A stretch of DNA of 64,000 nt from Geopsychrobacter electrodiphilus DSM 16401 (GTDB lineage: Bacteria > Desulfobacterota > Desulfuromonadia > Desulfuromonadales > Geopsychrobacteraceae). Under the pieces are notes generated by a model. That model saw only the letters and a list, made by a program, of their open reading frames with translations. It had not been told where the DNA came from and ran no database searches. Positions 1 through 64,000 of the stretch are shown here, in pieces. Location of the stretch: NCBI RefSeq assembly GCF_000384395.1, contig NZ_ARWE01000001.1, positions 248,001-312,000 of the forward strand, read 5' to 3'. Position 1 is the stretch's first letter, and each line of letters starts with the position of its first letter. The position numbers were made by a program, and so were the translations under genes.

Positions 1-197
1 TCAAGTACCGCAATGAATACAAATACGCTGAGATCGTAGAGGATGAGATTCACTATGACGGCGAGGTGGTACCTTCAGTCTCAAAGATGGCAAGTGTTAT
101 GTGTAACAACACTTCAGTGAATGCTTGGATCAATGTTGAAGTAAAAAGACCCTCTGACAAGACCTGGATAATTGCTGATATCATTCGCAAGGGTTAG
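1..197 (+). CDS. C-terminal end of a hypothetical protein (5' partial)
   Basis: An open frame enters from the left edge (first complete codon at 3) and stops at TAG 195-197, leaving about 64 C-terminal residues. The tail contains PSVSKMASVM, then SVNAWINVEV and TWIIADIIRKG. This loosely resembles the small C-terminal modules (RAMA/DUF4357-like, pattern 'S..aA....s.NgW..W') found on restriction-modification and nuclease proteins, but the likeness is by eye and weak. It is followed after 30 bases by a second small gene on the same strand, so the two may be co-transcribed. The coding status is likely but not certain, because neither start nor family is visible. Confidence 0.5.
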   Translation, partial: KYRNEYKYAEIVEDEIHYDGEVVPSVSKMASVMCNNTSVNAWINVEVKRPSDKTWIIADIIRKG

Positions 198-227
198 TTC
201 AAATTCTTCTCAAGGCAGGAGTCAAGA

Positions 228-497
228 ATGGACATGACACATCACGCTCAGACAAGGTCCCAGCAAAGAGGAATATCTCCGGTTCATCTGAAACTGCTTA
301 CCGCTTTTGGGCAGTCGGAGAAAATGCCTGGAAATGCAACGGCGGTTTTCTTGGGAAAGAAGGGCCTGAAAGACCTTGAGTTCATCTTGCGTGAGGGCCT
401 ACAGGTCATGGATAAGCTAAAGGGACAAGTTGTCCTCCTAGCTGAAGATGATAGCGTGATCACTTGCTACCATAGAACCAAGCGGACTTGGCGCTAG
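228..497 (+). CDS. Small DUF4258-like protein (possible RelE/BrnT-type toxin fold)
   Basis: An 89-residue basic protein with no signal peptide. The start ATG 228 has an AGGAG-type ribosome site about 9 bases upstream; a second in-frame ATG lies two codons later. The N-terminus (THHAQTRSQQRGIS) matches the 'H...R..qRgI' opening of DUF4258-type small proteins, and the C-terminus ends in VITCYHRTKR, like the 'viTvyr' ending of that group. Several members of that fold are toxins of toxin-antitoxin pairs; whether this one is toxic is unknown. The next gene begins 44 bases downstream on the same strand and could be its partner. The family call is motif-based only. Confidence 0.55.
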   Translation: MDMTHHAQTRSQQRGISPVHLKLLTAFGQSEKMPGNATAVFLGKKGLKDLEFILREGLQVMDKLKGQVVLLAEDDSVITCYHRTKRTWR

Positions 498-541
498 GAG
501 AAACGACACAGGATGGAAGCCAAAAAGAGGAGGGACTTAGC

Positions 542-877
542 ATGTTAGATGAAATCAGGAATGCCTTGGAAAAAACAGCAAAGATGGACAACTCCATAGA
601 CCGGGCGGAGGAGCTGGATGTTTGTCTCACTTGGATCGAAGATGAACTGGAAGGATGTGGTCTGACTGACCAAGAGTTGGAGAGAATCAACAACATACGC
701 AAGGCCCATTGTCGCGAATTCATCGAATCATTGAGTGGCTACGGCAATTCTGGATATGAGGAGGCCGGACCACTGGCTGGATTGTTTCTCCACCATATTC
801 AACTATGGGGAGAGTTGGGTAGGGATGATCCTGAATTGCTTACAAAGGTCCAGCCCTTTTTCGTATGTATTGAATAG
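542..877 (+). CDS. Hypothetical acidic 111-residue protein
   Basis: I start this at ATG 542 (MLDEIRNALEK) because a strong GGAGGG ribosome site lies about 7 bases upstream; a longer TTG-initiated frame from 488 overlaps the previous gene and has no such site. The product is acidic, soluble and predicted helical, with an ELDVCLTWIEDELEGCGL segment and no domain I recognise. It follows the DUF4258-like gene by 44 bases in the same direction. The pairing of a small basic with a small acidic protein fits a two-gene module, but the function is unknown and the toxin-antitoxin reading is speculative. Confidence 0.6.
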   Translation: MLDEIRNALEKTAKMDNSIDRAEELDVCLTWIEDELEGCGLTDQELERINNIRKAHCREFIESLSGYGNSGYEEAGPLAGLFLHHIQLWGELGRDDPELLTKVQPFFVCIE

Positions 878-909
878 ATTTTTGTTTGCAATAAGACGCT
901 GAGGTAGCC

Positions 910-995
910 GTAGACTTCTCGCCATAGGGTGGGATCGGATTCGGACAGGGGGTGAAGGTCGTCGAGGGATCGGTAGTGGTTCATTGAGGGGGTCC
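910..995. repeat. Direct repeat, left copy, flanking the nuclease gene
   Basis: This 86-base stretch aligns without long gaps to 3683-3768, sharing exact runs such as 'tcggacaggg' and 'tgaaggtcgtcgaggg'. I judge the two copies roughly 80 percent identical by eye. The copies are in the same orientation and lie on either side of the minus-strand gene at 1073-3490. Confidence 0.7.
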
Positions 996-1007
996 TCTCT
1001 TGGGGGA

Positions 1008-1046
1008 GAAAAAGAAAGGCCCAACCAAATGTGATCTGGTCGGGCC
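1008..1046 (-). terminator. Rho-independent terminator of the nuclease gene
   Basis: On the minus strand, arms at 1037-1046 and 1018-1027 form a 10-pair stem with one mismatch (GGCCCGACCA against TGGTTGGGCC). It is followed by TTTCTTTTTC. It lies 27 bases beyond the stop of the 1073-3490 gene and closes that transcript. Confidence 0.7.
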
Positions 1047-1072
1047 ATTGTGCGGATAGTTGTAAATGGTTT

Positions 1073-3490
1073 TTAAGGTTTCTTGCGGGTCAGGCGCTTC
1101 TTATTTTTCTCATCTAACCATGTATGATAAGAAGGCATTTTGAGGTAGAGTTGCTGGGTCAGATCGGCCAAGACTCTCAGGTTTTCTAGCCTTATGTAGG
1201 CTGGTCGAACAATGTCGGCGTGTCTACCACCGACTTCTTCCCATGCATTTTGGAGCGAATAACCTGCAAACAACTCTGTGCCAGTCAGCATGATTACTGG
1301 TGCCCGCGTTTGTTGTCTTTCTTTTATGTACTCGCGACCCCACTCAGCAAATTTTGCAATACGTTTAATTTCGTCAGTGGACAAGTCGGCCGCTTGTTTC
1401 ATCGTTGAAAAAACAACTACAGATCCTGGAAAGCGGCAAGCAAGGGTCTTCATCCTATCGATGTCTTCGGCTTTGAACACCTCTTTCCCAAAACTTTTCG
1501 CTTCGCCAAAAACGACTTCAGTAGGGAAATTATTTCCAAAAAACTGCTGTCTTTGATACCAGAGTATGAAATCGGACTCTATCTCAATTTTTGGTTCAAG
1601 TTCGAGTGTTTGTCCAGCAGACCAAGTTGTATTTGCTTCGTGAAATTGACCAATTACTTCCGAAAAAAATCTAATTGACAAAGAGGCAGCGTAACCCCCT
1701 TTGGCATAATCTGGTAATGCAAAAGGTCCAACTAGCCGATATGCCCACCGAGTATTTATACTGCTCGGATCAATATTAGGAAAATTAAACTGTTGTAAAC
1801 AACGACTACAGTCAATTTTTTGGTCTAAATTTTTTAATGAATACCAACTCCAGTTTGAGCACTTCGTACACTTAACTTCCAACCCTAGTTCTACTGCGCC
1901 CCTTTCGACGAGACCTTTAAAGTTTCTTTCATGCCTATCATTGGCTTTCGTTGCATTGTTGATTCTGTTTCTGAACTCCTGATGGTGGGCACTCCGCGAT
2001 ACAGGCCTGCGGGAAATTTCATTTAGCCATCGGACAATCTCTGCATTAGCAAAATTTGCAACACCCCAAAAGCCGCCTAATGTTTGAATTATCTGTTGGG
2101 TTGCTTTTCCAGCATCGGATAGTTGGCATTTAATTCCGATTTTCTCAAGCCAATTGCTGATAGCTGTTGAGCCACAAGGGAGTTCCCATCTTTTAGATAA
2201 ATCTTTATATTTAGGAAACGTCACTAACCCTTCTGTCGTAGGTAAAAGGTGGTTTCCTCCAAGACCGAAATTTGGATAAACGGGGTTTTTAAAATTACAG
2301 GGAAACGTGGTGGCAATTTGATTTTTGTAGCTATGATCATTCAGGGTGACTACATTCGCATAACAATTGCTATTCCCATATTTTTCAGAAAAATCTGGTG
2401 CCAAGACGTCAAAGTGTATCTCAGGTTTATCATCAATAAATGCAGAATCGAAAGACTTCTCATCGGCGGACAATGTTGGTCGCATTTCACGGTGGGTAAA
2501 ATTTGGCGATGATCTCCAAATGGAGGGATACCAGTCTTGACGGCAATTCGCTCCATCGACATCAACTCGTAAATGTTTTTTGTGTAGATCTTCAATGTCT
2601 GTAGTTGGGATTGACCTCGAAAACATAACCGTCGGACGAATCATCACTCCATTAGGGTTCCCAGGTAGTGGTCGATAGTTTTCTAGAATATAATCCCTGC
2701 AAAAATCGGAAAGAGCTTCGATCCATTGAACCGGAATAGGTAAAACATTACGTGTTACTGCCCGAAGATTCCAGAAGTCGATTAAGTCCCTTGGTTCATG
2801 CGTATCTAGAATAAACAGGGCTGGATCACGATGATCATGATAATGAACCTCTATCTCTGATCTCCCAATGCGTAGTGCTGAGGTGAAGCTAGATTTGTAG
2901 AGTTCGGCAAGGGCCCTACTGCCAAGTGTTTGAACTTTGGGAGTAAATACATCAGTAAAACCCTTATGCAAATACTTTAAATCTTGTTCTTCTGGGAAAG
3001 CCCCGAACATACAGGCGCAGAACTCTTTCAGTTTTCTTGACTCAGGTGTAATGTCGACGATGTTATGTTCATGTCTATGGGCAAATTGAAACTCCTTGCG
3101 ATAGAGGTCCCTATATAGATCAAATACACTCTGACCGAAGCCCTGCCTGTCGCGATCACCATCTAGAGTCAAAATGTCTTCTATTTGCAATACTCTGCCT
3201 CTTTCAAAGCCAAGAGAATTTGCTAAGCCCTTTTCAGCTTCAACAAGAAAGTCCGGTTCGAAAAAGTCTAGATATCCATTAATTATCTGTGTAGCATTTT
3301 CAAAGTGGTTATTGTGTCGATCCCACCATTTAGGTAATTGTTTGAAGAAAGGAATAATCGGATTGAATTGCCCACCCCACAGGCAAGTGTTTGTCTGGAA
3401 AATTTTGAGGAGTCGTTTTCGATCATTAGGGCGTACGAGAAATGCAAACCTTGCAGGCCGTAGCCTGACTTGAGCATTGATAGACGTCAT
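1073..3490 (-). CDS. Uncharacterised zinc-ribbon protein with PD-(D/E)XK-like nuclease signature
   Basis: An 805-residue soluble protein that I cannot assign to a named family. The start chosen is ATG 3490 (MTSINAQV), because GGGAGG lies 5-6 bases upstream; another ATG four codons earlier has no ribosome site. Visible features, in order: an N-terminal TCLWGGQFNPIIP block (about residues 36-47); a four-cysteine zinc ribbon, KCTKC then about 20 residues to CSRC (from about 540); and near the C-terminus ESDFILW (about 637) followed by a hydrophobic strand VVFGEAKS (about 660). The last two fit the acidic and E-x-K elements of PD-(D/E)XK nucleases. The gene stands alone, has its own terminator, is A+T-rich relative to the core genes and lies between direct repeats near a tRNA. 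I infer a nucleic-acid-targeting protein, plausibly a single-gene defence factor; catalysis and target are unproven. Confidence 0.6.
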   Translation of the reverse strand: MTSINAQVRLRPARFAFLVRPNDRKRLLKIFQTNTCLWGGQFNPIIPFFKQLPKWWDRHNNHFENATQIINGYLDFFEPDFLVEAEKGLANSLGFERGRVLQIEDILTLDGDRDRQGFGQSVFDLYRDLYRKEFQFAHRHEHNIVDITPESRKLKEFCACMFGAFPEEQDLKYLHKGFTDVFTPKVQTLGSRALAELYKSSFTSALRIGRSEIEVHYHDHRDPALFILDTHEPRDLIDFWNLRAVTRNVLPIPVQWIEALSDFCRDYILENYRPLPGNPNGVMIRPTVMFSRSIPTTDIEDLHKKHLRVDVDGANCRQDWYPSIWRSSPNFTHREMRPTLSADEKSFDSAFIDDKPEIHFDVLAPDFSEKYGNSNCYANVVTLNDHSYKNQIATTFPCNFKNPVYPNFGLGGNHLLPTTEGLVTFPKYKDLSKRWELPCGSTAISNWLEKIGIKCQLSDAGKATQQIIQTLGGFWGVANFANAEIVRWLNEISRRPVSRSAHHQEFRNRINNATKANDRHERNFKGLVERGAVELGLEVKCTKCSNWSWYSLKNLDQKIDCSRCLQQFNFPNIDPSSINTRWAYRLVGPFALPDYAKGGYAASLSIRFFSEVIGQFHEANTTWSAGQTLELEPKIEIESDFILWYQRQQFFGNNFPTEVVFGEAKSFGKEVFKAEDIDRMKTLACRFPGSVVVFSTMKQAADLSTDEIKRIAKFAEWGREYIKERQQTRAPVIMLTGTELFAGYSLQNAWEEVGGRHADIVRPAYIRLENLRVLADLTQQLYLKMPSYHTWLDEKNKKRLTRKKP

Positions 3491-3556
3491 GTTCCCTCCC
3501 ATTGCAATTCAGGAAGCCTACCTGAAGTTAAGCAATGTCTCCAACTATTTATAACG

Positions 3557-3590
3557 CCCCTCAATCCTCCCGGTGCGAGGGGTTTTCTTT
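3557..3590 (+). terminator. Plus-strand terminator between the two cassettes
   Basis: CCCCTC (3557-3562) pairs with GAGGGG (3577-3582) and is followed by TTTTCTTTT. No plus-strand gene ends here. It would block transcription entering the ravA side, or be a relic of a lost gene. Confidence 0.4.
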
Positions 3591-3608
3591 TGACGTCCCG
3601 GAGAGAGA

Positions 3609-3643
3609 CCCTCCCCAAAACCCCGGACCGGACCACCCAGGGT
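3609..3643. repeat. Exact 35-base direct repeat, left copy, flanking ravA-viaA
   Basis: These 35 bases, beginning ccctccccaaaacccc and ending acccagggt, recur exactly and in the same orientation at 7241-7275. The two copies bracket the ravA-viaA pair. Confidence 0.85.
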
Positions 3644-3682
3644 TGCACCTCCCGCCTCCCCATCTCAGATGGACATGAACCC

Positions 3683-3768
3683 GTACACTCCTCGCCACAG
3701 GTCGGGATCGGTTTCGGACAGGGGATGAAGGTCGTCGAGGGTTCTGTAGTGGTGCATAGCGGGGCCCT
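3683..3768. repeat. Direct repeat, right copy, flanking the nuclease gene
   Basis: Partner of the repeat at 910-995. It sits beside the left copy of the ravA-flanking repeat, so about 250 bases here form a junction between the two cassettes. Confidence 0.7.
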
Positions 3769-3825
3769 TTCTGGGATAGTTGTTGCTTCTGTTTTAACAA
3801 GGGGCAGGGGCAGCCGGGAAGGACC

Positions 3826-3844
3826 GGAACATAAATCTGTCCCC
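3826..3844. other. Intergenic motif like those near REP-type elements
   Basis: The motif ggaacataaatctgtcccc resembles a short sequence I associate with intergenic REP/transposase-related elements in this group of bacteria. No transposase gene is present. Apart from this motif, the flanking repeats and a promoter, I see no gene between 3503 and 4060. Confidence 0.25.
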
Positions 3845-3919
3845 TATTCGGGATTCTGATTATTTCGGCTGTTTTAGATCAGCCATAGGTGACGCAAAGA
3901 TATCTGAACCATTCAAATT

Positions 3920-3965
3920 TTGACCTAAATTCTCAATTGCTGTACATTGACAAGTATCTTATATT
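3920..3965 (+). promoter_or_regulatory. Candidate sigma-70 promoter(s) for ravA-viaA
   Basis: Two overlapping candidates exist. TTGACC (3920-3925) has a 17-base spacer to TACATT (3943-3948). TTGCTG (3937-3942) has a 17-base spacer to TATATT (3960-3965). The surrounding sequence is A+T-rich and about 100 bases ahead of the first start codon. Confidence 0.4.
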
Positions 3966-4060
3966 ACATGGCAATTTAGAATTTTAAGAGGAAATTAATT
4001 AGCAATCACAAGACATCCGTAGAATGATGGATGGCTTTTTTCTTATGGGGACAAGGAGTC

Positions 4061-4099
4061 ATGAATATGACCAGCAGGGAAGGACTTAATCCTTTATGA
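4061..4099 (+). CDS. Twelve-codon leader ORF overlapping the ravA start
   Basis: ATG 4061 (or 4067) follows a strong AAGGAG at 4053-4058. The frame encodes MNMTSREGLNPL and stops at TGA 4097-4099, which overlaps the ravA ATG at 4096 as ATGA. The ravA start has only an AAGGA placed about 10 bases upstream, so ribosomes finishing this leader probably help start ravA. The peptide itself has no recognisable function, and translation is inferred from the ribosome site alone. Confidence 0.4.
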   Translation: MNMTSREGLNPL

Positions 4100-5703
4100 G
4101 TACTGCAACTACTGAAATAAAAATTAAACAGAAGTCATCTTTTGACAATGAACTGAATCTTAACCAGCAAAGTGATATTCGCGAGCGGTTGAAGCAATTG
4201 CTCTCACAAATTGGTGCAGGGTTGCATGAGCGAGAGCAAATACTTGCTATTGCATTATTGGGCACTATATGTGGACAAAACACTTTCTTGTTTGGGCCTC
4301 CAGGAACAGCAAAAAGTTTGATTTCACGTCGTTTGGCTCGTGCCTTTAAAAGTCCTGTTTATTTCGAATACTTGATGAATAGATTTAGTACGCCCGAGGA
4401 AGTGTTCGGTCCTGTATCAATTAAGGCACTTAAAGAAGATAAATATCTAAGGCAAGTTGAGGGTTATTTGCCGACGGCTAACTTTGCATTCTTGGATGAA
4501 ATTTGGAAATCCAGTCCGGCGATATTAAACACGCTCCTGACATTAATTAACGAACACGTCTTTAAGAATGGCAATGATATTATTGATGTGCCGCTGAAAG
4601 CACTTATCGCGGCATCGAACGAAACTCCTGCCGAAAACCAGGGGTTAGATGCTCTTTACGACAGATTTATCCTCCGTTTGTTGGTGCCACCAATTAAGAA
4701 TGAAGATCGCTTCAATGCATTGCTCAATTCCAAACCATCATTGTCCAAACTGCATGTTGATGTAAATTTAACCATTGATTACCAAGAACTGTCAACATGG
4801 CAGCAACAACTACATAACGTTGCGATCAGTGACGACTCATTACTGATTATTAAATTTATTCGAACAACACTGGCAGAACGTTTTGATGAACTTGGCGTTT
4901 ATGTTTCAGATCGTCGTTGGCAGCGGGCTGCCATGCTTTTGAAAGCATCTGCATTTTGCAACGGTAGAACTGAGACAAACCATAGTGATGCTATTTTACT
5001 TAAGCATTGTCTGTGGACGTCTCAGATACATCTACAAGAAGTTTCTGATATTGTCATGCAAGCGGTAGAAGAGTGTGGGTTTGTCACCGACGCTAACCTT
5101 TCTGAGCTAGACAAAAAGAAAGAATCGCTAGATAAGGAGATTAATAGAGAGCTATTTTTTAATGAAGATGTGTACGATACTGTAAAATTAGGCTGTAATA
5201 AAAAATACTTTAAAGAAACATTTACTTTTAAATCTAAAAGTTATGCTCGTGACACTGAAAGATTTGAGATATTTATGCAGTATTCAGAGTTTAAAGCTAA
5301 AAAGGAATTCACGCCTGTTGATGTTAATGGGAATGAAAACGAAGAGATAATTTGCAAATTTGATGAACAAGGCTCTTGTATAGTTTCTTATGTAAATAAT
5401 TATAATAAATATGAAAATATAATTTTCACTCCTAAAGTTATGTTCCATAAGGGAGATAAAAAAGAAGAGATAAATACGCGTTTAGTCAAATCTCTTGCTG
5501 GATCTGTAATTAAACTGCGAGGCGAATTAAAAAAAACATTGTATTTGACTGAAAAAAAACTTCAAGGCTATAAAATTCACCTTGAAAGCTTGTTTGCAGT
5601 TGAACGAGAAACTGACGTTGCCGTAAAGGGTATTCAATCGCAAATCGGCCAGTTGAAATTACGAATCAAAGATTGTGAGCGTCTGGAAGCGCTATGCAGG
5701 TAA
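4096..5703 (+). CDS. ravA: MoxR-family AAA+ ATPase RavA
   Basis: A 535-residue hexameric-type AAA+ ATPase of the MoxR/RavA group. Walker A is GPPGTAKS (about 67-74), Walker B is FAFLDEIWK (about 130-138) and sensor 1 lies in AASNETP (about 172-178). The blocks EYLMNRFSTPEEVFGP and PAILNTLLTLINE and the later YVSDRRW motif agree with Escherichia coli RavA as I remember it. The C-terminal 200 residues are lysine/glutamate-rich and helical, as expected for the RavA arm and LARA region, but poorly conserved. It overlaps the VWA gene viaA by 10 bases, the usual pairing. In E. coli the pair modulates respiratory complexes and aminoglycoside sensitivity; here the role is unknown. The A+T-rich composition and flanking direct repeats suggest acquisition by transfer. 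Confidence 0.85.
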   Translation: MSTATTEIKIKQKSSFDNELNLNQQSDIRERLKQLLSQIGAGLHEREQILAIALLGTICGQNTFLFGPPGTAKSLISRRLARAFKSPVYFEYLMNRFSTPEEVFGPVSIKALKEDKYLRQVEGYLPTANFAFLDEIWKSSPAILNTLLTLINEHVFKNGNDIIDVPLKALIAASNETPAENQGLDALYDRFILRLLVPPIKNEDRFNALLNSKPSLSKLHVDVNLTIDYQELSTWQQQLHNVAISDDSLLIIKFIRTTLAERFDELGVYVSDRRWQRAAMLLKASAFCNGRTETNHSDAILLKHCLWTSQIHLQEVSDIVMQAVEECGFVTDANLSELDKKKESLDKEINRELFFNEDVYDTVKLGCNKKYFKETFTFKSKSYARDTERFEIFMQYSEFKAKKEFTPVDVNGNENEEIICKFDEQGSCIVSYVNNYNKYENIIFTPKVMFHKGDKKEEINTRLVKSLAGSVIKLRGELKKTLYLTEKKLQGYKIHLESLFAVERETDVAVKGIQSQIGQLKLRIKDCERLEALCR

Positions 5704-7172
5704 GATCGGTAAATAACGCTTCGGCGTTAATTCAAGCTGAAGTACAAACAGGGCACGAAGAACTTTTTTCACAGGTTGATGGGTTGAGTACAGAATTTGG
5801 GAAACTGCTTTCCGATTGGCAGAAAACTAGTGGAAAGTGGCTTCACAGCGAGAACCCATTCGTAGGACACACTGAGAAACTTGAGGGTTGGCATCAACAA
5901 TTTGCGCTAGGAACCCTGAGTGATTCAAGCTTTCTAATCGGCGACTTTCAACGTTTTAGTCGATTTGCCAAAGTGCCTTTTGATTTGGATTTCTGGAATC
6001 GGCAACTCATGGTTGAAGGTGAGTCAGAAAACCCTTTGTCGCATGATATAGGCATAACACAGGAGTTGCTTTTAAGCGATTGGCAAAAAAAACTCGATGA
6101 GGCTCAGGCTGCTTGGCAGGTAGAAAAGTTGCAGCTGTTGCGTGAGCAGTTTTTGATGCAAATCAATGAGTGGCTGAGCTTACTTGCGGAGCTAAAGGAG
6201 GACTTGGAGTCCCTTGGTTTGGAGCCAGGTATTTGGCTCGATTTGAGCAAGGGTGAGTTGAGCTTGCAGCAGATTGACCAGCTTAAACGCTGGGCTAAGT
6301 ATCTTGCCGAAGATGAGGGGGCTCGCGCAATTTGTGAATTGTTGGGTAAGGTGAGGCAAGCCGCAAAATTAGAGCGCGTTGAATGGGTTAAGCAGGCAAT
6401 TTCTGTTGACACACCATACGTAGATGTTTCTTCAAAAGAGGAAATCGTTGGGATAAAACTAGGAAGGGAGATTGAACATACCTTGCCTTCGGAACTGGCT
6501 CTATTGTCAGATTCCGATACTTCCATTTTGTTTGATCTGAAATTTTTGGAATCCAGATTACTCTGTTTCGAGATGCAAGGCATTTCATATATACAAGAGC
6601 AACAAGAAATGGAAGTCGAGCAGGCACAGGCTGATGATGAGAAGCTGGGGCCAATGATCTTATGTGTTGACACCAGTGGTTCAATGTGTGGAGAACCTGA
6701 ACATATTGCAAAAGCAATGGCACTATTTCTGTCAACACAAGCCAGAGCACAAGATCGGAAGTGTTACTTAATTAACTTCTCAACAAATATAGAAACCTAC
6801 GAACTGACAGGCAGAGAAGGGCTTTCTAGGCTGATTAATTTTTTAGGCAGCTCCTTTTATGGAGGTACAGATGTTGGCCTGGCGCTTCGGCATGCGCTTG
6901 AAATAATGAAGCAAGAAGCCTATGCAAAAGCTGATATACTCGTGCTCTCCGATTTTATTATGGGGTCTTTGCCGACAGGAATTTTAAATGCCATCAGCAA
7001 GCAAAGAGAAAATGGGAATACGTTCAATTCATTGGTGATTGGTGATTGTTTTATGACTGAGCGATCACGTACTTATTTTGATCATGAGTGGGTATTCAAC
7101 CCAAAAAAAAGCATAATCCAAGAATTAACTCAGTTTGAAATGTGCATACGTGAACCGAAGGCTAGATTTTAG
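5694..7172 (+). CDS. viaA: VWA-domain partner of RavA (ViaA)
   Basis: A 492-residue soluble protein with a helical N-terminal two-thirds and a C-terminal von Willebrand factor A domain. The metal-ion site is CVDTSGSMCG (about 324-333), with the matching threonine in FYGGTDVG and an aspartate in LVLSDFI. The order and spacing of these motifs and the CYLINFST segment fit ViaA. Its ATG lies inside the last codons of ravA, so the two are translationally coupled. VWA partners of MoxR ATPases act as adaptors that the ATPase remodels; the client is not visible here. No terminator follows, and the 35-base repeat comes 68 bases later. Confidence 0.82.
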   Translation: MQVRSVNNASALIQAEVQTGHEELFSQVDGLSTEFGKLLSDWQKTSGKWLHSENPFVGHTEKLEGWHQQFALGTLSDSSFLIGDFQRFSRFAKVPFDLDFWNRQLMVEGESENPLSHDIGITQELLLSDWQKKLDEAQAAWQVEKLQLLREQFLMQINEWLSLLAELKEDLESLGLEPGIWLDLSKGELSLQQIDQLKRWAKYLAEDEGARAICELLGKVRQAAKLERVEWVKQAISVDTPYVDVSSKEEIVGIKLGREIEHTLPSELALLSDSDTSILFDLKFLESRLLCFEMQGISYIQEQQEMEVEQAQADDEKLGPMILCVDTSGSMCGEPEHIAKAMALFLSTQARAQDRKCYLINFSTNIETYELTGREGLSRLINFLGSSFYGGTDVGLALRHALEIMKQEAYAKADILVLSDFIMGSLPTGILNAISKQRENGNTFNSLVIGDCFMTERSRTYFDHEWVFNPKKSIIQELTQFEMCIREPKARF

Positions 7173-7240
7173 TTTTGCTTCATCATAGGTCCTATCTGGC
7201 GCAGTAATTATGCCTTCCAACATGCCGCCCCGGACACGGT

Positions 7241-7275
7241 CCCTCCCCAAAACCCCGGACCGGACCACCCAGGGT
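7241..7275. repeat. Exact 35-base direct repeat, right copy
   Basis: Identical to 3609-3643 in the same orientation. It lies between viaA and the terminator of tRNA-Pro. Confidence 0.85.
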
Positions 7276-7304
7276 GAAACTTCCCGATCCACTCATTACG
7301 TAAA

Positions 7305-7342
7305 CGAAAAAAGCCCCCGGACCAGAGACGGACCGGAGGCTT
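7305..7342 (-). terminator. Terminator of the tRNA-Pro transcript
   Basis: Arms 7330-7342 and 7311-7323 form a 13-position stem with two mismatches around the loop 7324-7329. On the minus strand it ends in GGGGGCTTTTTTCG. It lies about 65 bases beyond the tRNA 3' end. Confidence 0.7.
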
Positions 7343-7403
7343 CTTTGTTGTCATTTTCGACTCTCGGGTTCGGGACGAGAAGCCGTTTAAACTTATCAAA
7401 AAT

Positions 7404-7482
<79 letters not shown>

Positions 7483-7511
7483 ACAACATCTCTTTCGTGG
7501 TACGGGCCACA

Positions 7512-7540
7512 TTTCTAGCACCCTCGATTGTGAAAATCAA
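7512..7540 (-). promoter_or_regulatory. Candidate promoter of tRNA-Pro
   Basis: On the minus strand, TTGATT (7540-7535), a 17-base spacer and TAGAAA (7517-7512) place transcription start about 20 bases before the tRNA. Confidence 0.5.
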
Positions 7541-7657
7541 GACATTTTGCCATGAACTGAAAACGAAAGTAACAAGTGACCAATGTAGGGCCAGGAACTG
7601 TCAGCTGCCGGCGCAGGTGGCGGCCAGGTGGATGACCGGCCGGGATGGCAATCCGGC

Positions 7658-9367
7658 TCAGGTGACATTGCGATTCGCATCCCCTTGATTAAGCTCCGCT
7701 TGTTTGCGCAGTACGACCCGTCGGATTTTTCCCGAAATGGTTTTGGGTAATTCGGGTAAGAAGACTATCTGACGTGGATACTTGTAGGGCGCGGTCTCTC
7801 TTTTGACGTGCTCCTGGATCTGGGTGGCCAGCTCGTCGCTGGGCTCAAACCCCGGGGCCAGAATCACAAAGGCCTTGACGATGGTTCCACGCAGCTGGTC
7901 GGGGGCTCCTATCACCGCACTTTCGGCAACGGCTGGATGGCTCTGCAGGGCGCTTTCGACTTCGAAGGGACCAACCCGATAGCCTGAAGCATTGATCACG
8001 TCATCGGCGCGGCCGACAAACCAATAATAACCGTCCTTGTCCTTGTAGGCTTTGTCCCCGGTGTAATACCAGTCCCCGATAAATGACTCCCGGGTCGCTT
8101 CTTCATTGCGCCAATACTGCTTCAGCAGGCCGACAGGTGGCTCGGGCTTGACCCGTACGGCAATATTCCCTTCCTCACCCTGAGGCACAAGGTTGCCCTC
8201 GTCATCGATCAGTTCGACCTTAAACCCCGGTGTCGGTTTGCCCATGGAGCCCGGCCGGATTTCCAGGCAGGGGAAGTTGGCAATCAAATTGACCGATTCT
8301 GTTTGACCGAAGCCATCATAAATGGTTGTGCCGGTGTGTTCTTTCCAAACCTTGATGATCTCGGGATTCAAGGGTTCGCCGGCGGCCAGGGAATGGCGGA
8401 TGCCCGATAGATCATATTGGGTCAGATCTTCCAGGACCAGCATCCGGTAGACCGTTGGTGGTGCGCAGAAGGTGGTTATTCCGCATGACTGCATGAGTTG
8501 AAGGTGGGTTCGCGCGTTAAATTTGCCGTCAGCGTCATGGACCATAATGGCGCAACCGATCTGCCATTGGCCGAAGAGCTTGCCCCAGGCGGCCTTTGCC
8601 CAGCCGGTATCGGAGAGAGTCCAGTGCAGGTCGGTCGGCTTAAGATCCTGCCAGAATTTGGCGGTGATAATATGGCCGATCCCGTAGGAGGCCTGGGTGT
8701 GGGGGACCATTTTGGGAAATTTGGTGGTCCCGGAGGTAAAGTAGATCAGCATAACATCGTCGGCGCGGGTTGCCTCAACCTCTTCCCGCTTCAGGGAGGC
8801 TGAGGCCTGTTGCATCAGGTCGCGGTATGAATGCCAGCCCTCACGCTCCCCCCCGATGGTGATCATGTGTTTCAGGCTCGGACACCCGCTCTTTGCTGCC
8901 TCGAGTTTACTGGCGTTTTCATGCCAGACCACCGCACCGACGGCTTCGGCCTGATTGACGCGGTACTCAATGTCTTTGGGCACCAGGATATTGGGCGCCG
9001 GCAGCGGAATGACGCCGAGCTTGAAGCAGCCGAGCATGACGGCGTACCATTCGACCAGGCGCGGGACCATGACGAAGAGGCGATCCCCTTTTTTAAAACC
9101 GAGGGTTCTCAGGCTGTTGGCAAAGCGGTTGGAAAGACACTGGAGATCGTAAAAGTTGTATTTGCGGATCTCCTCACCGCTGCGGTCGGCCCAGACCAGG
9201 GCCAGTTTGGTTCGGTCCTTGGCCCAGCGGTCGAGGACATCGAAGCCGAAGTTGAAAAATTCGGGGATAGTTAGTTGGTAGTTCTTTACAGTCTCCTCGT
9301 AGTCCAGCATGTTCGGTCCGTTCAGGTTCACCGGCTGGTTGTCGTAAGAGTGCAATGTCATCGTCAT
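7658..9367 (-). CDS. AMP-forming acyl-CoA synthetase (acetyl/medium-chain type)
   Basis: A 569-residue ANL-superfamily ligase that activates a carboxylic acid with ATP and CoA through an acyl-adenylate. The adenylation loop is YFTSGTTKFPKM (about 207), where the usual glycine-leucine is lysine-phenylalanine. Later motifs are YDGFGQTE, WYYTGD, GRADDVINASGYRVGP and the catalytic lysine region PKTISGKIRR (about 547). The overall pattern is closest to the medium-chain (ACSM-like) group, but the true substrate cannot be read from sequence. I start at ATG 9367, which has GGAGAAGCC just upstream; the frame stays open 66 codons further, but that extension covers the sigma-54 promoter. It is a single-gene unit with its own regulatory region. 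Confidence 0.85.
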   Translation of the reverse strand: MTMTLHSYDNQPVNLNGPNMLDYEETVKNYQLTIPEFFNFGFDVLDRWAKDRTKLALVWADRSGEEIRKYNFYDLQCLSNRFANSLRTLGFKKGDRLFVMVPRLVEWYAVMLGCFKLGVIPLPAPNILVPKDIEYRVNQAEAVGAVVWHENASKLEAAKSGCPSLKHMITIGGEREGWHSYRDLMQQASASLKREEVEATRADDVMLIYFTSGTTKFPKMVPHTQASYGIGHIITAKFWQDLKPTDLHWTLSDTGWAKAAWGKLFGQWQIGCAIMVHDADGKFNARTHLQLMQSCGITTFCAPPTVYRMLVLEDLTQYDLSGIRHSLAAGEPLNPEIIKVWKEHTGTTIYDGFGQTESVNLIANFPCLEIRPGSMGKPTPGFKVELIDDEGNLVPQGEEGNIAVRVKPEPPVGLLKQYWRNEEATRESFIGDWYYTGDKAYKDKDGYYWFVGRADDVINASGYRVGPFEVESALQSHPAVAESAVIGAPDQLRGTIVKAFVILAPGFEPSDELATQIQEHVKRETAPYKYPRQIVFLPELPKTISGKIRRVVLRKQAELNQGDANRNVT

Positions 9368-9444
9368 GGCTTCTCCTTTTCTACATATTGAGTACGGCGG
9401 GTAAAGGCGTGCAAGATCACTAAAAGTTTCAATCTGTAGAAATA

Positions 9445-9460
9445 GCAAAGAGGGTGCCAA
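9445..9460 (-). promoter_or_regulatory. Sigma-54 (-24/-12) promoter of the acyl-CoA synthetase
   Basis: The minus strand reads TTGGCACCCTCTTTGCT. TGGCAC and TTGCT are near-consensus, and exactly 10 bases separate the GG and GC pairs. Transcription start would fall near 9433, about 65 bases before the start codon. The gene should therefore need an enhancer-binding activator. Confidence 0.65.
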
Positions 9461-9534
9461 GCATTGCTTGACCATCGATGTGCGGATAAGTTGCTGTTTT
9501 GGATGAAGTTTTTTTAGGAATCTGTGGAATCTGA

Positions 9535-9568
9535 ACAGTGTCTCGACTGTCACCGAAATTAACACTGT
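9535..9568. promoter_or_regulatory. Candidate activator-binding dyads upstream of the sigma-54 promoter
   Basis: ACAGT (9535-9539) faces ACTGT (9546-9550) across 6 bases, and ACAGTGT (9535-9541) also faces ACACTGT (9562-9568). The group lies about 75-110 bases upstream of the -24 element, the usual distance for an enhancer. Apart from these sites, 9368-9641 holds no gene I can support. Confidence 0.4.
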
Positions 9569-9641
9569 CGATCAGGGGTGAAATGTTTTGCCGTGAGCTG
9601 GGAAAGCAATTTTAAGTCCGGACGGCCTTCTTTGCCCGATC

Positions 9642-10127
9642 CTAAACTATTTTCGCCTTGTTCTTTTCTTCAAGCCAGGAATCAATCAGCATCAGGCCGA
9701 CCCCGATACAGATGGCGCTGTCGGCGATGTTGAACGCTGGCCAGTGATACTGGTACCAGTGTATATCGATGAAATCGATGACTTCATGAAAACGGATGCG
9801 GTCGATAAGGTTGCCGACCGCTCCGGAAAAAATCAGTCCCAGGCCGAACTGCAGGCGCCGACTGCCGCCCTGGATTCTCTTGAGGTACCAGAGGATGCCG
9901 ATCCCGGCGACGATCGAGACCAGAAAAAAGAACGGCAGGCGCAGGCTGTTGTCGGCCAGGATGCCGAAGGCGGCACCCGGGTTGCGCACGTAGGTAATGT
10001 GGACAAAATTGGCCAGCAGTTCAATTGACTGGTGCAGTTTAAGGCTGCTGACAATCAGCCCCTTGCTCAACTGGTCGAGCAGGACGCTTACAATCGCAAT
10101 ATTGATGAACCAGCGATATTGGCGCAT
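9642..10127 (-). CDS. lspA: Lipoprotein signal peptidase II
   Basis: A 161-residue inner-membrane aspartyl protease that cleaves signal peptides from diacylglyceryl-prolipoproteins. It has four hydrophobic segments. The family motifs are VRNPGAAFG, GNLIDRIRFHEVIDFIDIHW with the first catalytic aspartate, and FNIADSAICIGV with the second. The start ATG 10127 shares one base with the ileS stop (TGATG), so the gene is translationally coupled to ileS, the classic ileS-lspA arrangement. The length is normal for the family. Confidence 0.95.
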   Translation of the reverse strand: MRQYRWFINIAIVSVLLDQLSKGLIVSSLKLHQSIELLANFVHITYVRNPGAAFGILADNSLRLPFFFLVSIVAGIGILWYLKRIQGGSRRLQFGLGLIFSGAVGNLIDRIRFHEVIDFIDIHWYQYHWPAFNIADSAICIGVGLMLIDSWLEEKNKAKIV

Positions 10128-12904
10128 CAACAGCTGGCCAGCGCCGCAACGCAGCGTTCACAGGCCTGGGGGTGTTCCGCGCTGGCGCCCACCGAGGTGA
10201 CGTAGTTCCAGCAGCGTTCGCACTTCTCCCCTTCGGCGGCATCAACACGCAGCTGCAGGTCTGAAATCCCTTCGGCGGCGGTTGCCCCCTCGAGGGTCGC
10301 GCAGAGCTCAACCTGAGAAACGATGAAGTAACTGGGGAGCAGCGGCAGGTATTCTTGCAGTAACGGCAGCAGGGATGCGGGGGCGTTGAGCAGGACCTTG
10401 GCCTCCAGGGACTGGCCGATTCGTTTTTCGCTGCGCGCGACTTCAAGCGACTTGGAGACGGCGCCGCGCACCTTCTGGAGTTGTTCATAGCGTTCTTCGA
10501 GGGGCAGGTTACGCCAATTGTTCTGGGCCGGGGCCTTGGCCAGGTGCACACTCTCCTCACGCTCACCCGGGAGCTCGGTCCAGATCTCTTCGGCGGTAAA
10601 GCTCAGGATCGGGGCGAGCATGCGCGTGAGCGCGTCGAGGATCAGGTAGATGGCGCTGCGTGCGCTGCGGTACTCGAGACTGCTCTTCGGGCTGGTGTAG
10701 ATCCGGTCTTTTAAGATATCCAGATAGAAAGCGCTGAGGTCGATGGCGCAGAAGTTATGAATCGCGTGGTAAATGACATGAAACTCATAGGCAGCGTAGG
10801 CTTTTTCGACCCGCCCGGTCAGGCCGGTCAGGCGCGACAGCGCCCAGCGGTCAAGTTCGAGTATGTCGCTGGTTGCGATGAGATCGGTGTCGGGGTTGAA
10901 GCCGTTGAGATTGCCGAGGATGTAGCGTGCGGTGTTGCGAATCCGCCGGTAGGCGTCGGAGAGGCGTTGCAGGGTCTCCTGGCCGATGCGGATATCGTCA
11001 CGGTAATCGGTGGCAGCAACCCAGAGACGCAGGATTTCTGCGCCGAATTTGTTGATGATCTCTTCGGGGGCGATGACGTTGCCGGTCGATTTTGACATGG
11101 GGCGGCCGTTGGCGTCGAGGACGAAGCCGTGGGTCAACACCGCATCATAGGGTGCGCGGTCACGCGTGCCGACCGATTCGAGCAGGCTCGAATGGAACCA
11201 GCCGCGGTGCTGGTCGGAACCTTCAAGATAGAGATCGGCCGGGCTGTGCAGGTTTTCGCGGTGTTCTAGGACCGCAGCGTGCGAGACGCCGGAGTCGAAC
11301 CAGACATCGAGAATGTCGGTCTCTTTGGTGAATTTGTCATGCTGGCAGGCCGGACATCTGGTCCCTTCGGGGAGCAGTTCGGCGGCGTCTTTTTCGAACC
11401 AGATATCGCTGCCGGTCGCTTCGAACTGATCGGCGATATGGTGCATGACCTTGCCGTCGATCAGGGCTTCACCACATTTTTCACAGTAGCAGATGGTGAT
11501 CGGTACGCCCCAGCTGCGCTGGCGACTGATGCACCAGTCGGGGCGTCCGGCGACCATGTTGAAAATACGGTCGTGACCCCAGGCGGGGATCCATTCGACG
11601 CGGTCGATCTCGGCCAGCGCTTTGCTGCGCAGGTCCTTTTGATCCATGGAGATGAACCACTGCTCGGTGGCGCGGAAGATGATCGGTTTTTTGCAGCGCC
11701 AGCAGTGCGGATAGCTGTGGTTGATCTCGCTCTGCTTCAAAAGGGCGCCGACCTCGGCCAGTTTGGCGTTGACCGCCTGATTGGCCTCGTTCAGTTTCAT
11801 GCCGCCGAACAGTTCCAGCTCTGGAACGTAGCGGCCGTAGTTGTCGACCGGATTATAGACTTCGAGTCCGTAGCGCAGCCCGACCACATAGTCATCCTGA
11901 CCATGGCCCGGTGCGGTGTGGACGCAGCCGGTTCCGGCTTCGAGGGTGACATGGTCACCGAGCATCAACAGCGAGGCGCGATCGTAGAAGGGGTGGCGGC
12001 AGTTGCGTTTTTCAAAGATGGTGCTGCTGAAGCTGGCCGCGATGCGGGTGTTTTCGAGGCCGAGGGTTGCCATCACCTTTTCGTAGAGGCCTTCGGCGAC
12101 GACCAGATATTCACTGCCGATATCCACCGCGACGTAATCCAGCTCGGGGTTCAGGCAGATTCCCAGGTTGGCGGGGATGGTCCAGGGGGTCGTGGTCCAG
12201 ATCACAAAGGAGAGCGGTTTATCGCCCAGGGCCGCGACCTCGAAGGGGAGTTCGTCGGTATAAGGGAATTTAACGTAGATCGATGGTGAGCTGTGGTCGG
12301 CGTATTCGACCTCGGCCTCGGCCAGCGCCGTGACGCAGGATGAGCACCAGTGGATCGGTTTTTTCCCCTTGAAGAGGGAGCCGCGCTCGGCCAGACGCGC
12401 CAGTTCCCGGGCAGTGGCGGCCTCGTAGCTGGTCGCCATGGTCAGATAGGGGTGGTTCCAGTTGCCGAAGATACCGAGCCGCTTGAATTCGTCAGCCTGA
12501 ATGCTGACCCACTCGCTGGCGTAGTCCCGGCACAGGCGACGGAAGTCGGCTTTTTCCATTTCACGTTTCTTTTTGCCCAGCTTCTTATCGACCATCAGTT
12601 CAATCGGCAGGCCGTGACAATCCCAGCCGGGAACATAGGGGGCGTAGTGACCCTGCATCCGTTTGCTCTTAATGATGACATCTTTGAGAATTTTGTTGAG
12701 GGCGTGGCCGATGTGGATATGCCCGTTGGCATAGGGGGGGCCGTCGTGCAGGATAAACGGTTTCTGGCCAAGGTTGGCGGAATCGATCCGGTCGTTCAGG
12801 CCGGAGTCCTGCCAGTTTTTAAGAATTTCAGGTTCCCGTTGCGGCAGGTTGCCACGCATTGGAAAATCGGTCTGCGGAAGATTGAGCGTCTCTTTGTAGT
12901 CCAT
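10127..12904 (-). CDS. ileS: Isoleucyl-tRNA synthetase
   Basis: A 925-residue class I synthetase that charges tRNA-Ile. The HIGH motif is at about 64-67 within NGHIHIGHALN, and the KMSKS-type loop reads PMSKSTGN (about 602-609). The editing insertion lies between them, containing FVIWTTTPWTIP and GTGCVHTAPGHGQDD. A C-terminal zinc site is formed by CERCWNYV and CERCV. It is full length and begins with MDYKETLNLPQTDFPMRGNL, typical of bacterial IleS. It is the first gene of the ileS-lspA unit, with 135 bases of upstream spacer and no visible T-box. Confidence 0.97.
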   Translation of the reverse strand: MDYKETLNLPQTDFPMRGNLPQREPEILKNWQDSGLNDRIDSANLGQKPFILHDGPPYANGHIHIGHALNKILKDVIIKSKRMQGHYAPYVPGWDCHGLPIELMVDKKLGKKKREMEKADFRRLCRDYASEWVSIQADEFKRLGIFGNWNHPYLTMATSYEAATARELARLAERGSLFKGKKPIHWCSSCVTALAEAEVEYADHSSPSIYVKFPYTDELPFEVAALGDKPLSFVIWTTTPWTIPANLGICLNPELDYVAVDIGSEYLVVAEGLYEKVMATLGLENTRIAASFSSTIFEKRNCRHPFYDRASLLMLGDHVTLEAGTGCVHTAPGHGQDDYVVGLRYGLEVYNPVDNYGRYVPELELFGGMKLNEANQAVNAKLAEVGALLKQSEINHSYPHCWRCKKPIIFRATEQWFISMDQKDLRSKALAEIDRVEWIPAWGHDRIFNMVAGRPDWCISRQRSWGVPITICYCEKCGEALIDGKVMHHIADQFEATGSDIWFEKDAAELLPEGTRCPACQHDKFTKETDILDVWFDSGVSHAAVLEHRENLHSPADLYLEGSDQHRGWFHSSLLESVGTRDRAPYDAVLTHGFVLDANGRPMSKSTGNVIAPEEIINKFGAEILRLWVAATDYRDDIRIGQETLQRLSDAYRRIRNTARYILGNLNGFNPDTDLIATSDILELDRWALSRLTGLTGRVEKAYAAYEFHVIYHAIHNFCAIDLSAFYLDILKDRIYTSPKSSLEYRSARSAIYLILDALTRMLAPILSFTAEEIWTELPGEREESVHLAKAPAQNNWRNLPLEERYEQLQKVRGAVSKSLEVARSEKRIGQSLEAKVLLNAPASLLPLLQEYLPLLPSYFIVSQVELCATLEGATAAEGISDLQLRVDAAEGEKCERCWNYVTSVGASAEHPQACERCVAALASC

Positions 12905-13039
12905 TGCCGCCAGCTTTGCGAAAGGGGTTGAATCTGCTGCAAAATATCCGCGCAGACTAACAAAATAGACCGGTCTGGGGCAAGGGAAATCAGGTGGGGT
13001 CTGGACTTAGGGGGCAAAGGCGCATACGCGCTCGTGATG

Positions 13040-13366
13040 TCATTTTTGGTCTAGCGGGGTCTCCGCCTGTTCTGCCGCCCTTTTTTCACGCCGCTCGCGC
13101 GAGATCAGGAAGAGGTTCCGAATGTAGATGATGAAGCCGGTTGATTGTCCGACCATAAAAACCGGATCGCGGCGGATGATGGCATAGATCAGCAGGAGGG
13201 AACTGCCGCCGAGGCTGAAGTACCAGAAGGCGGTGGGGATCAGGCTGCGTTTATGTTTTTCCGAATAGAGCCATTGCACAAAGAAGCGCATGAAAAAGAG
13301 GGACTGCCCAACGAAACCAATGATCAGGATCAGAATCTCATTGGTGGTGAGCTCAGTGCCGAACAT
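13040..13366 (-). CDS. LAB_N-domain membrane protein (lipid A biosynthesis N-terminal domain)
   Basis: A 108-residue protein with three hydrophobic segments and a basic tail. The pattern GFVGQSLFFMRFFVQWLYSE, the SLIPTAFWYFSLGGS block and FMVGQSTGFIIYIRNL match the LAB_N domain, found alone or fused near dolichol-phosphate-mannose-type glycosyltransferases. It overlaps the GT2 gene upstream by 14 bases and so belongs to the same unit. It is probably a membrane partner for the transferase in making a polyprenyl-phosphate sugar used on lipid A. The exact role is not established. Confidence 0.8.
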   Translation of the reverse strand: MFGTELTTNEILILIIGFVGQSLFFMRFFVQWLYSEKHKRSLIPTAFWYFSLGGSSLLLIYAIIRRDPVFMVGQSTGFIIYIRNLFLISRERREKRAAEQAETPLDQK

Positions 13367-14075
13367 TGGTCTCTTCGATTTCGATGCGCAGATTGCGGAT
13401 CATCATCCAGCGCACCGCAATCAGGTCGTAGAGTCCTTCAATACCCCGGCGCAGATTGGTGTATTTCGATTCGCCGTGGAGACGCGGGCGATGGTTGACC
13501 TTGACCTCTTTAATGCACGCACCCTCCAGTCGCATCAGGGTCGGCAGAAAGCGGTGGAGACCCTTGTAAATACGCACGCGCTTGAGCATGGCCGCGTTCA
13601 TGATCTTGAGTGAACATCCGGTGTCGTGAATATTGTCGGCGGTTACCCAGTTACGGATGCCGTTGCCCAGTTTGCTGGCCAACTTCTTTGACAGGCTGTC
13701 CTGGCGACTGTAACGCCAGCCGGTGACCATCTGATAATCGTCGCCGTAATGCTTGATCATCTCGCGCAGATCGGCAGGGTCATTCTGCAGGTCGGCGTCC
13801 AGGGTGATGATGACGTCCCCGCTGGCGTTTTGAAAGCCGGCCCACATCGCGGCCGATTGTCCAGCGTTACGGGCGAACGACAGATACTTAAAACGCTCGT
13901 CTTCCGCGGCCAGCTGCTTGATCAACTCAAGACTTTTGTCGCTGCTGCAGTCATCGACCAGCAGGAACTCGCAGGGGGCGCCCAGGTCGGCAGCAACCGC
14001 TTGAAGCTCAACCGCCAGGGGACGAAGGTTATCTTCTTCATTGTAAATCGGTACCACAAAACTGATTTTTTCCAT
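13353..14075 (-). CDS. Family 2 glycosyltransferase, DPM1/ArnC-like
   Basis: A 240-residue GT-A fold transferase with no membrane segment. It has the nucleotide-sugar site VVPIYNEEDNL, then LVDDCSSD, and the metal-binding DADLQNDP. The DTGCSLKIMN and HRPRLHGESKY blocks are those of dolichol/undecaprenyl-phosphate sugar synthases. It would transfer a sugar from a nucleotide donor to undecaprenyl phosphate on the cytoplasmic face. It overlaps the LAB_N gene and is divergent from the ArnT-like gene, which could use the lipid-linked sugar on the outer face. The sugar identity is unknown. Confidence 0.85.
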   Translation of the reverse strand: MEKISFVVPIYNEEDNLRPLAVELQAVAADLGAPCEFLLVDDCSSDKSLELIKQLAAEDERFKYLSFARNAGQSAAMWAGFQNASGDVIITLDADLQNDPADLREMIKHYGDDYQMVTGWRYSRQDSLSKKLASKLGNGIRNWVTADNIHDTGCSLKIMNAAMLKRVRIYKGLHRFLPTLMRLEGACIKEVKVNHRPRLHGESKYTNLRRGIEGLYDLIAVRWMMIRNLRIEIEETNVRH

Positions 14076-14107
14076 CCGAAATCGGCCCTTTCCGTGGGTG
14101 ATGTCAG

Positions 14108-14126
14108 ATCCGGCGTAACGCCGGAT
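14108..14126. other. Short perfect dyad in the divergent intergenic region
   Basis: ATCCGGCG, TAA, CGCCGGAT. It lies 32 bases ahead of the GT2 gene and about 90 bases ahead of the opposite promoter. It could be an operator serving both directions, or a REP-like hairpin. Confidence 0.3.
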
Positions 14127-14215
14127 TCAATACTAAAAACGGAACAATTTAACACGCATCTTTTCTCGCTGTCTGCAAAAAAAAGCGTGAAGGTGGAGAC
14201 CCGCCGACAGCCTTC

Positions 14216-14244
14216 TTGACATGACATCGGCGAATCACTAGTCT
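14216..14244 (+). promoter_or_regulatory. Candidate promoter of the ArnT-PAP2 operon
   Basis: TTGACA (14216-14221), a 17-base spacer, then TAGTCT (14239-14244). The TAG-type -10 recurs at other candidate promoters in this window. Confidence 0.5.
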
Positions 14245-14285
14245 GCGCGGAAAGCCCCACCGTTCGTGGGGACGGAGGTATTTTT

Positions 14286-15944
14286 ATGCGGGCCGTATTA
14301 GGTGTGATGGAAAATCTGGAAAAGGGGAGCCGCGCCTATTTCTTTCTGCTGTTGCTCGGACTGCTGTTTTTTCTGCCAGGCTTAAGCACTCTGCCGCCGA
14401 CGGATCGCGACGAAGCGCGCTTTGCTCAGGCGAGCAAGCAGATGGTTGAGACCGGAAATTATATTGATATCCGTTTTCAGGAGGTGCCGCGCTACAAGAA
14501 GCCGATCGGCATTTACTGGCTGCAAGCTGCGAGCGTTAACCTGATGGGCGAGCCGCTGAATGTTATCTGGCCCTATCGGATCCCCTCCTTGTTGGGGGCC
14601 TTGGCAACGGTCCTTTTGACCTGCTTCTTCGGGCGCCGGTTTTTCAACCGACGGGTCGGACTGCTGGCCGGTGTCCTGGTCGCCAGCTGTCTGTTGCTCG
14701 GGGTCGAGTCACGTCTGGCCAAGACCGATGCCAGTCTGCTGGGCACGATTGCGTTGATGCAGGGTGCGCTGGGACTGATCTACCTGGAAAGACAGGAGCG
14801 TCACCGGGGTCGCTGGCCGCTGGTGCTGCTCTTCTGGCTGGCCTGCGGCGCCGGGGTTCTGATCAAGGGGCCCCTGTCTCCAGTGATTGCGCTGGCGACC
14901 ATTTTGTCTCTGGCGGCGGCTGATCGTAACATCAGTCTGTTGCGAGCGATTCGTCCTCTGCCGGGCTTGTTGATGGTGGTGGCGATGGTTCTCCCCTGGT
15001 TCATTGCGATCCAGAATGCCACCCACGGGGAATTTTTACAGAAGGCCTTCTTCGGAGATTTTCTGCCGAAGCTGCTGGCGGGGCAGGAGTCCCACGGGGC
15101 GCCGCCCGGCTATTATCTGCTGCTCTTTCCTATTCTTTTCTGGCCGGGTTCGTTGCTGGTGATGCATTTTCTGCCGCGCCTGTGGCGCCGCCGCAGCGAG
15201 GATGCCGTAAGGTTTCTCTTCGCCTGGCTCATTCCGGCCTGGATTATCTTTGAACTGGTGCCGACCAAGCTGCCCCATTATGTAATGCCCTTTTTCCCGG
15301 CGATTGCCATTCTGACCGCGGCCGGCTTATGTCAGGCAGGACGGCTCGAACCGGCGACCGGGTGGGTGCGTCGTCTTATCCTTGCTCTCGGGACCCTGGT
15401 CTGGTGTGTTGGAGCCGTGATCCTGATGCTGGGGTTGCCCCTGTTGCCGGCCTGGTTCGGTCAGTTCCAACCCTGGCACATCCTCCCCTTTGCCGGCGGG
15501 GTGCTGGTCTTGCGCGGGGCGTGGAAGCTGCGGCATAACCTGCCGCCGTTGTCGGTTATGCCCTTGTTCCTGGGGGGGGCCTTATTGATTCTGCCATTGA
15601 GCTTTGCCGACATTCTGCCACGACTCTCCATCGCCTGGCCGAGTCAGGAGGTGGCCGAAATCCTCCAGCATCGTCCCCCGGGAGAGCTGATTTCCGTCGG
15701 CTTTGGCGAGCCCAGCTTACCTTTTTTGAATGGCACCAAAACGCGCATGACGGATGCCGCAGGGGCCGTTCCGTTACTGGCTGACCCCCAATTCCGTTAT
15801 CTGCTGCTCGAAGGGCGTCAGAAACAGCGGCTGCAGGAACTGGCGCCCGCTGAGCTGGGGCAGATGCATCTTGTCCAGTCTTTTAGCAGCTATAACTACT
15901 CCAAGGGAAAAAAGATGAGGCTCGAGTTGTATGCCAAGCCCTGA
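14286..15944 (+). CDS. ArnT-like membrane glycosyltransferase (GT83/PMT family)
   Basis: A 552-residue polytopic membrane protein with about 11-12 hydrophobic segments. The first periplasmic loop carries TDRDEARFAQASKQMVETG, including the acidic DE pair typical of ArnT/PMT enzymes, followed by YKKPIGIYWLQ. Family members transfer a sugar from polyprenyl phosphate to lipid A or another periplasmic acceptor. The start ATG 14286 has GGAGGT 6 bases upstream. It overlaps the next gene, a PAP2 phosphatase, by 14 bases, and faces the GT2/LAB_N unit that could make its donor. The specific sugar cannot be told. Confidence 0.85.
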   Translation: MRAVLGVMENLEKGSRAYFFLLLLGLLFFLPGLSTLPPTDRDEARFAQASKQMVETGNYIDIRFQEVPRYKKPIGIYWLQAASVNLMGEPLNVIWPYRIPSLLGALATVLLTCFFGRRFFNRRVGLLAGVLVASCLLLGVESRLAKTDASLLGTIALMQGALGLIYLERQERHRGRWPLVLLFWLACGAGVLIKGPLSPVIALATILSLAAADRNISLLRAIRPLPGLLMVVAMVLPWFIAIQNATHGEFLQKAFFGDFLPKLLAGQESHGAPPGYYLLLFPILFWPGSLLVMHFLPRLWRRRSEDAVRFLFAWLIPAWIIFELVPTKLPHYVMPFFPAIAILTAAGLCQAGRLEPATGWVRRLILALGTLVWCVGAVILMLGLPLLPAWFGQFQPWHILPFAGGVLVLRGAWKLRHNLPPLSVMPLFLGGALLILPLSFADILPRLSIAWPSQEVAEILQHRPPGELISVGFGEPSLPFLNGTKTRMTDAAGAVPLLADPQFRYLLLEGRQKQRLQELAPAELGQMHLVQSFSSYNYSKGKKMRLELYAKP

Positions 15945-16602
15945 ACCGCGGCGCGCAGGTCTGTTGATTGGCGGCGGGGTGTTCGTCCTGCTGCTCTGTG
16001 GTCTCTCCACTGTCTATTTTGATCGGGTGGCGATCAATTATTTTCTGGCCGCTGACCCTTTCAGCCTCAAAATTTTTGACGCCATGACCCAATGGGGAGA
16101 CTCGCTCTATTCCCTGTTGCTGGGGGCCGGATTGTATTTTGGCTGTCGTTTGCGTTTGCGCGGCAAAATAGACGCGGCGAAACGCCTGTGGCTCGAGCGC
16201 TGGCAACAGCGCGGTCTCTTCCTGTTCGTGGCTGTCGCCAGTTCCGGACTCCTGACCGACCTGATCAAGTTTATCTGTGGTCGGGCCCGGCCGGTCAAAC
16301 TTCTGACCGAAAATCTTTACGGCTTCTCCTTCTTCGAGACCTCCTCGAAGATGACCTCCTTCCCCTCGGGGCACAGCAACACTGCGGCCGCCATCGCGCT
16401 GGTGGTCTGGTATATCTGGCCGAAAAGCTGGCCGCTTGGGCTGCTGTTGACCGGCGGGGTTATGCTGAGTCGGGTGGCGCTGCTCAAGCACTATCCTTCA
16501 GACACTCTGGCCGGGGCCTATCTGGCCGTGGTCACCACTTTTTACCTGTTTCATCTCTTTCGGCGGCGGTATCCGGCGCTCTTCACGCGGGGCGACCTAT
16601 GA
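15931..16602 (+). CDS. PAP2-family membrane phosphatase (first copy)
   Basis: A 223-residue integral membrane protein. The three-part PAP2 active site is visible: KFICGRARPVK, FPSGHSNTAAA and RVALLKHYPSDTLAG, containing the catalytic histidines and arginines. Such enzymes remove phosphate from phosphatidylglycerol phosphate, undecaprenyl pyrophosphate or lipid A. It starts inside the ArnT-like gene and ends overlapping the second PAP2 gene by 4 bases (ATGA), so all three are translated together. Because of the neighbours, lipid A or undecaprenyl pyrophosphate is the likeliest substrate; this is inference. Confidence 0.85.
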   Translation: MPSPEPRRAGLLIGGGVFVLLLCGLSTVYFDRVAINYFLAADPFSLKIFDAMTQWGDSLYSLLLGAGLYFGCRLRLRGKIDAAKRLWLERWQQRGLFLFVAVASSGLLTDLIKFICGRARPVKLLTENLYGFSFFETSSKMTSFPSGHSNTAAAIALVVWYIWPKSWPLGLLLTGGVMLSRVALLKHYPSDTLAGAYLAVVTTFYLFHLFRRRYPALFTRGDL

Positions 16603-17279
16603 TGCCGAGCCGGCACGAACTGCAGCGTGATTTTCTGCTGCCGTTGGTGATCATCCTGTCCCTGTCGTTGCTGATCAGTCAGACTGATTTTGATCGAACC
16701 CTGGCCGGGTTTTTCTATCAGCCCCCGGCGGGTTGGGTGTTCGGCGAGGATTGGCTGTGGGCGACGCTTTATCGGTTCGGCATGGTGCCAGGGCTGATCC
16801 TGGCGTTCGGCGGGCTACTGCTGGCGCTGGCCGGGACCTGGGTAAAGCGCTTGCACCGCTATTGGCGTCCGGCGACATTTTTAGTGCTTATGGCCTTGAT
16901 CGGTCCCGGGCTGCTGGTGAGCCTGGTCGGTAAGGAGATGTGGGGTCGGCCGCGACCCATAGATACCATCGATTTTGGCGGTTTTCGACCCTATCATCAG
17001 GTCTATCAGCCCGCCGGCCCCGATATGGGGAAATCCTTCCCCTCCGGGCATGCCGCCATCGGGTTTTATCTGATTGCGCCCTTCTTTGTGCTGCGGCGAA
17101 AACGGCGCAAACTGGCCTTGAGCGCGCTGGCTATCGGTGTGGCTTATGGCGCCCTGATGAGCGTCGGGCGCATCGCGCAGGGGGGGCATTACCTGACGGA
17201 CGTCCTCTGGAGCGGCTATCTGGTTCACCTGAGTGGCATGCTCTTTTACTATCTGCTGGATCCTGAGCGGGAGATTTGA
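16599..17279 (+). CDS. PAP2-family membrane phosphatase (second copy)
   Basis: A 226-residue paralogue of the preceding protein, with clearly diverged sequence. Active-site blocks are KEMWGRPRPID, KSFPSGHAAIGF and MSVGRIAQGGHYLTDVLW. I begin at ATG 16599, overlapping the previous stop; another ATG follows immediately. A longer open frame extending left to 16092 is a shadow of the first PAP2 gene. Two adjacent PAP2 enzymes could attack different phosphates (for example the 1- and 4'-phosphates of lipid A, as LpxE and LpxF do elsewhere), but this is a hypothesis. Confidence 0.83.
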   Translation: MMPSRHELQRDFLLPLVIILSLSLLISQTDFDRTLAGFFYQPPAGWVFGEDWLWATLYRFGMVPGLILAFGGLLLALAGTWVKRLHRYWRPATFLVLMALIGPGLLVSLVGKEMWGRPRPIDTIDFGGFRPYHQVYQPAGPDMGKSFPSGHAAIGFYLIAPFFVLRRKRRKLALSALAIGVAYGALMSVGRIAQGGHYLTDVLWSGYLVHLSGMLFYYLLDPEREI

Positions 17280-17292
17280 GCCCTTTTCACGC

Positions 17293-18813
17293 TCAGGGCC
17301 GTTGCGGCCAGCTCTTTAAATTCTCACCCAGATAATAGTCGAGCCTGCGCGGCAGACTTCCCCCCAGATCGATCTCTTTTTTCTGTAACGGAATCACCCT
17401 GCTGAAGCGTTCAAGCAACTTTGGCGGCAAGGGCGTGCCTGAATCACTGAGGATCAAGGCATCCCAGCCGATGCGGTCGAAGGGACCTGGCCAGACTTCG
17501 TACTGTGAGCTGACGACTGGTGGATCACCCGCCCAGCGGTAGGTGCGGGGATGATCCGGGAGGTAAAAGGCGGATTCGGCCGCGTGTTTACGTTCAATCC
17601 CGAGGATAAAGGTTTTATCCGAGTGGGGTTGCTGCGCCAGGATCTCTGCTGTCACACGACCTGCTTCTTGCCAGCCACGGATCCGCCAGGTTGGGTCCTT
17701 ACGCCCCAAATCGAGCAGGTTCTGGCTGACAAAGGGGAGCAGATACCCGGCCAAAAGCAAGATCAGCCCGAGTTTCCAGGCCGGATTGAAGAACCGGCGC
17801 AGCCGATCAAGGCGCCCGGCGTTAAGCGCTCCGCGTCCCCAGGCGGCGAGCAGGATCATCCCGGCAGGATAGAAAACAGCTGGCCAGTTGGGGTTAATGC
17901 TCTTCTTGAAGCTCATCAGGAAGAAGCCGATAAGACCGATCAAATTGAAGCAGAGCAGGTAAAGGGTCTGTCGCGGCAGCTTTTTCAGCTGCAGCAGCAG
18001 GCTGAAGGCCAGCGCGACCAGCAGTAACCAGCTTAAGGGTGAGAGCAGCCCGAGCTGTGAGCCGACAAACTCGCTAAAAGTAGCGAGACGCGCCAGCATA
18101 TCGGGGTTGCTGCCGCCGATATTATGTGCGGTGTGGCGAAAGGTGATCCAGTCGTGCTGTGCATTCCACCACAGCGGCGGGATCAGAAAAAGCAGACTGC
18201 CGCAAACGACCAGCCAGGGCCAGGGGCGTTTGAGTTGTGGCCGATCCTGAGGGCTGAGCAGCAGATAGATCAGCATCAGCAATGGAAAGACCAGCATCAT
18301 CTGCTTGCCCAGGGTGCCGATGCCGATCAGCAGCGCGGTCGCCAGCTTCCAGCCGAAGGTATCATCCTCCAGGCTGTGCCACAGGGTCCAGAGCGCCAAA
18401 CTCCAGCAGCAGATCAGCAGAACGTCAGTTGCCATAATCAGCCCAAGGGCGGCGGTGGCCGGGGTTGCGAGCCAGACGACCAGGGTCCAGAAGCCGACCT
18501 CGGCAGAGTAAATCCGCCGCGCGGCCAGAAACAGCCCCCAGAGGCCGAGCCCCCCGAGGACGACCGCGGGGAGCCTTACGGAGACTGAGGTGGCGCCGAA
18601 TAGCGCGGTTGTCAGGGCATTGATCCAGGCGATCAGGGGCGGCTTGCTGAAGTAGCCGAAGGCCAGTCGTCGTGACCAGTCCCAGTAGTAGGCCTCGTCG
18701 GGGCCCAGGTCGAGGGGTACGATAAACAGATAGAGCAGACGCCAGAGGCTGATGGCGGTCAGCAGAATCAGGGCACGGCGGGTCCATTGGGCGTTTTCGT
18801 TTTGTATTGTCAT
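17293..18813 (-). CDS. Family 39-type membrane glycosyltransferase (PMT_2)
   Basis: A 506-residue polytopic protein with about 11 hydrophobic segments. The first loop contains LDLGPDEAYYWDWSRR and then YFSKPPLIAWI, the DE-containing signature of PMT_2/GT39 transferases that use a polyprenyl-phosphate sugar. It converges with the PAP2 operon, leaving only 13 bases between stops. It is the second such transferase within 3 kb, which fits a locus for modifying envelope lipids or glycans. Donor and acceptor are unknown. Confidence 0.8.
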   Translation of the reverse strand: MTIQNENAQWTRRALILLTAISLWRLLYLFIVPLDLGPDEAYYWDWSRRLAFGYFSKPPLIAWINALTTALFGATSVSVRLPAVVLGGLGLWGLFLAARRIYSAEVGFWTLVVWLATPATAALGLIMATDVLLICCWSLALWTLWHSLEDDTFGWKLATALLIGIGTLGKQMMLVFPLLMLIYLLLSPQDRPQLKRPWPWLVVCGSLLFLIPPLWWNAQHDWITFRHTAHNIGGSNPDMLARLATFSEFVGSQLGLLSPLSWLLLVALAFSLLLQLKKLPRQTLYLLCFNLIGLIGFFLMSFKKSINPNWPAVFYPAGMILLAAWGRGALNAGRLDRLRRFFNPAWKLGLILLLAGYLLPFVSQNLLDLGRKDPTWRIRGWQEAGRVTAEILAQQPHSDKTFILGIERKHAAESAFYLPDHPRTYRWAGDPPVVSSQYEVWPGPFDRIGWDALILSDSGTPLPPKLLERFSRVIPLQKKEIDLGGSLPRRLDYYLGENLKSWPQRP

Positions 18814-18854
18814 GGTTTATTTCATGGGTTTAAGAATTAAGGTTGCCTGGCAGA

Positions 18855-19523
18855 TTAGCCCAGGGATGACTGTCGATCAAGTAGATAGCGGCACCGGTCT
18901 GCCAACGGGCAGCCTGTGCAGGCCGGTTTTTTGCGGCAGTGTTCTTTGGCGTGGGCAACGATCAGGGCGTGGTATTCGTTGAAGAGGGGAGCCTCCGGCG
19001 GCAGAATATCCATGAACATCTGCCTGATGACCGCATAGTTCTTTTGCCCGCACAAAATCCCGAGACGCTCAAAAATCCGCCCGGTGTAAGCGTCAACCAC
19101 AAAGGTGAGATGTTCGCCGGCGTAGAGCAGGATCGAGTCGGCGGTTTCCGGCCCGATCCCCTTGAGGCTGAGGAGTTCAGTGCGTAACGGTTCAAGGGGC
19201 TGCTGGAGCAGCAACTCAAGCCGGCCCTCATAATGCTGCTGCAGGTAGCCGGTAAAGAGTTGCAGCCGCTCTGCCTTCTGACGGAAAAAGCCGGAAGGTC
19301 GAATCAGCCCCTCCAGACTGGTGCGCGGCAGCGCGGCGAGCGCGGGAACGCTGAGTGCCTCTGCGTGACGCAGGTTGAGGATCGCCTTCTCGACGTTCCG
19401 CCAGTTGGTGTTCTGGGTCAATATCGCGCCGACCGCCATTTCAAACGGGGTCTGTGCCGGCCACCAGTGGCGTGGACCGTAGGCGGCCAAAAGTTTTTGA
19501 TAGATTTTCAGCAGGTCGGTCAT
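18855..19523 (-). CDS. HhH-GPD DNA glycosylase related to endonuclease III (MagIII-like)
   Basis: A 222-residue base-excision enzyme. The helix-hairpin-helix reads LLSLKGIGPETADSILLYAG and the catalytic aspartate follows in VVDAYTGRIFERLG. Where endonuclease III has its lysine (GxGxKTA), this protein has glutamate (GIGPETA), so beta-lyase activity is doubtful. The C-terminal 4Fe-4S ligands are spaced C-x5-C-x2-C-x5-C. This pattern agrees with the endonuclease III-related group that includes Helicobacter 3-methyladenine glycosylase MagIII. I start at ATG 19523, which has a GGGAG site upstream; the frame extends 20 codons further without one. Confidence 0.8.
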   Translation of the reverse strand: MTDLLKIYQKLLAAYGPRHWWPAQTPFEMAVGAILTQNTNWRNVEKAILNLRHAEALSVPALAALPRTSLEGLIRPSGFFRQKAERLQLFTGYLQQHYEGRLELLLQQPLEPLRTELLSLKGIGPETADSILLYAGEHLTFVVDAYTGRIFERLGILCGQKNYAVIRQMFMDILPPEAPLFNEYHALIVAHAKEHCRKKPACTGCPLADRCRYLLDRQSSLG

Positions 19524-19730
19524 TGTCAGCGCTCCCTGAAATCGGCACAACATAGCACGCTGGTTTGTCGCGGGGTTAGTCAAATGCTCCTGAAAATTGT
19601 TTCGCGCAATGGCGCCCTTTTCCGCTGTTGCTACCGGCGTTCGCGGTTCTCATGGCCCTTTGGTTGCGGGCAAAAAATTACCTTGAGGGGTGGTTTCTTT
19701 TTCTCCCTCAGCCCTCTATAATCCCGCCCC

Positions 19731-22259
19731 ATGCAAAAGAGATTCTCCATAGACGCGCGGATGCAGCTGCAGGCGGCGATCGCCGAGGCCGGGGGTAACG
19801 AGGTCTTCGCCCTGGGACACACCGATGCTGATTGCCGGGTGGTCGAGCTTGACGTGCTGGCGCGTGGTTCGCAGCAGGCGGTGCCGGCGGTTTTGAACAA
19901 CTGCAGTTACGGCGACATCATTATCCACAACCACCCCTCGGGTAACTTATCCCCATCCGAACCTGATATCCAGATCGCCAGCGGTATAGCCAGCCTGGGG
20001 GTCGGTTTTTATATTGTGGATAACGCTGTCGATAAGATTTACGCAGTCGTCGAACCCTTTGCGCCGCAGGATGAGACCCAGCTGGATCCGGCGCGGATTG
20101 ATGCGATTCTGGGCACAGCTGGACAGGTGGCGCAGCAGCTCCCAGGCTATGAAGATCGCCCCGAACAGCTGCGTATGGCGCTTTGTGTCGCCGAGGCCTT
20201 CAATCGCGGCCAGCTGGCGGTGATTGAGGCCGGCACCGGCACCGGCAAGAGTCTGGCTTATCTGGTCCCGGCGCTGTTGTGGGCGCTGAATAACGGCGAG
20301 CGGGTGGTGGTCTCGACCAATACCATCAACCTGCAGCAGCAGTTGATCAGCAAGGATCTGCCGCTGTTGCGGCGGGCGACGGGCCTGGAGTTTCGGGCGG
20401 TGCTGGTCAAGGGGCGCAGCAACTATCTGTGTCTGCGCCGCAGCGATGAGGCGGGACGCGAGCCGGGTCTGTTCGTGAGCAACGAAGAGGCCGAACTGCG
20501 GCAGATTCTGCAGTGGGGCGAAGCGACGAGCGATGGTTCGCGTGACGATCTCGGCTTTAATCCGCAGCCCTCTGTCTGGGAAGAGGTTTGCTGCGAGGCG
20601 GATCAATGCAGCCGGGTGCGCTGCCGTTTTTACGCGAAGTGTTTTTTTCACAAGGCGCGCCGCCAGGCGGCCCAGGCCAACCTGCTGGTGGTCAATCATG
20701 CCCTGCTGCTCTCCGACCTGGCGCTGCGCCAGCAGACCGATAACTACAACGCCACCGCCGTCCTGCCGCCCTTCGGGCGGGTGGTAATCGACGAGGCCCA
20801 CCATCTCGAAGATGTGGCGACCAGCTATTTTTCCGGGCAGGTCACGCGCTTCGTTTTTGCACGCACCCTGAATCGATTGCGTCATCCGCGCAAGCCGGAC
20901 AAGGGGCTGCTGCCGCGATTTTTGTCACAGCTGGCCAAGGAGCTGCCCGATAGCTTCGATGAACTCTATCGCGGCATCCACGAGCGGGTCGAAACCCTGC
21001 AGGGGTTGCGACAGACGCTGCTCGATGAAGCGGTCGAAGCGCTGGATCTGGTCGGGCAGCGCCTGGCCAGAGAACTGAAGCAGGAGATCCGTGAAGGGTT
21101 TGATCTGCGCCATCGCTTAAAGGCTGAGTTCTTTCAGACCGGTTGCTGGGATGAAATTGTCGGCCTGGTCAAGCCACTCCTCAAGCAGAGTAAGTCTCTG
21201 GCGCGCAAACTCGATGGCCTGTTGAGCCAGTGTGAAGAGTTGCCCGACGCGGTCGCCGATAAGCTGAGCTCCCCGCTGGTCGATCTGGCCGGGATCGCCC
21301 GCCGACTCGATGGCATCGCCGCAGATCTGAACCTGTTCCTCGGGGCCGCGGAGGAGAACTGTGTCTGGATCGAAGTCAGTAAGGGGCGCATCGGCCGGGC
21401 GCGAGGCAATATCACCAAACTCTGCAGCGCGCCGCTGGAGGTCGGCAAGGGGCTGAACGAAGCGTTGTACGAGCGGTTCCGTACGGTGGTTTTGACCAGC
21501 GCTACCTTGAGCGTCGCCGGGCGCTTCGACTATTTTTGCGGGCGCACCGGGCTGGACCTGGCCGAAGTTTCGCGCCTGCAATCGCTGGTGCTGGCCTCCC
21601 CCTTTGATTATCAGACCCAGGCGCTGGTGGCGGTGCCGACCGATATCCCCGAGCCGGGCCGTCCCGGTTTTGATGCCGCGATCGCCGAACTGACCGAAAA
21701 GGCGTTGCTGTTGGCCGGCGGACGCAGCTTTGTGCTCTTTACCGCCTATCAACTCTTGACTAACACCTATGAGGCGCTGGCGCCGCTTCTTGAAGCGCAC
21801 AAGATTCACGCCTTGCGGCAGGGGAGTGAAAATCGGCATCTGTTGCTCAAGCGCTTCGCCGAGGATGAGACCAGTGTGCTTTTCGGTACCGACTCCTTCT
21901 GGGAAGGGGTCGATGTCCCCGGGCGCTCCCTGGAACAGGTGATCATCACGCGTCTGCCCTTTCGAGTGCCGACCGAGCCGGTGCTGCAGGCGCGCGCCGA
22001 GGCGCTGGAGGCACGCGGTCAGGACCCCTTCATGAAATACACCGTGCCGCAGGCGGTGATCCGCTTCAAGCAGGGCTTCGGACGCCTGATTCGCAATCGC
22101 AGCGACCGTGGCGTGGTCCTCATTCTCGACAGTCGGGTCGTACGCCGCGGCTATGGCCGCACCTTTTTACGCTCGCTCCCGGAGGCTCAGACCCTGAACC
22201 TGCCGACGGCCGAACTGCTGCCGCGTATTGCCAGCTTTTTCGCCGACAGTTCTGATTGA
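19731..22259 (+). CDS. DinG-like Fe-S helicase with N-terminal JAMM/RadC-type domain
   Basis: An 842-residue fusion. Residues 1 to about 110 form a JAB/MPN domain with the metal motif HNHPSGNLSPSEPD (about 65-78), matching the H-x-H...S-x-x-D signature of RadC. From about 165 it is an XPD/DinG superfamily 2 helicase: Walker A EAGTGTGKS, four cysteines of an Fe-S cluster around CCEADQCSRVRCRFYAKC (about 287-304), a DEAH box in VIDEAHHLED (about 353), and motifs V-VI in GTDSFWEGVDVPG and QGFGRLIRNRSDRG. DinG enzymes unwind DNA and R-loops, coupled to repair. The JAMM part lacks the RadC helix-hairpin-helix. A stand-alone radC lies 1 kb downstream, beyond two cytochrome genes. Confidence 0.88.
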   Translation: MQKRFSIDARMQLQAAIAEAGGNEVFALGHTDADCRVVELDVLARGSQQAVPAVLNNCSYGDIIIHNHPSGNLSPSEPDIQIASGIASLGVGFYIVDNAVDKIYAVVEPFAPQDETQLDPARIDAILGTAGQVAQQLPGYEDRPEQLRMALCVAEAFNRGQLAVIEAGTGTGKSLAYLVPALLWALNNGERVVVSTNTINLQQQLISKDLPLLRRATGLEFRAVLVKGRSNYLCLRRSDEAGREPGLFVSNEEAELRQILQWGEATSDGSRDDLGFNPQPSVWEEVCCEADQCSRVRCRFYAKCFFHKARRQAAQANLLVVNHALLLSDLALRQQTDNYNATAVLPPFGRVVIDEAHHLEDVATSYFSGQVTRFVFARTLNRLRHPRKPDKGLLPRFLSQLAKELPDSFDELYRGIHERVETLQGLRQTLLDEAVEALDLVGQRLARELKQEIREGFDLRHRLKAEFFQTGCWDEIVGLVKPLLKQSKSLARKLDGLLSQCEELPDAVADKLSSPLVDLAGIARRLDGIAADLNLFLGAAEENCVWIEVSKGRIGRARGNITKLCSAPLEVGKGLNEALYERFRTVVLTSATLSVAGRFDYFCGRTGLDLAEVSRLQSLVLASPFDYQTQALVAVPTDIPEPGRPGFDAAIAELTEKALLLAGGRSFVLFTAYQLLTNTYEALAPLLEAHKIHALRQGSENRHLLLKRFAEDETSVLFGTDSFWEGVDVPGRSLEQVIITRLPFRVPTEPVLQARAEALEARGQDPFMKYTVPQAVIRFKQGFGRLIRNRSDRGVVLILDSRVVRRGYGRTFLRSLPEAQTLNLPTAELLPRIASFFADSSD

Positions 22260-22271
22260 ATCTGCTAGACT
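22243..22271 (+). promoter_or_regulatory. Candidate promoter of the cytochrome genes
   Basis: CCGACA (22243-22248), a 17-base spacer, then TAGACT (22266-22271), overlapping the end of the helicase gene. Confidence 0.35.
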
Positions 22272-22281
22272 ATGCAGCGAC

Positions 22282-22314
22282 CCGCGATATATGCCACCCA
22301 TTTCGATATCGCGG
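22282..22314. other. Nine-pair hairpin ahead of the cytochrome genes
   Basis: CCGCGATAT (22282-22290) and ATATCGCGG (22306-22314) enclose a 15-base loop. No T-run follows, so it is more likely an operator or 5' leader structure than a terminator. Confidence 0.35.
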
Positions 22315-22351
22315 TTAGATGCTGTTTTGGTTGTCTTATGAGGGTATAACC

Positions 22352-22693
22352 ATGCTTCGCCTGTTGCTGCTGCTGTTTCTGCTGATCCCCGCACCCTTGC
22401 TGGCTTCGGACCAGACTGGTCCGGAGGCGGTTGAATACCCGTCGCGCTGGGGGGTCGTCACCTTCAAGCATCTTTCCCATCAGCAGAGACTCGGCAATTG
22501 CCGGATCTGTCATCATCAGGGGGTTGAAATGGGCAGTTGCGCCAGTTGCCACGGCGTGATTAAGGGTCTGCCGCAACTGAAGGATGTGCTGCACAAACAA
22601 TGTGTCAACTGTCATTGGCAGCAGCATGGCCCCACCGAGTGTGCCGGATGTCATGATCCTGAGCGGCTCGATGAGAGCGTCTACAAGGATTAA
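22352..22693 (+). CDS. Periplasmic tetrahaem c-type cytochrome (c3/c7-like)
   Basis: A 113-residue exported protein. The N-terminus LRLLLLLFLLIPAPLLAS is a cleavable signal peptide. Four CxxCH haem sites follow: CRICH, CASCH, CVNCH and CAGCH. Extra histidines, for example in TFKHLSHQQR, are available as sixth ligands. Size and spacing resemble the small class III cytochromes of sulfur- and metal-reducing bacteria, which shuttle electrons in the periplasm. I start at ATG 22352 so that the signal peptide is at the terminus; an earlier ATG at 22319 would bury it. A second haem protein follows after 34 bases. Confidence 0.85.
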   Translation: MLRLLLLLFLLIPAPLLASDQTGPEAVEYPSRWGVVTFKHLSHQQRLGNCRICHHQGVEMGSCASCHGVIKGLPQLKDVLHKQCVNCHWQQHGPTECAGCHDPERLDESVYKD

Positions 22694-22727
22694 TCTGTCA
22701 TTTACTGAGGGTTGAAAGGATCTATTT

Positions 22728-23213
22728 ATGAAACAGATTTTGTTACTTGCCAGCTTGATTCTTCTGGCATGGACCTCTCTCTCTCTGGCCGCTGTACCTG
22801 AGTCTGCCGAGGCGCAAAAAATCCTCAATACCAAATGCAATAAATGTCACCTCCTCGACCGGATTGATCAGGCCCTGGCCGAACATCGCGACATGCTCGA
22901 AATCCAACAGCGGATGATCAGGCATGGGGCCGAACTTGATTCGCATGAGCAGCAGGTGCTGGGGATTTACTATCGCAACTACGCCACGGATAAAGCTTCA
23001 ACTCAACCTCTTCCAGCTGATCCTTTGGCCGAATATCGTTCTGTCGTTGCGGCGCGTTGCAGCGGATGTCATTCTCTCGCCATCGTCGAAAAGGCGATGC
23101 GCGAAAAACGTGACTTCGGCTCTCTGGCGCAGATGATGATTAAACGTGGCGCGGTGTTGAATACCAAGGATATGAAGATTATTCAGACCTTCTGGGGTCA
23201 GCCGCTGAGGTAG
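22728..23213 (+). CDS. Periplasmic dihaem cytochrome c with duplicated domain
   Basis: A 161-residue exported protein with signal peptide MKQILLLASLILLAWTSLSL. It consists of two similar halves, each with one haem site (CNKCH, CSGCH) followed about 25 residues later by a methionine-rich helix (EIQQRMIRHGAEL and LAQMMIKRGAVL), the likely axial methionine. The duplication suggests two class I-type mini-domains. It lies 34 bases after the tetrahaem cytochrome and is probably co-transcribed, so the two may exchange electrons. The AAAGGA ribosome site is well placed before ATG 22728. Confidence 0.82.
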   Translation: MKQILLLASLILLAWTSLSLAAVPESAEAQKILNTKCNKCHLLDRIDQALAEHRDMLEIQQRMIRHGAELDSHEQQVLGIYYRNYATDKASTQPLPADPLAEYRSVVAARCSGCHSLAIVEKAMREKRDFGSLAQMMIKRGAVLNTKDMKIIQTFWGQPLR

Positions 23214-23221
23214 GTCTGTGA

Positions 23222-23244
23222 GGAGTGAGGGGTAAGGAGTGAGG
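23222..23244. repeat. Short tandem GGAGTGAGG repeat
   Basis: GGAGTGAGG occurs at 23222-23230 and again at 23236-23244, between the cytochrome and radC genes. Purine-rich spacers like this are often repeated across a genome, but only this copy is visible. Confidence 0.4.
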
Positions 23245-23282
23245 CGAGAAAAGCCTTACGATTTTAAAAAAAGGAGGGGGAT

Positions 23283-23966
23283 ATGAGTCGGATCAAGGAT
23301 TGGCCGGAAGACGAACGGCCGCGCGAAAAGCTGCTGCAGCGCGGGGCCGAGCAGCTCAGCAGCGCCGAACTGCTGGCGTTGATTCTGCGCAACGGTGACG
23401 CCTCAAGCGGGCGCAGCGCCGTTGATCAGGGGCGCAGTCTGCTCGAGCGTTTTGGCGGGCTGCGCGAGCTGGCCCAGGCGCGCACCGCCGAACTCTGCGA
23501 GCTGCCCGGCATCGGACCGGCCAAGGCCGCCGAGATCCAGGCGGTTTTTCAACTGGCGCGTCGTTTCGCCGCCGCCGCCTTGCAACCCGGTGCCCGCTAT
23601 ACCAGTTCAAGTGATGCCTTCAGTCACTTTCATCCCCGCCTGCGCGATTATCGGCGCGAAGTTTTTCTTGCCCTGCTCCTCGACAGCAAAAACTGTCTGC
23701 TCCGCGAGGTCCAGATCTCCGAAGGAAGCCTTAACGCGAGCATCGTTCATCCGCGTGAGGTCTTTGTGCCGGTGGTCCGTGAATCGGCCGCCGCCGTGCT
23801 CTTTATTCACAATCACCCCTCGGGGGATCCCACCCCCTCCAGCGAGGATATCGCCCTGACCAGCCGTTTGAAACAGGCCGGTGAACTGATGGGGGTTCGG
23901 GTTCTGGATCACATTATTATCGGCGATGGGCGCTATCACAGTTTTGCCGACCAGGGGATGCTTTAA
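23283..23966 (+). CDS. radC: RadC-family protein (JAB/MPN domain)
   Basis: A 227-residue protein of normal RadC length. The N-terminal region has IKDWPEDERPREKLLQRG and a helix-hairpin-helix (LCELPGIGPAKAAEIQA). The JAMM metal site HNHPSGDPTPSSED (about 175-188) is intact, with the upstream conserved VHPREVF. A strong AGGAGGGGG site precedes ATG 23283. RadC has no settled biochemical role; many homologues sit on mobile elements, but this one is in a core context. It is notable that the helicase 1 kb upstream also carries a JAMM domain. Confidence 0.93.
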   Translation: MSRIKDWPEDERPREKLLQRGAEQLSSAELLALILRNGDASSGRSAVDQGRSLLERFGGLRELAQARTAELCELPGIGPAKAAEIQAVFQLARRFAAAALQPGARYTSSSDAFSHFHPRLRDYRREVFLALLLDSKNCLLREVQISEGSLNASIVHPREVFVPVVRESAAAVLFIHNHPSGDPTPSSEDIALTSRLKQAGELMGVRVLDHIIIGDGRYHSFADQGML

Positions 23967-23986
23967 CAAAAAGTGAAATTCTTTGC

Positions 23987-24015
23987 TTTACAAATTTAAC
24001 GCGCAATCGTAGATT
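23987..24015 (+). promoter_or_regulatory. Candidate sigma-70 promoter of pilin operon 1
   Basis: TTTACA (23987-23992), a 17-base spacer, then TAGATT (24010-24015). This leaves a leader of about 245 bases before the first pilin gene. I see a small GAGGG/CCCTC dyad near 24071-24085 but no riboswitch I can name. Confidence 0.4.
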
Positions 24016-24254
24016 ACCGCCCATCGATCTCATTAGAGCTCGGAGGGGGAATGAAATCGTGATGTGCTGAGGGAATCCCCTCGGGACACTCCTTTAATTT
24101 AAGCAAATTCCCCTCAAAAATCGGTTTTTTTGGTCATGCCTCTGGAGCTGTGTCCCGACTCTGACTCGACGTCGGTGCTCTCGTTTACTCCGGATTGACC
24201 CAGATGCGAAATGCTGGCCTGACAACAGGTTTCAGCTGGATTTAAGGTAAAAAT

Positions 24255-24266
24255 GGGGGGGGGGGG
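24255..24266 (+). repeat. Twelve-guanine homopolymer at the start of pilin operon 1
   Basis: Twelve consecutive G residues fill the ribosome-binding position immediately before ATG 24268 and lie inside a second possible start (ATG 24253, reading MGGGGM). Tracts this long are prone to slippage. Confidence 0.9.
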
Positions 24267-24267
24267 A

Positions 24268-24630
24268 ATGCTTGTAAACCGTGGGTTTTCACTGGTTGAG
24301 CTGATGGTTGCGCTGGCGATTTTTATGATCGCCGTACTCGGAATGGCACCCTTGCTGATCACTCATATCCGGGTGAACGCTGAGAACCAGCTTCGCAGTG
24401 CCGCGCAGGATATCGCGGTCGAAGAGATGAACCGGCTTCAGGTTCTGGACTATCCGGATCTTGCCGCAGTGAGTGCCGGCCCCATCACCGAAAGATCGCT
24501 CTATTCGCTGGTCAGAACCATTGAGGGGGATCAGCCCGGGACCGATCAGACCCGCATCACCGTCAAGGTGAACTGGATCAGTCGGGGGGTGAAAAATTAC
24601 CAATTGATTGCCGTCAGGACCGCCCAATGA
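24268..24630 (+). CDS. pilV: PilV-like type IV minor prepilin
   Basis: A 120-residue prepilin: a short leader MLVNRG, the prepilin peptidase site G/FSLVE with the conserved glutamate at +5, then the hydrophobic helix LMVALAIFMIAVLGM. The later part has the PilV-like NQLRSAAQDIAVEEMNRL segment. The start is taken as ATG 24268, because this gives a normal leader; the in-frame ATG at 24253 would add four glycines. It overlaps the next gene by 4 bases and heads a five-gene minor pilin operon. Minor pilins prime pilus assembly and carry PilY1 to the tip. Confidence 0.82.
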   Translation: MLVNRGFSLVELMVALAIFMIAVLGMAPLLITHIRVNAENQLRSAAQDIAVEEMNRLQVLDYPDLAAVSAGPITERSLYSLVRTIEGDQPGTDQTRITVKVNWISRGVKNYQLIAVRTAQ

Positions 24631-25586
24631 CGGGGTCCAGAGGGTTCAATCTGGTCGAGCTGCTGGTGGTGATGGCGCTCATGTCGATCATCAGTCTGAT
24701 CACTTATCCCTTCTTTATCAATTTTCAGTTCCAAAGCCTCAGTCAAATCAACAAGAGCGATCTGAATGATCGTGCCAACCGGCTCCTCAATTACCTGGCT
24801 GAAGAGGTTCAGGAGACCGGATTTATGGTGACCTCGGTGCCGCACAACGGCGACGGTACGACCTTTCAGATAAAACACGGCGCGAGCCTCGAGACTTTTA
24901 GCCAGAGTATCCGGGTGGAAGATGTCGCCGGGGGGAATGATCGTCTGGATATTCTGAAGGCGGTCTCTTTCTTCCCTCCCCTGGTTGTTACTGAAGTCGA
25001 TGCGGGTCCTCCGCACAAAGTGAAAATCAATCGCCCGCCAGACTATAACGTCGAAATCAACGATGCCGCCGGCGTGAATGCCATTTTGACGCGCAATCAG
25101 GTCATCTTTGAAAATCATAAGAAAATTTATCGGGTCATCGATATCGCAAGCGACAGCCCGGATCTTGATCTCGACGGTGATGGCCACAAGGACCGGTTCC
25201 TGACCCTGGTGCAAGCTCTCGCCGAACCGGTGCCCCTCGGTTCTGAAGTGCTGGGAGTGCGGGTGCTGGGTTTTTTTGTCGACGCGGGTGGCTTACGCGC
25301 TGACAATTATGTGACATCCCAGGTTCTGGATAAGGATATCGACGGTCTGCAGTTTGAATATTTTATGAAAGATGGCAGTACGAGCGCCGCCCCGATTGGC
25401 GCGGCGATTGAAAATATTCGTGGCATTCGCATCGCTCTGCTGGTGCGGGCCACCAGGACCGATAAAAACTATGTCAATACCACGATCTACACCCTGGGGA
25501 ACCGCTCTTATGGACCCTATGGCGATGGATTTCGACGGGTGGCAGTCGAACGACTGGTGGAGGTCAAAAACTATGCTTTGGAATAG
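24627..25586 (+). CDS. pilW: PilW-like type IV minor prepilin
   Basis: A 319-residue prepilin with leader MTGSRG, cleavage before FNLVELLVVMALMSIISLITYPFF, and a large soluble domain. The segment NDRANRLLNYLAEEVQETGFM resembles the PilW pattern in which an amphipathic helix follows the membrane helix. It overlaps the PilV-like gene by 4 bases and the next gene by 14. It contains acidic loops (DLDLDGDGHKD) that may bind calcium. Assignment to PilW rests on position and helix pattern, so it is less sure than the prepilin call. Confidence 0.78.
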   Translation: MTGSRGFNLVELLVVMALMSIISLITYPFFINFQFQSLSQINKSDLNDRANRLLNYLAEEVQETGFMVTSVPHNGDGTTFQIKHGASLETFSQSIRVEDVAGGNDRLDILKAVSFFPPLVVTEVDAGPPHKVKINRPPDYNVEINDAAGVNAILTRNQVIFENHKKIYRVIDIASDSPDLDLDGDGHKDRFLTLVQALAEPVPLGSEVLGVRVLGFFVDAGGLRADNYVTSQVLDKDIDGLQFEYFMKDGSTSAAPIGAAIENIRGIRIALLVRATRTDKNYVNTTIYTLGNRSYGPYGDGFRRVAVERLVEVKNYALE

Positions 25587-26136
25587 CCGTGGGATCGCCC
25601 TGGTTTCGGTCCTTTTGATCACCGCTGTCATGTTGATCATCTCCTCGCTGCTGGCGCAAAAGGTGATTCAGACGACGCGGGTTTCAGCCCAGCAGGGCCT
25701 CAAGAAAAAATCTCATTACGCCGCCAACAGCGGAGTCGAAGAGGCGCGACGTCAGTTGGCGCTCAACTATGATTCGACCTCCTTGTGGGGCAATGTCCTG
25801 AGCGTCAGTACGGCCGGAGCTTACCCTCTGGCCCCGACCTTTACCACGACGGTCGATAATTTTGCGGTCAGAATCTTTGTGCGGGACAACAACGATGGTG
25901 ATGGCGACTACACCCACGACAATGATCTGCGGGTTTTTGTTCTGGCCGAAGCACAGGGACCTGATAACACCCGGACCATGGTTGAGACCCTCGGTTTTCT
26001 CAAGCCGGGGGGGAGCACCGGCGGCTACAACGGGCAATATGGGCAGGGCGCCGGGAAAACCAACCGCACCAGTGGGGGTCTGGCAGATGCACTGGCCGCT
26101 TCAGCGACCGGGTACGATATCAGTGACGCACAGTAG
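25573..26136 (+). CDS. pilX: PilX-like minor pilin assembly protein
   Basis: A 187-residue protein starting at ATG 25573 inside the previous gene. The N-terminus MLWNSRGIALVSVLLITAVMLIISSLLAQ is the PilX-type helix, lacking the glutamate-5 of ordinary prepilins. It is followed by KKKSHYAANSGVEEARRQLA, the equivalent of the PilX 'aesGi..A' block. An acidic DNNDGDGDYTHDND loop may bind calcium. It lies directly before a PilY1 gene, the standard order pilV-W-X-Y1. The frame is open for 200 bases upstream, but that part is a shadow of pilW. Confidence 0.75.
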   Translation: MLWNSRGIALVSVLLITAVMLIISSLLAQKVIQTTRVSAQQGLKKKSHYAANSGVEEARRQLALNYDSTSLWGNVLSVSTAGAYPLAPTFTTTVDNFAVRIFVRDNNDGDGDYTHDNDLRVFVLAEAQGPDNTRTMVETLGFLKPGGSTGGYNGQYGQGAGKTNRTSGGLADALAASATGYDISDAQ

Positions 26137-26181
26137 TTTTCTATTGAAACCATTAAGGGCTTGATACAAGAGGAGGGGTGC

Positions 26182-29100
26182 ATGAAAAGAAGGACTCCGG
26201 GCAGGATTTTGTCGATGATACTACTGTTGTTGGTGAGCTTGCCTTACACGGCGGCGGCGACCAACAAGACCTTTTCTGCCGGCTCGGTGATTATCCCGAT
26301 GGATCCCTGCTGGCAGCCCAACAATGATCCGGGTGTCGATCCGGCATTTCTGCATGCGGCCTGCGATTATCAGACCCCGAGTCTGCGCAATGATCAGGGG
26401 GTGTTTCAGGCCTATGGCCTGGTTTATACCCTGTTACGCCAGGGCGTGCCGGTGCACTGGATTATCGATCCGCTTAAAACCAGCCGTCATGGGATCGATT
26501 TCAGTATCGCCGGGGATGGCATCAGCCCGCCGGTCGCAAGATACAGCAGCGCCCCAGGCCTTGCGACCAGTCTTGATCCTCTGACTGTCCGGACCCTGGG
26601 TGATGCGACCCTCGCTGCTCATGTGGTGGAATACCGTGGTGGTCCTTTTGTTATTCGCAAGCAGGACCTTTCCGCCGCCGGGCAGGAGGTGCTGAACAGT
26701 TACGCCAATGTCAAAAAGCATCTTGCCCTGGTCGATTTTACCGCCCCGGTCGAGAAGGTTTTGGCCAACCTGCCGCCGAAAATAGCGGTGCTCGGTCAGG
26801 GCGCGACGGATGTCCTTAAGGATTATCTGACCGCCTCAGGTCTCGGCAATCAAACCAATGTGGTTTATAACATTATTCAGCCGGCTCAGATCATCGATGG
26901 CACCCTGGCCGCCGAATATCAGCTGTTCTGGGCACCTCACTGGATCGTTGAGGATGAGATTGCCGCCCAGGCGGACCGCGACGCGGTCATGCTCAAATTG
27001 CGGGAATTTCTGGAGGCGGGCAACTCAGCCTTTCTCGAATGTGCCTCGATCGAGAGTATCGAAGGTTCCTCAAGGGGTGGCGTCGACGCGTCAACTCAGG
27101 CCGCCGGTGGATGGCTGACCGGCAAGGCCAGCAGGATTCCACGCATCGAGATCAACCAGGGGAGCCAGGATCCTGCCTACATGGTCTTTGAAGCGCCGGT
27201 CTCCTATCTGGCCCAGTGTGCCGGCTGGACCTATCAGGCCACCGGCGGCCATGTGCATAATCTGCGTCCCCGTCAGACGACTCCTTTTGTCTACAATGAT
27301 ACGGTCACCCGTTTTGTCCATGATGGCGATGGTCTCTGGGATCCCGGCAGCACGGTTTACACCCCGGGGTTTGATTACTATCTCGGTGGGCGCATCAACG
27401 GCAGCCCGACCCAGGGTTATGTCTCCTATCTGGCCGGGCACAAATATGCCAAGTGCAATGGCGCCGGCGGTGGCGATTTTGTCATGCGGATCAAGCTGGC
27501 AAACGCAATCGGCAGTGGGCAGTACGTCGACCTGATGCTGACCTATGACAGCAATCAGACCCTTGAGGCGCGCTATTACACCGACGGAACCTTTACCGCT
27601 TTGAGCGGAGCGAACAGGGTCGATCAGCCGGGGGAAAAGCAGGTGCATGATGGCACCATGGGCTTCAACTTTCTCGAGACAGAGTTCAGGACTGATCGCA
27701 AAGAGATCCGGAATCTTCAGATTGTTAACCGAAGTGCTGCCAGCCACAAGATCGACAGTATCAGGGTGAGCTATCCGGCCTCCGCTGGCCGTCTTGTCGA
27801 GATCCGCGATGCAAACGGGATCGCCAATGTCAGCAATGACCGGTTTTGTAGCAATGTTCGCACGAATCCGGCTTCCTGCCCGGTGAACTACGCTTTGCCG
27901 GGGGTCGATTCTGCCGCAGTCACCAGCTGTGATGTGACCTGGGCGGATACCAACACCTGCGGGCTGCGTTATGTGCTCAATACCGTGCTGGGTCTGCAGT
28001 TCACCATAATTTCTGCTGAATATGTGGCCTCGTCGCCGATTATTGACGACAAGCTGCTCTTCAGTGCCTCGTTTGAATATCCAGCGCACGTTGGCCATCT
28101 CAAGGCTCTTGACCTGACCTCGACGACGGATGCCGGGCGACTGGTGTGGGACGCCGAACGCCAAATTCCCCTGCCGGGGATCGGTGCCGCACCGGGCGAT
28201 TTGCCGAACAGTGACCCACCGAATCATCCGCAGAAAAACAATATCTACCGCTATCTCTTTACCAATGTGGGCGCGACTGACCTTCCGTTTACCCAGGCTC
28301 AGGCTGCCAACCTGCAGGGCGCGCTCGGGACCGCCAGCCTGAATGAAACCAGGGCGCTGATTAACACGGTTCGTGGGCGCTTCGGCGCATCGGAGAGCCT
28401 GGTCGACGGGAGCTCGGATCAGGGGCACAGGCTCTGGGGGGTCACCCGTTCGACCCCTGCGGTGATCAGCGGCTCGCCGATTATTTCAGGGTCTAAAGAG
28501 CGTGACCGTATCGCCTATATCGGCGCAGAAGACGGAATGTTGCATGCGTTTTACGCCGGCAGCTGGGACGCGACCCTCAACGCCGGCCAGGGCGGTTATA
28601 CTGCAGGTACCGGCCGGGAGATCTGGGCCTATATCCCTTCGACGCTGTTGCCCTATCTGCAGAACCAGCCGTTTAATGACACCAACCGCTCGGCGATGGT
28701 CAACGTCGACGGTTCACCGGCGGTTGAGGATTTCTTTATCGATCTGAATGGGGATGGCGCCAATGAATGGCATACCCTGCTGGTCGCGACGGCCTCTATC
28801 CAGGCGCAGAATCTGGGGGTTGTGTTCGCCCTGGATATTACCGACCCCTACGCACCCGACCTGTTATGGGAGCGCACTTTCCCCGATTTGAATATGGGCG
28901 ATTCGCGTGGGGTCTCCATCGGCTCGGTGCATATGGGAGACAGCCTGCGAAATTCGGTTTATCTGACCTCGACCTATCACAGCAAGCTGGCGTCCGATGG
29001 CAGTCTCGATGCGATCAGCGGCAGTTACGGGATTAATGCCTATTCGCTGGATCTGGCCAGCGGGAATCTGCGCTGGCAATTCCAAAGAAATTACCCTGGA

Positions 29101-29760
29101 GCTGCGAAAAATATCAACGAGTCGCCCGCAATCCCGGCCCTGATGGATCTGGATAATACCGGAAACGAGGATTTTCTCGTTTTTGGCGACATGGCCGGGC
29201 GGCTCTGGGCGCTCGATACCAAAACCGGTGACCCGATCACCGCCGCTGACAGCCCGGTCTATACGGTCGGCGCTGGTGCCGACGAGCCGATCGGCGCCGG
29301 AGTGGCTATTTTGGGTAACGATCTGGTGTTTGGCACAGGTGGGGCCGATTTCGCGAGCGGGGACAATTATGGCCTTTATGCCCTGCGCCTGAGCCGGACC
29401 GGCGGGCGGTTTTTATGGAAATATACCTTGAATACGGGCGAAAAGGTCTGGTCGGCCCCGACCTATGATCGCTTTGGCCAGATCTTTGTCGGCACCGGCA
29501 TCGGGTTTAATTCACAAAGCAATGCAGACGCCATGGAGTCCACCAGCGGGCGCCTGCTGTTGCTTGACCGGCAAGGCACTCTCCAACGCGCGATCGCGAC
29601 TGAAGGCGCCCAGCTCGGGAGTGTTGATGTCGGCAGCGGCGCCGCTGTCGCGGTTTCCTATACCGGGCAGGTGACTCAGTTCGGCACACCGGACGGGTCG
29701 AGCCGCGGCAGTTCCCCCATCGCGTCATGGCTCAAAATCTTCTCCTGGCGGCTGCGATGA
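26182..29760 (+). CDS. PilY1-like pilus tip protein, first copy
   Basis: A 1192-residue exported protein. I start at ATG 26182, preceded by GAGGAGGGG, giving signal peptide MKRRTPGRILSMILLLLVSLPYTAAA. The N-terminal 650 residues are specific to this protein and not recognised. The C-terminal part from about 770 is the PilY1 beta-propeller: YIGAEDGMLHAFYAG, REIWAYIPSTLLPYL and VVFALDITDP. The loop at the PilY1 calcium site position reads DLDNTGNED (about 988), followed by FGDMAGRLWALD. In other bacteria PilY1 is a calcium-controlled tip adhesin that also counters retraction. It is followed by an ATGA-overlapping prepilin gene. Confidence 0.83.
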   Translation: MKRRTPGRILSMILLLLVSLPYTAAATNKTFSAGSVIIPMDPCWQPNNDPGVDPAFLHAACDYQTPSLRNDQGVFQAYGLVYTLLRQGVPVHWIIDPLKTSRHGIDFSIAGDGISPPVARYSSAPGLATSLDPLTVRTLGDATLAAHVVEYRGGPFVIRKQDLSAAGQEVLNSYANVKKHLALVDFTAPVEKVLANLPPKIAVLGQGATDVLKDYLTASGLGNQTNVVYNIIQPAQIIDGTLAAEYQLFWAPHWIVEDEIAAQADRDAVMLKLREFLEAGNSAFLECASIESIEGSSRGGVDASTQAAGGWLTGKASRIPRIEINQGSQDPAYMVFEAPVSYLAQCAGWTYQATGGHVHNLRPRQTTPFVYNDTVTRFVHDGDGLWDPGSTVYTPGFDYYLGGRINGSPTQGYVSYLAGHKYAKCNGAGGGDFVMRIKLANAIGSGQYVDLMLTYDSNQTLEARYYTDGTFTALSGANRVDQPGEKQVHDGTMGFNFLETEFRTDRKEIRNLQIVNRSAASHKIDSIRVSYPASAGRLVEIRDANGIANVSNDRFCSNVRTNPASCPVNYALPGVDSAAVTSCDVTWADTNTCGLRYVLNTVLGLQFTIISAEYVASSPIIDDKLLFSASFEYPAHVGHLKALDLTSTTDAGRLVWDAERQIPLPGIGAAPGDLPNSDPPNHPQKNNIYRYLFTNVGATDLPFTQAQAANLQGALGTASLNETRALINTVRGRFGASESLVDGSSDQGHRLWGVTRSTPAVISGSPIISGSKERDRIAYIGAEDGMLHAFYAGSWDATLNAGQGGYTAGTGREIWAYIPSTLLPYLQNQPFNDTNRSAMVNVDGSPAVEDFFIDLNGDGANEWHTLLVATASIQAQNLGVVFALDITDPYAPDLLWERTFPDLNMGDSRGVSIGSVHMGDSLRNSVYLTSTYHSKLASDGSLDAISGSYGINAYSLDLASGNLRWQFQRNYPGAAKNINESPAIPALMDLDNTGNEDFLVFGDMAGRLWALDTKTGDPITAADSPVYTVGAGADEPIGAGVAILGNDLVFGTGGADFASGDNYGLYALRLSRTGGRFLWKYTLNTGEKVWSAPTYDRFGQIFVGTGIGFNSQSNADAMESTSGRLLLLDRQGTLQRAIATEGAQLGSVDVGSGAAVAVSYTGQVTQFGTPDGSSRGSSPIASWLKIFSWRLR

Positions 29761-30380
29761 ACGGCCAGGGGCAGCAAGGGTTTACCCTGCTTGAAATGCT
29801 GGTTGTGGTGAGCGTCATGGGTATTATCGCTGCCCTTGCCGCGCCGAACCTCCACGACTATATTGCGCGCTGGCAAGTCCGCAGGGCAGCCAACCAGGTT
29901 TATGACGATCTGCAGAAAGCCCAGCAGGCGGCGCTGCAGGCGGGAAATTACGGATTGAACAGCGCTGGGCGCCTGGCAGAAAAAAAGCTTTTCTGGGTGT
30001 TTAATGTCACAAATCGTAGTTATCAGACGTTCCGTTGGGAAGATGAGGATGGCGATGGGACGCCGGATGCGGGGGAGGCGACCCCCCTCTTCATGTCGAC
30101 CCTCCCCGAGAACGTCAGCTTCGGTATGGTTTCGGGGGTGACGCGCACCGCCTGTGGCGACTCTGTGGGATCTCCTGCCGCCGCGATCACCTTTTCGGCG
30201 CCAGGTTATCCGCCGTGCAATGACAGCCCCAGCCTCAGATTTAATAAATTCGGTTTCAGCGAAACCGGACCGGGAGGGATCTATCTGACCAAAGGAGAGG
30301 TCTCTTATGCTCTCAGCATGACCCGCCCCGGCAATATCACTATGTGCCGTTGGGATGGCGCTCACTGGCGGCCGATGTGA
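29757..30380 (+). CDS. FimT/GspH-like minor prepilin
   Basis: A 207-residue prepilin. I start at ATG 29757, overlapping the pilY1 stop as ATGA, giving leader MNGQGQQG, cleavage before FTLLEMLVVVSVMGIIAALAAP and glutamate at +5. The segment ANQVYDDLQKAQQAALQAGN is the FimT/GspH-type helix that follows. An acidic EDEDGDGTPDAGE loop is also present. It closes operon 1. No strong terminator follows, and 225 bases separate it from the kinase gene; that gap holds only a ribosome site for the kinase and no other gene I can support. Confidence 0.8.
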   Translation: MNGQGQQGFTLLEMLVVVSVMGIIAALAAPNLHDYIARWQVRRAANQVYDDLQKAQQAALQAGNYGLNSAGRLAEKKLFWVFNVTNRSYQTFRWEDEDGDGTPDAGEATPLFMSTLPENVSFGMVSGVTRTACGDSVGSPAAAITFSAPGYPPCNDSPSLRFNKFGFSETGPGGIYLTKGEVSYALSMTRPGNITMCRWDGAHWRPM

Positions 30381-30606
30381 CCCGCGTAAAGTCAGGTCAA
30401 TGGCTTAAGGAGCCTTTGACGGCACGGAGGGCGGCGCTTTTTTGGGGCAAAAAGGTAATGGTTGTTCAAAATTGTAGATTAGCAGCTGTCTTTTTTAGAG
30501 GAGGTAAGCCTGGCACGTTGTTGCCGACCGCATTTCACTTTTAAGGGAATTGTGCTAGTTACTTGTGCAGTATTTTGTACTTGCGCCCCCTTTAAAGGAG
30601 GAGTTG

Positions 30607-32112
30607 TTGGCAAAAGTTGTTGGTTTGCGGACCGAAATCCTGACAACGCTGACCTTGCTGATGGCTGCCGCGCTGTTGCTCGGTGGTTTCCTCATGCTGA
30701 GGCTGACGGAACAAAGTCTGCTCAAGCAGCGATTAAGCCAGCTGAACTCAGTGACTCAGGTTATTGGCACCGCGCTGAATGAAAACAACCCACAGGCGTT
30801 GCCGCTTGCCAACCTCTCTTTTCCCACGGAGTTATTGAAGCGTTTGCCGGATGAAATGCAGAACAGTGGCTGGTGGTTATTCGACCAGGATCTGCATTTA
30901 CTTTCTTCTTTTCGCAGCGGGGTTGAACGACCTTTCGATCTTGCCCGCTTGCGTCAGATCATGTTGTCTCAGGAACCTTTTCAGACAGTCGAATTTCCTT
31001 CTCTCCTCAACAGTTTCACGACCACGTCCACGCAGAGCAAGATCGTTCTGCCCCTTATAAAAGGAAATCGTTTTTACGGTCTTCTGGAAATCCATTTTTC
31101 CCTCGATGACATCTGGTATCGCCTGTTAAAGACGCGACGCTATGTCCTTCTGTATGTCCTTCTCTATGGAACCGTGCTGGTTGTTATCGGCTATTATCTG
31201 TTACAGCGGAATGTGGTGAAGCCGGCCCGAAATCTTTTGTTGGCGACCGAAGAGGTCGGACGTGGCAGTCTGGAAACCCGGTTGCCGGTCGCCGGTCCCT
31301 TGGAAATTTCGCTTTTGGCCGAAGCCTATAACAATATGGTTGATGCCTTAAAAGGGAGTCGCAGGGAAACCCAGGCGCATATTGAAGCCCTGGAACGCAC
31401 CAATAATGATTTGAAGGTTTCACGCGAAGAGTTGATCCGGAGTGAAAAATTGGCATCTGTGGGCCAATTAGCTGCGGGGTTAGCGCATGAGCTTGGAAAT
31501 CCGTTGGCCGCCTTGATCGGCTATCTGGAAATAATGAAGGACCGGATTGAAGATAACTCGAGTCGCGACATCCTGCAGCGATCACTCGTTGAAACAGAAC
31601 GGATCGATTTCCTGGTGCGTGAGTTACTAAATTTTTCACGCCCGTCAGATAATATGCCTGAACGATTTGATCCTGCAGTTGAGGTGACAGACTGCCTCAA
31701 CTTATTAAAAAGCCAGGGCGTTTTTGGCCCGCGCCAGATTGAAGTGTCGTTGGGAGAATCCTTGCCCTTCGTCAAGATGGGTCGTCAGAGATTTCAGCAG
31801 ATTTTTATCAATCTGCTCCTGAATGCCGTGCAGGCGACAGAGGCATCCGGCCAGATTACGCTCACCGGCGAGGCTGGTGAAAAGTTTGTCTGTCTGGAAA
31901 TCATGGATAATGGTTGCGGGATCAGTGCTGAAGATCGTAGTCGCATCTTTGACCCATTTTTTACGACCAAGGCCCCGGGCTGCGGCACCGGTTTGGGGCT
32001 CTCGATCTGCCACCGTCTGATTGAAGAAGTTGGTGGGATGATCGAGGTCTATTCTGAACCCGGCAAGGGGAGTCGTTTTAAGGTTTTACTCCCGGCATCG
32101 GATATAACCTAG
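30607..32112 (+). CDS. Membrane sensor histidine kinase (PilS/NtrB-like)
   Basis: A 501-residue kinase. The most likely start is TTG 30607, because AGGAGGAG ends just upstream; a GTG at 30565 lacks a good site. It has an N-terminal membrane helix, an extracytoplasmic sensing region of about 130 residues, a second helix near RYVLLYVLLYGTVLVVIGYY, a HAMP linker (NVVKPARNLLLATEEVGRGSLETR), then HisKA with phospho-histidine in GLAHELGNPLAALIGY (about 293). The HATPase domain has NLLLNAVQA, DNGCGIS and GTGLGLSI. No receiver gene is adjacent; the nearest sigma-54-type response regulator is at 41267-42628, across pilin operon 2. I infer that they form a split PilS-PilR pair. Confidence 0.8.
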   Translation: MAKVVGLRTEILTTLTLLMAAALLLGGFLMLRLTEQSLLKQRLSQLNSVTQVIGTALNENNPQALPLANLSFPTELLKRLPDEMQNSGWWLFDQDLHLLSSFRSGVERPFDLARLRQIMLSQEPFQTVEFPSLLNSFTTTSTQSKIVLPLIKGNRFYGLLEIHFSLDDIWYRLLKTRRYVLLYVLLYGTVLVVIGYYLLQRNVVKPARNLLLATEEVGRGSLETRLPVAGPLEISLLAEAYNNMVDALKGSRRETQAHIEALERTNNDLKVSREELIRSEKLASVGQLAAGLAHELGNPLAALIGYLEIMKDRIEDNSSRDILQRSLVETERIDFLVRELLNFSRPSDNMPERFDPAVEVTDCLNLLKSQGVFGPRQIEVSLGESLPFVKMGRQRFQQIFINLLLNAVQATEASGQITLTGEAGEKFVCLEIMDNGCGISAEDRSRIFDPFFTTKAPGCGTGLGLSICHRLIEEVGGMIEVYSEPGKGSRFKVLLPASDIT

Positions 32113-32115
32113 TGC

Positions 32116-32149
32116 GCAAAATTTGCACTTAAGCTCGTGCAAATTTTGC
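32116..32149. other. Thirteen-pair perfect hairpin after the kinase gene
   Basis: GCAAAATTTGCAC (32116-32128) and GTGCAAATTTTGC (32137-32149) with an 8-base loop. It starts 4 bases after the kinase stop and no T-run follows, so it may be an activator or repressor site, or a weak terminator. Each arm is itself nearly palindromic. Confidence 0.55.
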
Positions 32150-32225
32150 ATTTATTGGAAACTGGGTTTATTGTCCCCTAATTCCATCTAACTGGAAATA
32201 CAAGAAATATTCTTCATAGTATCGA

Positions 32226-32240
32226 TGGTGTGAATTTTGC
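32226..32240 (+). promoter_or_regulatory. Candidate sigma-54 promoter of pilin operon 2
   Basis: The sequence is TGGTGTGAATTTTGCT (32226-32241). GG and GC are exactly 10 bases apart and the -12 TTGCT is consensus, but the -24 element deviates (TGGTGT for TGGCAC). Transcription would start near 32252, 30 bases before the first pilin gene. Confidence 0.45.
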
Positions 32241-32281
32241 TTTTTAACCTGAGCACAAAGTGAACTGTTTCGTGGGGAGAT

Positions 32282-32839
32282 ATGATTAAACATCAAGCGA
32301 CAGCTAAGACTCAACATGGACCCTGGTCAGCAAGAGCCGCCGGATTCACCTTAATCGAACTGATCGTCGTCCTGGTGATTATCGGGATCGCAGCGGCGAT
32401 CGCTATCCCCAGCTTTAATGGGTTTTTAGCGAGTAGCGATGTGACGTCTGCCACTAATGATCTGGTCTCAGCGCTGAATCTGGCGCGGAGTGAAGCGGTG
32501 ACGCGGGGCGTAAATGTCACGGTTTGCAAGAGCGCTGATCAGGCGACCTGTACCACCGCCAATACCTGGGCGCAGGGGTGGATCGTCTTTGCTGATCTTA
32601 ATGGTAACGGGGTCGTTGATGCCGGGGAAATCGTGCGTGTTTATCAGGGCGCTGGAGGCAACACCACCATGGTTGGCGGGGCTTCAGTGGCTGATCGTGT
32701 AACCTATTCAAGCACAGGCTTCCCAAATCCGATGCTTGCCGGGACGGCAGCCCAGTTAACCATCACGGTGACCTCGGGCAGTCGTACCTTACAAGTCATT
32801 TCGAGCACAACCGGCCGTGTCCGGACGGCTACGCCATAG
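32282..32839 (+). CDS. fimU: FimU/FimT-like minor prepilin
   Basis: A 185-residue prepilin with an unusually long leader of about 20 residues before the G/FTLIELIVVLVIIGIAAAIAIPSF cleavage site; glutamate-5 is present. NDLVSALNLARSEAVTRGVNVTVCKS is the hallmark of the FimU/FimT/GspH group. The C-terminal half has VFADLNGNGVVDAGE, a possible calcium loop. The GGGGAG ribosome site is close before ATG 32282. It is the first gene of operon 2 (fimU-pilV-W-X-Y1-pilE). Confidence 0.85.
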   Translation: MIKHQATAKTQHGPWSARAAGFTLIELIVVLVIIGIAAAIAIPSFNGFLASSDVTSATNDLVSALNLARSEAVTRGVNVTVCKSADQATCTTANTWAQGWIVFADLNGNGVVDAGEIVRVYQGAGGNTTMVGGASVADRVTYSSTGFPNPMLAGTAAQLTITVTSGSRTLQVISSTTGRVRTATP

Positions 32840-32853
32840 ATAAGGGAATGTTT

Positions 32854-33336
32854 ATGATGATTAAAGGCGAAAAGAACAATCAGGGATTTACCCTTATCGA
32901 AGTTTTGGTGGCGCTGATTATCCTGTCAATCGGTCTGCTTGGGGTTGCCGGCATGCAGATCAGCAGTATGCGAGGAAATCATAACGCCTACTTGCGTTCC
33001 GAGGCATTGCAATATGCCTACGAAGTTGCGGATATGATGCGGGCCAACCGCACCGCCGCAATCAGTTCCAACGGCACCATAAACTATACAATTACTGCGA
33101 CTCAAGACCCGGCCACGCTTTTAAAAACCGGCATTGCGCTAACGGACCTCCAAGAATGGCGGCGTGGGCTTACGGGGGCAAGTAATCCCGCATCCGGGTT
33201 GCCTGGTGGACAGGGCGCCATTGCGGTGGTTGCCAACGCCGATAATACCTGGACCGTGACCATTACCGTGTCCTGGGCTGAGGGGCGCTTAGCTGATGAC
33301 ACAACGCCATCTGTCGTAGTGGAGACCAAGTTATGA
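32854..33336 (+). CDS. pilV: PilV-like minor prepilin
   Basis: A 160-residue prepilin: leader ending KNNQG, then FTLIEVLVALIILSIGLLGVAGMQ with glutamate-5. SMRGNHNAYLRSEALQYAYEVADMMRANR matches PilV. An ATG at 32848 abuts the AAGGGA site with no spacing, so ATG 32854, 6 bases downstream of it, is the better start. It overlaps pilW by 4 bases. The protein is much closer to textbook PilV than the copy heading operon 1. Confidence 0.88.
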   Translation: MMIKGEKNNQGFTLIEVLVALIILSIGLLGVAGMQISSMRGNHNAYLRSEALQYAYEVADMMRANRTAAISSNGTINYTITATQDPATLLKTGIALTDLQEWRRGLTGASNPASGLPGGQGAIAVVANADNTWTVTITVSWAEGRLADDTTPSVVVETKL

Positions 33337-34382
33337 TGTGCCTGAAAAAGAAGAAAATGGGACAAGGCGGCATGTCTCTGGTCGAGTTGCTGGTCGCTTT
33401 AACCATAAGTCTTGTGCTGCTGGCCGGGGTCTATCAGGTGTTTACCGGGAGTACGACCAGTAATCGTGAAAATGAACAGTTTGCCCGGCTGCAGGAAAAC
33501 GCGCGTTTTGCCATGGAGATCTTGGGGCGTGAAATCCGGGTCGCCGGGTACTCGGGATGTTCAAATACCCTCCCTGTAAATAATCTGAATCCGGCAGGAA
33601 CCGGATACATCGCGCAATTCCTTGATTTCGCGAATGGAGTTCAGGGGAACAACTGGAATGGTGCGGGCTGGACCCCGGCGATTGATGCCACCGTCATTAC
33701 CAATGCGGTCAATGGCAGCGATATCCTCACCGTGCGGAGCCTCGATAGGACTGACCGCATTGAAATAACGGGGAGTAATATCAATTCCGCCAATTTGGCC
33801 GTCGTCGCGCGAAACAGCATCAACCAGGGCGAAATTGTCATTGTCAGTGATTGTCGGGGCGGGGATATCTTCCAAGTCACAAATAACAATACTTCGGCGA
33901 CACTGGCCCATGGCGTCTCAACCAACCCTGGAAACCTCTCCCCCAATCTGAGCAAGGGGTACAATGCCGGTGCAGAAGTTTTCAAGTTCCGCAGTCAGAT
34001 TTTTTATATCCGCAATAATCCCGCCGGGGTGCCTTCCCTGTATCGCTTGCGTTGGGATGGGACGACCGGTGCTTTTGGGACCATGGTCGCCGAGGAGTTG
34101 GTTCAGGGCGTTGAAAATATGCAGGTACGCTATGGCATAGATACAAATGGCGACCGGCAGGTTGATTCTTATGTTACCGCCGCCGGCGTAGCAAATTGGA
34201 CCCAGGTTGTGGCAGTGAGGGTTGGTTTACTTTTTCAGAGTGATATCAACGGGAAAACCCCGGTTGATACCTCGTCTTATGATCTGGATGGTGACGGAGT
34301 TAATGAATTTAATCCCCCGGATGAACGGCGGATGCGCCGGGTTTTCAAGACGACCATTGCGATAAGGAACAGGGTGTCATGA
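33333..34382 (+). CDS. pilW: PilW-like minor prepilin
   Basis: A 349-residue prepilin starting in the pilV stop (ATGA). Leader MMCLKKKKMGQGG precedes MSLVELLVALTISLVLLAGVYQVF, with glutamate at the expected place. NEQFARLQENARFAMEILGREIRVAGYSGC is the strongly conserved PilW block. YDLDGDGVNEF near the end may bind calcium. It overlaps pilX by 4 bases. Confidence 0.9.
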   Translation: MMCLKKKKMGQGGMSLVELLVALTISLVLLAGVYQVFTGSTTSNRENEQFARLQENARFAMEILGREIRVAGYSGCSNTLPVNNLNPAGTGYIAQFLDFANGVQGNNWNGAGWTPAIDATVITNAVNGSDILTVRSLDRTDRIEITGSNINSANLAVVARNSINQGEIVIVSDCRGGDIFQVTNNNTSATLAHGVSTNPGNLSPNLSKGYNAGAEVFKFRSQIFYIRNNPAGVPSLYRLRWDGTTGAFGTMVAEELVQGVENMQVRYGIDTNGDRQVDSYVTAAGVANWTQVVAVRVGLLFQSDINGKTPVDTSSYDLDGDGVNEFNPPDERRMRRVFKTTIAIRNRVS

Positions 34383-34891
34383 TGAGGACTGTGAAGAAGA
34401 ATCCCATCGATAATCAACGTGGAATTGTGCTGGTCGCAGGTTTAATGATTCTGGTTATTCTTTCCCTGTTGGGCATTACGACCATGCAGACCTCCACCAT
34501 TGAAGAAAAAATGGCCAACAATATGGGGCAGCGGCAACTGGCTTTTCAATCCGCCGAAGCTGGGTTGCGTCAGGCTGAGGCCCGCTTGACCGGCTTGGGC
34601 GGCATCGACCCGACTCTGCCGATTCTGACACCTGCGTCCCCCGGCGCGACCCCGTTGTGGAATACGGCAAATCGTTGGAGCGGTGCCAACTCAAGCGTCG
34701 GTTCAGGCATTTTAGGTGTGACGGAACAGCCGCGTTATATCGTGGAGAAGGTAGCTGAACTGCCCGTCGGCGACGAAGTGCTTGACGCTGATGCCGTGGT
34801 GGCAACCAACACCATGTACCGCGTGACCGCCCGCGGGGTTGGCGCCATTAACACCGCTGAGGTGATCCTGCAGATCACCCACCTGCAATAG
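34379..34891 (+). CDS. pilX: PilX-like minor pilin protein
   Basis: A 170-residue protein with N-terminus NQRGIVLVAGLMILVILSLLGITTMQTSTIEEKMANNMGQRQLAFQSAEAGLRQAEA, an almost canonical PilX sequence whose helix lacks the prepilin glutamate-5. It overlaps pilW by 4 bases and is followed after 49 bases by pilY1. PilX proteins join the minor pilin complex that seeds the fibre. Confidence 0.9.
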   Translation: MMRTVKKNPIDNQRGIVLVAGLMILVILSLLGITTMQTSTIEEKMANNMGQRQLAFQSAEAGLRQAEARLTGLGGIDPTLPILTPASPGATPLWNTANRWSGANSSVGSGILGVTEQPRYIVEKVAELPVGDEVLDADAVVATNTMYRVTARGVGAINTAEVILQITHLQ

Positions 34892-34940
34892 ACAAAAAAC
34901 GGCTTATCCCGATGAAAAATCAGCTTGATTGGAGACAGAT

Positions 34941-37900
34941 ATGAAAAAGCGAACAGAAATTTTACGGTTGTTGAGCATCAGTGTGTTGCTCTGCCTGTTG
35001 AGCGTAACGCAGTCTTTCGCCGGAATCTGCTCCATCATCAACGCCGGAACTCTCATTGAAGCCGAACATTTCACAAGCTTTGGCGATAATTTTAAGACCA
35101 AGACGAATGGTTCAGCCAGCAACAGTAGTTTTCTAGAAGCGATTTCAAGTTCAGATTATAGCAACCCTCCGTCGGGGACGCCGGTGAGTTTTCAGGTTGA
35201 CTTCCCGGCAGGAACCTATCCTCAAACCTACCGTCTGGTAGTTCGTGGAGATGGTCGTCACAGTGGCAGTAAGGATTCGATCTGGTATGGGGTCGATGGA
35301 ACCGCGACGGGTAATTTGAACTTCAACTCTTCCAATGGCTGGAAGTGGAGCAGCACCCGCCAGAACTATGGGAGCAACCCGGCAGATATCGTGATCACCT
35401 CGGCCGGAACGCATACCCTGAATTTTTGGACACGTGAAAAGGGTTTCTATTTCGATTCGTTTGTCCTTACCACGGACCTGACCGTCACCTCCTACTCAGA
35501 CAGTGTTAAGGTGCCACCTGGCGTAACGGCGGTCGACCCGACCGATCCCGGGAATAACAGTTGCGGCTCTGTGGTTGTTGACCCGGATACCGACGGGGAT
35601 GGCTATACCGATTCAAATGATTGCGCGCCCTTGAACCCGGCCATTCATCCAGGCGCCGCAGAATGTCTGATTACCGGTCTGGGTGATGGCATCGACAACA
35701 ACTGCAACACGGTGGTCGATGAAGGGTGTCTGACAGATAACGATGGTGATGGCGTCACCAGTTCCCTCGATTGTAATGATAACGACCCGGCAATTTATCC
35801 GGGGCATCTCGAGCTGTGCCACGACGGCAAGGATAATGACTGCGACGGGTTCGTCGATATGGCCGACCCGGATTGTGACGTCGATGGCGATGGCTACACC
35901 ACCGACCAGGGCGATTGCCGTGATGATCGTGCCGACATTCACCCCGGTGCGGTGGAGATCTGTGGTGACCTGATCGATAACGACTGCAACGGGACCGTTG
36001 ATGATGGTTGTGATACCACCGCGATTACCGACAGCGGCCTGATTTCCCAGATTCCACTCACCCTGAAGAACCCGGCCAAGCCTCAGGTTATGCTTGATAT
36101 GTCGAACGATCAGCAGCTGTATTTTGCGGCGTACAGCGAATACGGTGACCTCAACCAGGATGGCATTCCTGATGGAACCTATATCCACGCCATCGATTAC
36201 TTCGGCTACTTTGACGCTCACAAATGCTATGTCTACGATACGGGCGCCGGCTACTTCAGTCCCGTTTCGATCACAGCGGACAAGTATTGCGCCGGGGGCA
36301 GCAGCAAAGAATGGAGTGGCAACTTCCTCAACTGGGCATCGACTGCCCGCATTGATGCCGTGCGTAAGATCCTCTATGGCGGTAATCGCTCAACCGATAC
36401 CTCTGCCCTGACAGTTCTCGAGCGCAGCTATCTGCCGAATGATGCCCATAGCTGGGTGAAGTATTACAGCGGCACTGATATCGCCAAACTGACCCCCTTT
36501 GCCGTCGGCAGTCTGCCCAAGACCGCTACCAGCACAAGTTCAGTGGCCATCGGCGGCGGGAGCAAGACCTTCACCACCACCTTTTTGCCGGCCGAAGTCA
36601 GGGTGGGCGATCAGTTGATCATCAGTAAGACCATCGATCCAAGCCAGTTTTACATGCGTGGCGCAGTGACCAAAATTTCCGGTTCGGACGTACAGGTCGA
36701 TGTCAGTGATTTTGCCGGCAGCGGGACCAATGCCGCCTGGACCCTGAGCAACCAGACCCGCAAGGGGATCACCCTGTGTAATACCACGCTCGCAACCTCC
36801 GGCTATTCGCAGGACGTCACGGCCGCACCCTTAATTCGGGTTGCGAATGGCGACTACAGTCTCTGGACTGCCAACGAGCGCTGGCAGTGTCGCTGGGACG
36901 GTGAAAAAAGTGTTGATAACGGAAACGATATCGGCCTCACCGGGATAACCGCCAACAAAAAAACTCCGGTTCGGGGAGACGTGGCTCTGAGTGTTTCCGG
37001 GCTCAGTGTGGCGGGTGATTATGCTGCACGGGTGAAGGTTTGTGACAGCACGCTACTCGGCAACGAAAAATGTCGCCAGTATCCGTCTGGAGATTACAAA
37101 CCGGTCGGACTGTTGCAGGTGCATGGCGAGAATGACAATCTGGAATTCGGGCTGATGACCGGCAGCTACAAAAAGAATAAGTCGGGCGGGGTGCTGCGCA
37201 AGAATATCAGTTCAATCAGCGATGAGATAAATGTTACCACCGATGGGACCTTTACGGCCGCGCCTTCCGCTGGCTCGATCATTGCGACCCTTAATAAACT
37301 GCGTCTTTATGGCTATAATCAGTCCACGGGGACATACAATGATAGTGGCAGCGGTGATAATTGTTCCTGGGGCCTGAGCTCGTTTACCGATGGTAACTGC
37401 AGCAACTGGGGGAACCCGCAGTCGGAAATCTTCCTTGAGAGTCTGCGTTATTTTGCCGGCAAAACCGCTAACAGCGCGTTTACCTTTAGCGGTGACGACA
37501 AGCTTGCCGGGCTGACGACCGCGACCTGGAGTGATCCTCTCAGCGACAAAAACTATTGTTCATCGCTGAACATCATCGACTTCAACGCCAGCATGGCGTC
37601 TTACGACAGCGACCAGCTCTCCAGCGTTTCTGATCTCAACACCACTTTGAGCGCTGCAGAAATGACCGATACTGTTGGCGCCGGTGAGTCGATTAATGGC
37701 AATACCTGGCTGGTCGGAGAATCAGGCACAAACAACAACCAGCTATGCACAGCTAAGACGGTTGCTTCTCTTGGTGATGTTCAGGGGATTTGCCCCGAGG
37801 CACCACGCTTGTCCGGCTCTTATGCGATTGCCGGGCTCGCTCATCAGGCCTTTACTCACGATATCCGCGCCGCGTTACAGGGAGAGCAAACGGTCAAAAC

Positions 37901-40697
37901 CTTTGGCGTGTCTTTAGCGGCGGCGGTGCCGCAGATCGATATTCCGGTTCCGGGCTACCCTGCCAAATCGATTTCGATCATGCCCGCTTGTCGGAATACG
38001 AGCCTGTCGCCAAATGCAAACTGCAATATCGTCAGTTTCAAGCCGATCTATTTTAACAAGACCACCGGTTCCGGAAAATTCTTTATCCAGTGGGAGGATA
38101 GCGAGCAGGGCGGGGACTACGACCAGGACATGAGCGGTTTTCTGGGCTATAAAATCGACTCATCAACCCTGAAGATTGAGGTCACGACCGATGTTTTTTC
38201 TCAGTCGACAGGTAATAGGCTGGGCTTCGGATATATTATCAGCGGAACCAGATATGTTGATGGCACGACCAGCTCCGGTGAAGGTTTCCATGTGCACTCC
38301 GGGATCAATGGATTCAGCTATGTAGATGGATCGGGGGCACAGGATTGTAGCGCGGGGTGTAATAGCGCGGAGGATGCCACATCACAGACCTATACAATCT
38401 CGGGAACTCCGAGCGGTCGTCTCGAATCACCCCTTTATTACGCCGCCAAATGGGGGGGCTATAACAAGAAAAATACCAGCCTGACCTTTCCGACCGACAC
38501 GGCCTCCTGGGATGCCGATGGGGACGGACAACCGGATAACTATTTTTATGCGACCAACCCCAGTCAACTCGAAGCAAGCCTCGGTAAGGTTTTCACTGAT
38601 CTTGCCGAAGTCAACTCGTCGTCGGCGGCGGTTGCCAGTAATTCGACCCAGCTTCAGACCGGTACGACCATCTATCAGGCCAAATTTAACAGCGCTGACT
38701 GGTCAGGAGAGTTTCTCGGTATTGGTTTGACCAAGAGCACCAGTGGTGCAGTCGTCACCAATCAGATCTGGAACGCCGAAAATCATTTTCCGACGCCGGC
38801 GAATCGGAATATCTTTACCTTTAATCCCAGCGCGACTTCAGCGCCTTACGGAAGTCTCTTTACCTGGGCTACGTTGACGACGGGACAACAGCTGTTGCTG
38901 AATACCAGCATCGCTGGAGCCAATGATGGAATGGGTGCACAACGCGTGGCATTTTTCCGCGGTGACCGCACCGTTGAACGCCAGAATGGGGGCACCTTGC
39001 GCGATCGCAATAAGGTGTTGGGTGACATCATCAATTCCGATCCGGTCTACGTCGGAACCCCGGACTACGGATACGCCAAACTTCCCGGTACAGAAGGGAC
39101 GAGCTACACCAGTTTTCGCGCTGGAAGCAGCTATGGAACGCGGACGAGAATGGTCTATGTTGGCAGTAACGACGGGATGCTTCACGCATTCAATGCGGAA
39201 ACTGGAGCAGAGACATTTGCGTATGTACCAAATTCTGTAATCAATCTCATGCCTCGGCTCACCGCCACCAACTATGGAACGCAACAGAACGGCCACCATT
39301 TTATGGTCGATGGCGCGCCGAAGCCTGGCGACGCTTATTTCGGCGGTGCCTGGCACACCGTTTTGCTCGGTTCTACTGGAGCCGGCGGGAGAACGGTTTT
39401 CGCGCTGGACGTGACTGATCCTGGAAGTTATTCCACCAGCAATGTCATGTGGGAAATCACTCCGCAGACGAGAGATGCCTCAAGCAATTTTGTTTATGCC
39501 GACCTGGGCTATACCATTCCGCAACCGACAATCGGTCGTCTGTCGAGCGGCGAGTGGGTGGCTTTTATCAGCAATGGTTACCATAGTACAAATGGCAAGG
39601 CTGTCCTTTATGTGGTTGACCTGGCGACCGGCCTGCCGCTGGCAACCGCTTATGGAACCATTGATGTCGGGGTTGGTGATTCCCTGACCCCGAACGGCCT
39701 CAGTACCCCAGTCCCGGTGGATGAGAATGGCGACAAGATTGTCGACTATGTCTATGCCGGCGATCTGCTCGGTAATCTGTGGAAGTTTGATTTCACCGAT
39801 GCGCTCCCCAGCAAATGGGGGGTTGCCTATAAAACGGGGGGGACCACCCCGGCGCCGTTGTTCACGGCGAAAGGACCCAATGGTGAAGTTCAGCCGATTA
39901 CGGTTCGTCCTGCGGTTGGTCGTCTGCCGAGCACAAACCAGATTATGATCTGGTTCGGGACTGGAAAGTTCTTTGACAGCAACGATAATGTTATTGACCC
40001 GGTTGTGGCGAATCGTCCGGTGCAGACCTTCTATGGCATTCTTGATGAGGGATCCGCGCAGACATACACCAGTCGCAGTACTATTCTGCAGCCACAGACG
40101 ATTCTCTTTGAGGGGAAGGTTCCGATTCCATCGTCGAGCCCTACAGCGTACTATTTTGATGGTCGCGCCATCCGGGTGCTCTCACAAAATTCTGTGTATT
40201 ATGGTAGCGGAACAGGGCATAAGTCGGGTTGGTATCTCGACTTGACATCCCCGAATACTCCAACTAAACGCGGTGAGCGTGTTGTTGAACAGGCCATTTT
40301 GGACAATGGAAAGATTATTTTCGTAACCCTGATACCCTCTGATAGCCCCTGCGTTTCGGGCGGTTCAAGTTGGCTGCTGGAGATGGATCCGTTCTCTGGT
40401 GGTCGGCTCCCAGCCCCGATTTATGATGCCAACAATGATAATAATATCGACAATGGTGACAAGGTGACGGTTAATATTGGCGGGACCGACATTCAAGTTC
40501 CGGTGACCGGTCTTGAATCGAGTGAAGGGATCATCCAGTCGCCGAAGGTTCTTAACGATGATTCCGCTGCCAACTCTGATGGGACTGGAACCCAGGTGAA
40601 AGTGTTCTCCGGTTCGACCGGTAACCTGATGTTCCAGAAAGAAAAGGGCGGAAGTTTGTCGTCAAAAGGGCGACAATCCTGGCGACAAATAAAGTAA
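34941..40697 (+). CDS. pilY1: PilY1-like pilus tip adhesin with sugar-binding-like and MopE-type repeats
   Basis: A 1918-residue exported protein, larger than most PilY1. I start at ATG 34941, with GGAG upstream; the signal peptide is MKKRTEILRLLSISVLLCLL. Residues about 30-190 resemble a carbohydrate-binding (CBM6-like) jelly-roll, with GTLIEAEHF and NLNFNSSNGWKW. Next come three MopE-type metal-binding repeats (patterns such as DCNDNDPAIYPG and ELCHDGKDNDCDG, about 215-350). PilY1 proper begins at NPAKPQVMLDMSNDQQLYF. The C-terminal propeller has YVGSNDGMLHAFNA, and the calcium loop is DENGDKIVD (about 1594), followed by GDLLGNLWKFDF. It is expected at the pilus tip, binding surfaces or glycans. 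The added N-terminal modules are the most distinctive part. Confidence 0.9.
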   Translation: MKKRTEILRLLSISVLLCLLSVTQSFAGICSIINAGTLIEAEHFTSFGDNFKTKTNGSASNSSFLEAISSSDYSNPPSGTPVSFQVDFPAGTYPQTYRLVVRGDGRHSGSKDSIWYGVDGTATGNLNFNSSNGWKWSSTRQNYGSNPADIVITSAGTHTLNFWTREKGFYFDSFVLTTDLTVTSYSDSVKVPPGVTAVDPTDPGNNSCGSVVVDPDTDGDGYTDSNDCAPLNPAIHPGAAECLITGLGDGIDNNCNTVVDEGCLTDNDGDGVTSSLDCNDNDPAIYPGHLELCHDGKDNDCDGFVDMADPDCDVDGDGYTTDQGDCRDDRADIHPGAVEICGDLIDNDCNGTVDDGCDTTAITDSGLISQIPLTLKNPAKPQVMLDMSNDQQLYFAAYSEYGDLNQDGIPDGTYIHAIDYFGYFDAHKCYVYDTGAGYFSPVSITADKYCAGGSSKEWSGNFLNWASTARIDAVRKILYGGNRSTDTSALTVLERSYLPNDAHSWVKYYSGTDIAKLTPFAVGSLPKTATSTSSVAIGGGSKTFTTTFLPAEVRVGDQLIISKTIDPSQFYMRGAVTKISGSDVQVDVSDFAGSGTNAAWTLSNQTRKGITLCNTTLATSGYSQDVTAAPLIRVANGDYSLWTANERWQCRWDGEKSVDNGNDIGLTGITANKKTPVRGDVALSVSGLSVAGDYAARVKVCDSTLLGNEKCRQYPSGDYKPVGLLQVHGENDNLEFGLMTGSYKKNKSGGVLRKNISSISDEINVTTDGTFTAAPSAGSIIATLNKLRLYGYNQSTGTYNDSGSGDNCSWGLSSFTDGNCSNWGNPQSEIFLESLRYFAGKTANSAFTFSGDDKLAGLTTATWSDPLSDKNYCSSLNIIDFNASMASYDSDQLSSVSDLNTTLSAAEMTDTVGAGESINGNTWLVGESGTNNNQLCTAKTVASLGDVQGICPEAPRLSGSYAIAGLAHQAFTHDIRAALQGEQTVKTFGVSLAAAVPQIDIPVPGYPAKSISIMPACRNTSLSPNANCNIVSFKPIYFNKTTGSGKFFIQWEDSEQGGDYDQDMSGFLGYKIDSSTLKIEVTTDVFSQSTGNRLGFGYIISGTRYVDGTTSSGEGFHVHSGINGFSYVDGSGAQDCSAGCNSAEDATSQTYTISGTPSGRLESPLYYAAKWGGYNKKNTSLTFPTDTASWDADGDGQPDNYFYATNPSQLEASLGKVFTDLAEVNSSSAAVASNSTQLQTGTTIYQAKFNSADWSGEFLGIGLTKSTSGAVVTNQIWNAENHFPTPANRNIFTFNPSATSAPYGSLFTWATLTTGQQLLLNTSIAGANDGMGAQRVAFFRGDRTVERQNGGTLRDRNKVLGDIINSDPVYVGTPDYGYAKLPGTEGTSYTSFRAGSSYGTRTRMVYVGSNDGMLHAFNAETGAETFAYVPNSVINLMPRLTATNYGTQQNGHHFMVDGAPKPGDAYFGGAWHTVLLGSTGAGGRTVFALDVTDPGSYSTSNVMWEITPQTRDASSNFVYADLGYTIPQPTIGRLSSGEWVAFISNGYHSTNGKAVLYVVDLATGLPLATAYGTIDVGVGDSLTPNGLSTPVPVDENGDKIVDYVYAGDLLGNLWKFDFTDALPSKWGVAYKTGGTTPAPLFTAKGPNGEVQPITVRPAVGRLPSTNQIMIWFGTGKFFDSNDNVIDPVVANRPVQTFYGILDEGSAQTYTSRSTILQPQTILFEGKVPIPSSSPTAYYFDGRAIRVLSQNSVYYGSGTGHKSGWYLDLTSPNTPTKRGERVVEQAILDNGKIIFVTLIPSDSPCVSGGSSWLLEMDPFSGGRLPAPIYDANNDNNIDNGDKVTVNIGGTDIQVPVTGLESSEGIIQSPKVLNDDSAANSDGTGTQVKVFSGSTGNLMFQKEKGGSLSSKGRQSWRQIK

Positions 40698-40719
40698 GAT
40701 TCTGGTTTAGAGATACCAA

Positions 40720-40757
40720 TTTTACAGCGCAGATATGATTGCTGCGCTGTAAAATTT
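40720..40757 (+). terminator. Hairpin terminator after pilY1
   Basis: TTTTACAGCGCAG (40720-40732) and CTGCGCTGTAAAA (40742-40754) form a perfect 13-pair stem followed by TTTC. It may let only part of the transcript reach the last pilin gene. Confidence 0.6.
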
Positions 40758-40776
40758 CATCTTGGAGAGTTTCGAT

Positions 40777-41190
40777 ATGTTTGGAAATGAAAAAGGTTTT
40801 ACCCTAATCGAATTGATGATTGTGATTGGTATCCTTGGAATTCTGGCCGCGATAGCAATCCCGGTCTATTCAGGATATAGACACAATGCTTACCGCGCTG
40901 CTGCTAAAGCGGCTTTGGTAGAGGGTGCCCAAAATATGGAGCGCTATTTTACTCGAAAAAACGAGTATAAGGACGCAAAGGTGGGTGATCCTGCTACAGG
41001 GGATCAAGTGTTACAGACAACGGAGGGGGGGAAGTACACGCTGACATTTCAGCCAGGAAGTGTCACTACGGCGGCCACGACAACGACTTTTACGATCAGG
41101 GCGACCCCCTCTTTCACGGATAAGTGTGGCTATCTGGAAATTACCCAAACTGGAGCAAAAACTTCAGAGATTGCTGCTAATTGTTGGTAG
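40777..41190 (+). CDS. pilE: PilE-like minor pilin
   Basis: A 137-residue prepilin: leader MFGNEKG, then FTLIELMIVIGILGILAAIAIPVYSGYRHNAYRAAAKAALVEGAQNMERYFTRKNEY, the typical PilE opening. The C-terminal disulfide pair is probably the cysteines in TDKCGYLEI and AANCW. I start at ATG 40777; the frame extends a few codons to a TTG without better support. It closes operon 2, after a hairpin that may reduce its transcription. It is not the major PilA, which is absent from this window. Confidence 0.88.
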   Translation: MFGNEKGFTLIELMIVIGILGILAAIAIPVYSGYRHNAYRAAAKAALVEGAQNMERYFTRKNEYKDAKVGDPATGDQVLQTTEGGKYTLTFQPGSVTTAATTTTFTIRATPSFTDKCGYLEITQTGAKTSEIAANCW

Positions 41191-41212
41191 GGAGTATATT
41201 GCGCATATTTTT

Positions 41213-41245
41213 AAGGCCTACCGGGTTTTATGGTAGGCCTTTTTC
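41213..41245 (+). terminator. Terminator of pilin operon 2
   Basis: AAGGCCTACC (41213-41222) and GGTAGGCCTT (41232-41241) make a perfect 10-pair stem followed by a T-run. It separates the operon from the convergent pilR-like gene. Confidence 0.85.
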
Positions 41246-41266
41246 ATGTGGAGGTTGGTTTCAAAT

Positions 41267-42628
41267 TTAGCGTATGTCAAATTCTTTCATTTTATAGAGT
41301 AGAGATCTTAAGCTGATCTCAAGGAGTTTCGCGGCCTGAGTACGATTACCAAGAGTATGCGCTAATACTTTGGTGATGTATTCCCGTTCTATCCTCTGTG
41401 AGGCCTCCTTCAGGGAGAAGTCACCCTCTTCAGGTCGTTGTGTCAGGCGTCTTTCGGTTGGCAGAGGAGGCAATTCCAGAACCTGGTTGCGGCAGAAGAT
41501 CAGTGCCTTTTCAATGAAGTTTCTCAGCTCTCTAATATTCCCGGGCCAGGAGTATGTTTGCAATTTTTCGAGGGCTTGTTCGGTTAGTCTTGGTGCGGCT
41601 CTGCCATCCCGGAAAGAAATTTGGTCGATGAAGTGATAGGCTAAAACCCGAATATCCTCCGGTCGTTGGCGAAGAGGGGGGAGGTTGATGTCGACCACTG
41701 CCAGGCGGTAGTAGAGATCCTTGCGGAACAGGTTTTTGTCAATTTCTTGTTCCAAATCTGTCCCGGTTGCTGCTACCACGCGGGTATCAATCCCTTCTGA
41801 TTTAGTCGCCCCAACCTTTCGAATCTCAGCCTCCTGAAGAACACGCAAAAGTTTAGGCTGTAAATCGAGGGGGAGCTCTGCAATCTCATCTAAAAACAGG
41901 GTCCCGCCACGGGCCACCGAAAACAGACCTTGCTTCTCATGCTCGGCACCTGTAAACGCGCCTTTTACATGCCCGAAGAGCTCACTTTCAAGTAACCCCG
42001 GGGAGATAGCACTGCAGTTGATTGCCAAAAAAGGGCCAGTCCGGCCGCTTTCGGAATGGAGTGCTTTGGCAATAAGTTCTTTCCCCGTGCCTGTTTCTCC
42101 GCTGATCAACACCGATGTGTTCGATGTGGCGACTGTACGCACAGTCTCAAGGATCCGGTTCATGCTGTTGCTTGCAAAGATGATCTGCCTGACATCAAAA
42201 GTTGTGACTTGCTGCGACAACTGATTTTTAAGAAAAACGTTTTCCTGCTGTAGTTGAAGGCGCTCTTCTGCTTTTTTCAGGGTCAGCAGGACTTCATCTG
42301 GCTTAAATGGTTTTGAAATATAATCATAGGCGCCAAGTTTCATACAATTGAGAGCCGTCTCAATGGAACCATAAGCACTCATCATAATGATTGTGGTTGT
42401 CAGGTTAATGATTTTGGGATGGCGGAGGAATTGGAGACCATCCATATCCGGCATGCGAATATCACAGAGGATGACATCAAAAAGTTCTTTTTGGAGCAGC
42501 TCCAGGCCAATCTGGCCATTAGAGGCTTCGGTAACACGATAGCCCTGTTGTTCGAGGACCAGGCGCAGCATATGGCGCATGGAGGCTTCATCATCTATAA
42601 TCAGCAGATTTTTGAAGCTTGCAGGCAT
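41267..42628 (-). CDS. pilR: Sigma-54-dependent response regulator (PilR-like)
   Basis: A 453-residue NtrC-family activator. The receiver has acidic IIDDE, phospho-aspartate in LCDIRMPDMDG (D56) and lysine in SKPFKP. The AAA+ core has Walker A SGETGTGKE (about 180), the sigma-54 contact loop GAFTGA (about 224), and Walker B GGTLFLDEIAELP. A Fis-type helix-turn-helix ends the protein (YITKVLAHTLGNRTQAAKLLEISLRSLLYKMKEF). It converges on pilin operon 2, which has a sigma-54-type promoter, so it is likely the activator of that operon, paired with the kinase at 30607-32112. A different NtrC-type role cannot be excluded. Confidence 0.88.
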   Translation of the reverse strand: MPASFKNLLIIDDEASMRHMLRLVLEQQGYRVTEASNGQIGLELLQKELFDVILCDIRMPDMDGLQFLRHPKIINLTTTIIMMSAYGSIETALNCMKLGAYDYISKPFKPDEVLLTLKKAEERLQLQQENVFLKNQLSQQVTTFDVRQIIFASNSMNRILETVRTVATSNTSVLISGETGTGKELIAKALHSESGRTGPFLAINCSAISPGLLESELFGHVKGAFTGAEHEKQGLFSVARGGTLFLDEIAELPLDLQPKLLRVLQEAEIRKVGATKSEGIDTRVVAATGTDLEQEIDKNLFRKDLYYRLAVVDINLPPLRQRPEDIRVLAYHFIDQISFRDGRAAPRLTEQALEKLQTYSWPGNIRELRNFIEKALIFCRNQVLELPPLPTERRLTQRPEEGDFSLKEASQRIEREYITKVLAHTLGNRTQAAKLLEISLRSLLYKMKEFDIR

Positions 42629-42720
42629 AAGCTGTCCATGAAGGCAAAGGGTTGATGGTGAAACACATCAAACAGTGTGGTCAGCATATCTCCTGTGGCC
42701 CAAGTTTTCAAATTTATAAC

Positions 42721-42753
42721 AAAAAAGGCCGGGCAAAATGCCCGGCCTTTTTT
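42721..42753 (-). terminator. Terminator of sucCD
   Basis: AAAAAAGGCCGGGC and GCCCGGCCTTTTTT form a perfect 14-pair stem around a 5-base loop, effective in both directions. It lies 24 bases after the sucD stop. Confidence 0.95.
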
Positions 42754-42776
42754 GTTGAGTTTGAATGAAGCCTAAT

Positions 42777-43652
42777 TCAGGGCTGCCAGATTTTCAGTAG
42801 AGCTTCGGCCATCTCGGCCGGGGAATCGGCGACCGAGATACCGCATTCGCGCAAGAAAATTTTCTTGCTTGCGGCGTCCCCTTTGCCCCCGGAAATGATC
42901 GCTCCGGCGTGGCCCATGCGTTTTCCGGCTGGCGCGGTCGCGCCGGCGATAAAAGCGGCGACCGGTTTGGTCATATGGTCGCGAACGTATTCAGCGGCCT
43001 TCTCTTCGGCGTCGCCGCCGATTTCTCCGATCATGATGACCGCTTTGGTTTCGGGGTCGGCTTCAAACATCTTGAGCGCATCGAGATGGCTGGTGCCGTT
43101 GACCGGGTCACCTCCGATACCGATGCAGGTGGTCTGGCCGATGTTACGGCTGGTGAGCTGCCAGACCGCTTCGTAGGTCAGGGTACCGGAACGTGAGACG
43201 ACTCCGACCGGGCCGGGCTTGTGAATATAGCCAGGCATGATGCCGATCTTGGACTGGCCGGGGGTGATGATACCGGGGCAGTTGGGGCCGATCAGGCGGG
43301 TTTTCTTGCCCTCCATGTATTTTTTGACCTTGACCATGTCGAGGACCGGTACGCCCTCGGTGATGCAGATGACCAGCTCCACGCCGGCATCGACCGCTTC
43401 CATAATCGCATCGGCGCTGGCGATCGGCGGGACGTAGATGATCGAAACGTTGGCGCCCGTTTGCTCCACGGCCTCAGTTACGGTGTTAAAGATCGGGAAG
43501 CCGTCAATTTTGGTCCCGCCTTTGCCGGGGGTGACGCCGCCGACCATCTGGGTGTCGCAGTAATCACGGCAGCCCTGAGCATGGTAGAGGCCGGTTGCCC
43601 CGGTGATCCCCTGGGTAATAATTTTGCTGTTTTTATCGATCAGAATACTCAT
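42777..43652 (-). CDS. sucD: Succinyl-CoA synthetase, alpha subunit
   Basis: A 291-residue subunit that carries the CoA site and the phospho-histidine. The CoA-binding Rossmann region opens with [41 protein letters not shown] and the catalytic [19 protein letters not shown] are typical. It follows sucC by 11 bases with an AAGGAG site and forms the heterotetrameric enzyme with it, converting succinyl-CoA, ADP (or GDP) and phosphate to succinate in the TCA cycle. Length is normal. Confidence 0.96.
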
Positions 43653-43663
43653 CGTATTTCTCC

Positions 43664-44827
43664 TTAGCCCTTGACCGCTGTGACGATCTTTTGCGCGGCA
43701 TCAGCCATGCCGTCGGCGGTGACAATATCAAGCCCTGATTCGGCCAGAATCTTCTTGCCGAGGGCGACATTTGTTCCTTCAAGACGCACGACCAATGGGA
43801 TCTTGACGCCGACCTGTTTGGCCGCTTCGACGATACCGGTGGCAATCACATCACACTTCATGATGCCGCCGAAGATGTTGACCAGGATCCCTTCGACCTT
43901 TTTGTCAGAGAGGATGATCTTGAAGGCTTCGGTGACACGTTCGATGGTTGCGCTGCCGCCAACATCGAGAAAGTTGGCGGGAGCCGCTCCGTAGTGCTGG
44001 ATGATGTCCATGGTCGCCATCGCCAGACCGGCACCATTAACCATGCAGCCGATATTGCCGTCGAGGGCGATATAGGAGAGGTCATACTGCGAGGCCGCGG
44101 TCTCCATCGGATCCTCTTCATCGTAGTCACGCAGATCACGGATGCGGATATGGCGGAAGAGCGCGTTGTCGTCGATGTTGAGCTTGGCATCCAGACAGAG
44201 CAGTTTACCGTCGGCGGTCAGCACCAGCGGGTTGATCTCCAGCAGGGCGCAGTCGGCTTCAATAAAGGCGGTATAGAGGTTCATCAACAGCGGGACTGCC
44301 TGCTTGACCTGAGCGATGGCGAAGCCGAGCTTGAAGGCCACTTTACGCGCCTGAAAGGCGGTCAGGCCGACTACGGGATCGATCACCTCGAAGAAGAGTT
44401 TTTCCGGCGTATTGGCGGCGACCTCTTCGATATCCATCCCCCCCTCGGCTGACGCCATCAGGGTGACCTTTGAGGTTCCGCGATCAACCAGAAAGGAGAC
44501 ATAAAATTCATCGGCAATGTTGCAGCCAGATTCGATCAGGACCCGTTTGACCAGTTTCCCCTCGGGGCCGGTCTGATGTGTGACCAGAGTCATCCCCATC
44601 ATGTCGCGGGTGAATTGTTTGACCTCGTCGGCGGTTTTGGCGATCTTGACCCCGCCACCCTTGCCCCGGCCCCCGGCATGGATCTGGGCCTTGACCGCCC
44701 AGGGCCCTTCGCCCAGACGTTTGGCCCAGTCTCGCGCCGAATTACTGTTGTACACGACGTGACCATCCGGAACCGGTACCCCAAAGTTCCTTAGGATCGC
44801 TTTTGCCTGATACTCGTGAATATTCAT
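43664..44827 (-). CDS. sucC: Succinyl-CoA synthetase, beta subunit
   Basis: A 387-residue ATP-grasp subunit. I start at ATG 44827 ([22 protein letters not shown]), the usual N-terminus, with GGAAG upstream; the frame stays open 37 codons further left through the promoter region. Nucleotide-binding motifs include [16 protein letters not shown], and the phosphate-transfer region has [22 protein letters not shown]. The C-terminal half carries [14 protein letters not shown]. It is the first gene of sucCD. Confidence 0.96.
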
Positions 44828-44929
44828 CGCTTCCTCTTTCGTTGAAGATGACAGTCGGCGATCCTTATATGGAGAGCCTGACTGCTGGAAGATGTTCAGC
44901 GTGGCAGCCTCAATTTTGCCACCCGAATG

Positions 44930-44958
44930 CGTATACACCCGCTTTGGCAGAGTGTCAA
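44930..44958 (-). promoter_or_regulatory. Sigma-70 promoter of sucCD
   Basis: On the minus strand, consensus TTGACA (44958-44953), a 17-base spacer and TATACG (44935-44930). The start codon is about 95 bases downstream. Confidence 0.65.
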
Positions 44959-44960
44959 GT

Positions 44961-44985
44961 GGCCAGACCAGGTGACTGGTCGGCC
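44961..44985. promoter_or_regulatory. Dyad operator candidate beside the sucCD -35
   Basis: GACCAG-GTGA-CTGGTC (44966-44981) flanked by GGCC on both sides. It starts 2 bases upstream of the -35 hexamer, a position suited to a transcription factor. Confidence 0.4.
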
Positions 44986-45017
44986 TTCGGGCTCAGCCAG
45001 CGCAGAACGTATTAACG

Positions 45018-45057
45018 AAAGAAGGCTTGCCGCTGGATGTCGCGACAGGCCTTCTTT
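45018..45057 (-). terminator. Hairpin terminator after the transaldolase gene
   Basis: AAAGAAGGC (45018-45026) and GCCTTCTTT (45049-45057) form a 9-pair stem with a 22-base loop that contains the palindrome TGTCGCGACA. The T-run is stronger on the plus strand, but the only gene ending toward it is on the minus strand. Confidence 0.55.
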
Positions 45058-45144
45058 TTTGATCAGACCTTTAAGTGGCGAAAGGTCAGGGAAACTGTCG
45101 GACTAGTCGTGCTCCGATTGCAAGGCAGTTCGTCCGGCAGGTTC

Positions 45145-45783
45145 CTAGCGTTTTTTCCAATCGGCCAGGAATTTGTCGATGCCGGCATCGGTCAATGGAT
45201 GTTTAGTTAATTGCTGCATGACGCTATAAGGGATGGTGCAGATATCTGCACCGATCAGTCCGGCGTTCAGCACATGCAGGGGGTTGCGGATAGAGGCGAC
45301 AATAATTTCGGTTTCATAACCGTAGTTATCTAACAGGGTGCGGATCTGTTCGACTAATTCCATCCCGTCATGGCCGACGTCATCAAGACGCCCAACAAAC
45401 GGCGAAACATAACTGGCGCCAGCCTTGGCCGCCAGGAGTGCCTGAACTGCACTGAAGATCAGGGTGACGTTGGTTTTGATCCCTTCATTGCTGAAGATAC
45501 GGGTCGCCTTAAGCCCTTCCTCGGTCATCGGCACCTTGACCACAATGTTCGGGTGAATCGCGGCCAGATCACGTCCTTCCTTGACCATTCCCGGCGCGTC
45601 AAGCGCGATCACTTCGGCCGAGATCGGGCCATCGACAATTCCGGTGATTTCAGTGATGACCTCTTTGAAGTCACGACCACTCTTGGCAATCAACGATGGA
45701 TTGGTGGTGACGCCATCGACGAGGCCCAGTTCATTGGCGGCGCGGATTTCAGCGACTTCGGCGGTATCGATAAAAAATTTCAT
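45145..45783 (-). CDS. tal: Transaldolase, small TalC/FSA-type
   Basis: A 212-residue TIM-barrel aldolase of the short transaldolase/fructose-6-phosphate aldolase family. It shows [21 protein letters not shown], the Schiff-base lysine in [14 protein letters not shown] (about residue 85), [29 protein letters not shown] and the C-terminal [15 protein letters not shown]. It transfers dihydroxyacetone units in the non-oxidative pentose phosphate pathway; transaldolase versus FSA activity cannot be settled from sequence alone. AAGGAG precedes ATG 45783. It follows a small membrane protein gene by 27 bases. Confidence 0.93.
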
Positions 45784-45810
45784 ACAATCTCCTTGGTAAA
45801 AGTGAGGTGG

Positions 45811-46059
45811 TTAATGCTTCTTTTTGAACTGGCTGCGGCACTTGCGCGAGCAGAAGTAGTGCTGCTGCCCCTGGATATTGGCTTTAACGGATTCGCTGAG
45901 AGGGATATAGGTCCCGCATTGCGGATCGAGCACCATCTGTTCCCCCTCCGGCTTTGCATTGTCACTACTTTTCGGTCCCTTGGAGCGTGACGGGAAGAGG
46001 GTCTGGATAAAACTGTAGCCGACAAAAAAGAGCAGGACGAGTAAGAGAAGTTTGATCAT
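45811..46059 (-). CDS. Small membrane-anchored protein with YHS/TRASH-like cysteine motif
   Basis: An 82-residue protein with an N-terminal membrane helix (MIKLLLLVLLFFVGYSFI), a polar linker, then MVLDPQCGTYIPLSES and HYFCSRKCRSQF. The arrangement of one cysteine followed by C-x3-C recalls YHS/TRASH metal-binding modules and is seen in small proteins placed near folK in related genomes (my recollection). It lies 6 bases after folK and 27 before the transaldolase gene, so the three are probably co-transcribed. A metal-related role is a guess. Confidence 0.7.
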   Translation of the reverse strand: MIKLLLLVLLFFVGYSFIQTLFPSRSKGPKSSDNAKPEGEQMVLDPQCGTYIPLSESVKANIQGQQHYFCSRKCRSQFKKKH

Positions 46060-46065
46060 AATTAT

Positions 46066-46578
46066 CTACCAGGTCAGGGTTAGCAGCAGTATGTTTTTGA
46101 TCTCCGGTAACCGACTGAGCGTTTCAGACAACTTTAGTCTGGAGATCGGATGGCAGAGGTCGGGTGACAGAGCAACCAGGGGCTCCAGCACAAAGCGGCG
46201 CTCAAGCATCCGGGGATGAGGAATTTCGAGGTCCTCTTCCTTGATCTGGTGTTGACCGTGGAGCAACAGATCAATGTCGAGGGTGCGCGCCCCCCAGTGT
46301 TCCAACCGTTCACGACCTTCGGCCTGTTCGATCCCCAGACAGAGGGCTAACAGTTCCCGTGGCCTGAGCTGCGTTTCAAGCCGCAGAACCGCATTGAGGT
46401 AATCGGGTTGTCCTGCCGGGCCACCCACTGGTGGGGTCTGGTAGAGCGGGGAGGCTTGACAGTCGCTGACAGCGGGATGCTCGCCCAATGCCTGACGAGT
46501 GCGTCGGAACGCCGCGAGGGGATCGCCCAGATTGCCACCCAGTCCCAAAAATACTGAAGTTTTTTGCACAGATTTCAT
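46066..46578 (-). CDS. folK: 2-amino-4-hydroxy-6-hydroxymethyldihydropteridine pyrophosphokinase
   Basis: A 170-residue HPPK of folate biosynthesis, which transfers pyrophosphate from ATP to hydroxymethyl-dihydropterin. It shows FLGLGGNLGDP, the NAVLRLET segment, and the signature WGARTLDIDLLLHG with two magnesium-binding aspartates. IPHPRMLERRFVLEPLVALSPDL completes the family pattern. The ribosome site is weak. Length is typical. Confidence 0.95.
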   Translation of the reverse strand: MKSVQKTSVFLGLGGNLGDPLAAFRRTRQALGEHPAVSDCQASPLYQTPPVGGPAGQPDYLNAVLRLETQLRPRELLALCLGIEQAEGRERLEHWGARTLDIDLLLHGQHQIKEEDLEIPHPRMLERRFVLEPLVALSPDLCHPISRLKLSETLSRLPEIKNILLLTLTW

Positions 46579-46750
46579 CGGTAGGGCATTAAAGCACAGG
46601 GGCTAAATCGAAATCAATTTGTAAGCAGTGGTGTTTGCCGTCCGGTCGGCCTGTACCGATTTTGCTTCCTTCGGTCGCCGAATTTTTTTCAATTATCAAG
46701 GTGTCCTGGATGACAGTAAAGGCTCACAATGGGGGATTGTTACACAGGAG

Positions 46751-46837
46751 GAATGACTGAACCTGTCAGTGGTGACGGTCTACGAAGATAAGTCGAATAA
46801 TCTCAACCTGCAGGCGCCGATTCAGTTAGGTGCCTGA
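46751..46837 (+). pseudogene. Possible remnant of a FliW gene
   Basis: Reading GAA TGA at 46751-46756 and on to TGA 46835 gives LNLSVVTVYEDKS and then NLNLQAPIQL. This resembles the C-terminal strand pattern of the flagellar assembly factor FliW (VTxxxDpxxxxxNLqAPI). There is no start codon or upstream reading frame. The match is short and by memory, so it may be chance. The rest of 46579-46842 shows no gene I can support. Confidence 0.3.
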
Positions 46838-46842
46838 GAGCT

Positions 46843-47286
46843 TTACCTGGCCAGCGCCTTTGAGCGGATGTTGAATCGATACACCGAGAAGGCATCGTTC
46901 AGGTCAAGAATAGCGATGGTGATTTCTGCATCGCCGGTACTGTATCTGGCGGCCACAGTGTAGCTGACGACGAGCCGGTCTTTGTCGGAAAAAACTTCTT
47001 CAAAGTGTGGTTTTCCCAGGTCCTGGAGCTCGCCGACCCTTGAGAGAGCCTTCAGGGCAGAGGCCAGTTTAGCGGCAGAGGTCTTTTGCATAAAGGTGGC
47101 GGACATATATTTCTGTGCTACAGCAGGATCCCATTTTGAGAGCTCGGGGATCACCCGCAGCAGATAGGGGACTGCAGTGGTGGCGTACTGCTTCTCCTTC
47201 TGAGCCGAATAATAATGGAAGCTGGCAATTATGGTTATTGCGACGGATGCCAGAACACAGATCATGATAAAAATCTTTTTTTTCAT
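46843..47286 (-). CDS. Hypothetical membrane-anchored periplasmic protein
   Basis: A 147-residue protein with a basic start and one hydrophobic helix (MKKKIFIMICVLASVAITIIASF), either an uncleaved anchor or a signal peptide. The rest is a compact domain with the pattern AVPYLLRVIPELSKWDPAVAQKYMS and a beta-rich half (DKDRLVVSYTVAARYSTGDAEITIAILDL), similar in style to small NTF2-like or DUF4019-type folds. AGGG lies upstream of ATG 47286. It stands alone between flagellar-gene remnants. The function is unknown. Confidence 0.7.
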   Translation of the reverse strand: MKKKIFIMICVLASVAITIIASFHYYSAQKEKQYATTAVPYLLRVIPELSKWDPAVAQKYMSATFMQKTSAAKLASALKALSRVGELQDLGKPHFEEVFSDKDRLVVSYTVAARYSTGDAEITIAILDLNDAFSVYRFNIRSKALAR

Positions 47287-47399
47287 AGAACCCTACATGC
47301 AGGACTTAGATTGACGAAGCATTGAATTTGAGCCGCCAGAAGTTAACACGGAACCGCTTGAAATTGCCAATAAGCTGATTATGGACCTTCGTCGAATTG

Positions 47400-47662
47400 G
47401 TGCGCTGGCAGACTCGTGCGGCGCTCAACAGCTTGAAACCGGTGTCCCTGGGTGCGCGGGGTGATATTGCGCAAATGATTCTGGCGGCGGCGCGGCAAGC
47501 CAGCGGTGGATATTTGTTGAAGATCCTGAGCTGCAGAGAAGTTCTGGGCGGGGTGCCGATCGGACCGAAATCCCCATCCCTTTATATCAGGCTGTGGCCG
47601 AAATTCTAGCCTTTGTGTATCCGCCCAATAATCGTTATGCAGCGCGTAAATCCGGGAATTAG
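47400..47662 (+). pseudogene. Degraded FlhB-like C-terminal-domain gene
   Basis: Conceptual pieces in three frames add up to the short FlhB-related protein (cytoplasmic domain only). Frame one gives KPVSLGARGDIAQMILAAARQA. A shift gives AVDI. A further shift gives FVEDPELQR and then TEIPIPLYQAVAEILAFVY before the stop TAG 47660-47662. The intact family reads roughly 'APrV.AkG.g..A..I..lAre.gi.i.edpeL...L...dlg.eIP..LY.aVAeiLAfvY'. Two frame changes break it and no clear ribosome site precedes it. Function has presumably been lost. Confidence 0.6.
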
Positions 47663-47689
47663 CGCCGCTTTTGCTCACCTGAAAAAGCC

Positions 47690-47718
47690 TTTACACCCAA
47701 CACCCCTTGGTGTATCTT
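47690..47718 (+). promoter_or_regulatory. Promoter of tRNA-Ser
   Basis: TTTACA (47690-47695), a 17-base spacer, then TATCTT (47713-47718). Transcription would start within about 5 bases of the tRNA. Confidence 0.6.
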
Positions 47719-47729
47719 GTCCAGCCTGC

Positions 47730-47817
<88 letters not shown>

Positions 47818-47826
47818 GTTTCTACT

Positions 47827-47948
47827 GGGCTGATCAAAAACGCCCATCTGCGGCGTTACCCTCGGACCGCTTCAACGACGTACCATTGAGGTACGTCTTA
47901 TTCTGCGGACCTTCGGGCGCCTTGCATCTGGGCATTTTTGATCAGCCC
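47827..47948. repeat. Palindromic 122-base intergenic element
   Basis: The ends GGGCTGATCAAAAACGCCC (47827-47845) and GGGCATTTTTGATCAGCCC (47930-47948) are inverted repeats with 18 of 19 matches. In the centre GACGTACC and GGTACGTC flank ATTGA. The whole element can fold as one long hairpin, like a MITE or REP-type unit. It begins 9 bases after tRNA-Ser and may also terminate its transcript. Confidence 0.7.
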
Positions 47949-48067
47949 GGCAACTGGCTACGACAGTTGAAGTTAATGTTAAAGCAAAAGTGCAAGGGCT
48001 AAGCAATTGCTGCAACACAGCAGTTGGTGAGTTTTTGCAACGCCATCTTCTTTGATTTGCCGGCAGA

Positions 48068-48175
48068 AGTGACAGCCGGGTCCCACGCAACGAGCGGTTG
48101 TGAACTCCGTCAGGCCCGGAAGGGAGCAGCGGCAGCAGCTTGATCGTGTGCCGTGGGGGTGCCTGGCTGTCACTT
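48068..48175 (+). ncRNA. ffs: Signal recognition particle RNA (4.5S, small type)
   Basis: The conserved apical core GTCAGGCCCGGAAGGGAGCAGC, in segments GTCAGGCCCGGAAGG and GAGCAGC, is intact. The ends AGTGACAGCC and GGCTGTCACT pair over 10 bases. The fold is a single extended hairpin of about 108 bases. It pairs with Ffh to target membrane proteins. Its position just upstream of dnaX is a common arrangement. Ends are estimated from the stem and may be off by a few bases. Confidence 0.92.
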
Positions 48176-48286
48176 GTGTTGGCAAGTTTATAGAGTCCGG
48201 GAATTGTGGTTTTTCCCAGGCTCTTATCTCCTCACCCCTAACACCTCCGCCTTTACGGGCCGAGTTCACGGCGAGGACATCTCCCC

Positions 48287-50014
48287 ATGTCGTACATGGT
48301 ACTGGCGCGCAAATGGCGCCCCCAGCAGTTTGATGATCTGATCGGTCAGGAGCACGTCAGCCAGACGCTGAAGAATGCGATCACGGCCGACCGGGTGCAT
48401 CACGCCTTTCTGTTTACCGGGGCCCGTGGTGTCGGTAAGACCTCGGCGGCGCGGATCTTTGCCAAGGCGCTGAACTGCGCTGAAGGTCCGACCCTGACCC
48501 CCTGCGGGGTTTGTCCCTCCTGTGTTGAAATTACCGCCAGCCGTGGCATCGATGTCTTTGAAATCGACGGCGCCTCGAATACCGGCGTCGATGATATCCG
48601 CGAACTGCGTGAAAATATCCGCTACCTGCCGTCTACTTCCCGCTATAAAATCTTTATTATCGATGAAGTCCATATGCTCTCAATCAATGCCTTCAATGCG
48701 CTGTTGAAGACACTTGAAGAGCCTCCTGATCACGCAAAGTTCATCTTCGCTACGACCGAACCCCATAAAATTCCGGTTACGATTCTGTCGCGCTGCCAAC
48801 GTTTCGATTTCCGCAAGATAGCCCTCGGCAAGGTCGCGGCGCGGTTGAAGACGATTGCCGCCGCAGAGGGGATAAAGGTCAGCGATGCCGGGCTGACGAT
48901 GATTGCCCGCGCTGGTGGCGGCAGCATGCGTGACTCCCAGTCGACCTTTGATCAGGTGATCGCTTACTGCGGAGAACAGGTTGATGATGTTCAACTTCAG
49001 GGGCTGCTCGGGATGGTTGACCAGCGCCTGTTGATCAATCTGCTGGAGGCAATTTTTGAGGGTGATGCTGGACGGGGATTGGGGATTCTGCAACAGGTCG
49101 ACGAACAGGGTCATTCTTTCCGGCAGTTCTGCCAGCAGCTGATTGAGCTGGTGCGCGCCTTACTCTTTATCAGCGTCGTCGAGGATCCGAGCGAGATGCT
49201 GGAGGTCAGCGAATCTGAGCTGCAGGAGTTGAGAAAATTGGCCGTTTCGGCAGATCTTAATCGCCTGCAGCGGACGCTGACCCTGTTGATGCAAACCGAA
49301 ACTCAGCTCGCGCATGCGAATTATCCGCGGTTGTGTGTCGAGATGGCGGTGGTCAAGTTGGCCAGCCTGCCGAACGGCGCCGATGTCGCGCATCTGATTC
49401 ATAAGCTGGATCTGCTCGAGAAGCGCCTGCCAGTTGGCGGAGTGGTTCCGTCACGACCTGCGCGGACTGAAACTTCTTCCAACATTCCGCCGCCTCCACC
49501 GCAGCCGTTCAGGTCTTCTCCACCAGCGGAGGAACCGGAATCTCCAGCGGAATCCAGAGTTCAAGAACCTGTCCCTGTACCCGCAACTGCCCCGGCCGCT
49601 CCACGACAGCAGGATTGGGCAGGCCTGGTTGAGTTTGTCAATCAGAAGCGTCGCGCCCTCGGTTCGGTGCTTGAGCACGCTCACCCGTTGACCAGTGAGT
49701 TGCCGCTGCTCAAGTTCGGGTATCCGGAGGGTTCGTTCAATCTGCAGCTGTTGGGAGACAGCGAGACTCGCAGTGCGCTTGAAGCCCTCGCGGCAGAGTT
49801 TTTTGGCCGCCCGGTGCGCCTGGAGGTGGTCAAGATGGACGGGGAGCAACAGCCCGCAACCCCGACTTTTGCCCAGCAGCAGAAGGAAGAGCAAGTCAGT
49901 CGTCAGCAGCAGTTGCGCGATAACGCGAATGAACACCCGATGGTCAAGGCAGCCAAAAATATTTTCGATGGCGAGGTCGAAGATGTTCGGCCGATTGATA
50001 AAGGTTTTATCTGA
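48287..50014 (+). CDS. dnaX: DNA polymerase III tau/gamma subunit
   Basis: A 575-residue clamp-loader ATPase. The opening SYMVLARKWRPQQFDDLIGQEHV is diagnostic. Walker A is GARGVGKTSAARIF (about 46-53), the zinc module uses cysteines in LNCAEGPTLTPCGVCPSC, and Walker B/sensor regions are FIIDEVHMLS and FIFATTEPHKIP. A proline-rich linker (PPPPPQPFRSSPP) separates the ATPase from a tau-type C-terminal region. I see no A-AAA-AAG slippery site, so a shorter gamma form by frameshift is not evident. GAGGAC precedes ATG 48287. Confidence 0.96.
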   Translation: MSYMVLARKWRPQQFDDLIGQEHVSQTLKNAITADRVHHAFLFTGARGVGKTSAARIFAKALNCAEGPTLTPCGVCPSCVEITASRGIDVFEIDGASNTGVDDIRELRENIRYLPSTSRYKIFIIDEVHMLSINAFNALLKTLEEPPDHAKFIFATTEPHKIPVTILSRCQRFDFRKIALGKVAARLKTIAAAEGIKVSDAGLTMIARAGGGSMRDSQSTFDQVIAYCGEQVDDVQLQGLLGMVDQRLLINLLEAIFEGDAGRGLGILQQVDEQGHSFRQFCQQLIELVRALLFISVVEDPSEMLEVSESELQELRKLAVSADLNRLQRTLTLLMQTETQLAHANYPRLCVEMAVVKLASLPNGADVAHLIHKLDLLEKRLPVGGVVPSRPARTETSSNIPPPPPQPFRSSPPAEEPESPAESRVQEPVPVPATAPAAPRQQDWAGLVEFVNQKRRALGSVLEHAHPLTSELPLLKFGYPEGSFNLQLLGDSETRSALEALAAEFFGRPVRLEVVKMDGEQQPATPTFAQQQKEEQVSRQQQLRDNANEHPMVKAAKNIFDGEVEDVRPIDKGFI

Positions 50015-50057
50015 GATTCTGGTGAAAAAAATTCACGATCTGCAAGGAGAAAAGTAG

Positions 50058-50372
50058 ATGGCTAAAGGTCTTGGTAATATCATGAAGCAGGCCCAGCAGA
50101 TGCAACAACGTATGGCCCGCGTTCAGCAGGAGCTTGAAGCGCGTCAGGTAGAAGCTTCTGCCGGTGGCGGTATGGTGACCGCTGTTGTTACCGGCAAGAT
50201 GCAGCTTGTGAGCCTGAAGATTGAAAAGGACGTGGTTGATCCTGAAGATGTTGACATGCTGCAGGATCTGGTCTCGGCTGCGGTTAACGAAGCCTTGAAG
50301 AAGAGCCAGGAGATGATGCAAGAGGAGATGGGTAAGGTGACCGGTGGTATGAACCTTCCCGGTTTGTTCTGA
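50058..50372 (+). CDS. ybaB: YbaB/EbfC nucleoid-associated protein
   Basis: A 104-residue DNA-binding protein: MAKGLGNIMKQAQQMQQRMARVQQELEARQVEASAGGGMVTAVVTGKMQL with a long N-terminal helix, then VSLKIEKDVVDPEDVDMLQDLVSAAVNEALKK. The methionine-rich tail is normal. AAGGAGA lies just before ATG 50058. It sits between dnaX and recR as in most bacteria, 43 bases after dnaX. Confidence 0.96.
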   Translation: MAKGLGNIMKQAQQMQQRMARVQQELEARQVEASAGGGMVTAVVTGKMQLVSLKIEKDVVDPEDVDMLQDLVSAAVNEALKKSQEMMQEEMGKVTGGMNLPGLF

Positions 50373-50407
50373 ACCTGCTGCTGTTGAATTTAGATTACTC
50401 TTCATCC

Positions 50408-50444
50408 AAAAGGCCGTCGGCAACTGTTCCGGGGGTCTTTTGTT
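50408..50444 (+). terminator. Terminator after dnaX-ybaB
   Basis: AAAAGGCC (50408-50415) pairs with GGTCTTTT (50434-50441), including one G-T pair, and T-rich sequence follows. It separates recR into its own unit; the rest of 50445-50664 is A+T-rich spacer. Confidence 0.5.
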
Positions 50445-50664
50445 GTTTTGTCCTCTGGCGCAAGAAGCTGGAATTCAGACGATAGTTGTGGTTTGAAATT
50501 GTGGACTGTATACAATAAAAGATTGAAATGGAGAAAGTTGTTATGCTAAAGTCCTCGCCTGGTCAGACCAATGGACCAAGAATATTTTCGCTAGAATTTA
50601 AATTTTTAGCGTCCCTGAAAAAAATAAAACAGCATTTTAATTTGTTGGAAATAGGGCATTTCCC

Positions 50665-51264
50665 ATGCTAGGCTCGCTCCCATCTTTTGCCAGATTGGTC
50701 GCCGAACTCGGCAAGCTCCCGGGGATTGGCGGTAAGACCGCCACGCGACTGGCGTTTCATCTGTTGCGCAAATCGCAGGAAGACGTTCAGGCTCTGGCAA
50801 CCGCGATGGTAGAGATGAAGCGTAATCTCTCTTTCTGCGTCCGTTGCTTCAATATCGCCGAAGGCGAACTGTGCCGCATCTGCACTGATGCTGGCCGGGA
50901 TGAGAGTTGTCTTTGTGTTGTGCAGGAACCGCAGGATCTGATTGCGATCGAACGCAGCCATGGCTTTCGCGGGCAGTATCATGTTTTGCATGGCGCCCTC
51001 TCGCCCCTTGATGGCGTTGGTCCTGAGGACCTCAAACTTCCGCAACTGCTTGAGCGGCTCAGGGGCGACAAGATTCACGAAGTTCTGGTCGCGACCAGCT
51101 TCACCGTAGAAGGGGAGGCGACGGCGCTCTATCTGGCCCGGATCCTCAAGGATACAGGGATTAAGATGACGCGCCTGGCTCATGGCATCCCTCTGGGGAG
51201 TGATCTCGAGTACATCGATTCGGCTACGGTCCATCAGGCGATTGATAGCCGGCGTGAATTCTAG
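50665..51264 (+). CDS. recR: Recombination mediator RecR
   Basis: A 199-residue protein that acts with RecF/RecO to load RecA. It has the helix-hairpin-helix LGKLPGIGGKTATRLAFHLL, the four-cysteine zinc finger CVRCFNIAEGELCRICTDAGRD, and the Toprim region CVVQEPQDLIAIERSHGFRGQYHVLHGALSPLDGVGPEDL. The end TVHQAIDSRREF is typical. An inverted repeat GGAAAT/ATTTCC (50647-50663) immediately precedes the ATG and covers the only AGGG that could serve as ribosome site. Confidence 0.96.
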   Translation: MLGSLPSFARLVAELGKLPGIGGKTATRLAFHLLRKSQEDVQALATAMVEMKRNLSFCVRCFNIAEGELCRICTDAGRDESCLCVVQEPQDLIAIERSHGFRGQYHVLHGALSPLDGVGPEDLKLPQLLERLRGDKIHEVLVATSFTVEGEATALYLARILKDTGIKMTRLAHGIPLGSDLEYIDSATVHQAIDSRREF

Positions 51265-51427
51265 ATAATTTGTTCCAGAAATATGTCCTCTGACAGGTAT
51301 TTTAACCAAGATCTGTTAGAAGTTTATCCAGGCTTAAATCTCTACTGACTCCATACAATCGACGAAAAAAAATTGGTAGAAAACAGTTGAGCGTGATCTA
51401 TCCGTTCACCAGCGAAGGAGGAAACTG

Positions 51428-55009
<3,582 letters not shown>

Positions 55010-55036
55010 GCTGATTGTTTTAAGTTGAAACATCGA

Positions 55037-55071
55037 GGCTCCCGACAATTAATTTGTCGGGAGCCTTTTTA
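55037..55071 (+). terminator. Terminator of the pyruvate:ferredoxin oxidoreductase gene
   Basis: GGCTCCCGACAA (55037-55048) and TTGTCGGGAGCC (55054-55065) form a perfect 12-pair stem followed by TTTTT. Confidence 0.92.
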
Positions 55072-55090
55072 ACTTCTATGCAGGGGTGCT

Positions 55091-55996
55091 ATGACGGAAT
55101 TCTTTTCAGTCTTTTTCAATGTGATTCTGCCCGTGTTCGGTATAGTCGCCCTCGGAGCCCTTCTGGGCGGTCGGCTGGAACTGCAGGCGCGCACTCTTAC
55201 CCGTGCGGCCTATTATGTGTTCGTGCCGGCATTTATCTTTCAGGCCATCAGCAGCGCGACCGTCCCGTTGGGCAGCGCGATGAAGATGATTTTATTTATC
55301 GTGCTCACCCATGTGCTGGCGGCCCTGGTTGCCGGCGGCATAGGTCGGGTGCTGGGGAAATCGAAGGAGATGATCGCCGCGTTTGTGATGATCGCGGCTT
55401 TCGGTAATGTCGGCAATTACGGGTTGGCGGTGATCCGGTTTCGACTCGGGGATGCCGCCCTGGCGCCGGCGACGATCTATTTTGTGGCCATAAGCATTAC
55501 CGCCTTTGTGATCTGTGTCGGTGCCGCAGGTTGGGCACATGGGGGCAGCAAGGGCGCGATCTGGGGGGTCGTCAAGACGCCGGCGCTTTGGGCGACGATC
55601 CCGGCGCTGCTGGTTTTATCCTGTGGCTTGACGCCCCCGTTGGTGATCAGTCGCATGATCGGCCTGCTGGCCGATGCCATGATTCCGGTGATGCTTTTTG
55701 CCCTGGGGTTGCAACTGCTCGAGCAGCGGCGGGTGTCTCTTTCTCGAGATGTTCTCCTGGCCACAGGCATGCGCCTTTTGCTGGTGCCGGCCCTTGCTTT
55801 TGGTGTTGCCATCCCTTTCACACTGGGTCCGATCGAAAACGCGGCGGGAATTCTCCAAGCCGGAATGCCAGCGGCGATTCTGGTGGCGATTATCTCGAAG
55901 GAGAATAATATTGTCCCCAATTTTGTGACCTCGGTTGTCGTGGTCTCGACCCTGGCGAGTCTGGTGACGCTGACCCTGCTGATGGTCATGCTTTAG
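55091..55996 (+). CDS. AEC-family (auxin efflux carrier-like) membrane transporter
   Basis: A 301-residue protein with about 10 hydrophobic segments. The N-terminus FFNVILPVFGIVALGALLG and the internal AAFGNVGNYGLAVIRF are typical of AEC permeases, which export or import carboxylates such as malate or malonate. AGGGG lies before ATG 55091. It stands alone between the oxidoreductase terminator and the convergent signalling operon. The substrate cannot be inferred. Confidence 0.83.
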   Translation: MTEFFSVFFNVILPVFGIVALGALLGGRLELQARTLTRAAYYVFVPAFIFQAISSATVPLGSAMKMILFIVLTHVLAALVAGGIGRVLGKSKEMIAAFVMIAAFGNVGNYGLAVIRFRLGDAALAPATIYFVAISITAFVICVGAAGWAHGGSKGAIWGVVKTPALWATIPALLVLSCGLTPPLVISRMIGLLADAMIPVMLFALGLQLLEQRRVSLSRDVLLATGMRLLLVPALAFGVAIPFTLGPIENAAGILQAGMPAAILVAIISKENNIVPNFVTSVVVVSTLASLVTLTLLMVML

Positions 55997-56058
55997 CCTT
56001 GAAAAAAAGGAACAGCAGGTCAATTTGACGGGTGATGAGGCATAACCCGCTCTATTGA

Positions 56059-58191
56059 CTACCTGAAACCTTCTTGCCTGAACAGTTCTAAAAATTCGTC
56101 GGCGGGTAATGGTCGGCTACGTAGATAACCCTGATATTCCTGGCAACTCAGTTGTTGCAGAAAACCGAGCTGTTCATTGGTTTCAACCCCTTCGGCGATG
56201 ACCTTCAATTCCAGATGGTTGGCCATCGATATGATTGCCCGGGTTATGGCGGCGCTATCGGTGCTGGTGGTGATATCTCGCACAAAGGAACAATCGATTT
56301 TCAAGGTGTCGATCGGGAAGGCCTTTAAATAGGCCAGCGAAGAATATCCGGTACCAAAATCATCAATGGCGATACTGACCCCCACCTTCTTCAATTGCTG
56401 CAGAATGAGTCTGGTGTCTTCAGTGTTTTCCATCAACATGCTTTCCGTCAGCTCAATTTCAAGATACTGCGGATCAAGCCGGCTGTTTTTGAGGGAATTC
56501 TCCACCATTTCAAGAACTTTTGTACGACTTGATGGCAAGGAGAACTGCTGACCCGAGAGGTTGATTGAGACTCTTATCGCCGGTAGTCCCAGGTTCTGCC
56601 AGGCCCTGTTCTGGTGACAGGCTTTCTGAACCACCCATTCAGACAGCGGGGTCATCAGCCCGGCGTCCTCGGCGATGGCGATGAAATCTCCGGGATTAAG
56701 CAGCCCCCGGGTCGGGTGCTGCCAGCGGATCAAGGCTTCTGCACCGACAATCCGACCACTCTCTACGTTAAATTGCGGCTGATAAAAAAGCACAAACTCA
56801 TCCCGTTCCATAGCCTTGCGCAGCTCGTTTTCCAGGGCAAGGCGTTCGGTTGCGACGTTGTTGAGCTCGGCCTTGTAGAATTGAAAGCTGTTGCGGCCCT
56901 TGTCTTTGGCGTCATACATGGCGATGTCGGCGTTTTTCAGCAGCAACTCCGCGTCCTGACCATCTTCCGGAAAAAGGCTGATACCGATACTGGTCGTGAC
57001 AAACACCTCGTGCCCCCCGAGCTGCAATGGTTCTGAAATGGCTTTAAGAATCCTTCGGGCGACTCTGGCGGCATCCTCGGGGTTAGCCAGTTCGCTCAGC
57101 AGAACCAGAAACTCATCACCCCCCAGTCGCGATACGCAGGTGTTCGTCTCATCCAGATAAAAGCGTCCCAGCGAATCCGTGTCGCGGATGCAGGTCTCAA
57201 TTCTCTCAGAGACTGTTTTTAGCAGCAGATCGCCGAGGTGGTGCCCGAGGGTGTCATTGATCCTTTTGAATCGATCCAGATCAAGAAATAACAGAGCCAT
57301 TAAGCGCTCCGATCGACGGCCGGTCGCCAACGCATTTTGCAAGCGATCAGAGAACAGTTGACGGTTGGCGAGGCCGGTCAACCCGTCGTAAAAGGCCAGA
57401 TGCCGGATCTGTTCTTCGGCCTCTCTTATTCGGGTCACGTCTTGTATGATGCCGCGAACGATGCTTCTGTTACCAACCTCTGAGAAGACCACTTCCCCCT
57501 GATTGAGGAGGTTACGCTCCTCGCCATTTGTCAGCACGACTCGATGATTCAGGGTGAAGGGTTTTTGTTCAGCGAGAGCGTCTTCAATAGTAACGCGGAC
57601 CAGTTCCTGCTCTGCGACAGGAATATACCTGAAGACCTCCTTGAAGGCGAGCTGCGCGTCCTGGTTGTCCAGGCCCAGCAGACGGAAGCACTCAGCCGAG
57701 CCCTTGATGCTCCTGGTCGGTGGGTCCCATTCCCAGTTCCCCAGCTTGGCCAGCTGCTGGGCTTTGGCCAGCTGCAGTTGGCTTTGTTGTAAATCCTGAA
57801 AGACTTTGCCGGAACGAAGCAGGTAGCGCACCCGGTAGCCGAGCATGGCCCAATTGAGGGGCTTGCTGATAAAATCGGTGGCGCCCGCCTCAAAGGCGTG
57901 GTGAATCGCAGCTATGTCGTCAAGGCCGGTCATCATTAAGACCGGGGTGTGTTCGCCGCCGGGGAGCTGGCGCAGGGCGCGGCAGGTCTCGAAACCGTCC
58001 ATGCCCGGCATCATGACATCCAGCAGCAGCAGATCTGGTCGGAGCTCGGTAAAGGCTTTGAGCGCTGATTTGCCGTCTCCTCTGATCAGCGTGCTGAAAC
58101 CGGCCTGTTCCAGTGCGCCGCGCAAGCTTAGCTGCATGGTCAGGTCGTCATCGACAACCAGAATGACCGGCTTTTTAGGGTCTTGAATCAT
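56059..58191 (-). CDS. Response regulator with PAS, GGDEF and EAL domains
   Basis: A 710-residue c-di-GMP enzyme. The receiver holds phospho-aspartate in [13 protein letters not shown] (about 57). A PAS fold covers about 160-260. The cyclase motif is intact ([11 protein letters not shown], about 360); the RxxD-like IRDTD lies about 20 residues upstream instead of the usual 5, separated by the insertion [13 protein letters not shown]. The EAL domain is complete in the motifs I can check: [33 protein letters not shown] and EGVET. So both synthesis and hydrolysis are possible. It overlaps the hybrid kinase gene by 4 bases (ATGA) and is probably the output of that kinase. Confidence 0.9.
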
Positions 58192-61100
58192 GTATCTGTT
58201 TCCAGTCCGCTTCGTGTTTCAATCAGCAGGGCAGCCTGTGCGCGCTGATATTCGTCGCTGATCTGAGTATAAAGGTCTGCGGCGTTTTGCACCTGTCCAG
58301 CGCGGCTCCCCATCTCCATGGTTTTACACAGCTCAGCTAAATGCAAGGCCCCAAGGTTGGCGCTGCTCGATTTCAGACAGTGGGCCATCTGTTGGGTCGT
58401 CTCCCAGTCGTTATCTCCGACCGCCTGATGCAGTTGGGTCAGAAGTCCGGGGGATTGTTCCAGGTATGCGGCAACTATCTGCTGGACCAGATCGGGCATG
58501 GCCTCAGTTTCCAGGGCACGCAGCGCGTCCAGGGCCTTACGGTCGATGGGTGAGGATGGCCCTTGTGCGGCAGCGTCAGCCACAGTTGCTTGTTTGGCGA
58601 CTTGTTCGATCAGGATCGGTGTCTGTAACTGCGCTGGCCCCAGCCAACGTTCGAGGACGCTGTGTATCTGGCTTTTATTGAACGGTTTGGTCAGGTAGTC
58701 GTTCATGCCGGCTGCCAGGCACTTTTCGTTGTCACCTTCCAGGGCATGGGCGGTCAAGGCAATAATCACCAGCGGCTTAGTTCCAAGTTCCTGCTCATTT
58801 TTGCGAATCTCGGCGGTGGCCTGGTATCCGTCCATGACCGGCATCTGGCAGTCCATGAAGACCAGTTCGTAGCTGCCAGAGTTGATTGCCTCAAGCGCTT
58901 GTTGGCCATTATCAACCACATTTATCTGGCAGCCGAAAAGGCTCAGCATCCCTTTGGCCACCCGCTGATTGACAAGGTTATCCTCGACGACCAGCACCCG
59001 CGCATCGAACTGCGTAGTAACGTCCTGCAGATTGTGACGGGTGACCAGCCGTGGACTGCAGTTGTCGGGTTTGGAGTTCATGACCGAGACCATGGCGCTG
59101 AAGAACTCGGTCTGCCTCACCGGTTTCGTCAGGTAGGCGTTGATGCCAACCTCGCGGGCCATCTGTCCATCGCCACGCAAACCGACCGAGGTCAGCATGA
59201 TTTTTTTCAAGGCTTTAAAGTCAGGATCCTGTTGAATCTCCCGGGCGACTTCAAACCCGTCCATTTCAGGCATATGCATGTCCAGCACCAGCAGGTCGAA
59301 GGGGAGCTGGCGTGTGCGTGCCGCCCGCAGCATGGCCAGTCCCTGACGGCCGGAGTCGGCGCTTTCGCAGAAGATCCCCCAGTAGCTGAGGCTGTGCGCG
59401 AGGATTTCGCGGTTGGTGGCATTGTCATCAACGATCAAGGCGCGCAAGCCGACTAAATCCCTGCGCGCTGAGTTCGGCGTTGGTGTCGCAGATTCACTGC
59501 GTGATAATTTAATTGTGAACCAGAACTTAGAGCCCTTGTTGGGTTGGCTTTCGACGCCGATCTCCCCTCCCATCAGTTCTACCAGTTGTTTGGAGATGGC
59601 GAGGCCGAGACCCGAGCCGCCATATTGGCGGGTGGTCGAGCCATCCGCCTGGGAGAAGGTTTTGAACAGCTTAGTCTGAGCGGCAGGGGTAATGCCGATG
59701 CCGGTATCCTCAACTGAACAGTGCAAACGAACAGTCCTGCCCTGCTCTCGGCCCGCAGTGACTCGCACCACCACCTCTCCCTGCTCGGTGAATTTGATCG
59801 CGTTGCCCATCAGGTTGGTCAGAACCTGACGCAGGCGACTGGGATCACCGACCAGGATTTCAGGGACCTCGGTGGTGACCTGAACGGCCAATTCCAAACC
59901 TTTGCTGTGCGCGGGGCCAGACAGCAACTGGGCGATATCGTCGATCATTGGCCGCAGTTCGAAGTCGAGCGCTTCCAGTTCCAGTTTACCGGCCTCAATC
60001 TTGGAAAAATCGAGGATATCATTGATCAGATTTAACAGGGCTTCACCGGAGGCCCGCACTGTTTCAGCGAATCGTCTTTGCTCCCGGTCCAGGGTGGTCT
60101 CCAGCAACAGTTCAGTCATGCCTAGCACACCATTCATGGGAGTGCGGATTTCATGGCTCATGTTGGCCAGAAACTGGGATTTGGATCGATTTGCAGCCTC
60201 GGCAGCGTCCTTGGCAAGGCTCAGCGCTCGTTGGTTCTCGCAGATACTGCTGGTCATGCTGTTTACGGCGTCGGCCAGCATTTCGAGCTCATCCCCACTG
60301 CTGATATTGAGCCGCTCGGATAAATTTCCGCGGGCAACATTTCGCGCATGCTGGTTGAGTTGTTCGATGTGGCGAACGATCGGTCGGGAGAATCTTCGGG
60401 AAAGGAAAATGCCGACCAATAAAACGGCCAGGCAGATGGTTAGAGTCATTAATGCCAGATGGATTGGCACCTTTAGAAATTCGCTCGCCGGAAGTACAGT
60501 GAACAGTTGCCACCCGGTTGTCGGTACCTGGGCCCAAGCGACGAAGACCTCTTCCCCCTGATAGGTGCCCTGGTCAAAGCCTGCGGTGCCGTGGAAAAGA
60601 CTCTGCAGCTGAGAATATTGAGATGGCGCCGGATCCTTGGAGGTCGTGCCAGAAGAGCTGAGCCGGTGGCCACTAGTGTCAAACAGGAGGATAAATCCAT
60701 GCTCACCAACTTGCTGGTTATTAAAGTTTTGGGTCAAAAAACTTATGGGAACCTGAGCCAGCAAGACCCCTTCAAAGGTATTACCAAAATAATTAAAACG
60801 CGCCATGGCCATCGGCAGGGATGGCTCTTGGCTGTCAGGCAGGGTTGTCACCTTACCGAGGACCACCTGATTGGGTTTGCTCATGGCCTGTGCAAACCAG
60901 AGGGTCTGTCGATAATTGTCAAAGCGTTGTACGACCTTGTCATTGACAACCTTGACTTCTTCCTCTCCGTCCCGGTTCAGGTAACTCAGGCGAGGTAATA
61001 CCTTATGAAATTTGGTGAAGTGTTTGACGAGCGGCAGGTCGCGAGAGTATTTCTCATACTCAAGGGTCTCGACGCGTCCCAGTAATGATATTTTATCCTG

Positions 61101-61277
61101 CAAGGTAGATTCGATAGTGCTGGCCAAAGATTTTGCCAGGACAAGCTGCTTATCGAACAGCGCATCTTTGAGGGCAGTTGTTATAAAGAACATACTGAGA
61201 CCGCCCAGCAGCAGGATGCTGAGCAAAATGACCAGGGACTGAGCAATCAGGAATTTTTGTTTGATGGTACGGCGCAT
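58188..61277 (-). CDS. Hybrid sensor kinase with two receivers and HPt (BarA-like)
   Basis: A 1029-residue membrane kinase. I start at ATG 61277, behind GGGGGAG. Two membrane helices (about 10-30 and 270-290) enclose a periplasmic Cache-type sensor. Then come HAMP, HisKA with the phospho-histidine in [14 protein letters not shown] (about 374), and HATPase ([25 protein letters not shown]). Receiver 1 has [13 protein letters not shown] (about 662), receiver 2 has [13 protein letters not shown] (about 807), and the C-terminal HPt has [13 protein letters not shown] (about 964). The chain supports a full His-Asp-His phosphorelay. It is preceded at 33 bases by a PstS-like binding protein gene that may supply its ligand signal. 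Confidence 0.92.
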
Positions 61278-61310
61278 CAAGTCTCCCCCAGAAGCTGTGA
61301 CAACGAAAAT

Positions 61311-62138
61311 TTATTTAACACCTGCCGGAACGACCCCGGCGTCCCGGATGATCTTCTCACCCGCCGGACTGAAGATGAACTCAACAAAGGTTTTGGCCAG
61401 GCCAGACAACTTGCCTCTCCAGACCAGCCCGAATGGTGCGACCAGGGGGTAAGAACCCTTCTGGACATTTTCTTCAGTCGGCGCAATTCCGTTGAAAGAA
61501 AAAATCTGCAAAGGATGATTGAGGGTGGCGGCCAGGGCACTGTAGCCGAGGGTGAAGGCATGGTCCGCAATGGTCTGAATGGTCTCCGGGGTTGAGTAAA
61601 TCGTCTGGCCGACCGGTTGGGCGATGCTGGCAACTGCTGGAACCACCTTCTCGATTACTGAGCGTGAAGAATCCCCCTCTTCACGCAGCGCGATGAAAAT
61701 TTTATGCGCCGGGCAAGCGCCCAGCTCTGACCAGTCGGTCAGCGAACCGGAGAGAACCCCGACCAACTGGGCGCTGGTGAGATTATTGAGGCAGCGGCTG
61801 GGGAGGTTAGCGGCGAAGATCACCGGTGATCTGGCGAAAACTCGATACTTTAGGTCGGCAGCTTTTGCTCGCTCCTTATCTTTCAACGGTCGGGCGACCC
61901 GGGCCAGGTCGCAGTTTCCTTTTATCAGTGATTTGACACCACCGGAGGAACCGATGCTGTCCGGCACCACAACCTGCATCCCCGGATTAACGACCTCAAA
62001 GGCCTGCGCCAGAGTTCGCAACAGCTCCTGGCTGTCGCCGGTGCCGTCAATCGTAATCTGATTTTGTGCGGCGGCGGGCATTGCGAGTGTAAGAAGAAGT
62101 CCTATCATCAATAACCCGTGAAACACTGATTGTCGCAT
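61311..62138 (-). CDS. PstS-like periplasmic solute-binding protein
   Basis: A 275-residue exported protein with signal peptide ending TLAMPAAAQ. It has GTGDSQELLRTLAQAF, then DSIGSSGGVKSLIKGNCDLARVARPL, the anion-binding pattern of PstS-type phosphate-binding proteins. SRSVIEKVV and FVEFIFSPAGEKIIRDAGVVP complete the fold. No ABC transporter genes accompany it; instead it lies between a REC-kinase and the hybrid kinase on one strand. GGAGG precedes ATG 62138. I infer a sensing role for phosphate or another oxyanion, delivered to the kinase. Actual ligand and interaction are unproven. Confidence 0.82.
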   Translation of the reverse strand: MRQSVFHGLLMIGLLLTLAMPAAAQNQITIDGTGDSQELLRTLAQAFEVVNPGMQVVVPDSIGSSGGVKSLIKGNCDLARVARPLKDKERAKAADLKYRVFARSPVIFAANLPSRCLNNLTSAQLVGVLSGSLTDWSELGACPAHKIFIALREEGDSSRSVIEKVVPAVASIAQPVGQTIYSTPETIQTIADHAFTLGYSALAATLNHPLQIFSFNGIAPTEENVQKGSYPLVAPFGLVWRGKLSGLAKTFVEFIFSPAGEKIIRDAGVVPAGVK

Positions 62139-62200
62139 GCTGACCTCCGATGTTTAAGTTCGAACGACAAATCTTCTGTGAAAATGAGACCGTCGATAAT

Positions 62201-63427
62201 TTACGCTGGTGACTGCACCCTCATTGGAACGACCAGAGGGAGGGTCAAGGTAAAGGTGGTCCCTTTGCCGACTTCACTGGTCACTTTGAGCTCCCCACCA
62301 TGATTTTTGACGATGTCATAGGAGATGGTCATCCCCAACCCGGCCCCTTTGCCGATCTCTCTGGTGGTGAAGAACGGCTCAAAAATCCGTTTAAGGTTGT
62401 CTGCCGGGATGCCGCAACCGGTGTCGGCGACCGCAATATAGATTTGTTCGCCGTCACACCAGGTCTTGATTCTGATTTCGCCTTGTTTCTCAATTGCTTG
62501 AGCAGCGTTAAGTAGCAGATTGCCGAACACCTGGCTGAGTTGGTGAGGGTAGCAGGAGAGGTGGGGCAGTTCGCCGAAGTCACGTTGAATAAGGGCCTTG
62601 TTTTTGATCCCGTTCCAGACCAGATTGATGGTGGTCTCCAGGCAGCGGTTGATGTCGGTAGGCTCGCGGTCGTTTACATCTCGCCGGGCAAGATCCTTGA
62701 GGCCATCCACAATTCTCCGGATCTGATCAGTTCCCTCCAGAGATGCGGCGATGAGTTTCTGTCCCTCCGTCAACAGGTCATCGATTTTATGCATTTTACC
62801 TGATACGGCAGCTGGGTCGCGGGCCTCATCAGTCGCCTGTTCCGCTATCACCTTCTCCTGAATGCCCGGCTGCCCGAGAACCTTGCAGAAATATGTGTTC
62901 AGGGTGGACAGATTACTTTTGATAAAGCCGAGCGGGTTGTTGATTTCGCGGGCCACCCCGGCTGACAGCTGGCTGGTCGAGGCCATTTTGTCCTGGTGGC
63001 GGATCATTGCCAGGGATGTCTGGAGGTCATTAAGTGTCTGGCTGGCTCGCAGCATATAGCGCAACCGGTAGCCGAGCATAATTAAGTTGAAAGGTTTGGT
63101 GGTAAAGTCAGTGGCCCCGGCCTCATAGGCACGTTGAGCGGAGTCCACATCGTCCAGACCGGTGATAATCATCACCGGGACGTGTTCGCCGGCGGGTCGT
63201 TTCCGCAAGGCACGGCAGGCATCAAAGCCGTTCATGACCGGCATCATGGCATCCAACAGCACAGCTTGTGGCTGTACCTGGTCAAAGACTTCTAGCGCGG
63301 CTTCGCCGTTTTCAGCTTCGGCAATGATGAACCCCTCTTCCTGTAAAAACATGCACACCATCACCCGGATGGACGCATCGTCATCCACCACCAGAATCAG
63401 AGGACTTTTTTTTTCAGCGCCGGCCAA
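62201..63427 (-). CDS. Receiver-histidine kinase hybrid with Arg in place of the H-box histidine
   Basis: A 408-residue soluble protein. The N-terminal receiver is complete (VVDDD, D59 in [12 protein letters not shown]111 in TTKPFN). The kinase core follows a coiled linker. The H-box reads [18 protein letters not shown], with Arg160 where family members have histidine (GVAHEINNP); the codon is CGC, one base from CAC. The HATPase motifs are intact: [19 protein letters not shown] and GAGLGMTIS. The start is TTG 63427 with AGGAG 6-7 bases upstream. As written it cannot autophosphorylate at the usual residue; it may be a pseudokinase, act in trans, or carry a sequence error. Confidence 0.88.
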
Positions 63428-63494
63428 TGTTCGCTCCTCATAAAAATGCCAATGGCGTTTTGCTTTTACAAATTCTCAGGAACAACGCCTTAAT

Positions 63495-63523
63495 CCTGTA
63501 TTATTAGCATGGTTTTATGTCAA
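63495..63523 (-). promoter_or_regulatory. Candidate promoter of the signalling operon
   Basis: On the minus strand, consensus TTGACA (63523-63518), a 17-base spacer and a weak TACAGG (63500-63495). The TTG start codon is about 70 bases downstream. Confidence 0.35.
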
Positions 63524-63565
63524 TAGCGATTATGTAATGTTTGCTTTTGTGAGATTTGAAATAAA

Positions 63566-63594
63566 TTGACTTGCCGCGACCGCTGTGATAGTTG
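63566..63594 (+). promoter_or_regulatory. Candidate promoter of the leader-aminotransferase unit
   Basis: TTGACT (63566-63571), a 17-base spacer, then TAGTTG (63589-63594). It places the start about 30 bases ahead of the leader ORF. Confidence 0.4.
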
Positions 63595-63628
63595 AGGCGG
63601 AGAGTTTTTAATCCGTGAGGAATACTGA

Positions 63629-63700
63629 ATGATCTTGGCAGCGGCGGCAACAGAGGCGACCATGGCGGCAATCGACCGCCGGAGACTGTCTACAGCCTAA
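63629..63700 (+). CDS. Alanine-rich leader peptide (23 residues)
   Basis: ATG 63629 has GAGG 9 bases upstream and the frame ends at TAA 63698-63700. Eight of the 23 residues are alanine, including a run of four (codons GCA GCG GCG GCA) and later two more together, followed by three arginines (IDRRRLSTA). It precedes a terminator hairpin and an aminotransferase gene. The layout matches peptides of amino-acid biosynthetic attenuators, where scarcity of the charged tRNA stalls the ribosome. Translation is inferred, not shown. Confidence 0.5.
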   Translation: MILAAAATEATMAAIDRRRLSTA

Positions 63701-63765
63701 GCCGTTGTGAATCACAATTGAGCAGTTTTTATCAGGCCATGGACAGTCACTGTTCATGGCTTTTT
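63684..63765 (+). promoter_or_regulatory. Candidate attenuator: terminator with competing antiterminator
   Basis: GCCATGGACAGT and ACTGTTCATGGC (63736-63760) form a strong hairpin followed by TTTTT (63761-63765), an intrinsic terminator 28 bases before the next start codon. GACTGTC (63684-63690), inside the leader ORF, is complementary to GACAGTC (63742-63748) in the terminator's left arm and could replace it. Confidence 0.5.
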
Positions 63766-63792
63766 AGCATCCGGAGATTCAGGAGAGAGACT

Positions 63793-64000
63793 ATGCGTAA
63801 CAATATCGTGCACATCGGGGCTGGCGAGTTAATCTACGAAATCCGCGCGATCGTCGAGATCGCAGAAAAGATGAACCGCCTGGGGATCAAAACCAATATG
63901 GAAAATATTGGCGATCCGATCGCCAAGGGGGAAAAAATCCCGCAGTGGATGAAGAAGATCGTTGCCGATCTGGCGATGCAGGACTGTTCTTACGGGTATT
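63793..64000 (+). CDS. Pyridoxal-phosphate aminotransferase, N-terminus (3' partial)
   Basis: The first 69 codons of a gene running off the right edge. ATG 63793 follows AGGAGAG. The N-terminus HIGAGELIYEIRAIVEIAEK, then ENIGDPIAKGEKIPQWMKKIV, resembles class I/II aminotransferases of the alanine/aspartate type, in which ENIGDP is the equivalent of the N-terminal 'l.iGdP' motif. The catalytic lysine lies outside the window, so substrate assignment is open. The upstream alanine-rich leader hints at a link with alanine supply. Confidence 0.7.
   Translation, partial: MRNNIVHIGAGELIYEIRAIVEIAEKMNRLGIKTNMENIGDPIAKGEKIPQWMKKIVADLAMQDCSYGY

Follow-up and report, generated by a model that had tools for sequence, protein, structure and literature searches.

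The window, i.e. the whole 64-kb stretch of DNA analysed here, harbors an intact gene for a protein of an unnamed family, together with an intrinsic terminator and a pair of direct repeats:

1073-3490 (including the stop codon), minus strand: intact 805-codon gene of an unnamed protein family, identified from its open reading frame and its homologues.
1046-1018, minus strand: intrinsic terminator of this gene, a 13-pair stem followed by a T-rich tail.
908-991, plus strand: direct repeat copy 1 (84 nt), downstream of the gene.
3681-3764, plus strand: direct repeat copy 2 (84 nt), upstream of the gene and 86% identical to copy 1.

An initial annotation had proposed this 805-residue open reading frame without giving a strand, which is the minus strand. 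Its first ATG, at 3502, would yield 809 residues; the start at 3490 agrees with the homologue matches, the majority of which begin at residues 1 to 5 of the 805-residue product. The same annotation had described the gene as A+T-rich, as having its own terminator and as lying between direct repeats, and all of this holds: the GC content is 42% vs 53.8% for the whole window, and the terminator has a predicted energy of -21.9 kcal/mol (z -5.1). The 84-nt repeat is present in three copies in the 4.24-Mb genome, the third of which (G000:C1:665016-665075) covers 61 of the 84 bases and sits amid ordinary-looking genes, with no element recognised in the surroundings inspected. Minus-strand translation of both window copies gives HYR(S/T)LDDLHPLSE(S/T)DP-LWR-VYG, and this short dispersed repeat is possibly the remnant tail of a lost coding element.

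A RavA-ViaA pair was correctly placed next to the gene and is found at 4096-7172. It exhibits 37-43% GC, has no DNA match in the eight other genomes of the genus, and is flanked on either side by a different direct repeat (3591-3654 and 7223-7286, 84% identical) with only two matches in the genome; it looks like a second acquired module adjoining the nuclease-family gene. The description of the gene as lying 'beside a tRNA' is not borne out, since the closest tRNA found, a tRNA-Pro at 7406-7482, is 3.9 kb away with RavA-ViaA intervening. The suggested neighboring toxin-antitoxin-like pair likewise found no support among matches to the small open reading frames at 228-877. These belong to three small consecutive plus-strand frames spanning window positions -219 to 877 (L076:15781-16877), for which no convincing family match was obtained: an 89-residue frame exhibits a faint likeness to DUF4258 (E=0.17), and those at 228-497 and 542-877 are without family in Pfam, NCBIfam, PADLOC-DB and PHROGs.

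The protein itself comprises, from N- to C-terminus, the following parts, all encoded on the minus strand:

2516-3490, minus strand: residues 1-325, two-lobed alpha/beta (Rossmann-like) domain in the model (pLDDT 90.9), proposed sensor.
3350-3379, minus strand: residues 38-47, WGGQFNPIIP block.
2762-2788, minus strand: residues 235-243, DLIDFWNLR block, with D235, W240 and N241 invariant.
2177-2515, minus strand: residues 326-438, beta-rich middle part according to the secondary structure of the model.
1901-2173, minus strand: residues 440-530, modelled helical part preceding the nuclease.
1799-1870, minus strand: zinc ribbon C541-x2-C544 ... C561-x2-C564, invariant in 60 of 60 members and supported by weak zinc-ribbon matches.
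1136-1753, minus strand: residues 580-785, PD-(D/E)XK-type nuclease part according to model and fold match.
1571-1579, minus strand: E638-S-D640, proposed metal-binding pair, with E and D invariant.
1496-1504, minus strand: E663-A664-K665, proposed catalytic E-x-K, with E and K invariant.

Invariance was assessed in an alignment of 60 rows (the window protein and proteins from 59 of 71 loci, with columns averaging 32% identity), from which were left out (i) the loci L016 (80% identical to L009), L019 (99.7% to L018) and L050 (76% to L049), (ii) fragments or broken frames (L010, L024, L026, L030, L032, L064, L067), and (iii) the remote locus L073 with its 98% copy L074. Sixteen positions never vary: P12, W38, G40 and G163, followed by D235, W240, N241, C541, C544, C561, C564, G598, E638, D640, E663 and K665. 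They make up the zinc ribbon, the nuclease signature and the two N-terminal blocks, and the invariance of all eight of the cysteines and signature residues is far above chance. All of the N-terminal block, the ribbon and the D...E-x-K signature had been recognized in the initial annotation; the latter can now be specified as E638-x-D640 and E663-A-K665, since E638 directly precedes the SDFILW stretch (residues 639-644). Within the WGGQFNPIIP block, W38 and G40 are present in all 60 members, P44 in 59, G39 and P47 in 58, I45 in 54, N43 in 53 and I46 in 52, with F42 (22/60) and Q41 (4/60) being variable. When laid onto the alignment later, L016, L019 and L050 were found to keep all 16 residues; L010 and L067 (two pieces each), L024, L026 and L064 keep every invariant residue that they cover, and L030 and L032 keep the covered N-terminal ones, being cut short and diverging from the family further on.

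The gene had been called an orphan of no named family. The second half of this statement stands and the first does not, since relatives were found at 70 loci of a species-representative genome collection; these are a sample rather than a census, as the collection was scanned with two short peptide patterns, and two of them (L073, L074) match over 39 residues only. These two remote Bacteroidetes proteins (L073:225-2651 and L074:1080-3506) have 809 residues and are 98% mutually identical. At 99.4% probability, L073 can be aligned to the profile of the family across window residues 520-714. Its WGGxxNPI block and W-N pair are preserved, as are all four cysteines, E-x-D and E-x-K; both proteins differ from the family at D235. 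Because they retain the WGG-NPI block, the ribbon and the E-x-D/E-x-K signature, the family is broader than its 60 aligned members.

No entry of the libraries searched names the family. Matches of the window protein in Pfam, NCBIfam, PADLOC-DB and PHROGs were weak at best, sequence searches of the PDB gave no useful match, and the 60 members yielded scattered weak matches in Pfam, PADLOC-DB and NCBIfam, most commonly to zinc ribbons. In PADLOC-DB 2.0.0, at E<=0.01, five families were matched by one member each, the best at 5e-4. The match to Csm4 (E=0.0057, residues 661-741) was rejected, as it is seen in one of 60 members and falls inside the nuclease core; the single-member matches to PDC-M33C (5e-4), Cas10, PDC-S64 and BrxD, and the NCBIfam matches other than zinc ribbons (LapB, BrxD, DRAG), were rejected likewise. 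Open-licence papers, searched by title and the start of the abstract, contained no description of the family, which does not prove it unpublished.

Comparison of the confident structural model with known folds, as had been proposed, indicates a PD-(D/E)XK-type nuclease part: the modelled alpha/beta core combines with an acidic pair and an E-x-K motif as in the PD-(D/E)XK nuclease superfamily. Its fold matches that of Card1/Can2/Cdn1/VC1899 (DUF1887, PF09002) of type III CRISPR systems, and the helical part (residues 440-530) of the model aligns with the part following the CARF domain in Card1/Can2. By sequence, however, no similarity was found with HMM or profile-profile methods: PF09002 has no match in the 60 members at E<=0.05, and hhalign against 13 PF09002 proteins gave no real alignment in a default run (1 column) and 1.4% probability in a permissive run, for whose settings the controls (one reversed and five column-shuffled, 0.1-0.4%), being run at default settings, are not matched. 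Moreover, a zinc ribbon is interposed on the side of the family, its N-terminal part comprises ∼440 residues versus the CARF domain of residues 3-151 in Can2 (PMC7969007), and no type III CRISPR gene is among the 25 commonest families of each scan of the genes beside the loci. Filing the protein as a Card1/Can2 member was rejected by sequence (PF09002 scan, hhalign), and the likeness is kept as one of working principle.

A true cyclic-oligonucleotide effector switched on by cA4 or a CBASS signal would have the fold of the nuclease part in its favor, but the PF09002 scan speaks against it, as does the search for a cyclase in the window's own genome: a single match to the Cas10 palm (23.1 bits) is under the cut-off, and there is no SMODS match. 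We regard such an effector as very improbable.

FokI, BspD6I and MspJI, the last being a modification-dependent enzyme, form a second tier of matches to the nuclease part, scoring below the CARF nucleases; their recognition parts differ from that of the family. A sensor fused to a PD-(D/E)XK nuclease is an already known kind of protein. For residues 1-325 searched alone by fold, no convincing match was obtained among the families listed.

The family is patchily distributed. Two of 297 genomes in a sample of the phylum carry it, the window's own included, and among 60 close relatives it is confined to the window's own genome; it is absent from the eight other genomes of the genus, three of which are under 90% complete. 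The other copy in the phylum sample (G131) is 31% identical to the window protein and far off on the tree, where the rows nearest to the window all belong to Pseudomonadota (Rhizobium, Paraburkholderia, Gallionellaceae, Nitrosomonas and an unclassified gammaproteobacterium). A copy with 43% identity resides on a Photobacterium plasmid and one viral contig carries a relative; none was found in phage records and a first scan of viral contigs, nor in E. coli genomes probed with the DNA of the Citrobacter copy. This pattern is most naturally read as horizontal movement. A clean empty site is not demonstrable, because the four same-genus contigs that have the acyl-CoA synthetase gene of the flank are otherwise without DNA matching the locus (blastn).

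The survey of homologue neighborhoods, likewise called for initially, revealed mobile or variable contexts (plasmid, phylum and close-relative comparisons) and, repeatedly, placement beside or inside type I restriction-modification (RM) loci. Neither outcome named beforehand as refuting the defence reading, a model lacking a nuclease fold or homologues confined to conserved core contexts, thus occurred. When the open reading frames of 72 loci and of the first 16 kb of the window were clustered, the commonest neighbors were HsdS (11 loci), HsdM (10) and HsdR (10), followed by a cluster judged by eye to be short-chain-dehydrogenase-like (7). Pfam confirmed the sampled neighbors (two HsdM, two HsdR, two HsdS). 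A type I RM gene lies in the fetched flank at 13 of 68 loci (L005-L072). HsdM_N matched 59 times in 59 genomes (193 Mb) of the phylum to which the window belongs; from this, 0.32 hsdM would be expected in 1.05 Mb of flanks, versus 10 loci observed, and P stays below 1e-6 at threefold the background rate. This rate derives from one phylum and an HMM, whereas the loci come from many phyla and their Hsd genes were assigned by BLAST clustering; moreover, related Poribacteria account for three of the ten. On the tree, the RM label (11 rows; L016 is absent from the tree and L029, which has hsdM alone, went without the label) needs 9 changes, of which the starred branches force at least 8, although the tree is of a quick kind and its stars are less trustworthy with long branches. 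Shuffled labels need a mean of 10.2 changes, and 89 of 500 shuffles require no more than the real labels, so that clear clustering of the label is not evident. The linkage to type I RM loci is recurrent.

The gene had been taken for a single-gene factor, which fits the window copy: no neighbor of Hsd, integrase, methylase, AAA or McrBC kind is seen there, and the genome's HsdM match is ∼440 kb away. It does not fit 7 of the 68 loci, in which a type I RM gene is located within 150 bases, once overlapping. The order is hsdR-hsdS-gene in L045, where stop and start of hsdS and the family gene overlap by one base, and in L053; it is gene-hsdS-hsdR in L023 and, with other open reading frames ahead of hsdR, in L021 and L060, with hsdS starting 8-16 nt past the last sense codon of the family gene in these three. 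The RM genes of L009 and L025 lie on the opposite strand. Such operon-like placement, with the overlap and the short gaps, would speak for an accessory subunit modulating HsdR/HsdS in type I complexes. Considering, however, that the fetched flank lacks any Hsd gene at 55 of 68 loci, that the window copy stands alone and that gene order relative to hsdS and hsdR differs among loci, we consider this role quite improbable.

Two type I RM loci from Poribacteria also contain ATPase-like genes (one or two, assigned by eye) and a small following frame (L023:6837-8704, L060:6833-9972); lying between hsdM and the nuclease gene, they are possibly a further embedded module. In Geobacter, one type I RM locus carries, immediately behind the family member, a gene for a protein with a NucS_C endonuclease domain (L052:12382-13455, E=4.8e-6).

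Scanning 140 neighboring proteins (of the 146 nearest chosen from 360 open reading frames within size and distance limits) yielded 170 Pfam families, the 25 commonest of which include phage integrase (3), N6_N4 methylase, AAA_15 and AAA_21 (2 each) and McrBC (1), as well as ordinary metabolic genes. Integrase and recombinase neighbors, the plasmid copy and the isolation of many copies among the loci listed would also suit a nuclease serving DNA repair, recombination or maintenance of mobile elements rather than defence, but the repeated linkage to restriction systems makes this unlikely.

More serious, yet still rather doubtful in our view, is a modification-dependent (type IV-like) enzyme, in which the N-terminal and helical parts would read modified phage DNA and the nuclease would cut it, complementing neighboring type I systems. 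Type IV nucleases occur both within type I RM operons and on their own (PMC11411939), the GmrSD-like system TgvAB being embedded in a type I RM operon of V. cholerae and RloF lying between hsdR and hsdS; the family shares the genomic habit of a separate nuclease gene found within type I RM clusters and also alone. The presence of MspJI in the second tier of fold matches is consistent with this reading, as is the lack of any methyltransferase gene seen adjoining the window copy. TgvAB, however, carries DUF262 and DUF1524 (same source), and neither these nor any other named DNA-reader domain is matched by the 60 members (Pfam, E<=0.05), and the modelled N-terminal part resembles a two-lobed alpha/beta fold. 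The ligand-binding-like fold and the lack of a named modification reader modestly favor a gated nuclease.

A nuclease part of Card1 type behind an alpha/beta half with invariant blocks of its own suggests such gating, and a sensor-gated defence nuclease is hence our best explanation, to which we assign a probability of about 0.5. The gene product is probably an anti-phage nuclease, for which, as had been surmised, its genomic associations make it a candidate. Residues ∼440-785 (helical module, zinc ribbon, PD-(D/E)XK core with E638-x-D640 and E663-x-K665) would use a metal ion to cut DNA, and possibly also RNA, much as Card1/Can2 do. The W-G-G-x-x-N-P-I and D-x-x-D-x-W-N-L-R blocks of residues 1-325 may meet in one pocket in a cleft, which would recognise an infection cue and thereby release the nuclease. 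As no conserved partner was seen (Hsd in a minority aside), a messenger that such a partner would produce is probably not the cue; together with the lack, in the window's own genome, of a Cas10 palm over the cut-off and of SMODS, this makes a phage-derived compound or a changed host metabolite more likely. It is tempting, if decidedly tentative, to speculate that a Card1-type module acts under a new two-lobed alpha/beta sensor that directly reads a metabolite made by infection or phage, with no dedicated synthase, and backs up type I restriction as a second line.

If true, a phylum-spanning nuclease family that is without a name in the copies of Pfam, NCBIfam and PADLOC-DB (60 members) and PHROGs (window protein) searched would join the prokaryotic immune repertoire, and a Card1/Can2-like nuclease module would be employed outside CRISPR signalling with a different sensor. 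Its nesting in type I RM loci then raises the question of which cue the extra nuclease might read once restriction has been bypassed.
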